Assembly (NCBI RefSeq): GCF_000024465.1
Contig: NC_014010.1
Location: 1,674,001-1,738,000 of the forward strand
Origin: Candidatus Puniceispirillum marinum IMCC1322
GTDB lineage: Bacteria > Pseudomonadota > Alphaproteobacteria > Puniceispirillales > Puniceispirillaceae
Length of the DNA stretch: 64,000 nucleotides
Direction: 5' to 3'
In this document: positions 1 to 64,000 of the stretch, in pieces
Layout: each line of letters starts with the position of its first letter
How positions within the stretch are numbered: position 1 is the first letter of the stretch
Notes under the pieces: generated by a model
What the model was told of the DNA's origin: nothing
The model's database searches: none
Seen by the model: the letters and a program-made list of their open reading frames with translations, nothing else
Program-made: the position numbers and the translations under genes

Positions 1-2
1 CA

Positions 3-479
3 GGTAGATCCGAGGATGGTAAGCCGCTACCAGTTCTTGATTTTGCATCAACATCCATGATCGATAAGCCCCTTGCACGGCTGGGCACAAAACTCATTGC
101 CGAGTCCTTAAATAATGGCACCGCGGATTCTTGGGGTTCCGACGACAAGTCTAACCTTGCAGAAATAGAAAGATGGCTGGAAACAGCCAGCAGGCATCTC
201 GCCTTGCTGATTATTAATTCATGTTCGATATTGGATTTTGAAACAATTGTGATTGATGGGGATTTGCCTAAAGCCATTGTGGAAGAGCTATGCCACCGCA
301 CTGAACAGGAATTGGAACAGATTGATTTTACCGGTCTAATCCGACCAAACGTAAGTTCTGGGAAACTCGGCCACGACTCCTATGCTCTTGGCGCATCATT
401 TTTGCCAATTTACGCAAGATTCGAGCCAACACAGGCTCAGTTTTTTAGTCAGACAAACGATGTCAACAAAATTATCTGA
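3..479 (+). CDS. ROK-family sugar kinase/regulator, C-terminal part (cut by window edge)
   Basis: The reading frame is open from the left edge, so only the last ~158 residues are present; an internal Met at 57 is not the true start. The visible part matches the C-terminal half of ROK proteins (NagC/Mlc-type repressors or sugar kinases): a helical stretch around LALLIINSCSILDFETIVI, which corresponds to the family's 'LDPE.IVIGG' region, followed by a Gly-Ala segment (LGHDSYALGASFLPIY) near the end that matches the conserved closing helix. The N-terminal part, which would show a winged helix (repressor) or its absence (kinase), is outside the window, so the two cannot be told apart. The gene ends shortly before dispersed repeat copy A. 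Confidence 0.75.
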   Translation, partial: GRSEDGKPLPVLDFASTSMIDKPLARLGTKLIAESLNNGTADSWGSDDKSNLAEIERWLETASRHLALLIINSCSILDFETIVIDGDLPKAIVEELCHRTEQELEQIDFTGLIRPNVSSGKLGHDSYALGASFLPIYARFEPTQAQFFSQTNDVNKII

Positions 480-504
480 CCCACTGCAACACAACAAAGC
501 TCTG

Positions 505-846
505 CATCGCCTCCACCCATCTATCACCTGTCTGAGGTCCAAGGCGCAACACCCAACCCATTCTAGGCCCCACCCTTTCAGTAAAGTCCAAAACTGATTA
601 AGAAACGCCCTCAGTAACCCTGATCCGTGGTCTACGGTCCATGGTCCTCGGCTCAAGGTCCGAGGATCACGGGCCTATGTGCTTGGAACTTGGCCCTCGA
701 ACCACGGAGCTTGGTTCAGGCAAGGTTGCAGGTAAGGTTTTGATAGTTGACCATATGCGATGATATGCTAAGCTATTGTTATAGCTAGATTCAGTTACGG
801 ATTGGCGCTGTGGGTAGGCATCGAACTTCTTCCCGAGCGCGCCACT
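505..846. repeat. Dispersed repeat, copy A
   Basis: About 340 bp that recur, in the same orientation and at roughly 90% identity by eye, at 19423-19763, with a shorter, internally deleted relative at 8169-8334. The middle is built of GGTCC/CCATGG-like iterations (621-680) able to form small hairpins, and the end (815-844) holds the best conserved core, taggcatcgaacttcttccc. Short ORFs run through it on the minus strand in both full copies but look like by-products of the repeat. It fills the gap between the ROK gene and the integrase. No transposase is inside it, so it is a non-autonomous or structural element of unknown type. Confidence 0.85.
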
Positions 847-910
847 TCCTCCCAATATATTCAGATAGTTACCAGATTACGGTATCAGTCTGTTCTCAGA
901 AAACATCAGT

Positions 911-931
911 TTTGACACAGATTTGACACAG
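911..931. repeat. Short direct repeat upstream of integrase
   Basis: Two near-identical abutting copies of TTTGACACAG(A) lie 15-35 bp before the integrase start. Their position would suit integrase arm-type binding sites or autoregulation, but each copy also contains a TTGACA promoter-like hexamer. The function is inferred from position only. Confidence 0.45.
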
Positions 932-946
932 TAAAAGGTCAAATCA

Positions 947-1927
947 ATGGGTTGTGTGCGTAAAAGAGGTAAGTCTTGGAATGCTCAAGTGAGGATTGCT
1001 GGATGGAGAAGTTTCACCAAATCATTCAAGTTAAAATCAGATGCTGTTTGCTGGGTTCAACAAACAGAACATCAACTCAAGAACACTTCCCTTCCTTCAG
1101 TCGATGTTGGTGACACGACTCTCAGAGAACTTCTTCAGACATATGCTAAAGAAGTATCCTCTCATCTTAAAGGTTCAGAGATAGAAACATACAAACTGAA
1201 CCTTTATTCCAAACATCCTATTGCAGAAAACAAACTCGTTAATCTTACTCAGAGGCATTTTGAACATCTGCGAGATGAGAGATTAAAACAGGTGAAGTCG
1301 GGAACAGTTCATGCCGATTTGATGATGTTTAGAAGAGTATTCAAAACTGCAATACACAAATGGGGATATGGACTACCCAAAAACCCTGTTGAATATCTTC
1401 AACTGCCATCACCACACAAGTCTCGCAAACGCAGATTGATGCCTAGTGAAAAAGAACACCTTCTCACCGCCGCATCATTACAACGCAACATCTATATCGC
1501 CTCTATAGTTGAGTTCGCGATTGAAACAGGTATGCGCCGTTCAGAAATATTAAAACTCAGATGGTGTGATGTTGATTTAGAGAATGGGTTTGCATCTCTC
1601 TATGACACCAAGAATGGTGAAGATAGAAGAGTGCCACTCACCAGACGGTGCATAGAAGTCCTTCAGACGGTGCCACATACTAATGAACAAGTGTTTCCAA
1701 TCTCCGCCACCTGTCTGCGTCTTGCATGGAACAGAGCACGCAAAAAAGCAGGCATCACTGATTTACGATTTCATGATTTGAGACATGAAGCAGTCTCACG
1801 GTTCTTTGAGATGGGAATGTCAGTTCCAGAAGTTGCACTCATATCTGGACACAAGGATGTAAGACAGTTGTTCAGATACACTCACCTCAATCCAGACAAT
1901 GTGTTCAAGAAGTATGAGGCGTTCTAA
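947..1927 (+). CDS. Phage-type tyrosine recombinase/integrase
   Basis: 326-residue site-specific recombinase. The N-terminal ~45 residues look like a short arm-binding domain, residues ~55-150 a SAM-like core-binding domain, and ~165-320 the catalytic domain. The full catalytic set is visible: R197 in TGMRRSEIL, K222 in DTKNGEDRRVP, H276 and R279 in FHDLRHEA, H302 in SGHKDV, and the nucleophile Y311 in FRYTHL. It therefore looks intact. It sits just after repeat copy A and ends 4 bp inside the converging small membrane-protein gene. Base composition is more A/T-rich than the core genome to the right. No tRNA or duplicated attachment site was recognised beside it, so the element's borders are unclear. 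Confidence 0.93.
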   Translation: MGCVRKRGKSWNAQVRIAGWRSFTKSFKLKSDAVCWVQQTEHQLKNTSLPSVDVGDTTLRELLQTYAKEVSSHLKGSEIETYKLNLYSKHPIAENKLVNLTQRHFEHLRDERLKQVKSGTVHADLMMFRRVFKTAIHKWGYGLPKNPVEYLQLPSPHKSRKRRLMPSEKEHLLTAASLQRNIYIASIVEFAIETGMRRSEILKLRWCDVDLENGFASLYDTKNGEDRRVPLTRRCIEVLQTVPHTNEQVFPISATCLRLAWNRARKKAGITDLRFHDLRHEAVSRFFEMGMSVPEVALISGHKDVRQLFRYTHLNPDNVFKKYEAF

Positions 1928-2190
1928 AACAGTCCAGAGACATAATGGTAAATGCCATACACGATGACACAAATTACGGCGAGGATGATGAAGAGTGTTT
2001 GCAGGAAGTCATGCACTAGCGCTTTGACAAGTTGTTTTGTTCTGACTGAACCAAGAGCGAGATAACAAAGAACTAATGAGACTGGAAAAGAAAACCAAAA
2101 GACAGTTGAGACAATCCAGAACTTGATGAACCCCATATCCGTGAATGGATTTTCATCGCCAGTTTTTGTTATCTGGTTTTCGGTATTCAT
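1924..2190 (-). CDS. Small two-helix membrane protein, unknown function
   Basis: 88 residues with a polar N-terminus (~20 residues), a hydrophobic helix at ~24-46 (FWIVSTVFWFSFPVSLVLCY) and a second at ~64-85 (LFIILAVICVIVYGIYHYV), joined by a short basic loop (RTKQ). The family is not recognised. It converges on and overlaps the integrase stop by 4 bp. Such small membrane proteins are common cargo in integrated elements, but nothing here shows a specific job. Confidence 0.6.
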   Translation of the reverse strand: MNTENQITKTGDENPFTDMGFIKFWIVSTVFWFSFPVSLVLCYLALGSVRTKQLVKALVHDFLQTLFIILAVICVIVYGIYHYVSGLF

Positions 2191-2248
2191 AGAGGTGTCT
2201 CTATTGCATTTATAGATTAGGAATTAATTGCCAGTTTTGAGGGGTATA

Positions 2249-2452
2249 TCATGATGCCGTCATAGACTGCAAAGTGTTCCTTCGTTTCCTTTGTGCAGTA
2301 ATCTCTTGCATCTTCCTGTCACGAACCATCTTCAGTCCTTCATTTAATAGTGCGTTGATAGAAGTTGTCCCCCCATCCAATTCTTTTACCCTCAGACAGT
2401 CCATCCAAAGGTCGTAGTCAATTCTTGCGGCGTAATCGTGTGTAATCTTCAT
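2249..2452 (-). CDS. Small hypothetical protein, possible ribbon-helix-helix type
   Basis: 67 residues, strongly basic at the C-terminus (RDRKMQEITAQRKRRN). The pattern KITHDYAARIDYDLWMDCLRVKE... followed by SINALLNEGLKMV resembles the strand-helix-helix layout of Arc/MetJ-like DNA-binding proteins, but this is only a shape match. Its start overlaps the stop of the upstream 66-residue gene by 4 bp (ATGA), so the two are probably co-translated. Confidence 0.5.
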   Translation of the reverse strand: MKITHDYAARIDYDLWMDCLRVKELDGGTTSINALLNEGLKMVRDRKMQEITAQRKRRNTLQSMTAS

Positions 2453-2649
2453 TTAAGTCCTTTCTGATTTCTATCCATCTGAGCGTTCTGTTCACCGAGC
2501 AGCAATGTCTGTTGGGAAATCTCACCAAACATCTTCACCAGCACCTTTCGTACGGCAATTTCATCTTTTGATTTGATATATTCGTTACCGAGTGTGACGA
2601 GTTTCTTACCCGATGCGTCTATGCGTTGTTTGAGTTGATGTATGTCCAT
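2449..2649 (-). CDS. Small hypothetical protein, helical
   Basis: 66 residues, charged and predicted mostly helical (KQRIDASGKKLVTLGNEYIKSKDEI). The family is not recognised. A purine-rich stretch (complement of acctctgttcctttcagagg) precedes the ATG, giving a plausible ribosome binding site. It is the first gene of a two-gene unit, coupled by a 4-bp overlap to the possible ribbon-helix-helix protein downstream. Confidence 0.5.
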   Translation of the reverse strand: MDIHQLKQRIDASGKKLVTLGNEYIKSKDEIAVRKVLVKMFGEISQQTLLLGEQNAQMDRNQKGLK

Positions 2650-2692
2650 ACCTCTGTTCCTTTCAGAGGTATTTAGGGGGACAAATAATCTG

Positions 2693-3229
2693 TTAAATTA
2701 CAGATGCCCAAACAAAAGGTATATTTTCCCACTCGCTCCTTCTTGTGGCACGATTTATTGGAGAAGGATGCATTGAACAAACAGAACGGTATTTTTCCAT
2801 ATTCAACTTTATGGAGAGTTTTTTTGCCTCTTTGCCGACGAAAATAATCGCTTGAAGACTATGGAGAATCCTAAGTAATTGAATGATTTCAACTATCGCC
2901 TCTTTTCTCTCTTCTGGCGTTATTTTTCTTGTTCCATTCCAACCCGATATACAATTCCAAAAAATAGCATCTTTACGATCTATCCCTGCCTTACTTAGGA
3001 AGTCCTTTGTTGCTCTGGCGGTGGGATCATTATTGTCCTGACTAATAAAACCAGACCCTTTATTCTTTGGGTCAGTCATTCTGCCTGGTTTTTCAAAAAG
3101 AAATAAAACACGAGCATTTTCCTTAGCGTTATTTGCATCAAAGTCTGGCACATAACAGTTTGAGTGCTTCTGCCTCAAACACATTATAAATTCATCCAGC
3201 GTATTTGTTTCATGTAATTGTTTACCCAT
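2693..3229 (-). CDS. Uracil-DNA glycosylase superfamily-like protein
   Basis: 178 residues. The segment VLFLFEKPGRM (~41-51) corresponds to the first UDG-superfamily motif (normally G-E-x-P-G), FWNCISGWNG (~90-99) to the strand with the substrate-pocket Asn, IIFVGKEA (~128-135) to the central Rossmann-like strand, and SMHPSP (~152-157, H154) to the second motif. Family 4/5-type UDGs and related single-domain proteins share this layout. The iron-sulphur cysteines of family 4 are not evident, and the catalytic residues are not canonical (no GEAPG), so activity on uracil is uncertain. It overlaps its upstream neighbour (65-residue ORF) by 8 bp and lies in A/T-rich accessory DNA, so it may be a defence or repair cargo gene. 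Confidence 0.65.
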   Translation of the reverse strand: MGKQLHETNTLDEFIMCLRQKHSNCYVPDFDANNAKENARVLFLFEKPGRMTDPKNKGSGFISQDNNDPTARATKDFLSKAGIDRKDAIFWNCISGWNGTRKITPEERKEAIVEIIQLLRILHSLQAIIFVGKEAKKLSIKLNMEKYRSVCSMHPSPINRATRRSEWENIPFVWASVI

Positions 3230-3419
3230 TTAACTTCTCCATAAAATGCTCAACTTTCCTGTCTGGAAACTCAACACGATTACCTTTTGAGCGGTGCTCA
3301 TAAATTCTCTCCATATCATCCGTATTAGAAGAAGAGAGTGAGTGGTTTTGCATGATGGGGATTGCTATCTTTAGCGCCTGGCAAATGATTTGATTGTCTC
3401 TTCCTGTAACTTCATCCAT
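3222..3419 (-). CDS. Small hypothetical protein upstream of the UDG-like gene
   Basis: 65 residues (MDEVTGRDNQIICQALKIAI...), no recognised domain. The N-terminal half is amphipathic and the C-terminal half is charged. Its 3' end overlaps the UDG-like gene by 8 bp, which suggests translational coupling and a joint function. Being an acidic N-terminal/basic C-terminal helical protein it could be a partner protein, but that is guesswork. Confidence 0.5.
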   Translation of the reverse strand: MDEVTGRDNQIICQALKIAIPIMQNHSLSSSNTDDMERIYEHRSKGNRVEFPDRKVEHFMEKLNG

Positions 3420-3507
3420 TCATCTCACTCCCTACCAATTCGCTATCGCAACTTTTGCCAATACCAATATCAATGCTATCCCTATGGTTTCCATAAGTGC
3501 CTCCAGT

Positions 3508-3999
3508 CTAATTCGTTAACCACATACTCTTGTATGCGATGTCATAGAGTTTTCTGTCTCTCTCCAGAATTTCGTCAGTTAACCAAACTATAGATTTGTT
3601 CGGTCTAGAATGAGGATTGATTTGTTCTAGAACACCAATCGCATCCTGTTCTTTTCCAGCGCCAAGTCTCTTGGCGATGATCGCAAGTGCTATTGCTGAT
3701 GATCTGCTGATGCCTGCATGACAATGAATCAGAATTGAACCCTCACCAATTCTGTCTGCAAAGGATAGTGCCTGAAGGATATGTTTTTCTTGGGGTTCTA
3801 TAAAATCATCAAGCGGAACACTTATGTCATCAAAACAAAGAACAAGTTGTTTTGAGTGTTCTGACTCCACTCTAAAGGGGTCTTCAATTCTTGAGTTTTC
3901 AATGGTTATAACACCATCGTAGATGGATATATCTGTTTCTCTAACTGCGTCTAATGAACATATATGAATAGGGAATTGTGTTACCAAAACTGTCTCCAA
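3508..3999 (-). CDS. Dual-specificity/tyrosine phosphatase-like protein
   Basis: 163 residues. It contains the Cys-phosphatase P-loop HCHAGISRSSA with nucleophile C93 and R99, preceded by an acidic loop (FDDISVPLDD, ~57-66) that could provide the general acid Asp. The following helix AIALAIIAKRLGAG and the overall size match compact dual-specificity or 'cyclin-dependent kinase inhibitor 3-like' bacterial phosphatases. The predicted reaction is hydrolysis of a phosphoester through a phosphocysteine intermediate; the substrate is unknown. It stands alone, with about 210 bp of A/T-rich non-coding DNA downstream of the GNAT remnant on one side and ~90 bp to the UDG cluster on the other. Confidence 0.8.
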   Translation of the reverse strand: METVLVTQFPIHICSLDAVRETDISIYDGVITIENSRIEDPFRVESEHSKQLVLCFDDISVPLDDFIEPQEKHILQALSFADRIGEGSILIHCHAGISRSSAIALAIIAKRLGAGKEQDAIGVLEQINPHSRPNKSIVWLTDEILERDRKLYDIAYKSMWLTN

Positions 4000-4211
4000 A
4001 TTAACTTTGGATTATAGCATAAAATCTCATGATTTCATAATGGTAACCCTAATTTAATCATTATCTATAACATTGATTTACAATAAAGTTTTTCTAAATT
4101 TGATGTATTAAAATGTCTAGCAACCTCACTGAACCCCTTCTGATTTTATTTTGATATGAACCCACACCAGAACAGTCAAAGCGCACTGGTCGGTGATTGG
4201 TCGTGATTCAA

Positions 4212-4637
4212 TCACCACAAATCTGGTTTAGATAGTGCAGACACACACTCAAACTGGATTGGTTGTTCTGGAACAGGAGTGTCATTCAACATCATACCTG
4301 TCCAACCAAATGGAAATTGCAATGTGTATGGCGGAACGAACGAGCATCCTATCTCTTCCTTGAACCCGAACCGTCCATAGTAGGCGGGATCTCCATAAAC
4401 CATTAAAACACCAACACCATCTTTGGTGAGCATTTCTATTCCAGCATTGATGAGGTTTGAACCAACACCTTGTTTCTGGTGTTCTGGAGAGACAGCAAGA
4501 GGCGCAAGAATGTATCCAGCGATGCTAGAGACAGATTTCAAAAAGATTGGACTATAGGACACATAACCAATTAGTTGATTATCAACTTCAGCAACTAATG
4601 ACTTGATTGAAGGACTAGCCACGCTTTTTGCAGCCAT
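4212..4637 (-). pseudogene. GNAT-family N-acetyltransferase, 5'-truncated
   Basis: 141 residues. The acetyl-CoA-binding motif A is clear (LAVSPEHQKQGVGSNLINAG, ~47-66), and YGDPAYYGRFGFKEE is typical of the YhbS-like branch. Relatives usually have ~30 more residues, with a first strand and helix before the SLVAEVDNQLIGYV strand. Here an in-frame TGA lies three codons upstream of the only possible ATG, and that upstream DNA reads as part of the oppositely oriented polymerase gene. No ribosome binding site is seen before the ATG. I infer the gene lost its 5' end at a recombination junction near 4620-4640. Confidence 0.7.
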
Positions 4638-5892
4638 GCTGGCTCACTGGCCAGTTGGACCAATGGACCTCGATCAGGTGCTGACTAGGGGTCGTTATGT
4701 AGCAACCGTGGCGCTGATGGAGCACAGAGGCGTACCCATTGACACCACAACGCTCGGCCTAATGCGTGACAACTGGCACGACTTCAAACAGGCACTGATC
4801 GAAAAGACGGACCAAGCTTACGGGGTTTATGACAAGGGTAGCTTTCGTGTGCATTTGTTCGAACACTACCTCGGGGCAGAGAATATTGCCTGGCCACGCC
4901 TTGCTTCTGGTGAACTGCAACTGGATCGTGACACCTTCAAGATGATGGCGTTGCGCCACCCACAGCTTGCAGAGCTTCGTGAACTCAGGAAGACACTGGC
5001 CGAGATGCGCGAGATCAAACTCACTGTTGGCCGCGATGGCCGGAACCGCACCTTGCTGTCGCCGTTCAACTCAAAGACTGGACGCAATCAGCCGAGCACC
5101 ACAAAGTTCATCTTTGGTCTTCCTGCCTGGGCACGGTCATTGATCAAGCCAGAGCCGGGAACGGCGCTTGCCTATCTTGATTTCAGCTCCCAGGAGATTG
5201 CGATCGCTGCATGTCTGTCAGGTGACGATGCCCTCTGGCAAGCCTACGCCTCTGGTGATCCCTACATCCAGTTTGCGATTGATGCGGGGTTGGCACCGGT
5301 GGGTGCCACAAAGGAAAGCCATAAAGCTGAGCGCGATGCCTGTAAGGTGATCATGCTGGGCGTCCAATATGGCATGTCGGCCTACGGCATGGGGCAAAAA
5401 GCCAGCCTGCATGTTCTTGAGGCCGAAGACCTCCTGCAGCGCCACAAGGATGTCTACCTTACCTTCTGGAGGTGGGCAGAGCGGAACGTCAATGCTGGCC
5501 TGGCGGGAGTAGAGCTTCATACTGTCTTTGGGTGGAAGATCCGAGCAGGCAAAGGGCGGGATGTAAAGGAGAACACCTTCCTCAACTGGCCCATGCAGGC
5601 AAATGGTGCCGAGATGCTGCGCTTGGCCTACATCGCGTTGGAAGAAGAAAGCATCGTCATGTGTGCGCCTGTGCATGACGCCATCCTGATAGAAGCGCCC
5701 CTAGACGCGATCGACCAGCATGTTGAAAGGGCCACACACGAGATGCAAAAGGCAAGCGGATGGGTGTTGGGCCGTGGCAGGCAGTGCCGGGTAGATGCCG
5801 AGATCGTACGCTGGCCAGATCGCTACATCGATGGGCGCGGCGCCAACATGTGGTCGTTCATCCAGTCTCACCTTGGTGAAGAGGTGGCGTAA
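4603..5892 (+). CDS. Family A DNA polymerase, polymerase domain only (probably 5'-truncated)
   Basis: 429 residues covering the thumb-palm-fingers region of PolA-like enzymes without any 3'-5' exonuclease domain. Motif A is LDFSSQEIAIAA (metal-binding D193, E198 position), motif B is RDACKVIMLGVQYG (R244, K248, Y256-G257), and motif C is PVHDA with H358-D359. The Glu after the motif C Asp in PolI (VHDE) is Ala here. Thumb residues ~125-175 include the usual RT..SPFNSKTGRNQP loop. The closest match in style is the phage/plasmid-borne PolA of alphaproteobacterial mobile elements. The N-terminus fuses abruptly with sequence shared with the truncated GNAT gene, so the ORF start is likely not native. 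It overlaps the next ORF by 1 bp. Confidence 0.8.
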   Translation: MIEGLATLFAAMLAHWPVGPMDLDQVLTRGRYVATVALMEHRGVPIDTTTLGLMRDNWHDFKQALIEKTDQAYGVYDKGSFRVHLFEHYLGAENIAWPRLASGELQLDRDTFKMMALRHPQLAELRELRKTLAEMREIKLTVGRDGRNRTLLSPFNSKTGRNQPSTTKFIFGLPAWARSLIKPEPGTALAYLDFSSQEIAIAACLSGDDALWQAYASGDPYIQFAIDAGLAPVGATKESHKAERDACKVIMLGVQYGMSAYGMGQKASLHVLEAEDLLQRHKDVYLTFWRWAERNVNAGLAGVELHTVFGWKIRAGKGRDVKENTFLNWPMQANGAEMLRLAYIALEEESIVMCAPVHDAILIEAPLDAIDQHVERATHEMQKASGWVLGRGRQCRVDAEIVRWPDRYIDGRGANMWSFIQSHLGEEVA

Positions 5893-6236
5893 TGGCTCGA
5901 GAAACCAAAGAGCGCCTCAGTTCTGCCTCGCAGCAGCGACATGCTGCCCGTCAGAAAGCGCGGGATCAGCTGTTTCTAAAAGGGCCAGTCACATTCCTTT
6001 GGATGCGCAGCCATATACCCGATGCCGCGTCGCGGCTAATACTAGTTGCAAGGGCGTTTGTTGCTATCGAAGATAGCCCCAGGATTAAGCTCACCAGAAA
6101 GCATTGGGAGTGCGCTGGCATCACAGATAAGGACACTCGATCACGCGTAATAGCCAAAATTAGGCGTGAGTGTCCCGGCATCTATCTGGATACCCAACAA
6201 GGCCGATGCACCTACATTGAGTTCAAGAGTCTATGA
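5892..6236 (+). CDS. Hypothetical protein coupled to the DNA polymerase
   Basis: 114 residues, strongly basic at the N-terminus (residues 1-30, SASQQRHAARQKARDQ) and with a central segment FLWMRSHIPDAASRLILVARAFVAI. The family is not recognised. The start codon shares a base with the polymerase stop (TAATG), so it is translationally coupled and likely part of the same replication or phage-type unit. The last part (CPGIYLDTQQGRCTYIEF) is compact and could be a small winged fold, but this is only an impression. Confidence 0.6.
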   Translation: MARETKERLSSASQQRHAARQKARDQLFLKGPVTFLWMRSHIPDAASRLILVARAFVAIEDSPRIKLTRKHWECAGITDKDTRSRVIAKIRRECPGIYLDTQQGRCTYIEFKSL

Positions 6237-6590
6237 CGGGAAGCTATCCCGCCAGTGCTTGTCGAGCAGTCCGCCCGCAATCAACTCGCGCTCCATTTGA
6301 CGGAGTTCCTTCCTGATTGCACGACCCTTAGATACATTCTCACGACGCTTCTCAAGCTTGTCCTTAGTGAATTTGCCATGATGAAGATTTGCCGCCGAGA
6401 TCCGATCACGTCCTTCCTCGGTCCTCGGACCAGTACTGGCACCGCCATGCAGTCTACAACGCCCATTCTTCTTGTTTGCAGGACGCTGGCAGTCCGTTCC
6501 CTGTCGGGTCTTTGCTACACAACGTTGTCCAGGCCAATCAGGTCCAAAACGCCATTCTATCCCGATGTTAACGTTGCCTTTTGTAAGCAT
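6231..6590 (-). CDS. HGGxSTG-domain protein (phage/accessory-type)
   Basis: 119 residues. The centre has a Cys-rich hook, RCVAKTRQGTDCQRPANKK, followed by GRCRLHGGASTGPRTEEGR (~46-64), the hallmark of the small HGGxSTG proteins found in proteobacterial phages and islands. The spacing of C and H residues (C..C..C..H) would allow a small zinc site. The rest is helical and basic. The biochemical role of this family is not established. It converges on the 114-residue ORF with a 6-bp overlap, and closes the phage-like segment. Confidence 0.75.
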   Translation of the reverse strand: MLTKGNVNIGIEWRFGPDWPGQRCVAKTRQGTDCQRPANKKNGRCRLHGGASTGPRTEEGRDRISAANLHHGKFTKDKLEKRRENVSKGRAIRKELRQMERELIAGGLLDKHWRDSFPS

Positions 6591-6730
6591 GAATTATACC
6601 CCGTCTATAGGGTGCTATTTTTCCACAAAACGTAGCCCCCATCGAGGCAGGTGTAACCAAGTAATAAGGGAAAATATGCTAGGTTCAAGGTCCAAGGGCC
6701 GGGAACCGCGGGTCTGGGTGTTGTGTCTAA

Positions 6731-7993
6731 TTATTCAAACCTTTGCGCAGAGTAGGCACTTAGATTTACATTTGGTCGGTGATCACAAATTAGTTGCGCC
6801 GTAAGCTCACCTGATGCTGGTGACATCATCAGTCCAAAATGAGAATGGCCAAAATTGAAATATAAACCGGGGTGATTTTCAGGCGCATCAATCATTGGCA
6901 AACTATCGGGAAATGACGGCCTACGCCCCATCCAAAAGGATACCTTTTCTTCGTTTAAACCAGGAAAGGCCGCTTTTGCTAAACGGGCAAGCCTCATCTT
7001 ATGTTGCTTCGAGGGAGGTGCGTCAGGAGGTGCAAACTCGGAATGCCCTGCAACACGCAAACCAGATTCCATAGAACTAGCGATAAATTTAGCATCAACA
7101 TCCATAACGGAATTATTGAGTTCAATGCCAGGTGCTGAATATTCAACATGATAGCCTCGTTCTGACATTAAAGGTATTTTAATAGGAAAATCGGCTAGCA
7201 GGTTGGAGCTCCATACGCCAAGACACACAACAATCCTCTCAGCTTGAAACGCTTGCTTTCCGCAATCAATTGTCCAATTCAAACCGTCTCTTCTAATATT
7301 CTTAATTTCAGCCCTAATGAATTCAGCTCCAAGTGAGCGGGCTTTTTCTGCCAAAACAGCGGCAACTCGGCCAGGCGAGAGCACGCGTCCAGTTCCCTTT
7401 ATAACAACTGCTGCTCGGAATTCAGGCCCAAGAGCTGGTTCAATTTGGGAAAGACTGTCCTGACCTATTACTTCCATATCCGCCCCTTTTGCCAAGCGAA
7501 TTTGATGATCCAATCCGTTTAATGTCGCCTTGCTACCATCGCGGAAAGCTTGAATATACAAACTTTCCGTGAGTAGTTTTTCTTCTCCAGTGCCACTTAA
7601 ATGCTTTTTAAATAATTCGATCGAGGGACTGCAAAGCTCAGCCATCGCATCCGCAGCTTCGCGAACCCGACTTTCTTGGCTTTGACGGGCAAAGTGAAGG
7701 CCCCATGGTATCATATTTAGAAAAGAGCCAGGATGTATTGAGAGGGGCTTCCTGTAACCCAGCATCAACTTTGGAACTGATTTCAAGATGTCAGGCATAG
7801 CTTGCGGTATAAAAGACCATGGTGACACAACACCGGCGTTGCCATATGACGTAGCCTGCCCCGGTTCACCTTTGTCTATCAGTTTAACTGTAACACCTCT
7901 GTGTAAAAGGGATAGAGCCGTGAAAATCCCTACAATTCCCGCCCCTAAAATCACGACAGGTGTATTTGGATCAATTTGTTGCACATTACTCAT
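6731..7993 (-). CDS. FAD-dependent D-amino-acid dehydrogenase-like oxidoreductase
   Basis: 420 residues of the DAO/DadA type. An FAD-binding Rossmann motif starts the protein (VVILGAGIVGIFTALSLL, ~13-30, with the acidic residue in KLIDKGEPG), followed by TSYGNAGVVSPWS, which is typical of DadA, and a C-terminal FAD segment (WMGRRPSFPDSLPMI...FNFGHSHFGLMMSP). The expected reaction is oxidative deamination of D-amino acids or N-substituted glycines to 2-oxoacids, passing electrons to the respiratory chain. A cytoplasmic or membrane-associated location is usual. It has the same orientation as the opine-oxidase-like operon upstream, but 511 bp with repeat copy C lie between them, so it is probably transcribed separately. 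A related substrate class is plausible. Confidence 0.85.
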   Translation of the reverse strand: MSNVQQIDPNTPVVILGAGIVGIFTALSLLHRGVTVKLIDKGEPGQATSYGNAGVVSPWSFIPQAMPDILKSVPKLMLGYRKPLSIHPGSFLNMIPWGLHFARQSQESRVREAADAMAELCSPSIELFKKHLSGTGEEKLLTESLYIQAFRDGSKATLNGLDHQIRLAKGADMEVIGQDSLSQIEPALGPEFRAAVVIKGTGRVLSPGRVAAVLAEKARSLGAEFIRAEIKNIRRDGLNWTIDCGKQAFQAERIVVCLGVWSSNLLADFPIKIPLMSERGYHVEYSAPGIELNNSVMDVDAKFIASSMESGLRVAGHSEFAPPDAPPSKQHKMRLARLAKAAFPGLNEEKVSFWMGRRPSFPDSLPMIDAPENHPGLYFNFGHSHFGLMMSPASGELTAQLICDHRPNVNLSAYSAQRFE

Positions 7994-8168
7994 ATTAAGC
8001 CTTTAAGTATGAAAATTCATCACGTTTAGCCCGAAGGCATATACCTAATCTTTCACGGAACCCAGCCGATTTGAAAAGAGGATAGACTTCCCAACAATCT
8101 TTGTTTGGTTAACTTGTTTTAATTTGGAAATCTGTTCCTTGGCAAATAAAACCACGCTCCGACGACTT

Positions 8169-8334
8169 TGCCAACCCATCAAACGCCCGCGATCCGAGAG
8201 TCGCAGACAGTGCCATTATAGCCCGCACCCCTCTATCGAATGACCAAATCTACCTATATGATAAGTTATTGATATTATTGGAAACAGTCCTGAATTTGAC
8301 TTACGATAGGCATCGAACTTCTTCCCGAGCGTGC
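8169..8334. repeat. Dispersed repeat, copy C (internally deleted)
   Basis: The left part (gccaacccatcaaac... to ~8205) matches the start of copies A and B, and the right part (gataagttattgatatta... then ataggcatcgaacttcttcc to 8334) matches their end; about 180 bp of the middle, with the GGTCC-rich hairpins, is missing. It lies in the 511-bp non-coding gap between the DadA-like gene and the opine-oxidase-like operon. The rest of that gap (7994-8168 and 8335-8504) is A/T-rich and shows nothing recognisable. Confidence 0.75.
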
Positions 8335-8504
8335 CAATTTTCTTTAAAATTCTAATATCCTAAATTTGTGGCACGTTTGAAAAAATATGTTTATCAGCGC
8401 ATTTATTTCTGATGATGAACTACGGTAATTTACGGTACTACCAAACAACATTGGCTTGCTATTATCTGACGCTTAACCTTGAAAAGGATAGCTGAATATG
8501 TCTG

Positions 8505-9878
8505 TTAATTTATAGTGTCATGGTTAGCTATTTGTTCCAGTGTGATTGGCTTAATGGGCGAGCGAATACGATAATAGCCAATCTCAGCAGGGGACAAACC
8601 ACGCGTATCAGCGATCAGATTGACGACAGTCATCCCACAATATCGTCCCTGGCAATTACCCATACCACAGCGTGAAAAGGCTTTGAGCTGATTAGGTCCA
8701 AGGCAGCCAAGCCGTACTGCGTTGCGCACCGTGCTAGCAGTGACTTCTTCGCAGCGGCATATAATAGTTTCATCATCAGGTACGCTATACCATTTTTTGG
8801 GCTTATAAAGCCTGTCGAGAAACGCACGGATAGACCGAAAGCGCCGATGTTTACTTAGTGTTGCAGCCAGAATAGATGCTTCAACCGACTCACCTTGATC
8901 CGTCAAAACTGCCATCGCGGCAAGTTGGCCAGATAGCTGGGCAGCATCAGCACCCAGAATCCCAGCGCCATCTCCGGCAATATAAATCCCTGACTTACTA
9001 GATCGACCCATCGCATCTATATCAGGATCTAGACAGTGATTAGCCTCATTCCAACAATGCGCTAGTCCTAATGATTGAGAGAATTGGATATTAGGATGCA
9101 CACCAGCATGCACCAAAACATGCCCAGCTGTGATCTTATGCATCTTCCCACCACAAGAAAACGCGACTCTATGCTGTCCAGCCTCGCTAGTGATACTGAC
9201 ATCACTGACTGCAGTGTGGCGGCGAATACCTGCGCTTGATAGCTTGCGAAGCATGCCAGCACCTTTCAAAAGATAGGCAATAACAGTAGAATTAAGACGA
9301 AGATGGGGAAAGGCATAGAGATAATCACTGATTGTTTGGGTTTCCAACAAAGCCTTTGGCGGCGTTCCCATTTCCAGCATTTGCGTTGCTACCAAATACA
9401 ACAATGGGCCAGATCCAATGAGCACCGACTCGGCGGGAACATGCCTAGCGGTTTTCATCAGAATCTGCGCTGCCCCAACCGTCATCACGCCTGGATTTGT
9501 CCATCCGACGATCGGCATGGCACGTTCCAACGCGCCCGTAGCTAGAATAACAGCATCAAACAGGCGACTATAACTAATCTCACCAACTGACCAGGCTATT
9601 TCCCTATCTTCCGTCACCGACCAAACAGTAGCGCCCTTTATATGGGTAAGTCTTTCATTATCTGCGACAGTGTTAAAACGACGAACGAGGTCACCACCAG
9701 CGGCATAGTCACTGCCAAATATTCTTGCATCTTGAGACGCCATTTGCGCGGCATGGCGGTAAATTTGTCCACCACCCATGGACTGTTCGTCAATTAGTGT
9801 GATTTCATGATTTGTCTCAATCAACGTCAATGCTGCCATCATTCCGGCTGGGCCGGCACCGATAATCCCTACCTGCAT
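8505..9878 (-). CDS. Opine oxidase/HcnB-like FAD and [2Fe-2S] dehydrogenase subunit (alpha)
   Basis: 457 residues. Residues 1-~35 form a pyridine-nucleotide-disulphide reductase-type FAD site (GIIGAGPAGMMAALTLI), a second Rossmann fold is near residue 145-155, and residues ~370-420 form a BFD-like [2Fe-2S] domain with four Cys (CRCEEV ... CGMGNCQGRYCG). This is the layout of OoxA/HcnB/HpdA proteins, the larger subunit of heterotrimeric dehydrogenases that oxidise opines, glycine (to HCN) or D-hydroxyproline. It is the last gene of the operon, directly abutting the small ferredoxin-like subunit (0-1 bp). The substrate cannot be read from the sequence. Confidence 0.88.
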   Translation of the reverse strand: MQVGIIGAGPAGMMAALTLIETNHEITLIDEQSMGGGQIYRHAAQMASQDARIFGSDYAAGGDLVRRFNTVADNERLTHIKGATVWSVTEDREIAWSVGEISYSRLFDAVILATGALERAMPIVGWTNPGVMTVGAAQILMKTARHVPAESVLIGSGPLLYLVATQMLEMGTPPKALLETQTISDYLYAFPHLRLNSTVIAYLLKGAGMLRKLSSAGIRRHTAVSDVSITSEAGQHRVAFSCGGKMHKITAGHVLVHAGVHPNIQFSQSLGLAHCWNEANHCLDPDIDAMGRSSKSGIYIAGDGAGILGADAAQLSGQLAAMAVLTDQGESVEASILAATLSKHRRFRSIRAFLDRLYKPKKWYSVPDDETIICRCEEVTASTVRNAVRLGCLGPNQLKAFSRCGMGNCQGRYCGMTVVNLIADTRGLSPAEIGYYRIRSPIKPITLEQIANHDTIN

Positions 9879-10151
9879 TCACCCATTCCCCAACTTTGTT
9901 TGTGCCGGTTGACGTTCCACATGCATGCCATGTTCTGCCTGTGTCATACAGCCTTGCCGATTGGGACGACCATCAATAACCAAAAGGCAATCAAAACAGG
10001 TACCCATCATGCAAAACGGGCCACGTGGCAAATCGCCAACCTGCGTTTGACGAAAGTGAACCACGCCAGCTCGCACCAGAGCGGCGGCTACACTCATCCC
10101 TGGCTCAAACAGCACCTTTTCATTATCAAAATGGAAATACTGCTCAGACAT
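9879..10151 (-). CDS. Small plant-type [2Fe-2S] subunit of opine-oxidase-like dehydrogenase (HcnA/OoxC-like)
   Basis: 90 residues with a ferredoxin-like fold. Ligands appear in GPFCMMGTCFDCLLVIDG with a fourth Cys in RQGCMTQ, matching the C-x4-C-x2-C...C pattern of the small subunit in HcnABC and D-hydroxyproline dehydrogenase complexes. It relays electrons between the two flavin subunits. It overlaps the beta-subunit stop by 8 bp on one side and abuts the alpha subunit on the other, so equal expression is expected. Confidence 0.88.
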   Translation of the reverse strand: MSEQYFHFDNEKVLFEPGMSVAAALVRAGVVHFRQTQVGDLPRGPFCMMGTCFDCLLVIDGRPNRQGCMTQAEHGMHVERQPAQTKLGNG

Positions 10152-11250
10152 TGAAGCGATCCTCGCTAAAAGCGCTCAGGTCTGGTGCACTTTCCGCACC
10201 AACCAGCCAACGGCTAAGATTGCGGGAATGTGTTGCCGACAAGGTAATGCCACTGTGACAGGTAACCAGAAAAGCGCCTGGCATTGTTTTAGAATGTTGA
10301 TAGACCGGCAGACCGTCAGGCGACATCACACGCAAGGCACCCCAAGAACGTACCAGCCGAAGCTGAGCCAATTTTGGCATTATCTTAATCGCCTTGCTGG
10401 CGATGCGAGCCATCTGCGCCTGCGTTTCATTGTCGTTAAATCCAACTTCTTCTTTTGAGTCACCGATCTGGATGGCGCCTTCATTGACTTGTCGTATCGT
10501 TACTGATGGGCGGTTTATTACTGGGGGTAGCTTTTCAGTAACCAATACCTGGCCGCGTTGTGGGCGGACAAGTCCTTTAAATCCAAACATGGGGCCCAGC
10601 ACCTTTGCACCAAGTCCAGCGCACAGAACAACCTTTGCCGCACTCACCTCAAGACCCTTTTCTGTCTGCAGATGAAAGCCATCACCATTTTGGCTCACCG
10701 CCGTCAACCGTTCGCCTAGATAATGAGCCAGCCCGCGCTTTTGACAGGATTCAGCCAATGCCTGCAAAAGCTGTAAAGGATTGACATGCCCGTCATGTGG
10801 GTAAAAGGTCGCGCCGACTGTTTCACCATCAACCATCGGTTCTTCTTTTCGAATGTCTTCAGCGCTAAGCACTTCAACCGGATAGTCACCACCCAAAGCC
10901 TTTTTCAATGATTTGAACTGGTTTAGACGCTCATCCATAGCTTCAGGATCAGAAAAATATTCATATCCACCAGTTTGCTGAAGACTTACCTCGATGCCGG
11001 TGTCTTCAGTCAGATTGGCGACAAATTCAGGATATTCGCGCACTGCCATCTGTGACCAAGCTGCATAATGCGGCGCATTTATACCTTTGCCTTGCACCCA
11101 GACAAGGCCGAAATTACCACGTGAAGCGCGAAAGTCGGTATCCGAACCATCAAGACATATCACGGACTTTCCGCGACCAAGCAAGCCATGAGCAACGGAT
11201 AGGCCGACAATCCCACCACCAATGACAACAAAATCAGCCTCTGTCCGCAT
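10144..11250 (-). CDS. Opine oxidase/HcnC-like FAD oxidoreductase subunit (beta)
   Basis: 368 residues from ATG at 11250 (MRTEADFVVIGGG), chosen over an upstream Met because the FAD motif VVIGGGIVGLSVAHGLLGRG then starts in the usual position; this start overlaps the upstream ABC ATPase stop by 17 bp. The C-terminal part (SWGALRVMSPDGLPVY...TCHSGITLSATH) is the closing FAD segment of the DAO family. By homology it is the catalytic amine-oxidising subunit of the heterotrimer with the two downstream genes. Likely substrates are D-amino acids, opines or sarcosine-like secondary amines; the real one is unknown. Confidence 0.87.
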   Translation of the reverse strand: MRTEADFVVIGGGIVGLSVAHGLLGRGKSVICLDGSDTDFRASRGNFGLVWVQGKGINAPHYAAWSQMAVREYPEFVANLTEDTGIEVSLQQTGGYEYFSDPEAMDERLNQFKSLKKALGGDYPVEVLSAEDIRKEEPMVDGETVGATFYPHDGHVNPLQLLQALAESCQKRGLAHYLGERLTAVSQNGDGFHLQTEKGLEVSAAKVVLCAGLGAKVLGPMFGFKGLVRPQRGQVLVTEKLPPVINRPSVTIRQVNEGAIQIGDSKEEVGFNDNETQAQMARIASKAIKIMPKLAQLRLVRSWGALRVMSPDGLPVYQHSKTMPGAFLVTCHSGITLSATHSRNLSRWLVGAESAPDLSAFSEDRFNV

Positions 11251-12253
11251 CAACAACCTCGTTAAGGACATCAGCATCTGTCTCACGCAAACACGATGAC
11301 TGATGCAGCGCTTGTGCTTCACTCAGTGGCTTGAAACTTTGCCAGCATGCATCTTTTGCATAGGGGCACCGAGGTGCGAATTGACATCCCTGATGCGTGT
11401 TCACCGGCATCGACAGATCACCAATAATCTTTGGTATCCCGCGTTCAATAGTGGGATCAGGAATCGGCACCGCCGAAATCAGCGCTTTCGTATAAGGGTG
11501 TTTAGGATTGGTTAGAACATCTTTGGCCGAGCCTATTTCGACAGCCTGCCCAAGATACATAATCATGATCCGGTCAGCAACATTGCCCAGAATAGACAAA
11601 TCATGCGAAACATATACACATGAAAACTTACGCTCAGCAGCCAATGTTTTGATCAGCGCTAAGATGTCAGCCCTGATTGACACATCAAGCATCGATAATG
11701 GCTCATCAGCAAAAACAATGTCTGGCTCCATGACTAATGCTGCCGCAATACCAACCCGCTGACGCTCGCCGCCACTAAGCTCATGCGGGAATCTTTTCAT
11801 AAAACGATCGGGGTCAAGACCTACAGAGTGAAGAATTGAACGCACCTTATCCTGAATCACATCTTCAGGCCAAAGTTGCAACGCCCGCGGCCCTTCAGCA
11901 ACCGCATCACCTATCTGGAAACGCGGATTGAGAGACTCATAGGGATCTTGAAAAATGATCTGAACCGAACGACGAAATATCTTTTTGGCCACGTCATCCA
12001 TTGCCGCTAATGACTGACCACGATGGACAACAACACCATCAGTCGGGGATAGCAAACCAGCTGCAATCAAGCAGGTTGTGGATTTTCCACAGCCAGATTC
12101 ACCAGCAATACCAAGAATTTCATTCTCATGGATTGCCAAATTCATCGCCTGTACAGCACGAATACTTCGCGCTGGTTTGCGGGTGACAATATCACCAAGC
12201 TTACGTGGCAGGAAAAATTCCTGCGATACATTTTCGAGGCTTAGGATATCCAT
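11234..12253 (-). CDS. ABC transporter ATPase, oligopeptide/opine class (DppF-like)
   Basis: 339 residues. Walker A GESGCGKSTTC (~54-64), Q-loop in QIIFQDPYESLNPRF, signature LSGGERQRVGIAAAL, Walker B IVFADEPLSMLDVS, and H-loop VYVSHDLS are all present. The C-terminal oligopeptide-transporter extension has a Cys pattern (CQFAPRCPYAKDAC) that in DppD/F proteins binds an iron-sulphur cluster. It pairs with the other ATPase upstream, with which it overlaps by 13 bp, to energise the same permease. Confidence 0.93.
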   Translation of the reverse strand: MDILSLENVSQEFFLPRKLGDIVTRKPARSIRAVQAMNLAIHENEILGIAGESGCGKSTTCLIAAGLLSPTDGVVVHRGQSLAAMDDVAKKIFRRSVQIIFQDPYESLNPRFQIGDAVAEGPRALQLWPEDVIQDKVRSILHSVGLDPDRFMKRFPHELSGGERQRVGIAAALVMEPDIVFADEPLSMLDVSIRADILALIKTLAAERKFSCVYVSHDLSILGNVADRIMIMYLGQAVEIGSAKDVLTNPKHPYTKALISAVPIPDPTIERGIPKIIGDLSMPVNTHQGCQFAPRCPYAKDACWQSFKPLSEAQALHQSSCLRETDADVLNEVVDADRG

Positions 12254-13245
12254 GTTGTTTTTTCCTTAGCCAGTTTTGCCAGCTTCTGGCGGTCATCCGA
12301 ACGCAAACAACTTACAACATGGTTGGTGCCAGTCATCGTAAGTGCCGGAAAGGTCTCACGACAGCCATCTGCAGAAAATGGACAACGCGGTTCAAACCAG
12401 CATTTATTTTCTTCACGCATCATCACTGGAGGCGAGCCGGGAATCGAAATCAATTCCTTGCCAAGCTCGCGAATTGATGGAAATGCATTTGTTAGTCCCA
12501 TCGTATAGGGGTGAGATGGATCCTTAAAAAGATCCATTGTTGGCGCAATTTCAACAAAGCTACCGCCATACATAACGCCAATGCGCGTTGCAATTTCTGA
12601 CATAATCGCGATGTCATGAGATATGATCATCATCGAACAATGTGTCTCATTCTTGATCCGACGTAATGTCTTGAGGATTTTATCCTGAACCAGCACATCA
12701 AGGCCAGTTGTTGGCTCATCCATGATGATCAACTGTGGATCAAGCGCCAGCGCCATTGCAATCATTGCACGTTGGCGCATGCCTCCAGAAAACTGATGTG
12801 GATAGCTGTCAAAAAGGTCTTTTTGCAAACCAACACTCTCGAAAAGATCATTTACTTTGGTGCGCGCTTCCCGTTCAGACATCCGCACATGCGCGCAAAT
12901 TGCCTCGACAATCTGCGGGCCAACCTTGTAAACGGGGTTCAGTGAATTCATTGCACTTTGCGGAACCAGGGCAATCTTCTGCCAGAGGATAGATTTACGG
13001 AAATCTTCCATCGGCATCTGCAATAGTTCGTGCCCCTGAAAGTTAACCGAGTCCGCTACAACCGATCCATTCCGCGCAACCAAACGCAGTAATGCTTTGA
13101 TCAAACTGGATTTACCACAGCCGCTTTCCCCAACCACACCAAAAATTTCATTTTCCTGGAGCTGGAAAGACAGCCGGTTTACCGCGTGAATTTCTTGACC
13201 ATCCATGCGGTACGTCACGCCGAGGTTTTGTACATCAAGCAACAT
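12241..13245 (-). CDS. ABC transporter ATPase, oligopeptide/opine class (DppD-like)
   Basis: 334 residues with Walker A GESGCGKSSLI, Q-loop VPQSAMNSLNPVY, signature FSGGMRQRAMIAMAL, Walker B LIIMDEPTTGLDV and H-loop MIISHDI. The C-terminal extension again has the Cys-rich oligopeptide-transporter motif (CWFEPRCPFSADGC). It begins 2 bp after the permease stop and overlaps the second ATPase by 13 bp. Together with that ATPase and the two permeases it makes a complete five-component importer. Confidence 0.93.
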   Translation of the reverse strand: MLLDVQNLGVTYRMDGQEIHAVNRLSFQLQENEIFGVVGESGCGKSSLIKALLRLVARNGSVVADSVNFQGHELLQMPMEDFRKSILWQKIALVPQSAMNSLNPVYKVGPQIVEAICAHVRMSEREARTKVNDLFESVGLQKDLFDSYPHQFSGGMRQRAMIAMALALDPQLIIMDEPTTGLDVLVQDKILKTLRRIKNETHCSMMIISHDIAIMSEIATRIGVMYGGSFVEIAPTMDLFKDPSHPYTMGLTNAFPSIRELGKELISIPGSPPVMMREENKCWFEPRCPFSADGCRETFPALTMTGTNHVVSCLRSDDRQKLAKLAKEKTTWIS

Positions 13246-13247
13246 CG

Positions 13248-14147
13248 CTAGCGTGTCTCCCTCAAGCGTGGGTTGGCATATTCCTCATAGGCACGGCTAA
13301 TAAAGACAAGCGATGTCACCAGTGCAACAATGGAAATGGCTGGCGGCAGGAACCACCACCATGCAACACGCGTCTTACCCGAAAGCCAAAGCTCATAGAG
13401 CATTCCGCCCCAACTGATTGTATCGCCATCGCCAAAGCCAAGGAAACTGGCACTAGCCTCGGTCACGATCGACCAGGCAATATTGAAAGATGTATAAAGT
13501 AGCAACAACGGCAATACATTCGGCAGGATGTGACGGTAAATTATCCGCAGATGGCTACATCCACGTGCACGCGCCGCAGTCACAAACTGACGCTGTTTAA
13601 TCGAAATTGTCTGCGCTCTAATAACCCGTGCCGAGGTACGCCAAACAATCAACGCGATGGCAAGGATAACAAATTCAATTTTCCGTCCAAAAAGTGAGAT
13701 CAGGATAATCACAAAAGGCAGGAAGGGCATACCATAAAGAATGTCAGTACAGCGCATTAAAAATTCATCAACTAGTCCACCATAATAGCCAGCAATCAAG
13801 CCGATATTTGCCCCAATCATGATCGAGATGAAGCCAGAAATCAGGCCAATCATCACCGTTGTCCGCGTTGCCATAATCATCTGCGATAACAGATCATAAC
13901 CAAGATGTGTTGTCCCTAATGGGAACTGCATTGACGGACCCTGTAACATGGCCAACTGGCCAGTCTGTGCGTCATACTGCATTTCCCAGACGGGATAAGG
14001 CGCGATCAACGGTGCCAATAATGCAACGGCAAAGAAGAACGCAACGACCCAAAAGCCAATATACCCATAGGTATTTGAGGTCATGATTTTGTACTGCCTG
14101 TAAAGTGTACTAAAAACACTTCGCAGTCGGTTGCCTATTTTGTGCAT
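13248..14147 (-). CDS. ABC transporter permease, DppC-like
   Basis: 299 residues with about six membrane helices. The first is at ~28-52 (GFWVVAFFFAVALLAPLIAPY), followed by the periplasmic segment LGTTHLGYDLLSQMI typical of DppC, and the EAA loop (AARARGCSHLRIIYRHILPN, ~190-209) that docks the ATPases. The N-terminus is cytoplasmic. The gene is one base away from the enolase-superfamily gene upstream and 2 bp from the DppD-like ATPase downstream, so all are translated from one message. Confidence 0.92.
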   Translation of the reverse strand: MHKIGNRLRSVFSTLYRQYKIMTSNTYGYIGFWVVAFFFAVALLAPLIAPYPVWEMQYDAQTGQLAMLQGPSMQFPLGTTHLGYDLLSQMIMATRTTVMIGLISGFISIMIGANIGLIAGYYGGLVDEFLMRCTDILYGMPFLPFVIILISLFGRKIEFVILAIALIVWRTSARVIRAQTISIKQRQFVTAARARGCSHLRIIYRHILPNVLPLLLLYTSFNIAWSIVTEASASFLGFGDGDTISWGGMLYELWLSGKTRVAWWWFLPPAISIVALVTSLVFISRAYEEYANPRLRETR

Positions 14148-14148
14148 C

Positions 14149-15279
14149 CTAACTCTCCAACCTCGCTAAACAATAATTATCAATCTTGTCGCGGTTTATC
14201 TCGACGCCAAGGCCAGGTTTATCTGGCAGAGCGACAGTGCCACTTGTTTTCCAATCGGCAAAATCTGTGATGTCATCTGACGTCCGCTGAACCGACATAA
14301 AGGCGTGGCCAAAATCAACCACATTGGGGGTCACACACCCCAGATGCAAGGCAGCCGCTTGGGTTATGCCAAGTTCAATCATGCTATTCATCATGATTTT
14401 GACGCCATGTTTCGCTGCCAGTTTCGTAATTGCTAACCCCTCGGCAAGACCACCATTTTTTGAAATTTTGACGCTGAAAATATCGGCGCCTTTTACCTTA
14501 ATAATCTGCTCGGCATCAGCAAAACGTTTCAGGCTCTCATCAACCGAAATAGGATTAGGTGACAAGGCGCGTAACTCATGAATACGGCCATAGTCATCAG
14601 CAGCGATTGGTTGCTCAACTAGTGCCAGTGGCAAATCAATTGTATGGCGCATGAATGTACTGGCCTCTTCAAAGCTCCACCCTTGGTTTGCATCAACCAT
14701 CAGGCGCGCATTTTCAGGCAGTTTTTCATAAACATCATGCACGCGCGCAATATCTTCATCCACGGGGTTGCTACCCATCTTCAACATGAATGTGCGATAA
14801 CCAAGATCGTATTTTGGGGTTATCACATCCATATCCTGTGCAGACGTTCCGGACGATGTTGGCCACAGGCTCGGCAAAGACTGATGATGCTTTTCACCCA
14901 GCATTTTCCATACAGGTATATCGGTCAGTCGACCCTTGAGATCGTATGCGGCAACATTGATGGCGCTTTTCGTGGCACCGCACAAACCTGCCAGAGAAGC
15001 TCCCGAAATCAGATCTCCCAACATCGTGCCAGGCAGACTCTTAACGCCACTATCGGAGAAATGATCCATGACATCATCACAAGTATCACCAGTGAACATG
15101 ACACCGCCAGGGTCGGCCTCACCCCATCCTGAGACGCCATTAGCCAGCAATTCCACCACCACAACCTCGCTATGCGTCGTAGTAGGATAAATCTTGGAAA
15201 GGTAATATGGATTAATCAGCGGAATGCTAACCCGGTAGACTCGTACAGCTTCAATAGCGATTTGATCAACTTCTGTCAT
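14149..15279 (-). CDS. Enolase-superfamily (MR/MLE-type) enzyme
   Basis: 376 residues: capping domain ~8-130, then a TIM-like barrel. Metal ligands D196 (VDANQ), E222 (VEQP) and D247 (SVDES) and the barrel Lys K271 (SVKISKNGG) are visible. The muconate-lactonising subgroup normally has K-x-K at the end of the second strand; here it reads FMLKMG, so the second Lys (K167) is kept but the first position is Met (M165). Members of this group abstract an alpha proton to epimerise, dehydrate or cycloisomerise carboxylates. Being inserted between the two permease genes (4-bp overlap, 1-bp gap), it almost certainly acts on the transported compound, for example by converting an L-form to the D-form used by the oxidase; this last step is inference. 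Confidence 0.82.
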   Translation of the reverse strand: MTEVDQIAIEAVRVYRVSIPLINPYYLSKIYPTTTHSEVVVVELLANGVSGWGEADPGGVMFTGDTCDDVMDHFSDSGVKSLPGTMLGDLISGASLAGLCGATKSAINVAAYDLKGRLTDIPVWKMLGEKHHQSLPSLWPTSSGTSAQDMDVITPKYDLGYRTFMLKMGSNPVDEDIARVHDVYEKLPENARLMVDANQGWSFEEASTFMRHTIDLPLALVEQPIAADDYGRIHELRALSPNPISVDESLKRFADAEQIIKVKGADIFSVKISKNGGLAEGLAITKLAAKHGVKIMMNSMIELGITQAAALHLGCVTPNVVDFGHAFMSVQRTSDDITDFADWKTSGTVALPDKPGLGVEINRDKIDNYCLARLES

Positions 15280-16268
15280 CTCTGATCCATCCCTGATTTA
15301 GACACTTTGATGCGTGGATCCAGATAGCAATAGGCGATATCCGTCAACAGGTTCAGCGTGATTACCAGAACGGCAAGCATTAGAAACGTTCCCTGTGCCA
15401 CCGGATAATCATGCGATGCTGCCGCTTCCACCATCAATTGCCCCATTCCTGGCCAGGAAAATAGCGCTTCAACCACGACCTGACCACCAATAGCAAAACC
15501 CACCATGATCGATCCAAGTGTCACCACGGCAAGCAAGGCGTTTCGCGCGGCATGTTTGATCATAACCACTCGTGAGGTCAGACCCTTAGCGCGCGCTAAC
15601 TCGATAAAGTCGCTTCCAAGAATTTCCAGCATGGAATCCCGCATCACCAACATCGGCGTTGTAATATAGCAAAGGCTAACCGTAATAGTGGGTAACACGA
15701 TCCGTTCCCAAAATCCGGACATCATTAACATGTCCAATACGCCGTCAGGGCGTTGACCTGGTGGATACATTCCCCCCGTTGGAAATAGACCAAGATTATA
15801 GCTAAGCAACATCAAAAGCAGTAATCCGGTGACAAAAGGCGGCGCTGCCTGAAACACCAGTCCAGAGACAGTGCCAATGACGTCAATAGCGCCATTACGA
15901 TGCCACGCCATCAAAATGCCTGCACCGATACCAATTACGAGGGTAAAACACATGCCTGCAGACATTAGCAAAACTGTATTCCAGAACCGGTATTGAAGAA
16001 TGTCCATCACTGGTTGAGACGTAACAAAAGAGCGTCCCCAGTCAAAGGTAACAAGATTTTTCAGATAGATCAGATATTGGTGCCAAAGCGATTTATCGAG
16101 ACCAAACGCTTCTTTCATACGCTTTTGCACAGATTCATCCATGGCCGGACTGATTACCTGCATAGTAGCGTCACCTGGCAACAACCGGAAAATAATGAAC
16201 AAAATGGATGCAACGGCAAAAATCGTAAGGATTGTGTAAAAAAGCCGCCTAAGGAGATATTCAGCCAC
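15276..16268 (-). CDS. ABC transporter permease, DppB-like
   Basis: 330 residues from a GTG at 16268 (VAEYLLRRLFYTIL), preceded by GGAG at good distance; the upstream Met at 16349 would add 27 residues not found in the family. DppB features: first helix at ~10-30, the segment LPGDA after it, a long periplasmic loop with GLDKSLWHQYLIYLKNL, and the EAA loop (LARAKGLTSRVVMIKHAARN). About six membrane helices. It pairs with the DppC-like permease, but the enolase-type gene is placed between them, an order not found in standard dpp/opp operons. Confidence 0.9.
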   Translation of the reverse strand: MAEYLLRRLFYTILTIFAVASILFIIFRLLPGDATMQVISPAMDESVQKRMKEAFGLDKSLWHQYLIYLKNLVTFDWGRSFVTSQPVMDILQYRFWNTVLLMSAGMCFTLVIGIGAGILMAWHRNGAIDVIGTVSGLVFQAAPPFVTGLLLLMLLSYNLGLFPTGGMYPPGQRPDGVLDMLMMSGFWERIVLPTITVSLCYITTPMLVMRDSMLEILGSDFIELARAKGLTSRVVMIKHAARNALLAVVTLGSIMVGFAIGGQVVVEALFSWPGMGQLMVEAAASHDYPVAQGTFLMLAVLVITLNLLTDIAYCYLDPRIKVSKSGMDQR

Positions 16269-16387
16269 GCTCGGGTCTCCAGAAATATTTGTTATAAAGT
16301 ATGAATTAATAAATATGTAGTCTGGGAAGGCAGGAGACAAATCTGCCACCTGCCCAACACATATTTTGACAACTACGCTTCCCGTGA

Positions 16388-18016
16388 TTAGCCCGGGTAA
16401 TGCAGTGTGCCGGAGGAATCCCAGCTATAACCAGCTTTGGACAAGATATCTTTGGCCAGCTTAACATTATTTGCCCGTGGCTTGATGGCAGCTTCATGCC
16501 AATACTCATTAGCAGGCGCGATGGTCGAACCACCATTTGTGGCAAAGCCCGACATAATCACTTCACGAATGACATCCCGCGGCACGAGGTGATCGACAGC
16601 CTCACGGAAGGCGCGATCCTGCAACGGACCACGCGTATGGTTGAACATAAAGCCGTACCAACCATGACTTGCATAACCCTTACCAACTATACCGTTGATC
16701 TTGTTAAGATCCTGCACCAATGTTGGCTTGAGAATATAGCGCGTACGGTCACATTCACCTGCCTCGATGGCTGCTGCCATCGCATCATGGCTGCCATAGG
16801 TAATCCGGATCATGCCCGCACATTTTGGCTTGGCAAAATGCTGATCAAAGGCTGAAACCTTAAGCTCCTTACCGCGATCCCAATAGTCGAACCTGAATGG
16901 CCCACTTCCAATTGGGTTGTCATTGGCAAAGTTTAGAACATCGTCAACACCCGCTTTTTCTGGAATGTCCTTCCAGATATGCTGTGGGATGATGAAAATT
17001 TGCGCAAAGAAGTTGATCATCAAAGGCGCATGAGGCTCAGACAGCTTGATACGCATGCTGTTAGAACCAGTAATCGACATATCTTCAAATTTTTCCAAAG
17101 ATGAGATAAAGAATGGCGCCTTCCACTTTTTATAATACTCAAAAGTGAATTTGACATCTTCGATGGTTACAGGATTGCCATCATGGAATTTCATTCCATC
17201 ACGCAACACAATATCAATGGTTGTGTTATCAACAGCTTTAACCGATGTCGCTGCCCATGGCACCAATTCACCATTCGGTCCAACTTGAATCAAACGGTCA
17301 TAGATAGTCCGAAGTTCTTTAAACTCGTTTGAGTCCGTAACACTTACTGGGTTTAGGTTTTTCAGCGCAGATGTCTGACCATTGCGGACATAGCCGTCAC
17401 CTGATTTGACAGACATGTTCAAATCAGTCCACAAGCTACCAATTCCTTCACCAAGCTGAGGCACAACGCCATCAAGACGATCTTCACGATAAGCATTGGT
17501 CATGCTGGGGTGAACAATAGGAGATGCGGCCACGTCTTCATATAGCTTCCGCTGCATCGCTTTAACGATTGTGCGGCGCTTTTCCACATCCATCTCTTTT
17601 TGCTGCATATCGCCCATTTCATTGATCGATGAGTTGTTATAACCCCATTTGTTATAGTTGCCATCTGTGTGGAACATCATCCGGGTAAAGGTTTCAGGAT
17701 CAACACGGTTCGCACGTCCAGTCCAGCGGACGATGAACATATCAAAATCTTTCTCCTGAAACACCTTGTTAATGCCCATATTGTAATCTTCGGCGGCAAG
17801 TGTCACATCCCAGCCGATTGATTTACAGGCTTGGGCGATCAACCGACCCATTTCTGGACGAACCGGATCAAAGCTAGCATTCGAAGTCAGTAGGTTCATA
17901 GGTTCCACCGGCTTACCTGCGGCCCATGCAAACTTCGCCATGGGAATAGTTGCCGCAGCAACGCCCAGACTTGTTGAGGCCTTCAAGAAAGACCGTTTAG
18001 AATAATCAATTGTCAT
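16388..18016 (-). CDS. Peptide/opine-class solute-binding protein (SBP family 5), apparently circularly permuted
   Basis: 542 residues from ATG at 18016, chosen because AGGGGAGG lies 6 bp upstream. The N-terminus carries a Tat-like export signal (SKRSFLKAS then AAATIPMAKFAWA). The order of the mature protein is unusual. Residues ~35-205 look like the C-terminal lobe of family 5 binding proteins (NLLTSN, IGWDVTL, DFDMFIVRW, DPETF, KRRTIVKAMQRKLYED). Residues ~215-542 look like the N-terminal lobe (IYDRLIQVGPNGELVPW, LRDGMKFHDGNPVTIEDVKF, NPIGSGPFRF) and end with LAKDILSKAGY...GTLHYPG, the point where normal proteins continue into that C-lobe. It is the first gene of the operon and should deliver the substrate to the DppBCDF-like importer. 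Confidence 0.85.
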   Translation of the reverse strand: MTIDYSKRSFLKASTSLGVAAATIPMAKFAWAAGKPVEPMNLLTSNASFDPVRPEMGRLIAQACKSIGWDVTLAAEDYNMGINKVFQEKDFDMFIVRWTGRANRVDPETFTRMMFHTDGNYNKWGYNNSSINEMGDMQQKEMDVEKRRTIVKAMQRKLYEDVAASPIVHPSMTNAYREDRLDGVVPQLGEGIGSLWTDLNMSVKSGDGYVRNGQTSALKNLNPVSVTDSNEFKELRTIYDRLIQVGPNGELVPWAATSVKAVDNTTIDIVLRDGMKFHDGNPVTIEDVKFTFEYYKKWKAPFFISSLEKFEDMSITGSNSMRIKLSEPHAPLMINFFAQIFIIPQHIWKDIPEKAGVDDVLNFANDNPIGSGPFRFDYWDRGKELKVSAFDQHFAKPKCAGMIRITYGSHDAMAAAIEAGECDRTRYILKPTLVQDLNKINGIVGKGYASHGWYGFMFNHTRGPLQDRAFREAVDHLVPRDVIREVIMSGFATNGGSTIAPANEYWHEAAIKPRANNVKLAKDILSKAGYSWDSSGTLHYPG

Positions 18017-18164
18017 TATATTCCTCCCCTTGCTTTTCGAAACCATTCGAAAAGACGGTTATCGATTGTCTCAATGTATGGCGCTTAGTCATGCATTCTT
18101 GACTATCAGATGTGTTTTTAATAAATTCAATTTAATAATTTTGCTATATCTATAGATTTTATTA
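18017..18164. promoter_or_regulatory. Divergent control region between binding-protein operon and LysR gene
   Basis: 148 bp, very A/T-rich toward the LysR gene. A perfect 10-bp palindrome ATCTATAGAT lies at 18148-18157, immediately before the LysR start, where autoregulatory sites of LysR proteins are often found. The arrangement (regulator divergent from its target operon) is the classical LysR plan, so both promoters are expected here. The assignment of the palindrome as the operator is inference. Confidence 0.5.
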
Positions 18165-19097
18165 ATGATAACGATACAACAACTTCGCTTTTTTAATGCT
18201 GTAATGAAGTTCGGCTCCTTGTCTCAAGCAGCGGCAGCTGTAAACCGAACGCAACCAGCCGTATCTTCGGGCATCAAGACGCTTGAAGATATGCTTGACC
18301 TGACACTTTTTGAGCGCACGGGTGGTAAACTTGTCCCGACGGCTGAAGCGCATTTCCTCTTGGAACGAAGTGAAGACCTAATTAACAGGCTGGATGTTAC
18401 CGAGGAATTACTAACCACAGTTAGAAAAGGTACCGTTGGTGATTTGCGCATTGCCTGTCTGCCATCGGCAGCGCAATTTTTGATGCCCAGGATATTAGCT
18501 AACTATATTGCTGAACGCCCTGACGTCAAAATTTCTTTCATGGCACGCACTTCACCAACCACTCATGAATTGATTGCATCGCAGCAATATGACCTAGGTC
18601 TAGCTGAACCGCGGCGCGATCTTGCTGGCGAGTCCTATTTCATCGAAGAATATAAACTGCCTGGTTTTCTGGCTATCAATGCCAATATAAAGTTGGCCAA
18701 TCAGAAGACCATTACGCCGCAGGATCTTGATGGAATGCCCTTTGTTGGTCTTTACGGCGACCATTATACAACCAAGCAGATTAAAAACACTGTCGAACAA
18801 TATGGTGGAAAATTTTTCCAGCGCGTTGATTTGCAAACGGCGATTTCCAGCCTCCTTTTTGTCGAGCGCAACATTGGTTACTCCTTTGTTGACTCACTCA
18901 CGAAGTCAAGCTACGAGCTCATCAATTCATCGCAAAAAAACATAGTTTTCTATCCATTTACGCTTGAGCACGGTGTCCGAGTAGCGATGTTGGTTCCCAA
19001 ATTTCGACTTCGATCAGCCCTTGCCGATTCTCTGAAAGTGGTTGTGCGTGAAGCAATCGTCTCAATGGGGGGTGTGGCTGTTCCAGACGCTTTTTAA
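18165..19097 (+). CDS. LysR-family transcriptional regulator
   Basis: 310 residues. Residues 1-60 form the winged helix-turn-helix (QLRFFNAVMKFGSLSQAAAAVNRTQPAVSSGIKTLEDML), and ~90-300 the two-lobed effector-binding domain (GDLRIACLPSAAQFLMPRIL...). It resembles the opine-catabolism regulators NocR/OccR in general style, though that is by impression. Divergent from the transporter/oxidase operon with a 148-bp gap, it most likely activates that operon in response to the imported compound or its product. Repeat copy B follows it. Confidence 0.9.
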   Translation: MITIQQLRFFNAVMKFGSLSQAAAAVNRTQPAVSSGIKTLEDMLDLTLFERTGGKLVPTAEAHFLLERSEDLINRLDVTEELLTTVRKGTVGDLRIACLPSAAQFLMPRILANYIAERPDVKISFMARTSPTTHELIASQQYDLGLAEPRRDLAGESYFIEEYKLPGFLAINANIKLANQKTITPQDLDGMPFVGLYGDHYTTKQIKNTVEQYGGKFFQRVDLQTAISSLLFVERNIGYSFVDSLTKSSYELINSSQKNIVFYPFTLEHGVRVAMLVPKFRLRSALADSLKVVVREAIVSMGGVAVPDAF

Positions 19098-20007
19098 GAG
19101 ATGACGCTGCCGGCAATAAAAGATCCACTATAAAGCCCACTGCTTGGATAAAGGTTTGTAGCGCAGCCTTTTTGAGTAGTGGCGGCCTACGTGGTCTACT
19201 GTGCAGCTTTTTGAATACGGCTTAACTGATGCCTACCAGTTTGATGCTTATGCTCAACTATGAAAAAATACTTACAGCGGAGTGATCTGTCAAACTAAAA
19301 AAATATAAGTTATTGTATTTATATAATTATACAGGATTATATGGGGCTACATGAGATGTTATGCAACTATATACAACTTCGCAGCACTGGTCTGTCGCGG
19401 GTTTCCAAAAAAACTATCCCCCACCGCCTCTGCCAACCTATCAAAGGTCGGGGGTCCGAGGCGCAACGCCCAACCCATTCTAGGCCCCACCCTTTCAGTA
19501 AAGTCCAAAGCTGATTAAGAAACGCCCTAAGTAACCCCGATCCGTGGTCCACGGTCCATGGTCCTCGGCTCAAGGTCCGTGGATCACGGACCTATGTGCT
19601 TGGAGCTTGGCCCTCGAACCTCGGAGCTTGGTTCAGGTAAGGTTGCAGGTAAGGTTTTGATAGTTGACCATATGTGACGATATGATAAGCTATTGATATA
19701 GCTAGATTCAGTCACGAATTGGCGCTTCGGGTAGGCATCGAACTTCTTCCCGAGCGCGCCATTTTCCAAAAAATGTTCCGCAATTAACGCAAAAACAGTC
19801 GTTCTGTTATGAGATCATTCTGATAAGTCAAAGTAACAGCATGGCCTTTGGGTCACTATGATCTGTGCAAGCCATTATATGCGGGGGCTCAAACCTCACC
19901 CTATCAAAGATTGTCGCAATATGCAAAATTACACTATCTTTTTTGTATTCTTTGAATAATAATGTAATTTATATATAGAATTTAAATAAACTGCGAATTA
20001 CGACAAA
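19098..20007. other. Non-coding gap with repeat copy B
   Basis: 910 bp without a convincing gene. 19423-19763 is repeat copy B. The rest (19098-19422 and 19764-20007) is A/T-rich; just before the cysD-like ATG the composition is extremely A/T-rich and would suit a promoter, but no clear -35/-10 pair stands out. Short minus-strand ORFs inside the repeat are not regarded as genes because the same frames recur, with differences, in copy A. Confidence 0.6.
19423..19763. repeat. Dispersed repeat, copy B
   Basis: Direct repeat of copy A (505-846). It has a clearer palindromic core: CCGTGGTCCACGG at ~19542-19554, and GGTCCGTG-gat-CACGGACC at ~19574-19592, an 8-bp stem with a 3-base loop. The end segment can fold as an imperfect hairpin (ttggcgcttcggg paired with cccgagcgcgcca) closing a 17-base loop that contains the conserved taggcatcgaacttctt. 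The two copies differ by substitutions only at scattered places, so they are not recent identical duplications. Confidence 0.87.
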
Positions 20008-21489
20008 ATGAATCTTGATATTATAGCGCGTGCCAATACCCAGATTTGGACGACGCGCACAATCGCGTTCGAACTTTATGGTTCTGATACGCCAGCTAAC
20101 ATGAAGAAGACAGAGCGTTGGCTTGCTGAACAAGGCTTGAACTTCCCCCTACTTGATGAAACCACACTTCATGATGAGCACCAGCGTAGCGCTAAAGTTA
20201 AAGTCACCGAACATATTATCAAAACAGCACGCAGAAAACGGCACTCTGTTTTATTTTTAACCATGCACACCCTTATATCAGGAACGACGGTTCTTTTTGC
20301 CAATGATGGCCGTAAAGGACGGCGCTGGATTTTTCTTGAGGGAGCAGATCTTACACATCAAGCATTAGAGCCAGCGTTGAAACGCTTAGCTTTGGGAGAA
20401 GACAAAAACACCATTATTGTGCCATCCGGCGCGATGGTTGCTGTTTGCCGGTCTCTTTGCCGTGTGTGGCGATGCCATCAAATCAACCTTGGCAATGCCC
20501 ATGAATTGCGCTTGGCTTTGGAAGTTTACGCACATGGGCATGATGACATATATGCTTATGTGGATGAGACATTACGTCATCAACCGTCTGCCGAAATAAC
20601 CCATCTTGATCGCCTTGAGGCAGAAGCCATTTACATTATGCGCGAGGTGATTGCCGAAGCGGACAACCCTGTGATGCTGTATTCGGTGGGCAAGGACTCT
20701 CAGGTTATTCTGCATTTGGCGCGCAAGGCATTTTACCCAAGCCCCCCACCTTTTCCCCTTCTTCACATCGATACGCGCTGGAAGTTTCAGGCGATGTACG
20801 ATTTTCGCGATTATATGGCGCGTGATAGTGGCATGAATTTGCTGGTTCATACAAACCCCGAAGGTGTTGAGAAAAACATCAATCCGTTTGATCATGGCTC
20901 GGCGATCCACACAGACATCATGAAAACCATGGCGCTAAAACAAGCCCTTGAGCATTATAAATTCGATATGGCTTTTGGCGGTGCCCGACGTGATGAAGAG
21001 GCGTCACGCGCAAAAGAACGCATGTGCTCATTTCGTACAGCCGCACATCGCTGGGATCCCAAAAATCAACGCCCCGAGCTATGGCACCAGTATAATTTGC
21101 GCAAACACGCAGGCGAGAGCATCCGTGTCTTTCCCATTTCAAATTGGACTGAATTAGATATTTGGCAATATATCTACCGCGAACAGATACCGATTGTGCC
21201 GCTTTACTTCGCGGCTGAACGCCCAGTTATTGAACGCGATGGCATGCTTATCATGGTTGATGATGATCGCTTAGAACTCCATAAAAATGAGACGATTCAC
21301 ATCAAGAAAGTACGGTTTCGGTCACTTGGTTGCTATCCCTTGGCTGGCGCAATGGAGTCAGACGCTGACGATTTGGCTTCGATTATAATAGAGCTTGCCG
21401 ACGCCAAAACAAGCGAACGCCTTGGTCGTGCCATCGATACGGATTCTTCGTCATCAATGGAAAAGAAAAAGCACGAGGGCTATTTCTAA
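20008..21489 (+). CDS. cysD: Sulfate adenylyltransferase subunit 2 (CysD) with an extra N-terminal domain
   Basis: 493 residues; ordinary CysD has ~300. Residues ~198-493 are a full Cys[12 protein letters not shown] start segment, PP-loop [53 protein letters not shown], and the C-terminal [11 protein letters not shown]. At the normal CysD start the codon is ATA (EITHLDRL) rather than ATG. The first ~195 residues are a domain I do not recognise (e.g. [41 protein letters not shown]). CysD with CysN forms APS from sulfate and ATP. It overlaps cysNC by 1 bp (TAATG). The extension looks like a fusion with an upstream ORF after loss of the original start. Confidence 0.9.
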
Positions 21490-23372
21490 TGGACAGTCAG
21501 CAAACAAGCATTGCGCGCGCAAACCAATATCTAACTGAGCAGACAAAACTGAGCACACTTCGCTTTATAACATGCGGTAGCGTTGATGATGGTAAAAGCA
21601 CACTTATCGGCCGCATATTGTATGAAGCACAGATACTTTTCGAGAATCAGATCGAAACCCTGAAAAAAGAATCGATGAAAAGCGGCACACAGGGTAATGA
21701 AATCGACTTTGCACTGCTGTTAGATGGGCTTGAAGCCGAGCGCGAACAAGGCATCACAATCGATGTTGCCTACCGATATTTTACCACTAAGCGGCGGAAA
21801 TTCATCGTTGCCGATACACCAGGGCATGAACAATATACCCGTAATATGGTGACTGGTGCCTCTACCGCTGATGTCGCGGTAATCCTTGTCGATGCCCGCA
21901 AAGGCATTCTTGAGCAAACCCGCCGGCATTCGATAATTTGTTCAACCCTTGGCATTAAACGCATTGTTCTGGCTATCAACAAAATGGATCTCGTGGATTA
22001 TGATCACGATATCTTCGATCACATCGAAGATGATTATCGAACCTTTGCCGATCAGCTTAATTTTGAATCCATCACCCCTATCCCGATATCGGCTTTAAAA
22101 GGTTGTAATATTCTCCAACCGGCCACGCAAACTGAGTGGTATAAAGGCCCAACCCTAATGGGGTTTCTTGAGGCTGTTGAAACGCGCCAGCTTCTGACAG
22201 ATGATCCCTTCCGTATGCCTGTACAGTGGGTCAACCGTCCCAACTTGGACTTCAGAGGCTTCGCTGGCACAATTGCGGCTGGCCACATAGATGTTGGGCA
22301 GAATGTACGCATTCTTCCTTCAGGCGAGACTGCAAACATAAAAGAGATTTTGCTGTTTAAAGATTCACTCGCATCTGCTGAGGCAGATCAGGCTGTCACA
22401 CTCACCCTGGATCGAGAGGTGGACATATCACGCGGTGATCTTATCGTTGCCGCAGATGCGCCCGCCGAAATTTCTGATCAGTTTGAAATAGAACTTATGT
22501 GGATGGATCATGAACCTGGATATTCAGGTCGCTCATATTTTTTGAAACTTGGCACATCTCTTGTCAGCGCACAAATCACCGACATTAAGCATAAGATCAA
22601 TATAAATACCTATGAAAAACTATCTGCAAATAAGCTTGAACTTAACGATCTCAGCGTTGTAACGCTAAGGACAGACCACCCCATCCCATTTGAAAAATAC
22701 GAGGACTGTGCTGGCCTAGGAGGGCTCATCTTAATCGATCGCATAAGTAACCAGACGGTTGCTGCGGGGATGATAAAATTTGCGCTTCGGCGTGCCCGTA
22801 ATGTGCATATGCATAAACTCGAAATTGATAAACCATCACGCCAGAGGCTAAACGGGCATAAAAGTAAAGTGATCTGGTTTACCGGGCTTTCAGGTTCAGG
22901 CAAATCAACAATTGCAAACGCGCTAGAAGTAGAACTCCATAGCAGGGGTATTCGTACCTATATCCTTGATGGTGATAATATACGCCATGGCTTAAACAAT
23001 GATCTTGGTTTTACAGATGCAGATCGTGTTGAAAATATTCGCCGGATTAGCGAAGTCGCCAAATTGATGGTGGATGCTGGTATTGTTGTCATCACAGCTT
23101 TCATTTCACCATTCAAAGCTGAACGCAATATGGCGCGCGCTTTATTTGAAGATGACGAATTTGTAGAAGTATTTGTCGATACGCCACTTGCACTAGCCGA
23201 GTCACGTGACCCAAAAGGTCTTTATAAAAAGGCACGCAAAGGCGAACTACCGAACTTTACCGGAATCGACAGCCCTTACGAGGCACCTGAAAACCCAGAG
23301 ATGCGGGTTTATACAGACACACAAGACCTAGATGTGATTGTAAAATCACTTATGGCGCAGATGGACTTATAA
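21489..23372 (+). CDS. cysNC: Bifunctional sulfate adenylyltransferase GTPase subunit / APS kinase (CysNC)
   Basis: 627 residues. N-terminal translation-factor-type GTPase: P-loop [13 protein letters not shown] (~29-41), switch [19 protein letters not shown] specificity motif; then two beta-barrel domains (to ~430). The C-terminal ~180 residues are APS kinase with P-loop [28 protein letters not shown] and FISPFKAER. The protein drives APS synthesis by GTP hydrolysis and phosphorylates APS to PAPS. No cysH or sulfite reductase is nearby; the next genes are cysQ and a sulfotransferase, so here the PAPS is probably meant for sulfation rather than only for assimilation. Confidence 0.95.
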
Positions 23373-23437
23373 TTGGTTTGATTGCCACTCATCGGTAAAT
23401 AGACATACATATTCGATACAGCTTTGGATGGAACATT

Positions 23438-24208
23438 ATGGATTTAGAAATACTTGTCGGGGCTCTCGAACCTGTCGTCCGGAAAGCTGGCGCAAAGATC
23501 ATGGAGATTCATGACCAAGACCCGGATACGAATTTTAAAAGCGATGGCTCACCTGTAACCGAAGCTGATCGTGCCGCCGAGGCCATTATTTTGCCTGCAT
23601 TAGCCCAGCTGGCACCAGACATAGTTGTGATATCTGAAGAAAATGCCGCCAGCCATAGCCTGAAAGCGCCACACAGATTCTTTCTTGTCGATCCCTTGGA
23701 TGGCACCAAAGAATTTTTGAAGCGTGATGGTAAAGGCAGTTTCACCGTGAACATCGCGCTCATTGAAAATAGGGTGCCAATCATGGGCGTTGTTTATGCA
23801 CCAGCCCTCGATCGTTTATTTAGTGGCATTGTTGGCAACGGCGCTACTGAAAAATCTGCAGATATATCTACAGCACTATCTATTCGCACGCCGCCTGCCA
23901 GCGGCGCCCTAGCCGTAGCGAGCGCATCGCATAGAGATGAAGCAACCAACCAATGGCTAGCCGAGCATGATATAGCGAACACAATATCAATTGGATCGTC
24001 CTTGAAATTCTGCCTTGTTGCGGCAGGTGAGGCCGATGTCTATCCACGGTTTGGCCCGACAATGGAATGGGATACCGGGGCTGGTGATGCGGTATTGCGC
24101 GCCGCTGGTGGGCATATGACGCATCTTGATGACAGCATGTTTCTATATGGTAAGCCAGATTACAGGAATGATGCCTTTATTGCTTGGGGTGGGTTCAAGC
24201 CTTCATAG
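23438..24208 (+). CDS. cysQ: 3'(2'),5'-bisphosphate nucleotidase CysQ
   Basis: 256 residues, inositol-monophosphatase fold. Motifs: SDGSPVTEADRAAE (~32-45), the metal site VDPLDGTKEFLKRDG (~86-100) and the C-terminal metal site MEWDTGAGDAVLRAAGG. It hydrolyses PAP (3'-phosphoadenosine 5'-phosphate) to AMP and phosphate, removing the inhibitory by-product of sulfotransferases. It follows cysNC by 65 bp on the same strand, and a sulfotransferase gene follows, in keeping with that role. Confidence 0.93.
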   Translation: MDLEILVGALEPVVRKAGAKIMEIHDQDPDTNFKSDGSPVTEADRAAEAIILPALAQLAPDIVVISEENAASHSLKAPHRFFLVDPLDGTKEFLKRDGKGSFTVNIALIENRVPIMGVVYAPALDRLFSGIVGNGATEKSADISTALSIRTPPASGALAVASASHRDEATNQWLAEHDIANTISIGSSLKFCLVAAGEADVYPRFGPTMEWDTGAGDAVLRAAGGHMTHLDDSMFLYGKPDYRNDAFIAWGGFKPS

Positions 24209-24345
24209 ACCTTGTATGATGATATTAGAACAACATGATGTTGCGATGTTGAATGTTTTTTCGTTATCCTCAAATCAACAGCCTTAAATGACTCTGAAGC
24301 TGACATATGACTGACACCATCACTTTTGATATCCGATTTATGCCG

Positions 24346-24381
24346 CCCGCAAATGTACCCGCAAATATACCCGCATATATA
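24346..24381. repeat. 12-bp tandem repeat, three copies
   Basis: Units CCCGCAAATGTA, CCCGCAAATATA and CCCGCATATATA, ending 29 bp before the start of the TPR-sulfotransferase gene, so inside its probable leader. A slipped-strand origin is likely; an effect on expression is possible but not shown. Confidence 0.75.
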
Positions 24382-24410
24382 ACTGTCATATATAACCGTA
24401 AAGTTCCGAC

Positions 24411-26615
24411 ATGAGCTCCCATTACGCCGCCGCTAAAGATGACCCCCCCGCCACACAGGTGCAAGCGCTGATTGCGCTATATAATCAGGGCGAAATGGCG
24501 CAAACCGAACGGCAATGCCGTATGGCGCTGCAAGAGTTTCCAAGGTCGGTCACCTTGCTAAACCTGCTCGGGGCGGCATTCCAAACGCAAGGCAAGCTGG
24601 ACTTTGCCGCCTCGGCCTTTGTCAAAGCGATCGCGCTGAACCCAAAGGATGCGCAATTACATAATAATTATGGTGTTGTATTGCTGGCATTATCCTCATT
24701 CGATACGGCGCGCGCCTGTTTCTTAAAGGCACTCAAGCTAACGCCCGATTATGTCGAGGCGCATAATAATCTGGGTAATGCCTTGCGCAGCCTGGGACAG
24801 CTGGATGCCGCACTAACCCGTTATAACAAGGCCATCGCGATTCAGCCTACATATGGTCAGGCGCATTATAATCGCGGCGTTACTTTACAACAGATGCAGC
24901 AGATGACCGCGGCGCTGGCAAGTTATGAAGATGCGCTGGCTGTGCAACCAGAATTTATCGAGGCGCATATCAATCGTGGGGTGATTTTCCAGCAGTTGGG
25001 CAAGGCAGATGACGCCATTACCAGCTATGAACTGGCGCTGACGATTGATCCGGATCATGCTGAAACGCATAATAATATGGGCATCATATATGCGGGCACT
25101 GGCGATCATGAACGCGCCCAAACCTATTATGAAAAGGCCTTGGCGTTGAAGCCTGATTATGTCGAAGGCTATATCAATCTGGCGACAATGCTGTTCGAAA
25201 CCGGTCATACTGCCGCGGCAATAGCGCATTTAGAGACGGCACTGGGCTACGATGCCAATGACGCGATGGCGCATAATCTATATGGCTTGCTGAAAAAGGC
25301 GCAGGGTGATGTCGTAGGGGCGCTTGCAAGCTATGCAACAGCGATTGCGCAAAATCCTGATTTTGCTGAACCGCATATCAATACAGGTTTGGCATTGCAG
25401 CAAAGTGGGGCGCATGCGTCCGCGCTGGCGGCGTTTGACAGGGCTATCAAGATTAACCCAGATCACGCCGAGGCCTATAACAATAAAGCTGTGACCTTGC
25501 AGGAGCTAGGCCGCTTTGATGCGGCGCTGGCATCTTATGATCAGGCGATTACACTGGCACCTGATTATGCGCTGGCCTATTTCAACCGGAGCAATCTGAT
25601 CAAGGATATCGCGCCGAATGATCCCATGCTGGCCAATATGGAACGGCTTTTTGCCGATCATAATACCGATAAAAATGCGCGTAAAAAGCTGGGTTTTGCA
25701 CTTGGGGCCGCACATGAAAAAATGGCACATTATGATGCCAGCTTTCGCTTTTTGCAGCAGGCCAATGACTTGCGCAAGGCCGAGGGTGATTACCATATCG
25801 AAGATGACCGTGCTTTATTCTCGATGATCACCGATAGCTATCGGCATTTTCAACGCGCCAACCTAAAGATCAAAAACACCAAAACCAAAGAGACGATACA
25901 GCCTATTTTGATTGTCGGTATGCCGCGGTCAGGCACGTCGCTGGCTGAACAGATTTTGGCAAGCCATCCAGATGTCCATGGCGCAGGCGAGCTTGACATC
26001 TTAACCACATTATTTGAAAGCCTGTTCATATGCCCTGATCACCAGCCATCACCCAAAGATATGGCACAGCGTGTCGCGGCTGAAACCGAAACGATACGGG
26101 CGCAGTATTTCAGAACTTTAACCTCATGCGCTGATGGTGCCTCCTTTGTGACCGATAAATTACCACTCAATTTCCGCTGGATAGGTTTTATAAAGCAGAT
26201 GTTTCCCGAAGCAAAAATCATTCATCTACAGCGTGACCCGCGCGCGATCTGCTGGTCAATCTATAAGCATGAATTCGCCTCCAAAGGGAATGGGTTTGCC
26301 TATGATATCGACGATCTGGCAGCGTTTTATCGCCTCTATGCCAATTTGATGGGGGTCTGGCACAGCTTACTGCCACATGATATTTACGAGCTTAATTATG
26401 AACGGCTGACACAGAATCAGGAAGATGAAACGCGCGCGTTACTGGCCTTTTGTGATCTGACCTGGGCACCGCAATGTCTTGAATTTCACAAGACTGAGCG
26501 TGCTGTTCAGACAGCAAGTGCCGTGCAGGTGCGACAAAAACTCTATCAAGGCAGTTCCGACGCCTGGCGCCATTATGAACAATATCTTGGCGCATGGATG
26601 AATTTGACACCGTGA
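24411..26615 (+). CDS. TPR-repeat sulfotransferase
   Basis: 734 residues. Residues ~10-420 are about eleven tetratricopeptide repeats, with repeated 34-residue units such as AEAYNNKAVTLQELGRFDAA. Residues ~495-730 are a sulfotransferase: 5'-phosphosulfate loop ILIVGMPRSGTSLAEQIL, ASHPDVHGAGEL, KLPLNFRWIGFI, and the 3'-phosphate-binding segment IIHLQRDPRAICWSIYKHEF. The enzyme transfers sulfate from PAPS to an unknown acceptor (protein, glycan or small molecule; TPRs usually bind the partner). It follows cysD-cysNC-cysQ, which make PAPS and remove PAP. No signal peptide is seen, so action in the cytoplasm is expected. Confidence 0.9.
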   Translation: MSSHYAAAKDDPPATQVQALIALYNQGEMAQTERQCRMALQEFPRSVTLLNLLGAAFQTQGKLDFAASAFVKAIALNPKDAQLHNNYGVVLLALSSFDTARACFLKALKLTPDYVEAHNNLGNALRSLGQLDAALTRYNKAIAIQPTYGQAHYNRGVTLQQMQQMTAALASYEDALAVQPEFIEAHINRGVIFQQLGKADDAITSYELALTIDPDHAETHNNMGIIYAGTGDHERAQTYYEKALALKPDYVEGYINLATMLFETGHTAAAIAHLETALGYDANDAMAHNLYGLLKKAQGDVVGALASYATAIAQNPDFAEPHINTGLALQQSGAHASALAAFDRAIKINPDHAEAYNNKAVTLQELGRFDAALASYDQAITLAPDYALAYFNRSNLIKDIAPNDPMLANMERLFADHNTDKNARKKLGFALGAAHEKMAHYDASFRFLQQANDLRKAEGDYHIEDDRALFSMITDSYRHFQRANLKIKNTKTKETIQPILIVGMPRSGTSLAEQILASHPDVHGAGELDILTTLFESLFICPDHQPSPKDMAQRVAAETETIRAQYFRTLTSCADGASFVTDKLPLNFRWIGFIKQMFPEAKIIHLQRDPRAICWSIYKHEFASKGNGFAYDIDDLAAFYRLYANLMGVWHSLLPHDIYELNYERLTQNQEDETRALLAFCDLTWAPQCLEFHKTERAVQTASAVQVRQKLYQGSSDAWRHYEQYLGAWMNLTP

Positions 26616-26748
26616 GCCTCCCTATAACTGGATACCCTTTAATTGGATGTGCTTTACCCGATGCTGCGCTATCCTTTGGGTGATCGCCATTGCCGGTGGC
26701 TTACCCGCAGATATAAGATCAATCTTGTGACAGCAGGGAGTGACATGA

Positions 26749-27801
26749 ATGAGAGACTTTATTTTTGCTGCCATCATTTTTGTATTCAGCTTTTTAATCT
26801 ATATTTACCCGCTTAATATCGTTGCCTATCTTCTGTTTGATGCCAGACTTATTCAGCCCATAGCGATCATCCCGACAACCATTATTGCACTGACTGTTTT
26901 TGTGTATTTCAAAACACATTTCACGTCCTCCCTCTTAAGCGCGTTCATCTATTATGGCATGGGCATTGGCTTCATCGGCTTCAGCATATTCAATATCGGG
27001 TTAATCGCTGCCCTGATTGTGCCAGACTTCACCCGTGAAATTGGTATGCTATGCTTCATTGCCTTTGTGATCACATGCGTAAAAAGCATTTTGAATGGGC
27101 GCTATATCCACCTTAAGAACATCCACATCACTTCACCAAAAATAGATAAACCGACTAACCTGTTGTTCATTAGCGACGTTCATCTGGGGTCTAATTCAAA
27201 ACAGCATTTTGAAAGAATTTGCCAGACAATAGATAAGCTGGATTACGATTTTCTTTTAATTGGTGGGGATCTGTTTGATTCAAGTGCTTTTGACGCTACG
27301 GATTTAAACCCTTTAAAGGCGATCGAAAAACCCATTCTATTCGTGACCGGGAATCATGAATATTACGTCAAGGATCATCAGGCAAAGGTCGCTGATCTGG
27401 TCAATTATAACATCACCATCCTTGACAACCAGTCGGTGCAATTAGACCGGCTGAACATCATTGGTATCAGTGATAATCAAACCCCAAAAATGCAATCCGA
27501 AATCGCCCGGAATCTTGTCTGTCACAAACGATTCAATCTGCTGATGATACATCAGCCATCTATATGGGACAGCGCGCCCCATAACACCGATTTAATGCTT
27601 TCTGGGCACACGCATAATGGGCAGATTTTTCCGTTCAACCTTCTGGTGCGGTTACAGTTCAGGACTGTTTATGGCATTTACAAGCGACTCGATTCCAATT
27701 TGTATGTCTCATCTGGAAGCGGCACATGGGGGCCAAAAATGCGCCTTGGCACACGCAATGAAATTATCCAGATTTCAATCTTACCGCGGAATCTGGCCTG
27801 A
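26749..27801 (+). CDS. Membrane-anchored calcineurin-like metallophosphoesterase
   Basis: 350 residues. About four hydrophobic helices occupy residues 1-~120 (FIFAAIIFVFSFLIYIYP at the start). The phosphoesterase domain follows with the metal motifs LLFISDVHLG (~142-151), IGGDLFD, TGNHEYYV (~205), and SGHTHNGQIFPF (~290). The layout resembles YkuE/YaeI-like enzymes and the eukaryotic TMEM/MPPE type, where a membrane anchor carries a cytoplasmic or periplasmic dimetal hydrolase. The substrate is unknown; lipid-linked phosphoesters are a reasonable guess. Confidence 0.88.
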   Translation: MRDFIFAAIIFVFSFLIYIYPLNIVAYLLFDARLIQPIAIIPTTIIALTVFVYFKTHFTSSLLSAFIYYGMGIGFIGFSIFNIGLIAALIVPDFTREIGMLCFIAFVITCVKSILNGRYIHLKNIHITSPKIDKPTNLLFISDVHLGSNSKQHFERICQTIDKLDYDFLLIGGDLFDSSAFDATDLNPLKAIEKPILFVTGNHEYYVKDHQAKVADLVNYNITILDNQSVQLDRLNIIGISDNQTPKMQSEIARNLVCHKRFNLLMIHQPSIWDSAPHNTDLMLSGHTHNGQIFPFNLLVRLQFRTVYGIYKRLDSNLYVSSGSGTWGPKMRLGTRNEIIQISILPRNLA

Positions 27802-27966
27802 GATAAGCCTGTGAAAACCCCAGATATCAGCCATCAGACATCATCACACCATGTTGACGGGGCTGAATTGTGGGGCTAACGGATACTCTTTTCGGATATA
27901 TATCGCAAATGATGTTCAATAATCTGTTGTTGCGATATGATACCCCCTAACCATGGGAGCCGATGA

Positions 27967-28338
27967 TTGCTAGGTGCTTTTTTTACAATTTTCATCTTTC
28001 AACTTGCTGGTGAGGCCATTCAAAAATATTTTGATCTGGCCATACCGGGGCCGGTGCTAGGGCTGGTTCTGATGCTTTTCATGCTGTTGCTGACACGGCG
28101 TAACATGAATCCTGCCCTCACTCATTTTAGAACAAGGATGATCAACAGCGCCGAACATTTGCTGGGTTATCTATCGCTTCTTTTCGTACCCATAGGCGTC
28201 GGCGTCATCATGCATCTGCAACTTCTTGAGGCGCAATTGCTACGCATCATCGCTATCATCGTGATTGGCACCATCGGTACAATGATTTTCACCGCCTTTA
28301 TCTTTCTGAAAACCAGCAAGGCCAAAGCCGATGAGTGA
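27967..28338 (+). CDS. lrgA: LrgA/CidA-family holin-like membrane protein
   Basis: 123 residues starting with TTG at 27967, supported by GGGAG 8 bp upstream. Four hydrophobic helices, with the family signature IPGPVLGLVLMLFML (~27-41) and GVGVIMHLQLL. LrgA-type proteins act with LrgB as a membrane complex linked to murein hydrolase control or, in other bacteria, export of pyruvate/glycolate-like metabolites. Its stop overlaps the lrgB start by 8 bp. Confidence 0.88.
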   Translation: MLGAFFTIFIFQLAGEAIQKYFDLAIPGPVLGLVLMLFMLLLTRRNMNPALTHFRTRMINSAEHLLGYLSLLFVPIGVGVIMHLQLLEAQLLRIIAIIVIGTIGTMIFTAFIFLKTSKAKADE

Positions 28339-29065
28339 AAGCGCAAAGCTATATCAGGTCTGGGTGTATCTACAGGCCGAACCGCTATTCTGGTTAACGC
28401 TCACGATTGGCGCTTATTTGCTGGCCGATTGGCTGTACCGTGCGTCTGGGCTGTTTCCGCTTTTAAATCCAGTCGCGATCAGCATTATCCTGGTCAGTGC
28501 CTGTCTGATGGCTTTTGATATTGATTATGAACGCTATTTCGACGGTGCAAAATTCATACATTTTCTACTTGGTCCGGCCACGGTGGCGCTGGCGATTCCA
28601 ATCTACCGCAACTGGAATACCGTTATGCGTGCCAAAAATGCGATCATCATATCCGTAGTGCTGGGATCGTTTTTTGCGATTGGTATCACTTATGCGATGG
28701 CGGTAATGCTTCAACTCGATCCGCTAACGACAAAATCATTGCTACCTCGGAATGTCACCGCCCCCATTGCCATGGGCATATCCGAAATCATCGGTGGGGT
28801 GCCATCATTGACCGCCATCATAACCATCGTCACGGGGATCATTGGCGCGGCACTTGGTACCTTCGTGCTTGATCTGTTCAGGATCAGGGACATGGCGGCT
28901 CGTGGATTTGCCTTTGGCTTGGCAAGTCATGGCATTGGCACCGCACGCGCGATGGCCAAAGACAAAGATGCGGGCGTATTTGCCGCCGTTGCCATGGGGT
29001 TGAGTGGCATCGTTACCGCGGCGATGATTCCGCTGGTCTTTTTTATCATTCGGGATTTTCTCTAA
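28331..29065 (+). CDS. lrgB: LrgB-family membrane protein
   Basis: 244 residues, about seven membrane helices. The signature of the family is present: SLLPRNVTAPIAMGISEIIGG, GIIGAALGTFVLDL and GFAFGLASHGIGTARAM. It forms a two-gene unit with lrgA and overlaps it by 8 bp. The function in this organism cannot be fixed between autolysis control and metabolite export. Confidence 0.9.
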   Translation: MSESAKLYQVWVYLQAEPLFWLTLTIGAYLLADWLYRASGLFPLLNPVAISIILVSACLMAFDIDYERYFDGAKFIHFLLGPATVALAIPIYRNWNTVMRAKNAIIISVVLGSFFAIGITYAMAVMLQLDPLTTKSLLPRNVTAPIAMGISEIIGGVPSLTAIITIVTGIIGAALGTFVLDLFRIRDMAARGFAFGLASHGIGTARAMAKDKDAGVFAAVAMGLSGIVTAAMIPLVFFIIRDFL

Positions 29066-29156
29066 ATGGTCTAAGCTCAACCGCTGACAATTCTGGTTGA
29101 TGCCTTGGCATGATTTACCAACCCATGCGTCATCCAACCCATAATAGAGAGATGAA

Positions 29157-30227
29157 ATGCCATATATTTCAGACCTGATGAAAGGCGTTGTTCTGCTGGG
29201 GCATGGCGGGCCAGACATGCTTGCCTATCGTGATGATCTGTCTGTACCTCGCCCACAGACAGGCGATGTGCTTATAAAAATCCATGCCGCCGGGGTCAAT
29301 AATACCGATATCAATACCCGCCTTGCCTGGTATTCAAAATCAGATGCCGCCAATAACGATATAAGTGAAGATGCCAGCTGGGCTGGCGCGCCGCTTAATT
29401 TTCCACTTATTCAGGGGATCGACGCTTGCGGTGAGATTGTTGCGGTTGGCATAGGCGTATCAGCCGACCGGATTGGCGACCGCGTTCTGGTTGAACCTTG
29501 TCTTTATGAAGCTGGTGGCAAGACGCTTGATCAACCTTGGTTTTTCGGCTCCGAATGCAATGGTGCTTTTGCCGAATATACGGTGGTGGCGGCGCGCCAT
29601 GCCCACACCATAACCAGCAGCCTGAGTTCACCTGAGCTGGCATCCTTTCCCTGTTCCTATTCGACCGCTGAAAATATGCTGACCCGGGCGCAGGTCACAA
29701 CAGGCGACATCGTTCTGGTGACTGGCGCGTCTGGCGGGGTCGGCTCTGCCGCCATTCAGCTAGCCAAGGCGCGCGGCGCCACAGTTTACGCCGTTACATC
29801 AGCAGACAAAAAAGCCGCCATCAAAGACCTTGGTGTTGATATGGTGCTCGACAGAAACGTCTCTTTGCGCGAAACCCTTGGCGCTAACACAGTCGATGTT
29901 GTTATTGATCTTGTTGCGGGGCCGGGTTGGCCGGATCTGCTCGATATTTTGCGGCGTCATGGCCGCTATGCGGTGGCGGGCGCCGTTGCTGGACCGCTTG
30001 TCGAGCTTGATATACGCACTCTTTATCTGAAAGATATCAGCTTTTATGGTTGTACCGCGCTTGATGCCGGGGTTTTTGCCAATCTGGTAACGCTAATCGA
30101 AGCCGGTGCTATCAAGCCCCTTGTTGCCGAAATATTCCCCCTCAAGGACATTGCAAAAGCCCAGCAGACTTTTGCCGAAAAAAACTATATTGGTAAAATC
30201 GTTCTGGATATCCAGCCATCATCATGA
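29157..30227 (+). CDS. Zinc-type alcohol dehydrogenase / quinone oxidoreductase-like protein
   Basis: 356 residues of the medium-chain dehydrogenase/reductase family. A GroES-like fold comes first (PQTGDVLIKIHAAGVNNTDIN), followed by a Rossmann fold with VTGASGGVGSAAIQLAKARGA (~184-204), the QOR-type NADP(H) site. The catalytic and structural zinc Cys residues of true alcohol dehydrogenases are lacking, so a quinone or enone reductase is more likely. It overlaps rsmJ by 4 bp (ATGA). Confidence 0.83.
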   Translation: MPYISDLMKGVVLLGHGGPDMLAYRDDLSVPRPQTGDVLIKIHAAGVNNTDINTRLAWYSKSDAANNDISEDASWAGAPLNFPLIQGIDACGEIVAVGIGVSADRIGDRVLVEPCLYEAGGKTLDQPWFFGSECNGAFAEYTVVAARHAHTITSSLSSPELASFPCSYSTAENMLTRAQVTTGDIVLVTGASGGVGSAAIQLAKARGATVYAVTSADKKAAIKDLGVDMVLDRNVSLRETLGANTVDVVIDLVAGPGWPDLLDILRRHGRYAVAGAVAGPLVELDIRTLYLKDISFYGCTALDAGVFANLVTLIEAGAIKPLVAEIFPLKDIAKAQQTFAEKNYIGKIVLDIQPSS

Positions 30228-30820
30228 CGCAAAACCACACATTAAAATGTGACTTTATCGGCGGGGCGGTTAATCACCGTCTCTTATATGGCGGGGGCCG
30301 GGGTCAGGATCTGCCCAAAGCTGTCGGCATGAAAGCTGGCAAAACACCGCATATGATTGATGCTACCGCGGGATTGGGCAGGGATGCCTTTTTGCTGGCT
30401 TCGCTTGGCGCACAGGTAACCCTCATCGAAAGATCTGATGTCATGCATGCGCTTTTACAAGACGGTCTGAACGCCGCCCGAGACGCAGGCGGTCTGCATG
30501 CCGAAATAGCCAGCCGGATGACCTTATTTCACGGGGATGCGATTGACCTGTTACCATCGATGAATCCCGAAGTCGTACTTGTTGACCCGATGCATCCAGC
30601 GCGGCAGAAATCGGCTTTGGTCAAAGCTGATTTACGCGCGATTCGTGATATTGTTGGCACCGATGACGACCAGCTTAGCCTGATCCAGACAGCCCTTGCG
30701 ACCGCTTCAAAGCGGGTGGTTTTAAAATGGCCGGCAAAGGCGGCCCCGCTTGCGGGGCTAAAGCCCTGCTCGCATCAGATCATTGGAAAATCTGTTCGGT
30801 TTGACGTATTCATGACCTGA
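30224..30820 (+). CDS. rsmJ: 16S rRNA (guanine-1516-N2)-methyltransferase RsmJ-like
   Basis: 198 residues, somewhat shorter than the enterobacterial enzyme (~250), lacking its N-terminal segment. The SAM site is IDATAGLGRDAFLLASLGAQVTLIERS (~44-70), and VDPMHPARQKSALVKADLR (~122-140) is the distinctive RsmJ motif; KRVVLKWP follows. It methylates G1516 of 16S rRNA. RsmJ is typically a gammaproteobacterial gene, so its presence here may reflect transfer. It is translationally coupled to the upstream oxidoreductase. Confidence 0.85.
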   Translation: MTQNHTLKCDFIGGAVNHRLLYGGGRGQDLPKAVGMKAGKTPHMIDATAGLGRDAFLLASLGAQVTLIERSDVMHALLQDGLNAARDAGGLHAEIASRMTLFHGDAIDLLPSMNPEVVLVDPMHPARQKSALVKADLRAIRDIVGTDDDQLSLIQTALATASKRVVLKWPAKAAPLAGLKPCSHQIIGKSVRFDVFMT

Positions 30821-30954
30821 ACCGGCCTTGATCAGACATGTAAAACAGGGTCTCTTTTTACCGCCAGATATGGCAGACTAAAGCGGCCCTTTACCATCGG
30901 GGGCCATTTAAGCCTAAATCCATCGGGTGGGATAGCATATGACAGGAGCACGAC

Positions 30955-31440
30955 ATGCCCAGCTTTGACATTGTAAGCAAAACCGACATGACATCTGTAG
31001 ATAACGCCTTGCAGGGGGTGATCAAGGAAATGCAGGTCAGATATGATTTCAAGGGCAGCAAATCTGAAATCAGCAAGCAGGATGAAAACATTCTGATCAT
31101 CGCTGATGACGAACTCAAGCGGCGTCAGGTTGAAGAGCTGCTACTCACTCATCTCACACGCAAGGGCGTTGATACCGGGGCGTTGGAATTTGGCAAAACC
31201 GAACAGGCTGGCGGCAATACGGTGCGACAAACGGTAATGGTCAAACAAGGTGTTCAGCGTGACATAGCACAAAAAATCGTCAAGGCGATCAAACAGTCAA
31301 AGCTGAAAACCCAGGCCTCTATTCAGGGCGATGAAGTCAGGGTTTCCGGCAAAAAGCGTGACGATCTGCAAGCGACCATGACGATGATAAAAGCGCTCGA
31401 CATAGAGCTTCCCTTACAGTTCGAAAACTTCAGAGACTAG
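30955..31440 (+). CDS. yajQ: YajQ-family nucleotide/c-di-GMP-binding protein
   Basis: 161 residues, the usual length. It starts MPSFDIVSKTDMTSVDNAL and contains MQVRYDFKGSKSEI, RRQVEELLLTHLTRKGVD, and the end DIELPLQFENFRD, all typical of the YajQ two-RRM-like-domain proteins. Members bind cyclic di-GMP or nucleic acids and affect virulence or transcription elsewhere; nothing here shows the local ligand. A GGAG-like ribosome site lies upstream. Confidence 0.93.
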   Translation: MPSFDIVSKTDMTSVDNALQGVIKEMQVRYDFKGSKSEISKQDENILIIADDELKRRQVEELLLTHLTRKGVDTGALEFGKTEQAGGNTVRQTVMVKQGVQRDIAQKIVKAIKQSKLKTQASIQGDEVRVSGKKRDDLQATMTMIKALDIELPLQFENFRD

Positions 31441-31459
31441 ATCATCATATAGCGGCAAC

Positions 31460-31591
31460 GTTAGACAGGCGCTTACACTAGCACTTCATCGGCATAGACA
31501 CAGCAATGGTGGCAATGTCAGCCTGGTTGCGTGCCGCCTTGGTGTATCGCGCAATATTGTCTATAAGCATCTTGAAAATACAGACGCCTAA
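31460..31591 (+). pseudogene. Relic of a Fis-type helix-turn-helix C-terminus
   Basis: A reading frame with no clear start ends at the TAA at 31589 and codes for ...GGNVSLVACRLGVSRNIVYKHL near its end. This is the helix-turn-helix pattern (GGN.S.AA..LG.SR.T.Y..L) that closes sigma-54-type and other Fis-family regulators. Nothing of the rest of such a protein is present. It overlaps the last bases of the convergent small secreted-protein gene by 4 bp. I read it as the remains of a deleted regulator. Confidence 0.45.
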
Positions 31592-31920
31592 AACAGCATT
31601 TTCATCATCCATTCGGGCACATCTTCGGGGTTTTTGATACATATCTGCTTGTCGGCATCGCCCGCAGATGTGAGTTTTACCGTCAGGTCAGAATAGCCAT
31701 AATCCTTTACCTGTACTGATAGATAGGTTTCCGCGATCTGACATGAACCGGTGACCAGCCAGACTTCATCGACATCGCCGGTTGGATTCATCCGCACAGT
31801 CAAATCAGCCTGTCCGAATTCGGTAACCATGATCGCCGTTGCATCGGCTTTTGCAGATTGTGTTGCACTGATCGCTACCAAAGACCAAAATAATAAACCT
31901 ACGACCTGTTTTCTGTTCAT
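31588..31920 (-). CDS. Small secreted protein with a duplicated beta motif
   Basis: 110 residues from ATG at 31920. The N-terminus (MNRKQVVGLLFWSLVAISATQSAKA) is a Sec signal peptide with cleavage near residue 25. The mature part has two similar halves: EFGQADLTVRMNPTGDVDEVW and, later, YGYSDLTVKLTSAGDADKQIC, with a Cys in each half region that could pair (GSCQIA and QICIKN). The pattern recalls the small DUF6150-type secreted proteins, but this is not a firm match. A periplasmic location is expected. Confidence 0.65.
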   Translation of the reverse strand: MNRKQVVGLLFWSLVAISATQSAKADATAIMVTEFGQADLTVRMNPTGDVDEVWLVTGSCQIAETYLSVQVKDYGYSDLTVKLTSAGDADKQICIKNPEDVPEWMMKMLF

Positions 31921-32068
31921 ATAAAACCCACTTGCAACATGTGAATACCAAATTCTAACAACACCAGAATTGATGCTATCTGGCAATTACGACTCATGCC
32001 CATAGCATACAGAAAAACATGGCAGCTGAATATCCCGCTTTTACGCTGCCACATATCAGCACTGATAC

Positions 32069-32911
32069 TTAATCGATATAGCGATCAGCACGCTGGCCAG
32101 CGCGTTCCAGATGAATCGGCAAAACACGGCCATAAAGCTGTTTTGTGCGTTCGGGCGCGCCCACCATATTGGGCTCTTCAACATAGGAAAAAATCGCCAC
32201 ATAGCGTTTCCTCTCACCTCTTAACGGGCTGACTCTATGTAATGAATAACGTCCTTTGAAAATCTGCAGATCACCTGGTTCAAGCGCCAGCGACACAACC
32301 TTGTCCGAAGTGCCATCAAGCACCTGTTTCACCGCATCGAAATTTTCACCTGACCGACGGATATTAGGCGCATATTGAAATAGGCCACCTTCCTCGGCAT
32401 TCTGTATAGCCAGTGTGATGGTAAAATTATTTGTATCAAAATGCCACGGAAACCCCTCGCCTTCTTCGGCCATATTCACAATCACATCGGCAAGCGGATC
32501 GGCATATCGATAGACATGCTGCTGTCCCAGACATGCTTTGATAAAAGGATCAAAAGCCGGAACATCATGGATCTGCCGCAATGGTCCGGTTTTGGTAAAA
32601 TGATCAGCCGGAATAAACGCGTTCGAACGATCAAAAAACCGCCGCCGTGGATCATCGGGATCCAGCGCTGGGTCATCGGTAGTGAAATAGGCGTTGGTGC
32701 GGTTAAATGACCGGTGCGCATAGCGCGCAACCGAATCGGCCTCTGCGGTGACAAGCCGGATCGCCATCGGTGTCAGAAATTGTTTCAGCACCACACAGCC
32801 ATCTTTAGCCAGTTTGCTGTGTATCTGCGCAATCAGCGCGTCACGCGCCGCCCCATCACTATGTATGGGAAACTGATCCAGATTTATCAATGTGTTTGCA
32901 TCGAAACGCAT
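32069..32911 (-). CDS. Fe(II)/2-oxoglutarate-dependent oxygenase-like protein
   Basis: 280 residues from ATG at 32911 (MRFDANTLINLDQFP). The iron triad is H157-x-D159 (FPWHFDTNNF) and H225 (RYSLHRVSP), and R236 (ERKRYVAIFSY) is placed to bind 2-oxoglutarate. A double-stranded beta-helix fold is expected. Substrate unknown; similar proteins (ArpA-like, HalD-like) hydroxylate or halogenate free amino acids and small molecules. The iron-site Asp is present, which argues for hydroxylation rather than halogenation. It is in a leftward group with pirin and a second oxygenase. Confidence 0.83.
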   Translation of the reverse strand: MRFDANTLINLDQFPIHSDGAARDALIAQIHSKLAKDGCVVLKQFLTPMAIRLVTAEADSVARYAHRSFNRTNAYFTTDDPALDPDDPRRRFFDRSNAFIPADHFTKTGPLRQIHDVPAFDPFIKACLGQQHVYRYADPLADVIVNMAEEGEGFPWHFDTNNFTITLAIQNAEEGGLFQYAPNIRRSGENFDAVKQVLDGTSDKVVSLALEPGDLQIFKGRYSLHRVSPLRGERKRYVAIFSYVEEPNMVGAPERTKQLYGRVLPIHLERAGQRADRYID

Positions 32912-32980
32912 ATCATCACCTGCCGCAATCGCCGACAGAAATAGTGTCAGATATTCACATATCAATGCAAGCGATAAAGA

Positions 32981-33868
32981 TCAGGTCAGATAACCGAATT
33001 TACCATTATTGTAATCTTCGAATGCCTGCACCAGTTCGGCACGGCTATTCATCACAAAGGGACCATGCGCGGCAATCGGTTCATCAATGGGCTGGCCACT
33101 TAGCACCAGCACAACCGCGTCATCTTCGGCGGTTACGGTAAAATCTTCACCGGCATTTTCAAACAGACCAAAATGATCCGTTGGCACCATATCAGCGCCA
33201 TTGACCGTGACATGGCCTTCAACCACCAGCAGCGCGGTATTATTCTCGGCGGGAAAGCTAAAGTCAGCTGATGCGCCCTTGCGCATCCGTGCGTTCAAAA
33301 TGGTGACCGGGGTAAAGGTGCTGGCGGCACCTGTCGCACCTTGGTAATCTCCAGCAACAACCTCGACAAAACCACCATCGCCACCGCCTGCATGATCCAG
33401 ACTGACCTTGGGCATATCAGCATTTTTTATGTCCTGATATTTTGGCGCTGACATTTTATCCTTGGCTGGCAGATTGACCCAAAGCTGCACCATTTGGAAA
33501 TCGCCGCCTTCTTTGCTGAAATTTTCTTCATGAAATTCCTTATGCAGAATACCGGACGCGGCCGTCATCCATTGCACATCACCTTCGCCAATCACACCGC
33601 CACCGCCACTGCTATCATGATGCGCGACTTTGCCTTTATAGGCGATCGTCACCGTTTCAAACCCGCGATGCGGATGCACCCCCACACCACGCGGTGTATC
33701 GGACGGCGGGAAATAGAACTTAGAATTATAATCAAACATCAAAAACGGATTCATCCGTTCCATGCTTAGCGGTGGCGAACCTGGAATAAATCCATGTACG
33801 CGAAAACCATCACCGACAAAATGCGGCGGCGCCGGCGGGACAATCGTTTCAAGATTCTTTTGCGACAT
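32981..33868 (-). CDS. Pirin-family protein
   Basis: 295 residues from ATG at 33868 (MSQKNLETIVPP), preceded by GAGG. Bicupin with the pirin metal residues in VGVHPHRGFETVTIAYKG and the following HHDSSGGGGVIGEGDVQWMTAASGILHKEFHE segment. Bacterial pirins have been linked to quercetin 2,3-dioxygenase activity or regulation of pyruvate metabolism. It lies between two 2-oxoglutarate oxygenase genes on the same strand, but separate promoters are possible (gaps of 70 and ~150 bp). Confidence 0.9.
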   Translation of the reverse strand: MSQKNLETIVPPAPPHFVGDGFRVHGFIPGSPPLSMERMNPFLMFDYNSKFYFPPSDTPRGVGVHPHRGFETVTIAYKGKVAHHDSSGGGGVIGEGDVQWMTAASGILHKEFHEENFSKEGGDFQMVQLWVNLPAKDKMSAPKYQDIKNADMPKVSLDHAGGGDGGFVEVVAGDYQGATGAASTFTPVTILNARMRKGASADFSFPAENNTALLVVEGHVTVNGADMVPTDHFGLFENAGEDFTVTAEDDAVVLVLSGQPIDEPIAAHGPFVMNSRAELVQAFEDYNNGKFGYLT

Positions 33869-34021
33869 TTCATATACCTCAATCATTGGTGGCTTGGTTA
33901 AACCACCTAATAATGATCTGGGCATTTAACCTGTCTATGTCAACAAAACAGACCGCATCATCAGCGCAAAATATCTTTGCATTTTGAGATATAACGGATT
34001 TGACCGCTGATCATAGAGACC

Positions 34022-34174
34022 TCATAGGTTCACCGCGGATGTCGTGGCGGCATCACTTTTAAGCTTATGGTCGCGCAGCCCCTTAACAATATAAAAGGCC
34101 ACCATCGTAAGAATAAAATAGGACGCAAATTGATCAAGCAGATGCTCGGTAAAATCATCTTCTCTATCGGCCAT
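34022..34174 (-). CDS. Short single-helix membrane protein (50 residues)
   Basis: The ATG at 34174 directly follows the TAG of the upstream oxygenase gene (no gap), and the frame runs 50 codons to TGA at 34022. The protein starts with an acidic, soluble stretch (MADREDDFTEHLLDQ), then one membrane helix (FASYFILTMVAFYIVKGL), then a basic and polar tail. The abutting stop/start suggests coupling to the oxygenase. No family is recognised. It could be a membrane tether or regulator for that enzyme. Confidence 0.5.
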   Translation of the reverse strand: MADREDDFTEHLLDQFASYFILTMVAFYIVKGLRDHKLKSDAATTSAVNL

Positions 34175-35074
34175 CTAAAAGCCTTTCAATGGCATATGGT
34201 CGGGACGCTGAAGCCAGTTATCTGCCGCATAATGCGCTGATTCTTCGATCATGTGAATCGTATAGGCATAGCGTGATTTTGCTGACACATTCGGCGGCGA
34301 TGTGTGCGGCAGGCGCCCATGCAATACAATCAATGTGCCCTTTGGCGCTATCAGCGGCACTGTGGCCGCGGGCAGATCCGCATCATCCAGCTGGATCATC
34401 TGCATATGACCATCGACATTTTGAAAGCGCGTGCGCAATGGTGCCTTATGCCCGCCAGGTGCGGCATACATACAGCCATTTTCTAGGGTTGCATCTTCCA
34501 GCGCAAACCAGAAACCAATACAGCTTTCTGGTTCGGTATAGATAAAGGTTGAATCCTGATGGCTGGTCACTTCGCCGCCAATAGCTGGCTGTTTACATAT
34601 CACCATCGATTGCAATTGCAGGGGTGTTTGCATGCCGACACAATGTGCAACAGCCGCCAGATCTTCAGCATGTGAGAATGCCGAAAACACCGGATCCAGA
34701 TCATGTATCGCATGGCCAATCTTGTTCACTGCAAGATGTTTGTCACGGTTTAGCTGGCCATCCGCATCAAGCGCACCTTCTTCCAGAAAACATGAAATGT
34801 TATGCGCAGACGCGCGAAAATAATCGTCGGCAGCATGGCTTTGGGCGGTTGCTGAAAACACAACCTGATGGGCGTCAACGTCAAACGCATCAATCAGGCT
34901 ATGTGCACGCGCCATCAAATCATCACAGGTGGCCGCGCTTGCAAAATCCTCAATGATCAGATAGCCGTCTTCGGCAAAGGCCTGCGTCATCGCCTCATTG
35001 GTTTTATGCTGCCATGCAAAACGGCGGGCTACTGGACTATTTTCTGTATCTGACTTTATCCGTGTGTTTGCCAT
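34175..35074 (-). CDS. Phytanoyl-CoA dioxygenase (PhyH)-family oxygenase
   Basis: 299 residues from ATG at 35074, chosen for the GGAG 6 bp before it. Fe(II)/2-oxoglutarate enzyme: H172-x-D174 (TSHQDSTFIYTEP), distal H257 (LHGRLPHTSPPN) and R268 (KSRYAYTIH). The pattern YLIIEDFASAATCDDLMARA near the start and MVICKQPAIGGEV are typical of the PHYHD1-like branch. Relatives hydroxylate the alpha position of acyl-CoAs or small substrates; the substrate here is unknown. The 50-residue membrane ORF follows with no gap. Confidence 0.87.
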   Translation of the reverse strand: MANTRIKSDTENSPVARRFAWQHKTNEAMTQAFAEDGYLIIEDFASAATCDDLMARAHSLIDAFDVDAHQVVFSATAQSHAADDYFRASAHNISCFLEEGALDADGQLNRDKHLAVNKIGHAIHDLDPVFSAFSHAEDLAAVAHCVGMQTPLQLQSMVICKQPAIGGEVTSHQDSTFIYTEPESCIGFWFALEDATLENGCMYAAPGGHKAPLRTRFQNVDGHMQMIQLDDADLPAATVPLIAPKGTLIVLHGRLPHTSPPNVSAKSRYAYTIHMIEESAHYAADNWLQRPDHMPLKGF

Positions 35075-35126
35075 TATCACTCCGTCTGCCTGCATTGATG
35101 ACTATCATCATAGCCCATGCACAATA

Positions 35127-35615
35127 TCAGTCACCAAAGATCATTTCACCATTCAGTTTTTGATGAATGCTACTCAGCCGCGCCGACACTTCCTTGTTGC
35201 TATTGACCTGCGCTTCAACAAGCTTCAGAATTTGCCCGATTTCCTTGGCCAGATCACTGCTTTGCTTGTTCGAATCCTTCAACCGCAGTTGAACATTCTT
35301 CAACAAGGCGGTCATCACGATATCCTTATTTTGCAACTGATCGAAATAGCTACTCGGAATTTTGCGCACTTTCACCGGCATATTGCCAGCCCGCGCTGTA
35401 ACTGATCTTTTTGTGTTCAGCAACAATGATGCTTCGCCAAAAATTTCACCCTGACCGATCGTATTCAGCTTCAAACCCAATGGCGCGAAAATCTCAACTT
35501 CGCCCTCAAGCACTAAATAGGCCTCAAAAGACGATGAATCATGTTCATAGATAATCGCCTGCGGTTCCCATGATCGGATAATGTCACCATCATCACTTTC
35601 TGTTTGCGCTGTCAT
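35127..35615 (-). CDS. Cyclic-nucleotide-binding-domain protein with coiled-coil tail
   Basis: 162 residues. Residues ~15-105 form a CRP-like beta barrel (LVLEGEVEIFAPLG, GQGEIFGEASLLLNTKRSVTARA). The Glu-Ala-Ser-Leu-Leu and Arg residues correspond to the phosphate-binding cassette of cAMP-binding proteins. There is no helix-turn-helix; instead residues ~110-155 form a long helix likely to coil (LKNVQLRLKDSNKQSSDLAKEI). A sensor or adaptor rather than a DNA-binding protein is expected. It is alone on its strand, 52 bp upstream of the PhyH-family gene. Confidence 0.8.
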   Translation of the reverse strand: MTAQTESDDGDIIRSWEPQAIIYEHDSSSFEAYLVLEGEVEIFAPLGLKLNTIGQGEIFGEASLLLNTKRSVTARAGNMPVKVRKIPSSYFDQLQNKDIVMTALLKNVQLRLKDSNKQSSDLAKEIGQILKLVEAQVNSNKEVSARLSSIHQKLNGEMIFGD

Positions 35616-35894
35616 ATTCCCCCCTTATCACATAACACCATGTCCATTCTGGATAGACAACACGCCATAATCGACACAATAATACACTTCACCCTAATGG
35701 CTTTTGCACAGGATTGGCTAGTCTAAACTGACAGTGACTGGGCACCATATATGATCATGAACAATCCAGAAAGGGGCTTGCGCAACGCTTTCGAACCATG
35801 CGAAATTTGTTCATCAAATATGCCTAAATACCGTAAGGTATCAGCTTTATTTCTGATGACTTTGCCGCCCTTCAATCATAATAGTGAGTCCATA

Positions 35895-36323
35895 ATGTCC
35901 ATCACGCTTGACCAAGCCCAGATTATTGCCAAAGCCGCTCTTGCCAAAGGCCGTGCGCTATCTTTGAAACCACTTAGCGTTGTTGTTCTTGATCCGCGCG
36001 CGTCACTGGTTACATGCCTGTCGGAAGATGGTGTTAGCCAGCTACGCGCCAAAATTGCATTGGGCAAGGCGTCAGCTGCCATTCAGCTTGGCCTTGGCAC
36101 GCGTGCGTTAATGAACCGGGCCGAACAGCAGGCCTATTTTATTCAAGCGATGAACGGTCTTGCCGATGGAAATTTTGTGCCGGTACCAGGTGGGGTGTTG
36201 ATACGCGATAAAAACGGTGTCTTGCTAGGCGCGGTCGGCATTTCAGGTGATACGTCTGATAATGATGAAACCGCCGCACTGGCTGGTATTGCCGAAGCCC
36301 AGCTTGATGCCGATGCTGGCTAG
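35895..36323 (+). CDS. GlcG/HbpS-family protein
   Basis: 142 residues from ATG at 35895; the frame is open 48 codons further upstream, but that part has no homology-like features. GlcG pattern: MSITLDQAQIIAKAALAKGRALSLKPLSVVVLDPRASLV, then RAKIALGKASAAIQLG, and GGVLIRDKNGVLLGAVGISGDTSDNDE, the glycine-rich end of this family. Members bind haem or small ligands, or accompany glycolate oxidase; the local role is open. It is isolated between oppositely oriented genes. Confidence 0.85.
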   Translation: MSITLDQAQIIAKAALAKGRALSLKPLSVVVLDPRASLVTCLSEDGVSQLRAKIALGKASAAIQLGLGTRALMNRAEQQAYFIQAMNGLADGNFVPVPGGVLIRDKNGVLLGAVGISGDTSDNDETAALAGIAEAQLDADAG

Positions 36324-36361
36324 GCAAACATCATTCATCATATACATAAACTGCCTGTGGC

Positions 36362-36721
36362 CTAATTAGGGCCACGGCACCCAAACAGGCCGCGCGCAAC
36401 GCCTTCATTCAAAGCCATGCTAATCATATAGCTTAGGTCATAGCCGCGCGCCTTGCACGATTCCATAGCGGCCTTGCGTATATCGGCTGGTGGTGCAATA
36501 AAATTCGAATAGCCTGTATCCCATTCAAATTCGAGGCTAGGCGGCTGAGCTGGCATTATGTCCGCATCATTTCCCGCTGTGGCGGCTGGCTGTGAAACCG
36601 TTTTTTTCAAGGGTGTTGATGTGGCTTGTGGCTGGGCGACATGATGACATGCGGCAAGCAAAAGCGAAAGCACTACAAGCATCACTGTGTTTGTTCCAGT
36701 CTTCAAAATGCACGGCGTCAT
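36362..36721 (-). CDS. Small lipoprotein, unknown function
   Basis: 119 residues from ATG at 36721. The lipobox LLLAAC places the lipidated Cys near residue 25. After a Thr/Pro/Ala-rich linker there is a compact domain: FIAPPADIRKAAMESCKARGYDLSYMISMALNE. One further Cys pair (SCKARG and GCRGPN) could form a disulphide. The family is not recognised. An outer-membrane or inner-membrane-anchored periplasmic location is expected. Confidence 0.7.
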   Translation of the reverse strand: MTPCILKTGTNTVMLVVLSLLLAACHHVAQPQATSTPLKKTVSQPAATAGNDADIMPAQPPSLEFEWDTGYSNFIAPPADIRKAAMESCKARGYDLSYMISMALNEGVARGLFGCRGPN

Positions 36722-36827
36722 GATCAGCAATTCCCTTTTTACCGCGATACGTTACGTTGATTTTTGCTTTTTCGTCCACTTTTTTTTAGGAAAATGAGTC
36801 AATTTTGTTCAAAAACAACAAAATAGA

Positions 36828-37712
36828 TTATGTCTGCGCTGTACGTTGCGCCACTGCCAGACCTGTCAAAATCAGACCAAGCGCGATAAATTTGTCTAGA
36901 CCAAGTGATTCACCTAGCAAAAGCGCACCCAGAAACACCGAAAAGACAGGTATCAGATATCCAATAAAGGACGTAAATCCCGCACCAGCACGTTTAATAA
37001 GATGATAGCGCAGGAAAAAGGCAAAGCCTGTTGGCAAAGCCCCCAGCCATATAATCGCCAGCCAGGCATTGGATGACCAGCCCTGCCATGCCAGCGGCTG
37101 TTCAAACATAAAGGCCAATGGCAGTATCTGTATTGTCACAAAACCCATAATCACCAGCGCGATAAATAAGGCAGGCACCTGTGGTAAACGCCGGGCCATC
37201 AATGCCGCCGATACATAACAGCCTGTCGCACAGCAAACCAGAATTTGCGGGATAATATGCGCCCCTCCAGCATTCATCGCGGCATGTCCGAACAGAATCA
37301 TCACCCCGGACAGGCCAATCAGAACGCCGATGATCTTGCTCACTGTCATACGTTCGTCTTCGGCAAAGAAATGCGCGCCAATGATTGTCAGCAACGGCCC
37401 GACCGACATTAGCAAACCAGTCAGTGACGAATCCAGCACCAACTCGGCGTCGGAAATCAGATAAAAAGGCAAACTCATCCCGACCACGCTCATGACAAAC
37501 AGATAGGGCAGATGCCGCAGATAAGGACGCCAAACGAAATCAGCTTGAAATTGTATGAATAACAACACCACGAAAAACCCAATCAGCGTGCGCAAGCCAA
37601 CCAGTGTCAGCGGGCCTGTTTCAACAACCGCCAGCTTGATCGCCGAAAAGGATGAAGACCAGACCAGCGCCAGCAAGATCAATAGCGCTACATTTCGTTT
37701 TTGTTCACTCAC
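36828..37712 (-). CDS. EamA-family (DMT) transporter
   Basis: 294 residues, ten predicted membrane helices in two EamA repeats of five. The first repeat starts LLILLALVWSSSFSAIKLAVVETGP, and the second includes LAIIWLGALPTGFAFFLRYHLIKRAGAG. Typical drug/metabolite exporters of amino acids or their derivatives. It is directly followed (37 bp) on the same strand by a second EamA gene, and then by metZ; an amino-acid export role would fit that neighbourhood but is not shown. Confidence 0.9.
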   Translation of the reverse strand: MSEQKRNVALLILLALVWSSSFSAIKLAVVETGPLTLVGLRTLIGFFVVLLFIQFQADFVWRPYLRHLPYLFVMSVVGMSLPFYLISDAELVLDSSLTGLLMSVGPLLTIIGAHFFAEDERMTVSKIIGVLIGLSGVMILFGHAAMNAGGAHIIPQILVCCATGCYVSAALMARRLPQVPALFIALVIMGFVTIQILPLAFMFEQPLAWQGWSSNAWLAIIWLGALPTGFAFFLRYHLIKRAGAGFTSFIGYLIPVFSVFLGALLLGESLGLDKFIALGLILTGLAVAQRTAQT

Positions 37713-37750
37713 AAAGCACCTGCCTGCATCAGATTAAGCCATCACACATC

Positions 37751-38641
37751 TCAAAATACCAGCAAGCTAGCGCAGGCAACAACCAGAAGCGCACCAACCC
37801 ATGCACCCCAGGCAGGCATTATTCCGGTGCGCGCCCAGACAAATGGCAGAATCAGCACTGGCGTCGTCGCTGTCAAAATCGCCACAATGGCAATATGTCC
37901 GGTTTCAAGCGCTTTCAAAAACAGGGCCATGCCGACACCCAGACCAAACAAACCATTGAAAAAGACATTCACCAGAATTTTAGGCGCCGGTAAAATTGGT
38001 TTTTTGCGCTGGGCCTTATCAAACGGATAGGTCGCCCAGAAAAACAAAGCCGCAATCATCACCCTGATAAGGCTGGCCATGACCGGGTCCATTCCGTCGC
38101 TCATCACCGGGCGGATGATAATCGCGCTGATCGCTTGCCCCAATGCGGCCAGCAAACCAAACAGGACGCCCAATGATAAAGGCGGTGTCACATCTTCCCA
38201 TATATGCATCAGATCGCGGCGCTTGCCATAGATAATCGCCAGACATATACCAACAAAGGCAAGTATCACAGCCACCCCATCATGAGCCGCCAGCACCTCA
38301 CCAAGGATCAACCAGCCAAGTATCGCTGTCATCGGGGCATTTGATGCAAACAGGATATTTGTCCGGCGCGGGCCTAACCGGCGCATCGTCAGAAACAGGA
38401 AAAAATCGCCCAGCACAATGCCGATCACCGATGATAGAACCAGTGGCCAGATAAATACCGGATCAAAGGTAAAAGCCCGCCCCGTGATGACCAGCAGCAC
38501 CGCCATGATACCTGCCGCTGCAATCATGCGCAGTCGATTGAAATGAAGCGAGCCAAGCGCGCGGGCTGGTGCATGGCCAAACAAGCCCGCCAGCGTCCAA
38601 CAGATAGCAGCGCCGAACGCATAAATTGCGGCAGTTTCCAA
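37751..38641 (-). CDS. EamA-family (DMT) transporter
   Basis: 296 residues with two five-helix EamA repeats. Features: AAICWTLAGLFGHAPARALGSLHFNRLRM at the start, VLGDFFLFLTMRRLGPRR ending the first repeat, and ALFLKALETGHIAIVAILTATTPVLILPF in the second. It is distinct from its neighbour rather than a recent copy. It lies 5 bp downstream of metZ, so the two are probably cotranscribed. Confidence 0.9.
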   Translation of the reverse strand: METAAIYAFGAAICWTLAGLFGHAPARALGSLHFNRLRMIAAAGIMAVLLVITGRAFTFDPVFIWPLVLSSVIGIVLGDFFLFLTMRRLGPRRTNILFASNAPMTAILGWLILGEVLAAHDGVAVILAFVGICLAIIYGKRRDLMHIWEDVTPPLSLGVLFGLLAALGQAISAIIIRPVMSDGMDPVMASLIRVMIAALFFWATYPFDKAQRKKPILPAPKILVNVFFNGLFGLGVGMALFLKALETGHIAIVAILTATTPVLILPFVWARTGIMPAWGAWVGALLVVACASLLVF

Positions 38642-38646
38642 AATAA

Positions 38647-39831
38647 TTACCTTAAAATACTAAGTGCCTGTTCGATATCATTTATCAGATCATTACCCGA
38701 TTCAAGACCAACCGATAGCCGTATATGTGACCTGCTGATTCCCAATAGCGCCAGTTCCTCGTCACTCAGACTTGAATGCGTTGTCGTATAAGGGTGACAG
38801 GCCAGCGATTTGCTATCGCCCAGATTGTTGGAAATATCAATCAGCGATAGCTCATTCAGCACGCGATAGGACGCCGCTTCATCACCATCAATTTCAAACG
38901 CGATAATACTGCCAAAACCCGACATCTGCTTACATGCAAGATCATATTGCGGATGCGATGCCAGCCCCGGATAACGCACATTTTTGACCGCCTTATGCCC
39001 AGCCAGCATTGTGGCGATGCGCGCGGCACTGGCGCATTGCGCTTCGATCCGAAGCGACAGCGTTTCCAGCGATTTCAGCATCACCCAGGCATTAAAAGCA
39101 CTGATCGCGGCACCTGTCTGCCGGTAAAACGGAGTGAATATATCCTTGATAAATGTCTGATCGCCCAGAACCGCACCGCCCATCAACCGCCCCTGACCAT
39201 CAATATGCTTGGTGGTCGAATAGATAACCGCATCAGCGCCTAATTCAAGCGGGCGTTGATGCAGCGCAGTGGCAAACACATTATCAACCACCACCATGGC
39301 TCCGGCGGCATGCGCCATCTGGGATACAGCCGCCACATCAACCAGCTCAAGCAATGGGTTAGACGGGCTTTCGAAAAACACCATCTTAGTTGGTGTCTGC
39401 AAGGCCGTGGCCCAGGCCTCAAGATCGGTGCCATCAATCAGCTCAACGTCAATCCCCCATTTCGGCAAGGTCTGCGTCAGAATAACATAGCAGGCACCAA
39501 ACAGGGCGCGGCTGGCAACGATTCGGTCGCCACTTTCCAGCTGGCAAGCCATCACCGCAAAAACCGCAGCCATGCCTGTGCCGGTAGCTTTACAGGCTTC
39601 CGCCCCTTCAAGCAGGGCAAGCCGGTTTTCAAACATGGAAACAGTTGGGTTGCCATAGCGGGCATAAACAAAATTATCGGTTTCTTCGCGGAACGCAGCG
39701 GCAGCCTGCTCGGCTGATTCATAAACGAACCCTGACGTCATATACAGCGCTTCGGATGTTTCCTGATGTGCGGATCTTAAAAGCCCGCCTCGGACCAGCT
39801 TGGTTTCGATGTCGGATTCTGTTTTTTTCAT
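38647..39831 (-). CDS. metZ: O-succinylhomoserine sulfhydrylase (MetZ)
   Basis: 394 residues of the Cys/Met-metabolism PLP family. PLP-lysine motif YSTTKHIDGQGRLMGGAVLG, FARYGNPTVSMFENRLALLEGAE, and VDNVFATALHQRPLELGAD are present; GQGR after the Lys is typical of MetZ rather than MetB/MetC. It makes homocysteine from O-succinylhomoserine and sulfide. The 157-bp leader (39832-39988) was examined for a SAM riboswitch but no firm match was found. regA lies upstream on the same strand and an EamA gene follows closely. Confidence 0.92.
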   Translation of the reverse strand: MKKTESDIETKLVRGGLLRSAHQETSEALYMTSGFVYESAEQAAAAFREETDNFVYARYGNPTVSMFENRLALLEGAEACKATGTGMAAVFAVMACQLESGDRIVASRALFGACYVILTQTLPKWGIDVELIDGTDLEAWATALQTPTKMVFFESPSNPLLELVDVAAVSQMAHAAGAMVVVDNVFATALHQRPLELGADAVIYSTTKHIDGQGRLMGGAVLGDQTFIKDIFTPFYRQTGAAISAFNAWVMLKSLETLSLRIEAQCASAARIATMLAGHKAVKNVRYPGLASHPQYDLACKQMSGFGSIIAFEIDGDEAASYRVLNELSLIDISNNLGDSKSLACHPYTTTHSSLSDEELALLGISRSHIRLSVGLESGNDLINDIEQALSILR

Positions 39832-39988
39832 ATCAGAGACAGTCTAAATTTGTGATCAGCGGCTTATCGAAATCAACCATGACAGCGGACATAACGTATA
39901 ATTTACGAGCCTAAATTTTGTATAGGCGCATTCGTCCGTTCGCACAAGCGCAAGCATCACCTAAAGCACTACCCTGACTCAGGCCAGA

Positions 39989-40519
39989 CTAGCTTCGTGG
40001 CGCGTGCTTGCTCAAGATACGTTGTAATGTTCGTCGATGCATACGAAGACGGCGGGCTGTTTCTGACACATTCCGCCCACATTGTTCATATACGCGCTGG
40101 ATATGTTCCCAGCGCACACGATCGGCGCTCATCGGGTCTTGCGGTGGCGGCGGCATACCATCACCGGTTTGCATCAAGGTCGCGACGATCTGATCCGGAT
40201 CGGCTGGTTTTGGTAGATAATCAAGTGCACCGGCTTTTACCGCCGCCACGGCCGTTGCGATATTGCCAAAGCCGGTCAGCATGACAATGCGGCAATTATC
40301 ATCGCGCTTGCGCAATTCCTGCACCAGCGTCAGACCTGATCCATCATCAAGTTTCATATCAAGAATCGCATAGGACGGAACCGATCTGCGCACCAGCTCG
40401 ATGCCTTCGGCGACAGTGCCGGCATCAACCACGTCAAATCCGCGCGCTTCCATTGCCCGCTTCAGCCGGTTGCGAAGCGGCGCATCATCATCAAGAATCA
40501 ACAGCGATTTATCTGTCAC
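39989..40519 (-). CDS. regA: Redox response regulator RegA/PrrA/ActR
   Basis: 176 residues. Receiver domain ~1-120 with acidic pair D10-D11-D12 and phospho-acceptor D54 (AILDMKLDDGSG), MLTGFGNIATAVAAVKAGALDYLPKP; a proline linker (MPPPPQDP); and a Fis-type helix-turn-helix at the end (GRNVSETARRLRMHRRTLQRILSKHAPR). This highly conserved helix is the RegA/PrrA/ActR hallmark. It controls redox-responsive genes of respiration, carbon and nitrogen use. It follows regB on the same strand with a 56-bp gap. Confidence 0.95.
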   Translation of the reverse strand: MTDKSLLILDDDAPLRNRLKRAMEARGFDVVDAGTVAEGIELVRRSVPSYAILDMKLDDGSGLTLVQELRKRDDNCRIVMLTGFGNIATAVAAVKAGALDYLPKPADPDQIVATLMQTGDGMPPPPQDPMSADRVRWEHIQRVYEQCGRNVSETARRLRMHRRTLQRILSKHAPRS

Positions 40520-40575
40520 CTTTTGGTTCCCTTTCCCGAAAGCCGCATGATAAATTTACATGCTGGCATTTAACA

Positions 40576-41889
40576 TCATCCCACCTCGAAACATGAGCGT
40601 GGCAGGCTGACTTTAACTTCACCACCGCCATTCTTGCCATTCCCGAACGCAACTGATCCACCGATCGATTGAATCAGCGTGCGCGCAATAAAAATGCCAA
40701 GGCCACGATGCCCACTTTGCCCGACTCGACTACTATTCCAGGGCTGGCCAGCACGGCTTAATATTGATGGTTTAAAGCCGTCACCATCATCATTGATCCT
40801 TATATGGATATCTTCTAATGACCATTCAATATGTATGATTATCTTGGTGCGGGCGAACTGATGCGCATTTTGCAGAATATCTTCGATCGCCTGGATGAAT
40901 TCGGCGCGGCGCGTGGCAACCGGCACTTCATCCATTGACGCCGCGTCATGCGTTACAATAACCTCGGCAGGGCCAGCATCGAACCGTTCTTGCAACAGGT
41001 CTTCGATCAGCACATTGATTGGCAATTCGGTCTCGAAATCGGGCTTGCTTTGCAATTTATAATCTTCCAGCGAGCCCAGAATAACGCGGCATCTTTCGGC
41101 TTCGACACGTAAAAGCTGGATGTCCTCATAGATCGGATCATCCTCGGTAATTTCACGGCTCAATTCATGGCTGATCACGGTGATCGTGTTCAAGGGCGAA
41201 CCAAGCTTATGCGCGGCGGCGGTCGCCAGCGAACCAAGTGCCACCGCCTGTTGCTCCTCGGCAACCGCAAGCTGCGCTTCGGATAGCGCTTCGGATAGGC
41301 TCCGCGCCGCCGACGCCACCCACCATACATAGCCACCAATAAAGATCGTCGATAGCATCAATGACAGCCACAAACCGGCAACATACAGGCCCGGCAAGTT
41401 AACTGTATCCTGACCCCATGGCAGCGGATAATTATATAATGCCAGCACGCTGACACTGGCCGCGACCGTCAGAATCAGCACCAATGTTGCGCGTCGTCTT
41501 AGCATCGTTGCTGACACCACAACTGGCGCCAGCAGTAAAACCGAAAACGGATTCAAAAGCCCGCCTGTCAGAAACAGCAAAGCGGCCAGCTGCAGAATAT
41601 CAAAAATCAGCGCCAGCAGATTCTGTTCAACCAGTCCGGTATCATCCTTGGCTTGCCGGTTTTGCCATAAATTCATCAATACCGATAAGCCGATAATGAT
41701 CAAAGCTGGTATCAGTGGTAGATCAAATCCAAGCACAAAATAGGTAAAGGTCAGCGCCAGAAGCTGGCCACTAATGGCAAGCCAGCGGATGGTTAGCACC
41801 ACCGACGGATCGATCGGGTTTATGGCGCGTCTATCGGCGCTTCCAAAAAACCGCCGTAGCATCATCCTGCCCACCCTTTCAATCCGCAC
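40576..41889 (-). CDS. regB: Redox sensor histidine kinase RegB/PrrB
   Basis: 437 residues, about six membrane helices in the first 190. The ubiquinone-binding signature GGLLNPF is at 109-115. The phospho-acceptor H227 lies in AAAHKLGSPLNTI, and the redox-active Cys C267 is in VEAERCRVILGSL. The ATPase domain is C-terminal (IEDILQNAHQFAR, DDGDGFKPSIL, GHRGLGIFIARTLI). In relatives, Cys oxidation and quinol occupancy turn off autophosphorylation. It acts on RegA encoded just downstream. gyrB lies ~98 bp upstream. Confidence 0.95.
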   Translation of the reverse strand: MRIERVGRMMLRRFFGSADRRAINPIDPSVVLTIRWLAISGQLLALTFTYFVLGFDLPLIPALIIIGLSVLMNLWQNRQAKDDTGLVEQNLLALIFDILQLAALLFLTGGLLNPFSVLLLAPVVVSATMLRRRATLVLILTVAASVSVLALYNYPLPWGQDTVNLPGLYVAGLWLSLMLSTIFIGGYVWWVASAARSLSEALSEAQLAVAEEQQAVALGSLATAAAHKLGSPLNTITVISHELSREITEDDPIYEDIQLLRVEAERCRVILGSLEDYKLQSKPDFETELPINVLIEDLLQERFDAGPAEVIVTHDAASMDEVPVATRRAEFIQAIEDILQNAHQFARTKIIIHIEWSLEDIHIRINDDGDGFKPSILSRAGQPWNSSRVGQSGHRGLGIFIARTLIQSIGGSVAFGNGKNGGGEVKVSLPRSCFEVG

Positions 41890-41987
41890 AACCAGACCCG
41901 CATATCAACCTTCAAGCCTATGGCAACAGCCTCAGCTTGGCTCGGTAATAACAAGTGCTGACCCGTCACCCTGTTCATCGGACAGAG

Positions 41988-45691
<3,704 letters not shown>

Positions 45692-45698
45692 ACGTCAC

Positions 45699-46802
45699 TC
45701 ACACGCGCATTGGCATCAAAACGAATAGGCTGGCATCATCACCGGGTGTTCTGACAAGCGTTGGTGACCCTTGATCGGCAAGGGCAAATTCGACCATCTC
45801 GCTATTCACCTGACTGGCGATATCCAGAAGATAACGCGCGTTGAAGCCAATTTCCATTTCATTGCCGCTATAGCTGACTTCCAGCTCTTCGGTGGCACTT
45901 GACGCATCCGTATTACTAGCAGATAGCGTCATGACACCAGCACGTAGGCCGATTTTTACCGATTTTGATTTTTCCGACGAGATTGTCGAAACCCGGTCAA
46001 CGGCGGCTGAAAAAGCCCCCACATCAACCTGCATGATCTTGTCATTATTCGTCGGGATAACGCGGGTGTAATCAGGGAATGTGCCATCGATCAGCTTAGT
46101 GGTCAGGCGCACCGCCCCAAAGGCGAATTCGGCACGCGTTTCCGACATTGAAATCGTCACATCACCATCATAGTCATCCAGCAGTTTGCGCAATTCACCA
46201 ACCGCTTTACGCGGCAGGATAATCGATGGCATCTGCGCTGCGCCACCTGGCAATGTCTGCTTGGTCATCGCCAGACGGTGCCCGTCTGTTGCCACCGCAC
46301 ATAGATCGCCAGCATCTGATTTATGCAGATAGATACCATTCAGATAATAGCGCGTTTCCTCGGTAGAAATCGCAAATTTGGTGGCATCGATAAGATCGCG
46401 GAAATCAGCAGCGGTCAGCACAAAATTGGTCGGCAGCTCATTCGAGCTAATGGCCGGAAAATCTTCGACAGGCAAGGTTGGTAGCCGGAAACTCGAACGA
46501 CCCGCGCTGATCATCGCATGACCATCGCCAACCGACAGCTCGACTTCGGATCCATCCGGCAGTTTACGCACGATATCATACAGCATATGCGCCGACATCG
46601 TTGTCGTCCCTGCCGTTGCCACCGCACAGCCAACCTCGGTTGTGATATCCATATCCATATCAGTAGCTGTCAATGACAGCTGTCCGTCTTCGGCGCGCAA
46701 TACGACATTCGCCAGAATGGGTATCGTGTTACGACGCTCAACAACGGATTGCACATGACCCAAAGGCCTTAGAAGACTCATACGATCAATTGCCAGTTTC
46801 AT
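45699..46802 (-). CDS. dnaN: DNA polymerase III sliding clamp (beta subunit)
   Basis: 367 residues, three clamp domains of the usual size. Typical segments: GHVQSVVERRNTIPILANVVL (~17-37), TMSAHMLYDIVRKLPDG, RYYLNGIYLH, ATDGHRLAMTK, PRKAVGELRKLL, FPDYTRVIP, and the end SLFVLMPMRV. It tethers Pol III to DNA. It lies 7 bp upstream of recF; dnaA lies upstream with 238 bp between, a gap that is A/T-rich and shows no strict DnaA box. Confidence 0.96.
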   Translation of the reverse strand: MKLAIDRMSLLRPLGHVQSVVERRNTIPILANVVLRAEDGQLSLTATDMDMDITTEVGCAVATAGTTTMSAHMLYDIVRKLPDGSEVELSVGDGHAMISAGRSSFRLPTLPVEDFPAISSNELPTNFVLTAADFRDLIDATKFAISTEETRYYLNGIYLHKSDAGDLCAVATDGHRLAMTKQTLPGGAAQMPSIILPRKAVGELRKLLDDYDGDVTISMSETRAEFAFGAVRLTTKLIDGTFPDYTRVIPTNNDKIMQVDVGAFSAAVDRVSTISSEKSKSVKIGLRAGVMTLSASNTDASSATEELEVSYSGNEMEIGFNARYLLDIASQVNSEMVEFALADQGSPTLVRTPGDDASLFVLMPMRV

Positions 46803-47040
46803 CTATTTTCTCTCATTCTGTAGCCCTGAGCTACCATGCCCGACCAGCGGGGGACACATGCGTATAAACTGTCAATCGTCCATACGCCCTCTAATCGCCA
46901 AATATAGCATGTTTATAACAAACTAACACCAAAATATTGTGTTTTTAGCGATTCGCGGCAACGCTCGAAAATGGCCAAAACAGGGCTTCTTAGCTGATCA
47001 TATGAAATATGGATATGGGGTCATGACGGCCCGAATGCGG

Positions 47041-48573
47041 CTAGTTCGACAAAAGCGACCGTAAAAGATCAACATCTTCGCCCAGCCGCGAATCCGATAG
47101 CGTCAATGTCTCGATGGTTTTGACCGCATGCATGACCGTCGTATGGTCACGTCCACCGAACTGGCGGCCAATTTCCGGATAGGATAATGACGTCAGGTTT
47201 TTCGTCAGATACATGGCCACCTGACGCGGGCGGGCGATGTTACGTGCGCGCCGAGCCGAGAACATTTCCGACACCCGGATGCCATAATGCGCAGCGACTC
47301 GCTTCTGAATTGCATCAACACTGATCTGGCGGCTACTGGCGCGCAGTAAGTCAGCCAGCAGATCGGCAGCGCTTTCGATGGTTATTTCACGGCCCACCAG
47401 CATGGCATGCGCCATAATCCGGTTTAACGCGCCTTCAAGCTCGCGCACATTGCTGACAATCTTATGCGCCAGAAATTCCAGCACCTTATCGGGGATCTGG
47501 ATCTGCGCCCGTTCGGCTTTGGCTTGCAGAATACCCAGACGGAGTTCGTAATCGGCCGGATGAATATCAGCAACCATACCCCAGCCAAGCCGGCTACGCA
47601 GACGTTCTTCCATGCCTTCCAGATCGGTTGGCGACTTATCCGCCGAGATGATCACCTGACGGCCATCTTCGACCAATGCGTTAAAGGTATGGAAAAATTC
47701 TTCCTGCGTGGAATCCTTGCCACTGATGAATTGCACATCATCAATCATCAGCACGTCCACCGAACGGAACTGTTCTTTGAAAGACATCGTATCTCGGAAC
47801 CGAAGCGCGCGAACAAAACGATACATGAATTTTTCTGCTGACAGATACATCACCTTGCGCGATGGCGCCTGTTCACGGATATGCCAGGCGATCGCATGCA
47901 TCAGATGCGTTTTACCAAGCCCGACCCCGCCATAAAGGAACAGGGGATTAAACGCGACCTTCTCGCTTTCAGCAGTACGGCGCGCAACGGCAAAAGCCAA
48001 TTCATTCGGCTTGCCAACAACAAAATTTGCAAATGTATAGCGCGGATCAAGACCGGCCAGCGGATCAAACTTTTCCGGCGTGGCACCGGTTGCGCTGTCA
48101 GATTGTGCCCTGTCATATTTTGTACTGTTGGCAGCAAAGGCGGACCCTTTGTCATTATCGGTTATCCGCGGCGCGCGCTCGGCAATCGATTGCGGACGCA
48201 CCGCAAGACGCACTTCAACGCGTTTTACTCCGGTAAATTCGGCTGCTGAAATAACCCGCAACCGGTCGGCATATTGGCTGTTCACACGATCGCGTGCCAG
48301 ACTCGAATCAGCTTCGATTGTCAGCATATTATTGTGCAGGCTACCAACCCGAAGCGGCTTGATCCAGCTTCGCCATGCGGCGTCACCTAAATCAATGCGC
48401 ATCCGCGCTGATACTTTTTCCCAACAGGCTTCAAGATCCACTGGCGGATTCGCAGCGCTGTCAAAAGGCGCAAAATCGCCATTTTCAAAATTCGGATTCA
48501 ATGTGGCTGGTTTGGCTCCATACGCACTGAATTCATGTGGGGTTGAGGGATTTTTTAGATTATCGTCCGACAT
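47041..48573 (-). CDS. dnaA: Chromosomal replication initiator DnaA
   Basis: 510 residues. Domain I is at ~48-120 (CWEKVSARMRIDLGDAAWRSWIKPL); the linker is ~140-175; the AAA+ domain has Walker A YGGVGLGKTHLMHAI and Walker B VLMIDDVQFI; and domain IV ends with GGRDHTTVMHAVKTIE, the DnaA-box-reading helix. The N-terminal ~40 residues precede domain I and are an extension. Starts replication by binding DnaA boxes at oriC. The first gene of the dnaA-dnaN-recF-gyrB series, with a 563-bp gap to rpsT upstream. Confidence 0.97.
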   Translation of the reverse strand: MSDDNLKNPSTPHEFSAYGAKPATLNPNFENGDFAPFDSAANPPVDLEACWEKVSARMRIDLGDAAWRSWIKPLRVGSLHNNMLTIEADSSLARDRVNSQYADRLRVISAAEFTGVKRVEVRLAVRPQSIAERAPRITDNDKGSAFAANSTKYDRAQSDSATGATPEKFDPLAGLDPRYTFANFVVGKPNELAFAVARRTAESEKVAFNPLFLYGGVGLGKTHLMHAIAWHIREQAPSRKVMYLSAEKFMYRFVRALRFRDTMSFKEQFRSVDVLMIDDVQFISGKDSTQEEFFHTFNALVEDGRQVIISADKSPTDLEGMEERLRSRLGWGMVADIHPADYELRLGILQAKAERAQIQIPDKVLEFLAHKIVSNVRELEGALNRIMAHAMLVGREITIESAADLLADLLRASSRQISVDAIQKRVAAHYGIRVSEMFSARRARNIARPRQVAMYLTKNLTSLSYPEIGRQFGGRDHTTVMHAVKTIETLTLSDSRLGEDVDLLRSLLSN

Positions 48574-49136
48574 GTATCACCCCCATATATTTTAGTCACA
48601 CATGATTGTGGACAGACCGCGAACTGCTTGTAACAGCAAATTGAACCTGTGTAACAGCAGACGGTCATTGAATTGCTCTTGGTTGAGCTAGATGAGATTA
48701 GCTAAAATTAGGGGGCGATGGCAAGACAGCTAGAGCCCGAAATGGCAAAATAAAGTTGTGTTTTGCGCAGTTATTTTTGTTGACAGTCTTTCCCCTTGAA
48801 ATGGGTCAGATGTGACAAAAATTATTGATTATCAGGCACCGAATCGCAAGAAACCGATTTTGGGGCTTGCAACCTCATGGCGATGTGACTCGTGCTGATG
48901 TGACCTCATACCGATTATTTTAAATCTGGCAGACCGGATGCTGACAAAGCATCTGCCGATTCCAAAATAAAAGCCCACCGCATGACGCTGTGGACTTCTG
49001 ATAAACAATTATAATTGGTTATATGCAAGGGCAAGCTGGCACATACAGGTTGGCTAACCGATCGCGGCACTCATCGCCGCTTTATCAGCTAACCTCGTGA
49101 CCTACTTAGTAGCAAGCTAACGCGCGCTTAGGGTAA
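48574..49136. other. Gap between rpsT and dnaA; candidate replication-origin region
   Basis: 563 bp without a gene. It includes weak DnaA-box-like sequences (TGTGGACAG at 48607-48615 and TGTGGACTT at ~48990), a stem-like stretch with GGCAG...ATGCT pairing AGCAT...CTGCC at ~48928-48957, and A/T-rich patches (48760-48790, 49000-49025). No strict TTATCCACA box was found. The position beside dnaA would suit oriC, but many alphaproteobacteria keep the origin elsewhere. The dnaA promoter must also be here. Confidence 0.4.
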
Positions 49137-49403
49137 CTAGGCGGCGAGGGCTTTAACGCGGGCAGCCAGACGCGAAATCTTGCGCGACGCTGTATTGCGA
49201 TGCACAACACCACGGGTAACGCCACGCTGGATTTCCGGCTGGGCGACACGTAGAGCTTCACGGGCAACAGCGGCATCACCAGATGCAATGGCTGTTTCGA
49301 CTTTTTTTACGAATGTGCGGATACGGCTCATACGGGCACCATTAATAAGTGCACGGTTGGCATTTCTGCGGATACGCTTTTTCGCTGACTTATGATTTGC
49401 CAT
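49137..49403 (-). CDS. rpsT: 30S ribosomal protein S20
   Basis: 88 residues, the usual size. It starts [21 protein letters not shown] and contains [19 protein letters not shown] and the end [22 protein letters not shown], all S20 features. It is basic and helical and binds the 5' part of 16S rRNA. The rpsT-dnaA neighbourhood is common in alphaproteobacteria. Confidence 0.97.
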
Positions 49404-49592
49404 TCAGAATGACCCTCAATTTCTAAAATTACGTTGCGGACAGTGCTATAGGCGACTTTTGCCCTCCACGTCAAGCAAATTTGGCTGTTCTGTGGGACTT
49501 TAGATGCCTTTGACGCACTTCGGTACGGGTTTCGCTGATCACCATCTATATCATCGCATAATGGCTTTGCCTGTCAGATCGCCCATAACAGG

Positions 49593-49991
49593 CTATCGCG
49601 GCTGAACCATCAAGCGCCAGACGCTCCCGAAACTGGTATCAGCGCGGGTTAGGCTTAGCCGTTCACTACCTCGGTACCAGCTGTCATTCTGCCATGCCCA
49701 GCCAAGCGCTTGCAACGCCTTGTCATAAAAGCCCTTTACCATCGACATATCCGCATTGCTGGTCGCAAAAATACCAATTATCCGGCCATTTGGCGAATCA
49801 AAGCTGAAACCCAGATCGACGATAATTTCCAGCTCGTCCATGATCGGCACATCGCTGACCCATCTTGTCTCGGCCTGGGCGGGTGTCATGCTTGCTGAAG
49901 CCATGCCCACCGCTACCCATGTCGATAATGCCAAAAATAACATCGCCACGACCTGGCCGCTAAAAAGCTTTTTCACCAAAAGATGTCTCAT
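49593..49991 (-). CDS. Small secreted protein, unknown function
   Basis: 132 residues. The N-terminus is a Sec signal (KKLFSGQVVAMLFLALSTWVAVGMASASMTPAQA, cleavage near 40). The mature part is ~90 residues: a helix-strand pattern with ADMSMVKGFYDKALQALGWAWQNDSWYRGSERLSL, which recalls small periplasmic proteins with a 'DUF4384/FecR-like' fold but has no firm match. It lies just upstream of rpsT on the same strand, with mutM upstream of it. Confidence 0.65.
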   Translation of the reverse strand: MRHLLVKKLFSGQVVAMLFLALSTWVAVGMASASMTPAQAETRWVSDVPIMDELEIIVDLGFSFDSPNGRIIGIFATSNADMSMVKGFYDKALQALGWAWQNDSWYRGSERLSLTRADTSFGSVWRLMVQPR

Positions 49992-50046
49992 AAAATCCTG
50001 CTATACGGTTAGATGTTTGATTACTTTACGCGATCCGGCGGATTAT

Positions 50047-50110
50047 GCCTAGCGTTGACATGCCCTAGCGTTGACATGCCCTAGCGTTGACATGCCCTAG
50101 CGTTGACATG
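50047..50110. repeat. 16-bp tandem repeat (four copies) at the mutM 3' end
   Basis: Four units of (C/G)CCTAGCGTTGACATG. The unit nearest the gene contains the last codons and TAG stop of mutM on the minus strand; the other three are copies of that gene end placed downstream. The natural explanation is slippage that duplicated the gene terminus. Confidence 0.9.
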
Positions 50111-50930
50111 AAGGACAGTAAAAACTACTGCGCCCCGATTGCACAATTATGCGAATCGGCGTTTCACATATCACACAGGGCAATCCATCACGCCCATATA
50201 CCGAAAGCTTCTGCACAAAATAGCCGATCTCACCGCCAGGCTGGACATGATCGCGCAAACTGGTGCCGCCTTCAGCAATCGCGGCGCGCAACACCGTGAC
50301 AATGGCATGCGCCAGTTTATCGGCGCGACCGGCGGTAATCGATCCGGCACGACGCCGCGGCGATATGCCGGATTTGAACAATGCCTCACAGGCATAGATA
50401 TTGCCGATGCCCGCAATCAACCGCTGATCAAGCAAGGCGTTTTTAACGGGGCTTTTCCGGTTGGCAAATACGGTTTGGATATGCGTTGCCGAAAACGCGT
50501 TGCCCAGGGGTTCTGGCCCCATATCCTTGAGCAATTTATGCGTGGCCATATCCTCAGCGGCAAACAGATCAACCCAGCCAAAACGGCGCGGATCATTCAA
50601 CACAATATAACGATGCCCCCCATCATCTGCCTCCACCGTCAGCATCATATGGTCATGCTTGGCAAGCTCTGGTTTGGCCTCATGAATCCGGATTGATCCG
50701 GACATGCCCAGATGTATCAACAGCACCTGCCCGTTATCATTTGGCATCAGCACATATTTGCCGCGTCGGGTGGGGGCGGCAAAACGGCACCCAAGCAGCT
50801 GCTTATCCAGCGCTTCGGGCAATGGCCAGCGCAAATCCTTGCGGCCAACATAAACCGCCATCACCTGCTGGCCAGTGACCACAGGCGCCAGCGCACTGCG
50901 CACCGTTTCGACTTCTGGCAATTCGGGCAT
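50097..50930 (-). CDS. mutM: Formamidopyrimidine-DNA glycosylase (Fpg/MutM)
   Basis: 277 residues. Catalytic N-terminus after Met removal is P2 with E3 (MPELPEVETVRSAL). K-containing segment TRRGKYVLM, NDPRRFGWVDL, LIAGIGNIYACEALFKSGISPRR, and the zinc finger CVICETPIRIIVQSGRSSFYC...C at the end. It removes oxidised purines such as 8-oxoguanine and cuts the abasic site. Its last codons lie in the 16-bp tandem repeat. Confidence 0.95.
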   Translation of the reverse strand: MPELPEVETVRSALAPVVTGQQVMAVYVGRKDLRWPLPEALDKQLLGCRFAAPTRRGKYVLMPNDNGQVLLIHLGMSGSIRIHEAKPELAKHDHMMLTVEADDGGHRYIVLNDPRRFGWVDLFAAEDMATHKLLKDMGPEPLGNAFSATHIQTVFANRKSPVKNALLDQRLIAGIGNIYACEALFKSGISPRRRAGSITAGRADKLAHAIVTVLRAAIAEGGTSLRDHVQPGGEIGYFVQKLSVYGRDGLPCVICETPIRIIVQSGRSSFYCPSCQR

Positions 50931-51104
50931 ATTGTCACGTTCCTAAGCTGGATAAATTGTTTCATTCATAACATGGCAACCATGCTATACATATTATATA
51001 TAAACAGATAAACCACGCTTATAACCTAACAACCAACCCATAATATGGCTCTAGCAGCCCATAATTCGACCAGATTGAGACCCGCATCATAAGAAAGGCA
51101 TAGC

Positions 51105-51926
51105 ATGACAGCTGATGAATCCCACAATACGGATCATCTTAACGATTCCATTACGCATGATGCCCGATCAGATCATTCAGGATCAGACGCTGACCCTATT
51201 GATTTCGGTTTCCGTCAGGTAAACCGTGCTGATAAGGCCGGACTTGTTCGCGGTGTCTTTGATTCGGTTGCCGAGCGCTATGACGTCATGAATGATTTGA
51301 TGAGTGGTGGCGTCCACCGTTTATGGAAAGCGGCGCTGATCGACTGGATGGCACCACAACCGCATCAGACCTTGATCGATCTGGCTGGCGGCACAGGTGA
51401 TATTAGCCAGCGGTTCCTGCGCGCGGGCGGTGGCTTTGCCCATATTACCGATATCAATGAATCGATGCTGGTTGCGGGCAAGAAACGGCGCGATCTAAAG
51501 GCACTAGCCAGCCAGATCGACTGGTGCAATGCCAATGCCGAACAATTGCCTTTTGCCGATAACAGTGCCGATTTCGTGACCATTGCCTTTGGCTTGCGTA
51601 ATGTCACCGATCGCGAGGCGGCCTTGGCCGAAGCGCATCGTGTTCTCAAGGCAGGTGGCCGTTTCCTCTGTCTTGAATTTTCACAGGTTGATAATGCGGT
51701 CTTGCAACGGCTTTATGACGCTTGGTCATTTTCTATTTTGCCTCATATGGGGCAAATGGTGGCGGGCGATGCCGAAAGCTATCGTTATCTGGTCGAATCG
51801 ATCAGACAATTTCCACGCAAGGAAGTCCTTGCCGACATGTTTGCCGATGCTGGTTTTGCGCAAATACGGGTTCGAAGCATGACAGGTAATATCGCCTGTA
51901 TTCACTCTGGCTGGAAGATGGATTGA
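51105..51926 (+). CDS. ubiE: Ubiquinone/menaquinone C-methyltransferase UbiE
   Basis: 273 residues. The first ~30 are an Asp/His/Ser-rich extension; the family start is FGFRQVNRADKAGLVRGVFDSVAERYDVMNDLMSGG. The SAM site is IDLAGGTGDISQRFL, and ITDINESMLVAGKKR and AFGLRNVTDREAALAEAHRVLKAGGRFLCLEFS are typical. It C-methylates the benzoquinol ring in ubiquinone synthesis. Head-to-head with mutM, and coupled to ubiB downstream by TGATG. Confidence 0.95.
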   Translation: MTADESHNTDHLNDSITHDARSDHSGSDADPIDFGFRQVNRADKAGLVRGVFDSVAERYDVMNDLMSGGVHRLWKAALIDWMAPQPHQTLIDLAGGTGDISQRFLRAGGGFAHITDINESMLVAGKKRRDLKALASQIDWCNANAEQLPFADNSADFVTIAFGLRNVTDREAALAEAHRVLKAGGRFLCLEFSQVDNAVLQRLYDAWSFSILPHMGQMVAGDAESYRYLVESIRQFPRKEVLADMFADAGFAQIRVRSMTGNIACIHSGWKMD

Positions 51927-53437
51927 TGCAGATAGGGTTTCTGTCGATGTTGCGCGCGCTGTTTCGGCTTCCCCATATTGGCTGGCATCTTGGGCGGGCA
52001 GGCGTTTTGGGTCACATTGCCCGGATTACCTTATTGCCAAGCTGGTTGCGGCGTATATGCAAACTACTTGACCGGCTGGTGCGTTCACAAAGCGCGACGC
52101 GCGATGCGGGCACGGCTCTTGCCGAAGCCCTGACCAGACTAGGGCCCGGCTTCATCAAGTTCGGGCAGGCACTATCGACCCGCGCTGATCTGATGGGGCC
52201 TGAGATGACCTATGCCCTGAGCCAGCTTCAAGATCGATTGCCACCTTTTGATGCCCGCCTTGCGATCGCGTCAGTCGAACGTGAAACTGGCCAGTCGCTT
52301 GACGATATTTTCACCAGCTTTGACAAGAACGCTGTGGCCGCTGCCTCGATTGCCCAGGTGCATAAAGCTGTATTGCGTGATGGCCGGGCTGTTGCTGTCA
52401 AATTACTGCGCCCCGATATCGAACGGCAGATGCGCGCTGATACGTCACTGTTTTTCTCACTGGCCTTGATTCTGCAATGGCTGGCACCTGGCCTTGAACG
52501 GCTCAAGCTGGTCACTGCCGTTGAACAATTTGTCGAGCTTTCGGATATGGAGCTTGATCTGCGTCTGGAAGCCGCCGCCGCAGGACGGCTGGCAGATAAT
52601 CTGGCAGACGATGATGGCATTTACGTGCCGTGGGTTGGTCTTGAACGCTCAACCCCGCGTATGTTGATTATTGAATGGATTGACGGTATCCGCATCGATG
52701 ATATTCCGGCACTAGAAGCGGCTGGACATGATATCACCAAACTAACTGAATATGCCGCGATCAGTTTTTTCAACCAGGTGTTCCGCGATGGCTATTTCCA
52801 CGCCGATATGCACCCGGGCAATATCTTTGTCGGCGCTGACGGGCGGCTGGTGCCAATTGATTTCGGCATTATGGGGCATCTTGGTTTTAGTGACCGTATG
52901 TTTCTGGCACGCTTGCTAAGCGCAATGCTTGACCGTGATTATGACCTTGTCGCGAAACTGCATTATGATGCGGGCATGCTGGATGAAAAGGTTTCATTAC
53001 ATCATTTTTCACAATCGATCCGCGCGGTTGCTGATCCGGTAATGGGCAAAGCGCTGGGCGATGTGTCCTTAGGCACCGTTCTGGGGCAGATATTGCAATT
53101 ATCGACCCGCTTTGACATTTCGATCCAGCCGCAATTCAATCTCTTGCAAAAAACCATGATGATGGCAGAAGGTGTTGCCCGACAGCTTAATCCCGGTGCC
53201 GATATGTGGGCTTTGTCGCGCCCGCTGGCCGCCGACTGGATGCAGGATCAGGCCGGACTTGCCAAACGCGCCGAACAATTCCTCGAAGACGCCCTGATGG
53301 TGGCTTCACGATTACCGCGGATTCTACAGGATCTTGAACAACGTCAGCATCACACACCAATGGTAAAAGCCCCACGCTGGCCCGGTATTGTGGCTTTGAT
53401 CGCCTTGGCTTTGGCCATTGGGGCTGTATGGCATTAA
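51926..53437 (+). CDS. ubiB: UbiB-family atypical kinase (ubiquinone biosynthesis)
   Basis: 503 residues from ATG at 51926, sharing a base with the ubiE stop. The KxGQ motif is KFGQALSTRADLMGPE, the Ala-rich loop AAASIAQVHKA, K in AVAVKLLRPDIER, the HADMHPGNIFV catalytic loop and IDFGIMGHL metal site. A C-terminal membrane helix (WPGIVALIALALAIGAVWH) anchors it. UbiB proteins have ATPase activity needed for ubiquinone assembly. Ends ~110 bp before coaBC. Confidence 0.94.
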   Translation: MQIGFLSMLRALFRLPHIGWHLGRAGVLGHIARITLLPSWLRRICKLLDRLVRSQSATRDAGTALAEALTRLGPGFIKFGQALSTRADLMGPEMTYALSQLQDRLPPFDARLAIASVERETGQSLDDIFTSFDKNAVAAASIAQVHKAVLRDGRAVAVKLLRPDIERQMRADTSLFFSLALILQWLAPGLERLKLVTAVEQFVELSDMELDLRLEAAAAGRLADNLADDDGIYVPWVGLERSTPRMLIIEWIDGIRIDDIPALEAAGHDITKLTEYAAISFFNQVFRDGYFHADMHPGNIFVGADGRLVPIDFGIMGHLGFSDRMFLARLLSAMLDRDYDLVAKLHYDAGMLDEKVSLHHFSQSIRAVADPVMGKALGDVSLGTVLGQILQLSTRFDISIQPQFNLLQKTMMMAEGVARQLNPGADMWALSRPLAADWMQDQAGLAKRAEQFLEDALMVASRLPRILQDLEQRQHHTPMVKAPRWPGIVALIALALAIGAVWH

Positions 53438-53486
53438 GCTCATTTTTCATGTTTTTCACATATAACAGGTGACACACCTATATAAT

Positions 53487-53522
53487 ATTCACAAATTCAC
53501 AAATATGTGATATTTTGTGAAT
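53487..53522. promoter_or_regulatory. Palindromic operator candidate upstream of coaBC
   Basis: ATTCACAAA occurs twice as a direct repeat (53487-53495 and 53495-53503), and its exact reverse complement TTTGTGAAT lies at 53514-53522, giving an inverted repeat with a 10-bp spacer; further GTGA/TCAC words surround it. It ends 25 bp before the coaBC start, where a repressor would block initiation. Because CoaBC here carries a helix-turn-helix-like N-terminus, self-regulation is an attractive idea, but it is inference. Confidence 0.55.
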
Positions 53523-53547
53523 ACTGATAATCATGTGAAGATATGCT

Positions 53548-55047
53548 ATGAATGTTGAACAGGTCATTGACCAGCTAGGTGGACGCCATGCGATGCAGGC
53601 ATTGCTTGGTGTTGGGCCCAGCGCGATCAGCAATTATATCGCCCGCGGCTGTTTTCCCCGCCGTGTACAGGCCACCATCGAGGCGGCCTTGCAGAATCCG
53701 CCTCATCATTTCAACCCAGACAATCGTGGCATCACCACCGCATCATCGACCGTCATGCCTACGGCACGTGGCAAGCGCATTGCGCTGATTATCGGTGGTG
53801 GCATTGCGGCTTATAAAGCGCTCGAACTCACCCGCCGCCTGCAAGATCATGGCTGTCATGTCACCGGCATCATGACACGTTCGGCACAGCAATTCATCAC
53901 CCCCCTCAGCCTGTCAGCCTTATCCGGTGAAAAGGTCTATACCGATCTGTTTTCGCTCACTGACGAAGCCGAGATGGGACATATCCGCCTTGCCCGTGAA
54001 ACTGATCTGGTACTTGTTGTGCCCGCCACCGCCAATCTGATGGCGCGCGCCGCTAATGGCATTGCTGATGATCTGGCTTCAACAATTCTGCTGGCGACAA
54101 CCGCACCGGTGATGATGGCACCCGCCATGAATCCGGCGATGTGGTCACATCCGGCAACCCGCGAAAATCTAGCACGCCTAAAGCAACGCGGCGTCCGCTT
54201 CATTGGCCCTGATAGCGGGGATACCGCTTGCGGCGAAGCGGGTGAGGGGCGTCTATCATCCCCACAGGATATTGTCACCAATGTCTGTGCGGCCCTAAAT
54301 ACGGTCAAAGCTCCATCCGAAAACAGCCAATTACCGCTAGCTGGCAAACATGCGCTTGTGACATCGGGGCCCACAATCGAGCCAATTGACTCAGTGCGTT
54401 TCATTGCCAATCATTCATCGGGCAAACAGGGACATGCGATCGCCGCCGCGCTGGCGCGTCAGGGCGCAACTGTCACCTTGGTTTGCGGGCCGGTGACTAT
54501 CGATCCGCCGCTTGGGGTCAAACTGGTCAGCGTTGACACCGCCCAGCAGATGTATGATGCCTGCATGGCTGCCTTGCCTGCCGATATTGCGGTGTGTGCC
54601 GCCGCTGTCGCTGACTGGCGCGCGCAATCGCCACAGGATCATAAGATGAAAAAACAGGCAGCCGATATAATGACCCTCAATCTGGTCAAAAATCCCGATA
54701 TTCTGGCTACCCTTGGTCATCATCAACAGCGCCCCGATCTGCTTATCGGCTTTGCCGCCGAAACCGAAAATCTCGAAACCAACGCCCAGCAAAAGCGCAA
54801 GGCCAAAAATTGTGACTGGATTGTTGGCAATCTGGTGACGACATCATCTGGTGCTGATCTATCCGATGATCTGGTTTTCGGGCATGATAAGAACACCATA
54901 ATACTGGTGCGTGATGGCACCAGCGAGGCATGGCCACAAATGCCCAAGACCGATATTGCCGACAAACTTGTTGCCGCTATGATTACGACTTTGCACCAGA
55001 AATCGACACTGGCACCATCTGACGATAGGGAACCTGCCGATGCCTAA
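53548..55047 (+). CDS. coaBC: Bifunctional PPC decarboxylase/PPC synthetase CoaBC with N-terminal HTH-like extension
   Basis: 499 residues. Residues ~76-250 are the flavoprotein CoaC part: [50 protein letters not shown] with its Cys. Residues ~265-490 are Coa[36 protein letters not shown], and later NPDIL and GFAAET. The usual protein would start near residue 73 ([11 protein letters not shown]). The extra ~70 residues ([34 protein letters not shown]) look like a Cro/YdaS-type helix-turn-helix. Makes 4'-phosphopantetheine from phosphopantothenate and Cys. Overlaps dut by 8 bp. Confidence 0.93.
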
Positions 55048-55519
55048 CTTGCCAACATCCAGCCTGCCAGCATCCAGCTTACCAGTTGATCTATGCCGTC
55101 TGCCCCATGCAGCCGATATTCCGCTTCCTGCCTATGCCAGCGATGGCGCGGCGGGGCTTGATCTATGCGCGGCGAATGATACCGCTATTCAGCTGGCTCC
55201 CGGTGAGCGGGCGCTTGTGCCCACTGGTTTTGCCATCCGGCTACCCAGTCAATATGAAGCCCAAATCCGTCCACGTTCCGGACTGGCTGCCAAATATGGC
55301 GTTACCGTCGCCAACGCCCCCGGTACAATCGACAGTGACTATCGCGGGGAAATCAAAATCATTTTGATAAATCTGGGGGCGGATGCTTTTATCATTGAAC
55401 GTGGGATGCGGATCGCCCAGATGGTGATCGCGCCAGTGATACAAACCGTGATCCGTGAGGTGGATAGTCTTGATAGCACGACGCGGAATAAAGCTGGCTT
55501 TGGTTCCACTGGCACATAG
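55040..55519 (+). CDS. dut: dUTP pyrophosphatase
   Basis: 159 residues. All five dUTPase motifs: [50 protein letters not shown], and the C-terminal GFGSTG arm that closes the active site. It hydrolyses dUTP to dUMP and PPi, keeping uracil out of DNA. The N-terminus holds a small duplicated stretch ([12 protein letters not shown]) from a 15-bp repeat, and the stop lies in a second tandem repeat. Confidence 0.95.
55048..55077. repeat. 15-bp tandem repeat just after the coaBC stop (dut 5' end)
   Basis: cttgccaacatccag and cctgccagcatccag, in frame in dut and starting at the base after the coaBC stop codon. It lengthens the dUTPase N-terminus by five residues. Confidence 0.8.
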
Positions 55520-55539
55520 TAACGGGCACATAGTAACGG
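55512..55539. repeat. 14-bp tandem repeat spanning the dut stop
   Basis: Two perfect copies of GCACATAGTAACGG; the first contains the dut TAG stop. The same style of gene-end duplication as at mutM and fabI. Confidence 0.85.
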
Positions 55540-55560
55540 GCTCAGCCATGCTTTGGGGAT

Positions 55561-56349
55561 ATGATTATGCTGAATGATGACGACCTGCACCGCTATGCCC
55601 GTCAAATCATCATGCCGGAGATTGACGAACAGGGGCAACAGACGCTGGCCGCGGCTAAGGTGCTTGTCATTGGCGCTGGTGGCTTGGGGGCGCCGGTCAT
55701 TCTATATCTTGCCGCCGCTGGTATTGGCCAGCTCACGATTCTTGATGATGACAAGGTTGCCTTGACCGATCTTAATCGGCAAATCATTTATGCGATGCCT
55801 GATATCGGTGCTGGCAAAGCCCGTCAGGCCGCCTCTGCCGCCACAAATCTCAATCCGGTCATCACACCAACCTATATAGATGCCCGCCTTAACCCGGATA
55901 ATGCCGAAACCTTGATCAAGGCGCATGACATTATTGTTGATTGCTCGGATAATCCGGACACACGCCAGCTTGTTGGCCGGACCTGTCATCACATGCAACG
56001 CCCCTTGGTTTTTGGCGGGGCGGTGCAACTTGAAGGTCAGATATCGGTATTTCAAAGCGGCCTTGATGGCCATGCCGACGCACCTTGCTTCTGTTGTGTA
56101 TTTCCGGCGATGCCCGATGCCAGACAGGCGCCGCGCTGTTCACAAGTTGGCATTCTGGGGCCTGTTACTGGTATTATTGGGGCGATGCAGGCGCTTGAAA
56201 CCATCAAGCTATGCCTTGGGCTTGGTACAAATCTGACCGGTAAGCTGGTGTTATTTGATGGCCGCGACATGCGAATGATGGAAATCGCCACCGCCAAAAA
56301 TCCGCATTGCCCCTGCTGTGGAATCCAACCTTTGCACAACGAAGATTGA
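55561..56349 (+). CDS. ThiF/MoeB-family adenylyltransferase
   Basis: 262 residues, E1-like. ATP site VIGAGGLGAPVILYLAAAGIG (~36-56), acidic strand DDDKVALTDLNRQIIY, and metal-binding CFCC and CPCCG pairs (a Zn-Cys4 site; ~178-182 and ~251-255). The catalytic Cys region (VDCSDNPDTR) precedes. It adenylates the C-terminal Gly of a ubiquitin-like partner such as MoaD or ThiS. No such partner gene is next to it, so MoeB and ThiF cannot be told apart. Confidence 0.9.
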   Translation: MIMLNDDDLHRYARQIIMPEIDEQGQQTLAAAKVLVIGAGGLGAPVILYLAAAGIGQLTILDDDKVALTDLNRQIIYAMPDIGAGKARQAASAATNLNPVITPTYIDARLNPDNAETLIKAHDIIVDCSDNPDTRQLVGRTCHHMQRPLVFGGAVQLEGQISVFQSGLDGHADAPCFCCVFPAMPDARQAPRCSQVGILGPVTGIIGAMQALETIKLCLGLGTNLTGKLVLFDGRDMRMMEIATAKNPHCPCCGIQPLHNED

Positions 56350-56374
56350 TAGATGATCGCGCAGGCTGATTATG

Positions 56375-57361
56375 CTAGAGCATCGCCTCGATCACGCGGT
56401 CTGGCGGCGAATGCCCATCCCAGAAAGTCTGCACATTGATGATGACCTTATCACCCATTTCAAGTCGTCCCTCGATTGTCGCCGACCCGATATGCGGCAA
56501 CAGCACAACATTCTTCAAATTGCGCAGGGTTTCGGGGATATGCGGCTCATTCGCATACACATCAAGTCCGGCACCGGCAATATCACGGGCATCGAGCAAT
56601 TCGCCCAGCGCTTGTTCATCAACCACTTCGCCGCGCGACGCATTGACAAGATAGGCTGATGACTGCATCCGGCTAAGGCGCTCACGCGATAACAGCATAT
56701 GGGTGGCAGGTGTATGCGGGCAGTTCACCGAGACAATATCGACACGCGAAAGCATCTGGTCAAGCGAGTCCCAATATGTTGCTTCCAGTTCGGCTTCGGT
56801 TTCGGGATGAACGGGTTTGCGATTATGGTAATGGATTGACAAGCCGAAACCACGGGCGCGGCGCGCTACCGCTTCGCCAATCCGGCCCATGCCGATAATA
56901 CCAAGACGCTTGCCATTGATCCGGTGACCCAGCATGCCAGTAGGCGACCAGCCATGCCATTTGCCCGAACGCGCCAGCGCATCACCTTCGGCAATCCGGC
57001 GCGGCACTGCCAGAATCAATGCCATCACCATATCAGCGGTATCTTCGGTCAGCACGCCAGGCGTATTGGTAACCGTAATACCACGCGATTTTGCCGCCGC
57101 CAGATCGATATGGTCAACACCGGTACCAAATGAGGCTATTAAGCGTAGCTGTTCACCAGCATAGGCAATCAAATCGGCATCAATCTTATCCGTCACCGTC
57201 GGCACCAGCACATCGGCGGTTTTTACCGCTTCAATCAGCGCGTCATGGCTCAACGCCACATCGGTCTCATTTAATGTTGTGTCGAATAATTCCCGCATAC
57301 GGGTTTCAATCGAATCAGGCAACTTGCGGGTCAAAACAACTTTTGGTTTCCTTTGACTCAT
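56375..57361 (-). CDS. D-2-hydroxyacid dehydrogenase (glyoxylate/hydroxypyruvate reductase type)
   Basis: 328 residues. NAD(P) site GIIGMGRIGEAVARRARGFG (~154-173), catalytic Arg in NASRGEVVDE, and the end NVVLLPHIGSATIEGRLEMG with catalytic His; the intervening Glu is in YANEPHIP. The general pattern is that of GyaR/GhrB-type glyoxylate and hydroxypyruvate reductases. It converges on the ThiF/MoeB-like gene. Confidence 0.9.
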   Translation of the reverse strand: MSQRKPKVVLTRKLPDSIETRMRELFDTTLNETDVALSHDALIEAVKTADVLVPTVTDKIDADLIAYAGEQLRLIASFGTGVDHIDLAAAKSRGITVTNTPGVLTEDTADMVMALILAVPRRIAEGDALARSGKWHGWSPTGMLGHRINGKRLGIIGMGRIGEAVARRARGFGLSIHYHNRKPVHPETEAELEATYWDSLDQMLSRVDIVSVNCPHTPATHMLLSRERLSRMQSSAYLVNASRGEVVDEQALGELLDARDIAGAGLDVYANEPHIPETLRNLKNVVLLPHIGSATIEGRLEMGDKVIINVQTFWDGHSPPDRVIEAML

Positions 57362-57500
57362 TTTAAACCCTCTGGCACACCATTACATGATAGCGTGGTT
57401 GGTAACATTACTAAATTGGTCTAATATCTTTAGACGTCGCAACACAGACTTTGTGCTATTAACATCATATATTAACCTAAACTAGCAGAACTATTGTTTC

Positions 57501-58034
57501 ATGACAAAACTTCTTGTTCATCTCCCTGTACTTTGTGTTCTCATGCTAGCGGGCATGCTGGGGCTTGCTATGCCTATATCCACAGCCACGGCACAAGAAG
57601 CCAAGCTTAGCGTGCGCGGCAGTGGCCATCCAATACCACGCTTTGTGACGATTAAATTCGAAAAGGCGAATTTGCGCGCCGGGCCAGGCAGTGAATATCC
57701 CGTTTTATGGCAATATCGCCGCCTAGGCCTGCCCGTTCTTGTCGATGCTGAATTTGGTGTATGGCGCAAAGTTGTCGATCATGAAGGCACATCCGGATGG
57801 ATGCGCGGGTCATTGCTGGGTCTGAAACGAAATGCCTTTGTCACCAAGGGTGTGATCAAAATACGCGCCCAGGACAATCAAGAAGCGCGCGTCATCGCTG
57901 TCGCCGAACGCGGCGCACTTCTTGATCTTGAAACATGTCCGAAACAATGGTGCCGGGTTGCGCATGGCGACATCACCGGCTGGGTACCCCGCCATTCAAT
58001 TTGGGGCATTATGGACGGCGAAGTCATCAACTAG
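57501..58034 (+). CDS. Secreted protein with tandem bacterial SH3 domains
   Basis: 177 residues. Signal peptide ~1-32 (HLPVLCVLMLAGMLGLAMPISTATA). First SH3 domain ~50-110 (ANLRAGPGSEYPVLWQYRRLGLPVLVDAE...GTSGWMRGSLL); second ~115-172 (IRAQDNQEARVIAVAERGALLDLETCPKQWCRV...ITGWVPRHSIW). This two-domain type ('SH3 domain protein' of alphaproteobacteria) is found in the periplasm, perhaps binding peptidoglycan. The end lies in a hairpin. Confidence 0.88.
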   Translation: MTKLLVHLPVLCVLMLAGMLGLAMPISTATAQEAKLSVRGSGHPIPRFVTIKFEKANLRAGPGSEYPVLWQYRRLGLPVLVDAEFGVWRKVVDHEGTSGWMRGSLLGLKRNAFVTKGVIKIRAQDNQEARVIAVAERGALLDLETCPKQWCRVAHGDITGWVPRHSIWGIMDGEVIN

Positions 58035-58043
58035 GCCGTCCAT
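58011..58043. other. Inverted repeat over the SH3-gene stop codon
   Basis: ATGGACGGC at 58011-58019 pairs perfectly with GCCGTCCAT at 58035-58043 around a 15-base loop containing the stop TAG. Between two converging genes; it may act as a terminator-like or mRNA-protecting stem, although the usual run of T is missing. Confidence 0.5.
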
Positions 58044-58066
58044 AGTATAATGTCAAATCCCGCTAT

Positions 58067-60244
<2,178 letters not shown>

Positions 60245-60297
60245 TCAGGCTAAAGAAACCATCCGCATATAAAATGCAGATCATCGCATGTTATTTC

Positions 60298-60366
60298 TTT
60301 AGAACGATTACAAAAAACATATGAGGCCAGACGGGCAAGGTCAAGCCTGTTTAGAACGAATATAAA
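60298..60366. promoter_or_regulatory. Two Irr-box-like half sites upstream of katG
   Basis: TTTAGAACGATTACAAA at 60298-60314 and TTTAGAACGAATATAAA at 60350-60366. Each has the 5' half TTTAGAAC of the iron-control element known for Irr (TTTAGAA...TTCTAAA), with a degenerate second half (5 of 7 matching). They lie 52 bp apart, close to five helical turns. irr itself is the gene upstream, so Irr control of katG is a reasonable inference. Confidence 0.5.
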
Positions 60367-60417
60367 TAAACCGTATTTATATTCTTATGGTATTGGCACT
60401 ACGCGCTGATACTAGGG

Positions 60418-60900
60418 CTATTTGCTGGTGATACTGATAACCACATCAACCGATGAAATTTCATGCCCGTCGGGCGCTTCCGGCAGTTGCGCCAATATCA
60501 CATCATCCGATGCAATATCGGTCAGTTTGTCATTATCGGCATCGTAAAAATGATGATGATGGTCAACATTCGTATCGAAAATACTATGTTCATTATGCAG
60601 GGTGATACGGCGGAGCAAACCGGCCTCGGTAAACTGGTTCAGCGTGTTATAGACCGTGCCGCCAGCAACATGCGTTCCGGCCTTGGCAATTTCGGCAGTC
60701 AGCTGTTCGGGGGACACATGCCGATGGCGACCGTCAAGCAACAAGGCGGCGATCGCAATACGCTGGCGTGTCGGACGTAGCCCCGCTTCGCGCAGACGCG
60801 TCGTCAGATCCTGCCCACGATCACCCGTGGGGCCATGTTGACGCTTTTCTTGATCCTTGCCTGCCAGACGAGCACGCGCATTTGAATTTTTTTCAATCAT
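60418..60900 (-). CDS. irr: Iron response regulator Irr (Fur family)
   Basis: 160 residues. Winged helix with LREAGLRPTRQRIAIAALLLDG (~35-56), HVSPEQLTAEIAKAG, TVYNTLNQFTEAGLL, then the Irr-specific DTNVDHHHHFYDADNDKLTDI (His cluster that binds haem in relatives) and the end EISSVDVVISI. No haem regulatory Cys-Pro motif is seen at the N-terminus. It represses iron-demanding genes when haem is scarce. Divergent from fabA. Confidence 0.9.
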   Translation of the reverse strand: MIEKNSNARARLAGKDQEKRQHGPTGDRGQDLTTRLREAGLRPTRQRIAIAALLLDGRHRHVSPEQLTAEIAKAGTHVAGGTVYNTLNQFTEAGLLRRITLHNEHSIFDTNVDHHHHFYDADNDKLTDIASDDVILAQLPEAPDGHEISSVDVVISITSK

Positions 60901-61026
60901 TTGAACTGAAAATGAACCCTCCTAAATATTTTGTCAATATTACCTTGGCTTTGGGGCTTATTTCGTGCTTTCTTAGGCCTATTAATAAAGCCATAGCTAG
61001 GCTTGTTTTGACTTAATAATAGGGTT

Positions 61027-61052
61027 GGTAAATAGGCTGGGTAAATAGGCTG
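61027..61052. repeat. 13-bp tandem repeat in the irr-fabA gap
   Basis: Two perfect copies of GGTAAATAGGCTG. A second, near-perfect 13-bp pair (GCCAGATTATTGT / GCCAGATTATAGT) lies at 61087-61112. Both sit between the divergent irr and fabA genes, where the promoters must be. Confidence 0.8.
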
Positions 61053-61182
61053 GCGCGTAATGTCACAGGCGTTTTCGGCGGGGTTTGCCAGATTATTGTG
61101 CCAGATTATAGTGAATGAAAGCGCCATCAGGCCTTACTGACAAGCCGGATAGTCTCCGGCATTCGTATAAGAGGAAGTTAAC

Positions 61183-61701
61183 ATGTCACCAAGCAATCAG
61201 AACTCATTCACCTATGACGAGCTTATAAGCTGTGCAAAAGGCGAAATGTTTGGGCCTGGCAATCCGCAATTACCGATGCCACCAATGCTCATGTGCGACC
61301 GGATTACACGCATTGATGCCGATGGTGGCGATTTTGGCAAAGGCCAGATCGATGCCGAATTCGATATCAATCCCGACCTTTGGTTTTTCCCCTGTCATTT
61401 TGAAGGTGATCCGGTCATGCCGGGCTGTCTTGGTATGGATGCCCTGTGGCAGCTTGTCGGCTTTTTCCTTGGCTGGTCAGGCGGGCTTGGCCGTGGACGC
61501 GCTTTATCGGTTGGCGAAGTCAAATTCACCGGCCAGATTCTGCCTAGCAACAAGCTGGTGACATTCCGTCTTGATATGAAGCGCGTTATCATGCGCCGTC
61601 TTGTTATGGGCATCGCCGACGGCAAGGTGCTGTGTGATGGCGAAGTTGTTTTTGAAGCCAATGACATCAGAGTTGGATTATTCCAGCCAGAAGGAGCCTG
61701 A
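61183..61701 (+). CDS. fabA: 3-hydroxydecanoyl-ACP dehydratase/isomerase FabA
   Basis: 172 residues. Active site: H in [31 protein letters not shown], with Asp in [24 protein letters not shown] and [23 protein letters not shown] complete the hot-dog fold. It dehydrates 3-hydroxydecanoyl-ACP and isomerises trans-2 to cis-3, starting unsaturated fatty-acid synthesis. A ribosome site GAGGAAG precedes. Ends 1 bp before fabB. Confidence 0.95.
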
Positions 61702-61702
61702 T

Positions 61703-62935
61703 ATGCGCCGCGTTGCTATAACCGGAATTGGCATTGTGTCATCGATTGGCAATAATGTTGCCGAAGTTACCGAATCCCTGCGTGCTGGCACATCAGGCAT
61801 CGTTGCCGCGCCGGAATATACCGAACTTGGCTTTCGCAGTCAGGTGCATGGCACCGTCAAGATGGATGTGGCCGAACATATTGACCGCAAACAGATGCGT
61901 TTTATGGGCGAGGGCGCGGCCTATGCTGTGCTGGCGATGGAACAGGCGATTGCCGATTCCGGCCTTGGCGAAGATGATGTTTCAAACCCGCGCACCGGTC
62001 TGATTGCGGGTTCGGGCGGGCCATCAACCGCCAATATGCTCACCGCCTTTGATACGACACGCGAAAAAGGACCAAAGCGCGTTGGCCCCTATATGGTACC
62101 ACGCTGCATGTCATCGACCGTTTCAGCCTGTATCGCGACCTTTTTCAAAATCAAGGGACTGAACTATTCGATCACCTCGGCTTGTTCGACCTCGGCACAT
62201 TGCATCACGTCGGGCGCCGATGCGATCCGTAGCGGCAGTCAGGACATTGTCTTTGCTGGCGGCGGCGAGGAACTGCATTGGACATTATCCGTATTGTTTG
62301 ACGCTATGGGCGCGATGTCCTCAAAATATAATGACGCGCCGGAAAAAGCCTCGCGTGCCTATGATTCGGATCGTGACGGGTTTGTCATTGCCGGCGGTGG
62401 CGGCATGGTTGTGCTTGAAGATATGGATCGTGCGATCGCGCGCGGTGCCAAAATCTATGCCGAACTTGTAGGCTATGGCGCCAATTCGGATGGGCATGAC
62501 ATGGTCGCCCCATCGGGCGAAGGTGCGGTGCGCTGTATGCAGCTCGCACTGGACGGGTTCGATGGTAACAAGCTTGATGACAAAGTTGACTATATCAATG
62601 CGCATGGCACCTCGACACCAGTTGGTGATGCCAAGGAACTTGACGCGGTGCGCGAAGTGTTCGGCCCACGTGGCTATCTGCCTGTAGTGACCTCGACAAA
62701 ATCGCTGACAGGTCATTCGCTTGGTGCCACCGGCGTTCAAGAAGCGATTTATACGATGATCATGATGCAGAATGGCTTTATCGCCGCCTCGGCTAATATC
62801 GATAATCCTGATCCGGCGATTGGGGATATTCCGGTACCGTCAACCCGCATGGATAATGTTGATATCACGCTGGCCTTGTCGAATTCATTCGGCTTTGGCG
62901 GCACTAACGCGACCTTGGCCTTGCGGAAAGTTTGA
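61703..62935 (+). CDS. fabB: 3-oxoacyl-ACP synthase I FabB
   Basis: 410 residues from ATG at 61703, immediately after fabA. Catalytic Cys in [18 protein letters not shown], His in [14 protein letters not shown] and His in [16 protein letters not shown]; the starting motif [17 protein letters not shown]. It elongates cis-3-decenoyl-ACP from FabA. Its stop (62935) is separated from fabI by 1 bp. A typical alphaproteobacterial irr/fabA-fabB-fabI block. Confidence 0.95.
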
Positions 62936-62936
62936 T

Positions 62937-63752
62937 ATGAGCGATACAGCCGATACAGCTATGATGGCACCGGGGTCACTTCTGGCTGGCAAACGCGGCC
63001 TGATCATGGGCGTTGCCAATGAACGCTCGATTGCGTGGGGCATTGCCGCCGCCGCCGCCAATCAGGGCGCCGAGCTGGCCTTTTCCTATCAGATGGAGGG
63101 TTTTGGCAAACGCTTGCGTCCACTTGCTGAATCAATTGGTTCGGATCTGTTGCTGGAATGCGATGTCGCGCATGAAGGTGCGGTGGCGTCATGTTTTGAA
63201 AGCTTGTCCAAAACCTGGTCATCGATTGATTTTGTTATCCATGCGCTGGCCTTTTCCGATAAGAACGAGCTCAAAGGCCGCTATATGGACACCAGCCGCC
63301 AGAATTTTGCCGATACGATGATGGTCTCGGCCTTTTCCTTTACCGAAGCGGCGCAGGCCGCGCGTCATATGATGCCGTCGGGCGGATCACTTGTGACCTT
63401 GAGCTATATCGGTGCCCAGCGTATCACCCCGAACTATAATGTCATGGGTGTTGCCAAAGCTGCGCTTGAAAGCTCGGTACGTTATCTGGCGGTTGATCTT
63501 GGCGGCCAGAATATCCGCGTCAACGGGCTGTCTGCGGGCCCCATGAAAACGCTGGCCGGTGCCGCGATCACCGGCGCACGTCATATCTATCGTCATTCTG
63601 AAGAAAATGCGCCGCTTGGCCGCAATCCGGATATCCATGAAGTTGGCCGTTCTGGCCTCTATCTGGTATCTGATTTATCATCCGGCGTTACCGGCGAGAT
63701 ACATTATGTCGATGGCGGATTTAACCATGTTGGCGTTCCGCCCGAGGTCTGA
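62937..63752 (+). CDS. fabI: Enoyl-ACP reductase (NADH) FabI
   Basis: 271 residues from ATG at 62937. NAD site IMGVANERSIAWGIAAAAANQGAELAF (~25-51), catalytic YNVMGVAKAALE (Tyr-x6-Lys), and the end GVTGEIHYVDGGFNHVG. It reduces trans-2-enoyl-ACP, the last step of each elongation cycle, and is the usual target of triclosan. One base after fabB, so cotranscribed. Confidence 0.95.
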   Translation: MSDTADTAMMAPGSLLAGKRGLIMGVANERSIAWGIAAAAANQGAELAFSYQMEGFGKRLRPLAESIGSDLLLECDVAHEGAVASCFESLSKTWSSIDFVIHALAFSDKNELKGRYMDTSRQNFADTMMVSAFSFTEAAQAARHMMPSGGSLVTLSYIGAQRITPNYNVMGVAKAALESSVRYLAVDLGGQNIRVNGLSAGPMKTLAGAAITGARHIYRHSEENAPLGRNPDIHEVGRSGLYLVSDLSSGVTGEIHYVDGGFNHVGVPPEV

Positions 63753-63775
63753 TTAGTCCCGAAGCCTGATTAGTC
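63742..63775. repeat. 17-bp tandem repeat spanning the fabI stop
   Basis: cccgaggtctgattagt (with the TGA stop of fabI) followed by cccgaagcctgattagt, two mismatches. The last bases also reach the stop of the converging galE-like gene (63770). Confidence 0.8.
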
Positions 63776-64000
63776 AGGAAATCTGCGTTCCCAGTCGAGC
63801 GCGCTTTTGACAATCACATCAAGATCGTCATATTTCGGCACCCAGCCAAGTTTACGTTTCAGCAGACTCGAATCCGCCACCAGATAGACCGCATCGCCTG
63901 GCCGCCGCGGGGCTTCGGCAACATTCAGGTTTGATCCCGACACCCGCGCCACTGACGCCAGCACATCGCGCACCGAATTGCCGGTGCCATAGCCACAATT
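63770..64000 (-). CDS. galE: UDP-glucose 4-epimerase-like (GalE), C-terminal part (cut by window edge)
   Basis: The last ~76 residues of the protein; the frame is open to the right edge. [56 protein letters not shown] are the C-terminal segments of GalE-type short-chain dehydrogenases. It interconverts UDP-glucose and UDP-galactose. It converges on fabI. The N-terminal NAD-binding part is beyond the window. Confidence 0.85.
   Translation of the reverse strand, partial: NCGYGTGNSVRDVLASVARVSGSNLNVAEAPRRPGDAVYLVADSSLLKRKLGWVPKYDDLDVIVKSALDWERRFPD

Follow-up and report, generated by a model that had tools for sequence, protein, structure and literature searches.

We find that the open reading frame at positions 16388–18016 on the minus strand of the window, by which we mean the whole 64,000-nucleotide stretch of DNA analysed here, encodes a circularly permuted solute-binding protein (SBP) of family 5. 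That the protein is permuted is all but certain. The reading that we favor, at a probability of roughly 80%, is that the protein is a functional cluster C receptor that was permuted once, long ago, and that feeds the DppBCDF-type importer encoded downstream. The frame is open from position 18046 (552 codons), and the ATG at 18016, which agrees with the start of a near relative (L035), gives a protein of 542 aa in a genome that consists of a single contig of 2,753,527 bp. By eye, the first codons (17921–18016, minus strand) appear to specify a signal peptide with a Tat-like SKRSFLK motif, a hydrophobic stretch and a likely cleavage site between AKFAWA and AGKP; the match to the Tat-signal model TIGR01409 was weak (13.5 bits, under the 16.7-bit cut-off).

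The Pfam profile of the family (PF00496, SBP_bac_5) gives the protein a whole-length score of 206.1 bits, well above the curated cut-off of 32.4 bits, and it does so in two stretches whose order is reversed: profile positions 289–367 align to residues 51–131 (window 17896–17654), and positions 1–286 align to residues 260–548 (window 17269–16403). The single co-linear match with the N-part ahead of the C-part, which was obtained for all 44 canonical controls, was not found, and for this reason the protein is filed as a permuted variant rather than as an ordinary member of SBP_bac_5. No other Pfam family matched, and the sequence features of the cluster B (type I) sugar-binding proteins are absent. 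A profile HMM built from 14 canonical SBPs placed the blocks more precisely, with canonical positions 362–494 at residues 57–193 (17468–17878, 46 bits) and canonical positions 29–354 at residues 215–548 (16403–17404, 186 bits), both on the minus strand and separated by a junction of residues 194–214 (17405–17467) at which the ancestral C-terminus meets the ancestral N-terminus. Comparison with sequences in the PDB gave the same picture, as the N-part of normal SBPs aligned to residues ~229–546 and their C-part to residues ~57–206. When searched alone, residues 44–210 matched the last ~130 residues of OppA-type chains, the best match being Bacillus subtilis OppA 387–516 (E 2.6e-6). The end points given in the initial annotation were correct, since NLLTSN occurs close to where the mature protein begins and GYSWDSSGTLHYPG forms the final residues ahead of the stop codon. 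The possibility that the first ~205 residues are an unrelated domain was rejected, as both the canonical HMM and the search with residues 44–210 assign this region to the C-terminal part of family 5, in agreement with the structural results below.

For the permuted protein, modeled by AlphaFold2 with 26 relatives, the usual bilobed family 5 fold is predicted (pLDDT 88.4, pTM 0.84), with most of both blocks near or over 90. Sequential structure alignment superposed residues ~213–552 of the model onto the first ~350 residues of AppA, YliB, NikZ and DppA, with a Z-score of 25.0 for AppA (rmsd 5.9 over 332 residues) and 24.0 for YliB (rmsd 2.5 over 316 residues); the N-part of HbpA2 (3tpa) likewise matched residues 218–552. 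Coverage of this one part of the chain is the outcome that a permuted chain must give in an alignment of this kind. The first block folded on its own gave a low-confidence model (pLDDT 69.9), as expected for half a domain, and this model matched the C-terminal region of family 5 (1dpp 336–470) at a high rmsd, which lends weak support. The cut falls inside lobe III, at canonical position ~350–362, and not between the lobes; this places it near DppA residues 346–352, which we take to lie within the limits of lobe III. The order of C-lobe before N-lobe that was initially proposed thus holds for the sequence blocks in the Pfam, PDB and HMM comparisons, but is loose wording for the lobes themselves. 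The junction makes lobe I continuous, and lobe III is divided between the two new ends of the chain.

The same reversed order was present when relatives were inspected. A full-length relative of 93% identity comes from another genus of the same family, and full-length relatives elsewhere in the class have 72, 58, 47 and ~30% identity. Further full-length members are found at 54–91% identity in metagenome-assembled genomes labelled alpha-, gamma- and deltaproteobacteria and SAR324, and at 24–34% on plasmids of rhizobia, Roseomonas, Ketogulonicigenium, Maritalea and haloarchaea. Where annotated, these proteins are named merely 'ABC transporter substrate-binding protein'. All 35 distinct permuted proteins that we aligned share the reversed order and a common cut, the second block ending at canonical position 346–364 (median 349) and the first block starting at a median of 362 (range 308–380), with low first-block HMM scores (16–21 bits) in the most divergent members. 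The 44 canonical controls are without exception in normal order: the block profiles place the start of the C block at 70–85% of the length in each of them, with the N block ahead of it. A divergent permuted branch represented by L032 (1405–3309) and L034 (1411–3276) has ~40 additional residues behind the signal peptide; its C-terminal tail is also longer and ends in GWAGIKMVGG and TWGGLKMLGG, respectively.

In a survey of 385 alphaproteobacterial genomes, in which the best three candidates per genome were scored and the permuted count is therefore a lower bound, we found at least 13 full-length permuted matches in 12 genomes including the window's own (E ≤ 1e-188), and one further permuted match ended by a contig end (E 1e-99). 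Canonical proteins scored no better than 3e-59 and matched over the N-part only, and no intermediates with duplicated blocks were seen among these candidates. In a phylum-wide profile sample, again with the best three candidates per genome, only the window's own genome appeared at E ≤ 1e-60, which suggests that the clade is patchy. In a maximum-likelihood tree of the re-ordered sequences, a branch with a support of 75 sets all permuted rows apart, and when the long-branched Natrialba row (L058) is left out the support for the remaining 34 of the 35 rows is 98. Together with the shared cut point, the tree supports a single origin of the permuted clade, within the certainty that its long branches allow.

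We suggest that one ancient circular permutation of a gene for a cluster C periplasmic SBP, probably by duplication plus truncation, gave rise to the clade. A short linker would have fused the old C- and N-termini, both of which lie in lobe I, and new termini would have opened in the lobe III loop at canonical position ~350–362. The resulting chain would still fold as a bilobed Venus-flytrap and trap its ligand between the lobes. Alternatively, the protein could be a chimera with two parents, in which the C block of a different family 5 gene was fused ahead of a C-terminally truncated SBP. The low score of the C block relative to the N block with the canonical HMM would fit such an origin, and the authors of the study on TpMglB-2 raise such an origin for their own protein as well (PMC4990184). 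Against this, the two blocks meet near one canonical position, with the N block ending at ~349 and the C block starting at ~362, so that there is hardly any overlap or loss, and the scores of the two blocks against the 44 canonical proteins correlate positively (Spearman 0.50, p 6e-4), although this is a weak test. We therefore regard a chimeric origin as rather unlikely and favor permutation of a single gene.

The permuted SBP gene leads an operon on the minus strand. It is followed by genes for a DppB/NikB-type permease (15276–16349), an enolase-superfamily (MR/MLE) enzyme (14149–15279), a DppC/NikC-type permease (13248–14147), an OppD/DppD-type ATPase (12241–13245), an OppF/DppF-type ATPase (11234–12253), a FAD amino-acid oxidase subunit with a DAO fold that resembles OoxB and HcnC (10144–11322), a small [2Fe-2S] subunit (Fer2_4; 9879–10151) and an OoxA/HcnB-like Pyr_redox_2/BFD [2Fe-2S] subunit (8505–9878). 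A LysR-type regulator is encoded divergently on the plus strand (18165–19097), and genes of this type adjoin the cassette in many relatives. The order from lysR to the Pyr_redox/BFD gene is kept across phyla and is shared by most close-subfamily relatives with contigs of sufficient length; in the cassette of L037 the enolase gene was not recognised. In relatives at 71–77% identity, the receptor and the permeases are the best conserved part of the cassette (~70–81%), as compared with ~35–51% for the enzymes. Haloarchaeal and rhizobial members likewise lead operons of the order SBP-permease-permease-ATPase-ATPase. As is usual for cluster C, the protein is encoded with DppBC-type permeases and DppDF-type ATPases.

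The domain content of the dehydrogenase is that of the heterotrimeric opine, glycine and D-imino-acid oxidases. As in the cassettes for opine oxidase and D-hydroxyproline-type dehydrogenases, an OoxB-like, a [2Fe-2S] and an OoxA-like gene occur together, here after the importer; unlike those cassettes, this one has an enolase-superfamily gene between its permease genes. The enolase subgroup concerned normally has a K-x-K motif on strand 2. The protein encoded at 14149–15279 has K-x-G instead, a change that is invariant in the 14 homologues compared, and the strand-6 Lys is kept, which possibly indicates one-base chemistry. With the model for cis-3-hydroxy-L-proline dehydratase it scored 126 bits, where the cut-off is 500, and specificity for hydroxyproline is at this stage no more than a lead. 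Past the last gene of the cassette, and likewise on the minus strand, a D-amino-acid dehydrogenase-like FAD protein is encoded (6731–7993); in the relatives it was not identified as a distinct component of the cassette.

Across lineages the permuted SBP is the only SBP of its cassette, and it is therefore most likely the importer's own receptor; we consider it very probable that it works as such and hands its ligand to the DppBCDF-type importer whose genes directly follow its own. It could instead have been repurposed for a role outside transport, for example as a sensor or scavenger, while the importer uses another SBP. Some family 5 SBPs do have other roles, and three canonical family 5 SBPs in the genome might serve the importer. 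Yet none of these is part of the cassette, and the permuted protein accompanies the permeases in different phyla, with a degree of conservation as high as theirs, so we hold a non-transporting role to be improbable. Chance or an assembly or gene-calling artefact is rejected outright, as the frame has no interruption, the genome is a single contig, and 35 distinct proteins whose genomes were assembled independently show the same order and cut. The question, raised in the initial annotation, of why an operon would keep a permuted receptor beside an opine-type importer is in part answered if the permuted protein, the sole SBP of a cassette conserved as a unit, is, as seems most likely, the receptor of that importer.

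In DppA, Asp408 contacts the N-terminus of the ligand (PMC3295651), and the loop that holds this residue reads GDxxDP in many canonical peptide binders. The permuted SBP has GRANRVDP where the DppA type has GDNGDP, and lacks the counterpart of Asp408. Arg114 in this loop (WTGRANRVDPE; 17705–17707, minus strand) is invariant in alignment A1. A lengthened loop with an arginine, of the form x-x-x-R-x-D/E-P and usually GRxxRxDP, is found in 33 of the 35 permuted proteins, the exceptions being two from haloarchaea (L055 and L058). HbpA2 of Haemophilus parasuis also has an Arg at the Asp408 position (PMC3295651) but is of normal block order, and the loop arginine is thus not tied to the permutation. 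Judged from its sequence, the loop argues against the amine of an ordinary dipeptide as the ligand. Based on the neighbouring genes, the cargo is most likely opine-like or cyclic imino-acid-like. An N-substituted amino acid or a derivative of hydroxyproline or proline would be a candidate, which the enolase-superfamily enzyme and the three-subunit FAD/[2Fe-2S] dehydrogenase could then process in the cytoplasm. Distant members keep the importer, but the enzymes encoded nearby differ and include hydantoinase/oxoprolinase, M20 and M28 peptidases, Asp/Glu racemase, creatininase and D-aminoacylase; the clade as a whole therefore probably has no single cargo. What its importers carry appears to be modified or cyclic amino-acid compounds that differ from branch to branch.

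Tat-like signals (RR/KR-x-F-L) were found under a strict rule in 20 of 31 bacterial permuted rows and in 8 of 44 canonical ones, a contrast for which the Fisher p of 8e-5 is overstated because the rows are related. Most of the eight canonical cases are doubtful, and by eye nearly all of the close permuted subfamily is Tat-like. In the haloarchaeal proteins L052, L055, L056 and L058, a lipobox-like Cys comes after the Tat-like signal (e.g., LALAGCLGG), which would put the site of membrane tethering on lobe III instead of lobe I. It is conceivable, and we put it forward only tentatively since we think it doubtful, that the permutation has a function, is not neutral, and defines a distinct receptor class, 'cluster Cc', marked by a lobe III N-terminus, Tat-type signals and the loop arginine. 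If so, these receptors would fold before export, be tethered via the other lobe (in haloarchaea as lipoproteins), and dock or move differently from canonical family 5 receptors.

With DppA, OppA, NikA, AppA and AccA of cluster C the protein shares homology over both blocks, the predicted bilobed fold and a DppBCDF-type operon; it differs from them in the reversed blocks, the termini in lobe III and a loop of the GRxxRxDP rather than the GDxxDP type. A natural circular permutation has been described for TpMglB-2 (Tp0684) of Treponema, a cluster B glucose-binding protein whose 'cluster Bc' design keeps ligand binding, fold and closure and has spread over related species (PMC4990184). Both are natural permutations of an ABC-importer binding protein found across related species, but TpMglB-2 belongs to a sugar-binding family of a different fold class, with another cut site and a fourth hinge crossing, and represents an unrelated event. 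The initial statement that no permutation of this kind had been described thus stands for family 5 within the open-access literature, in which we found none (an earlier description elsewhere is possible), but not for binding proteins in general. As a second, independent case, the family 5 clade makes permutation comparable across fold classes.

Family 5 is a large receptor family of bacterial importers, and the solved or annotated members that we met are all treated as co-linear; profile searches register the permuted SBP as two partial matches. The permuted SBP is very probably an old working design shared by many bacteria and salt-loving archaea, and the clade, which spans proteobacteria and haloarchaea, offers a natural experiment on how binding proteins fold, are exported and tethered, and close their lobes.
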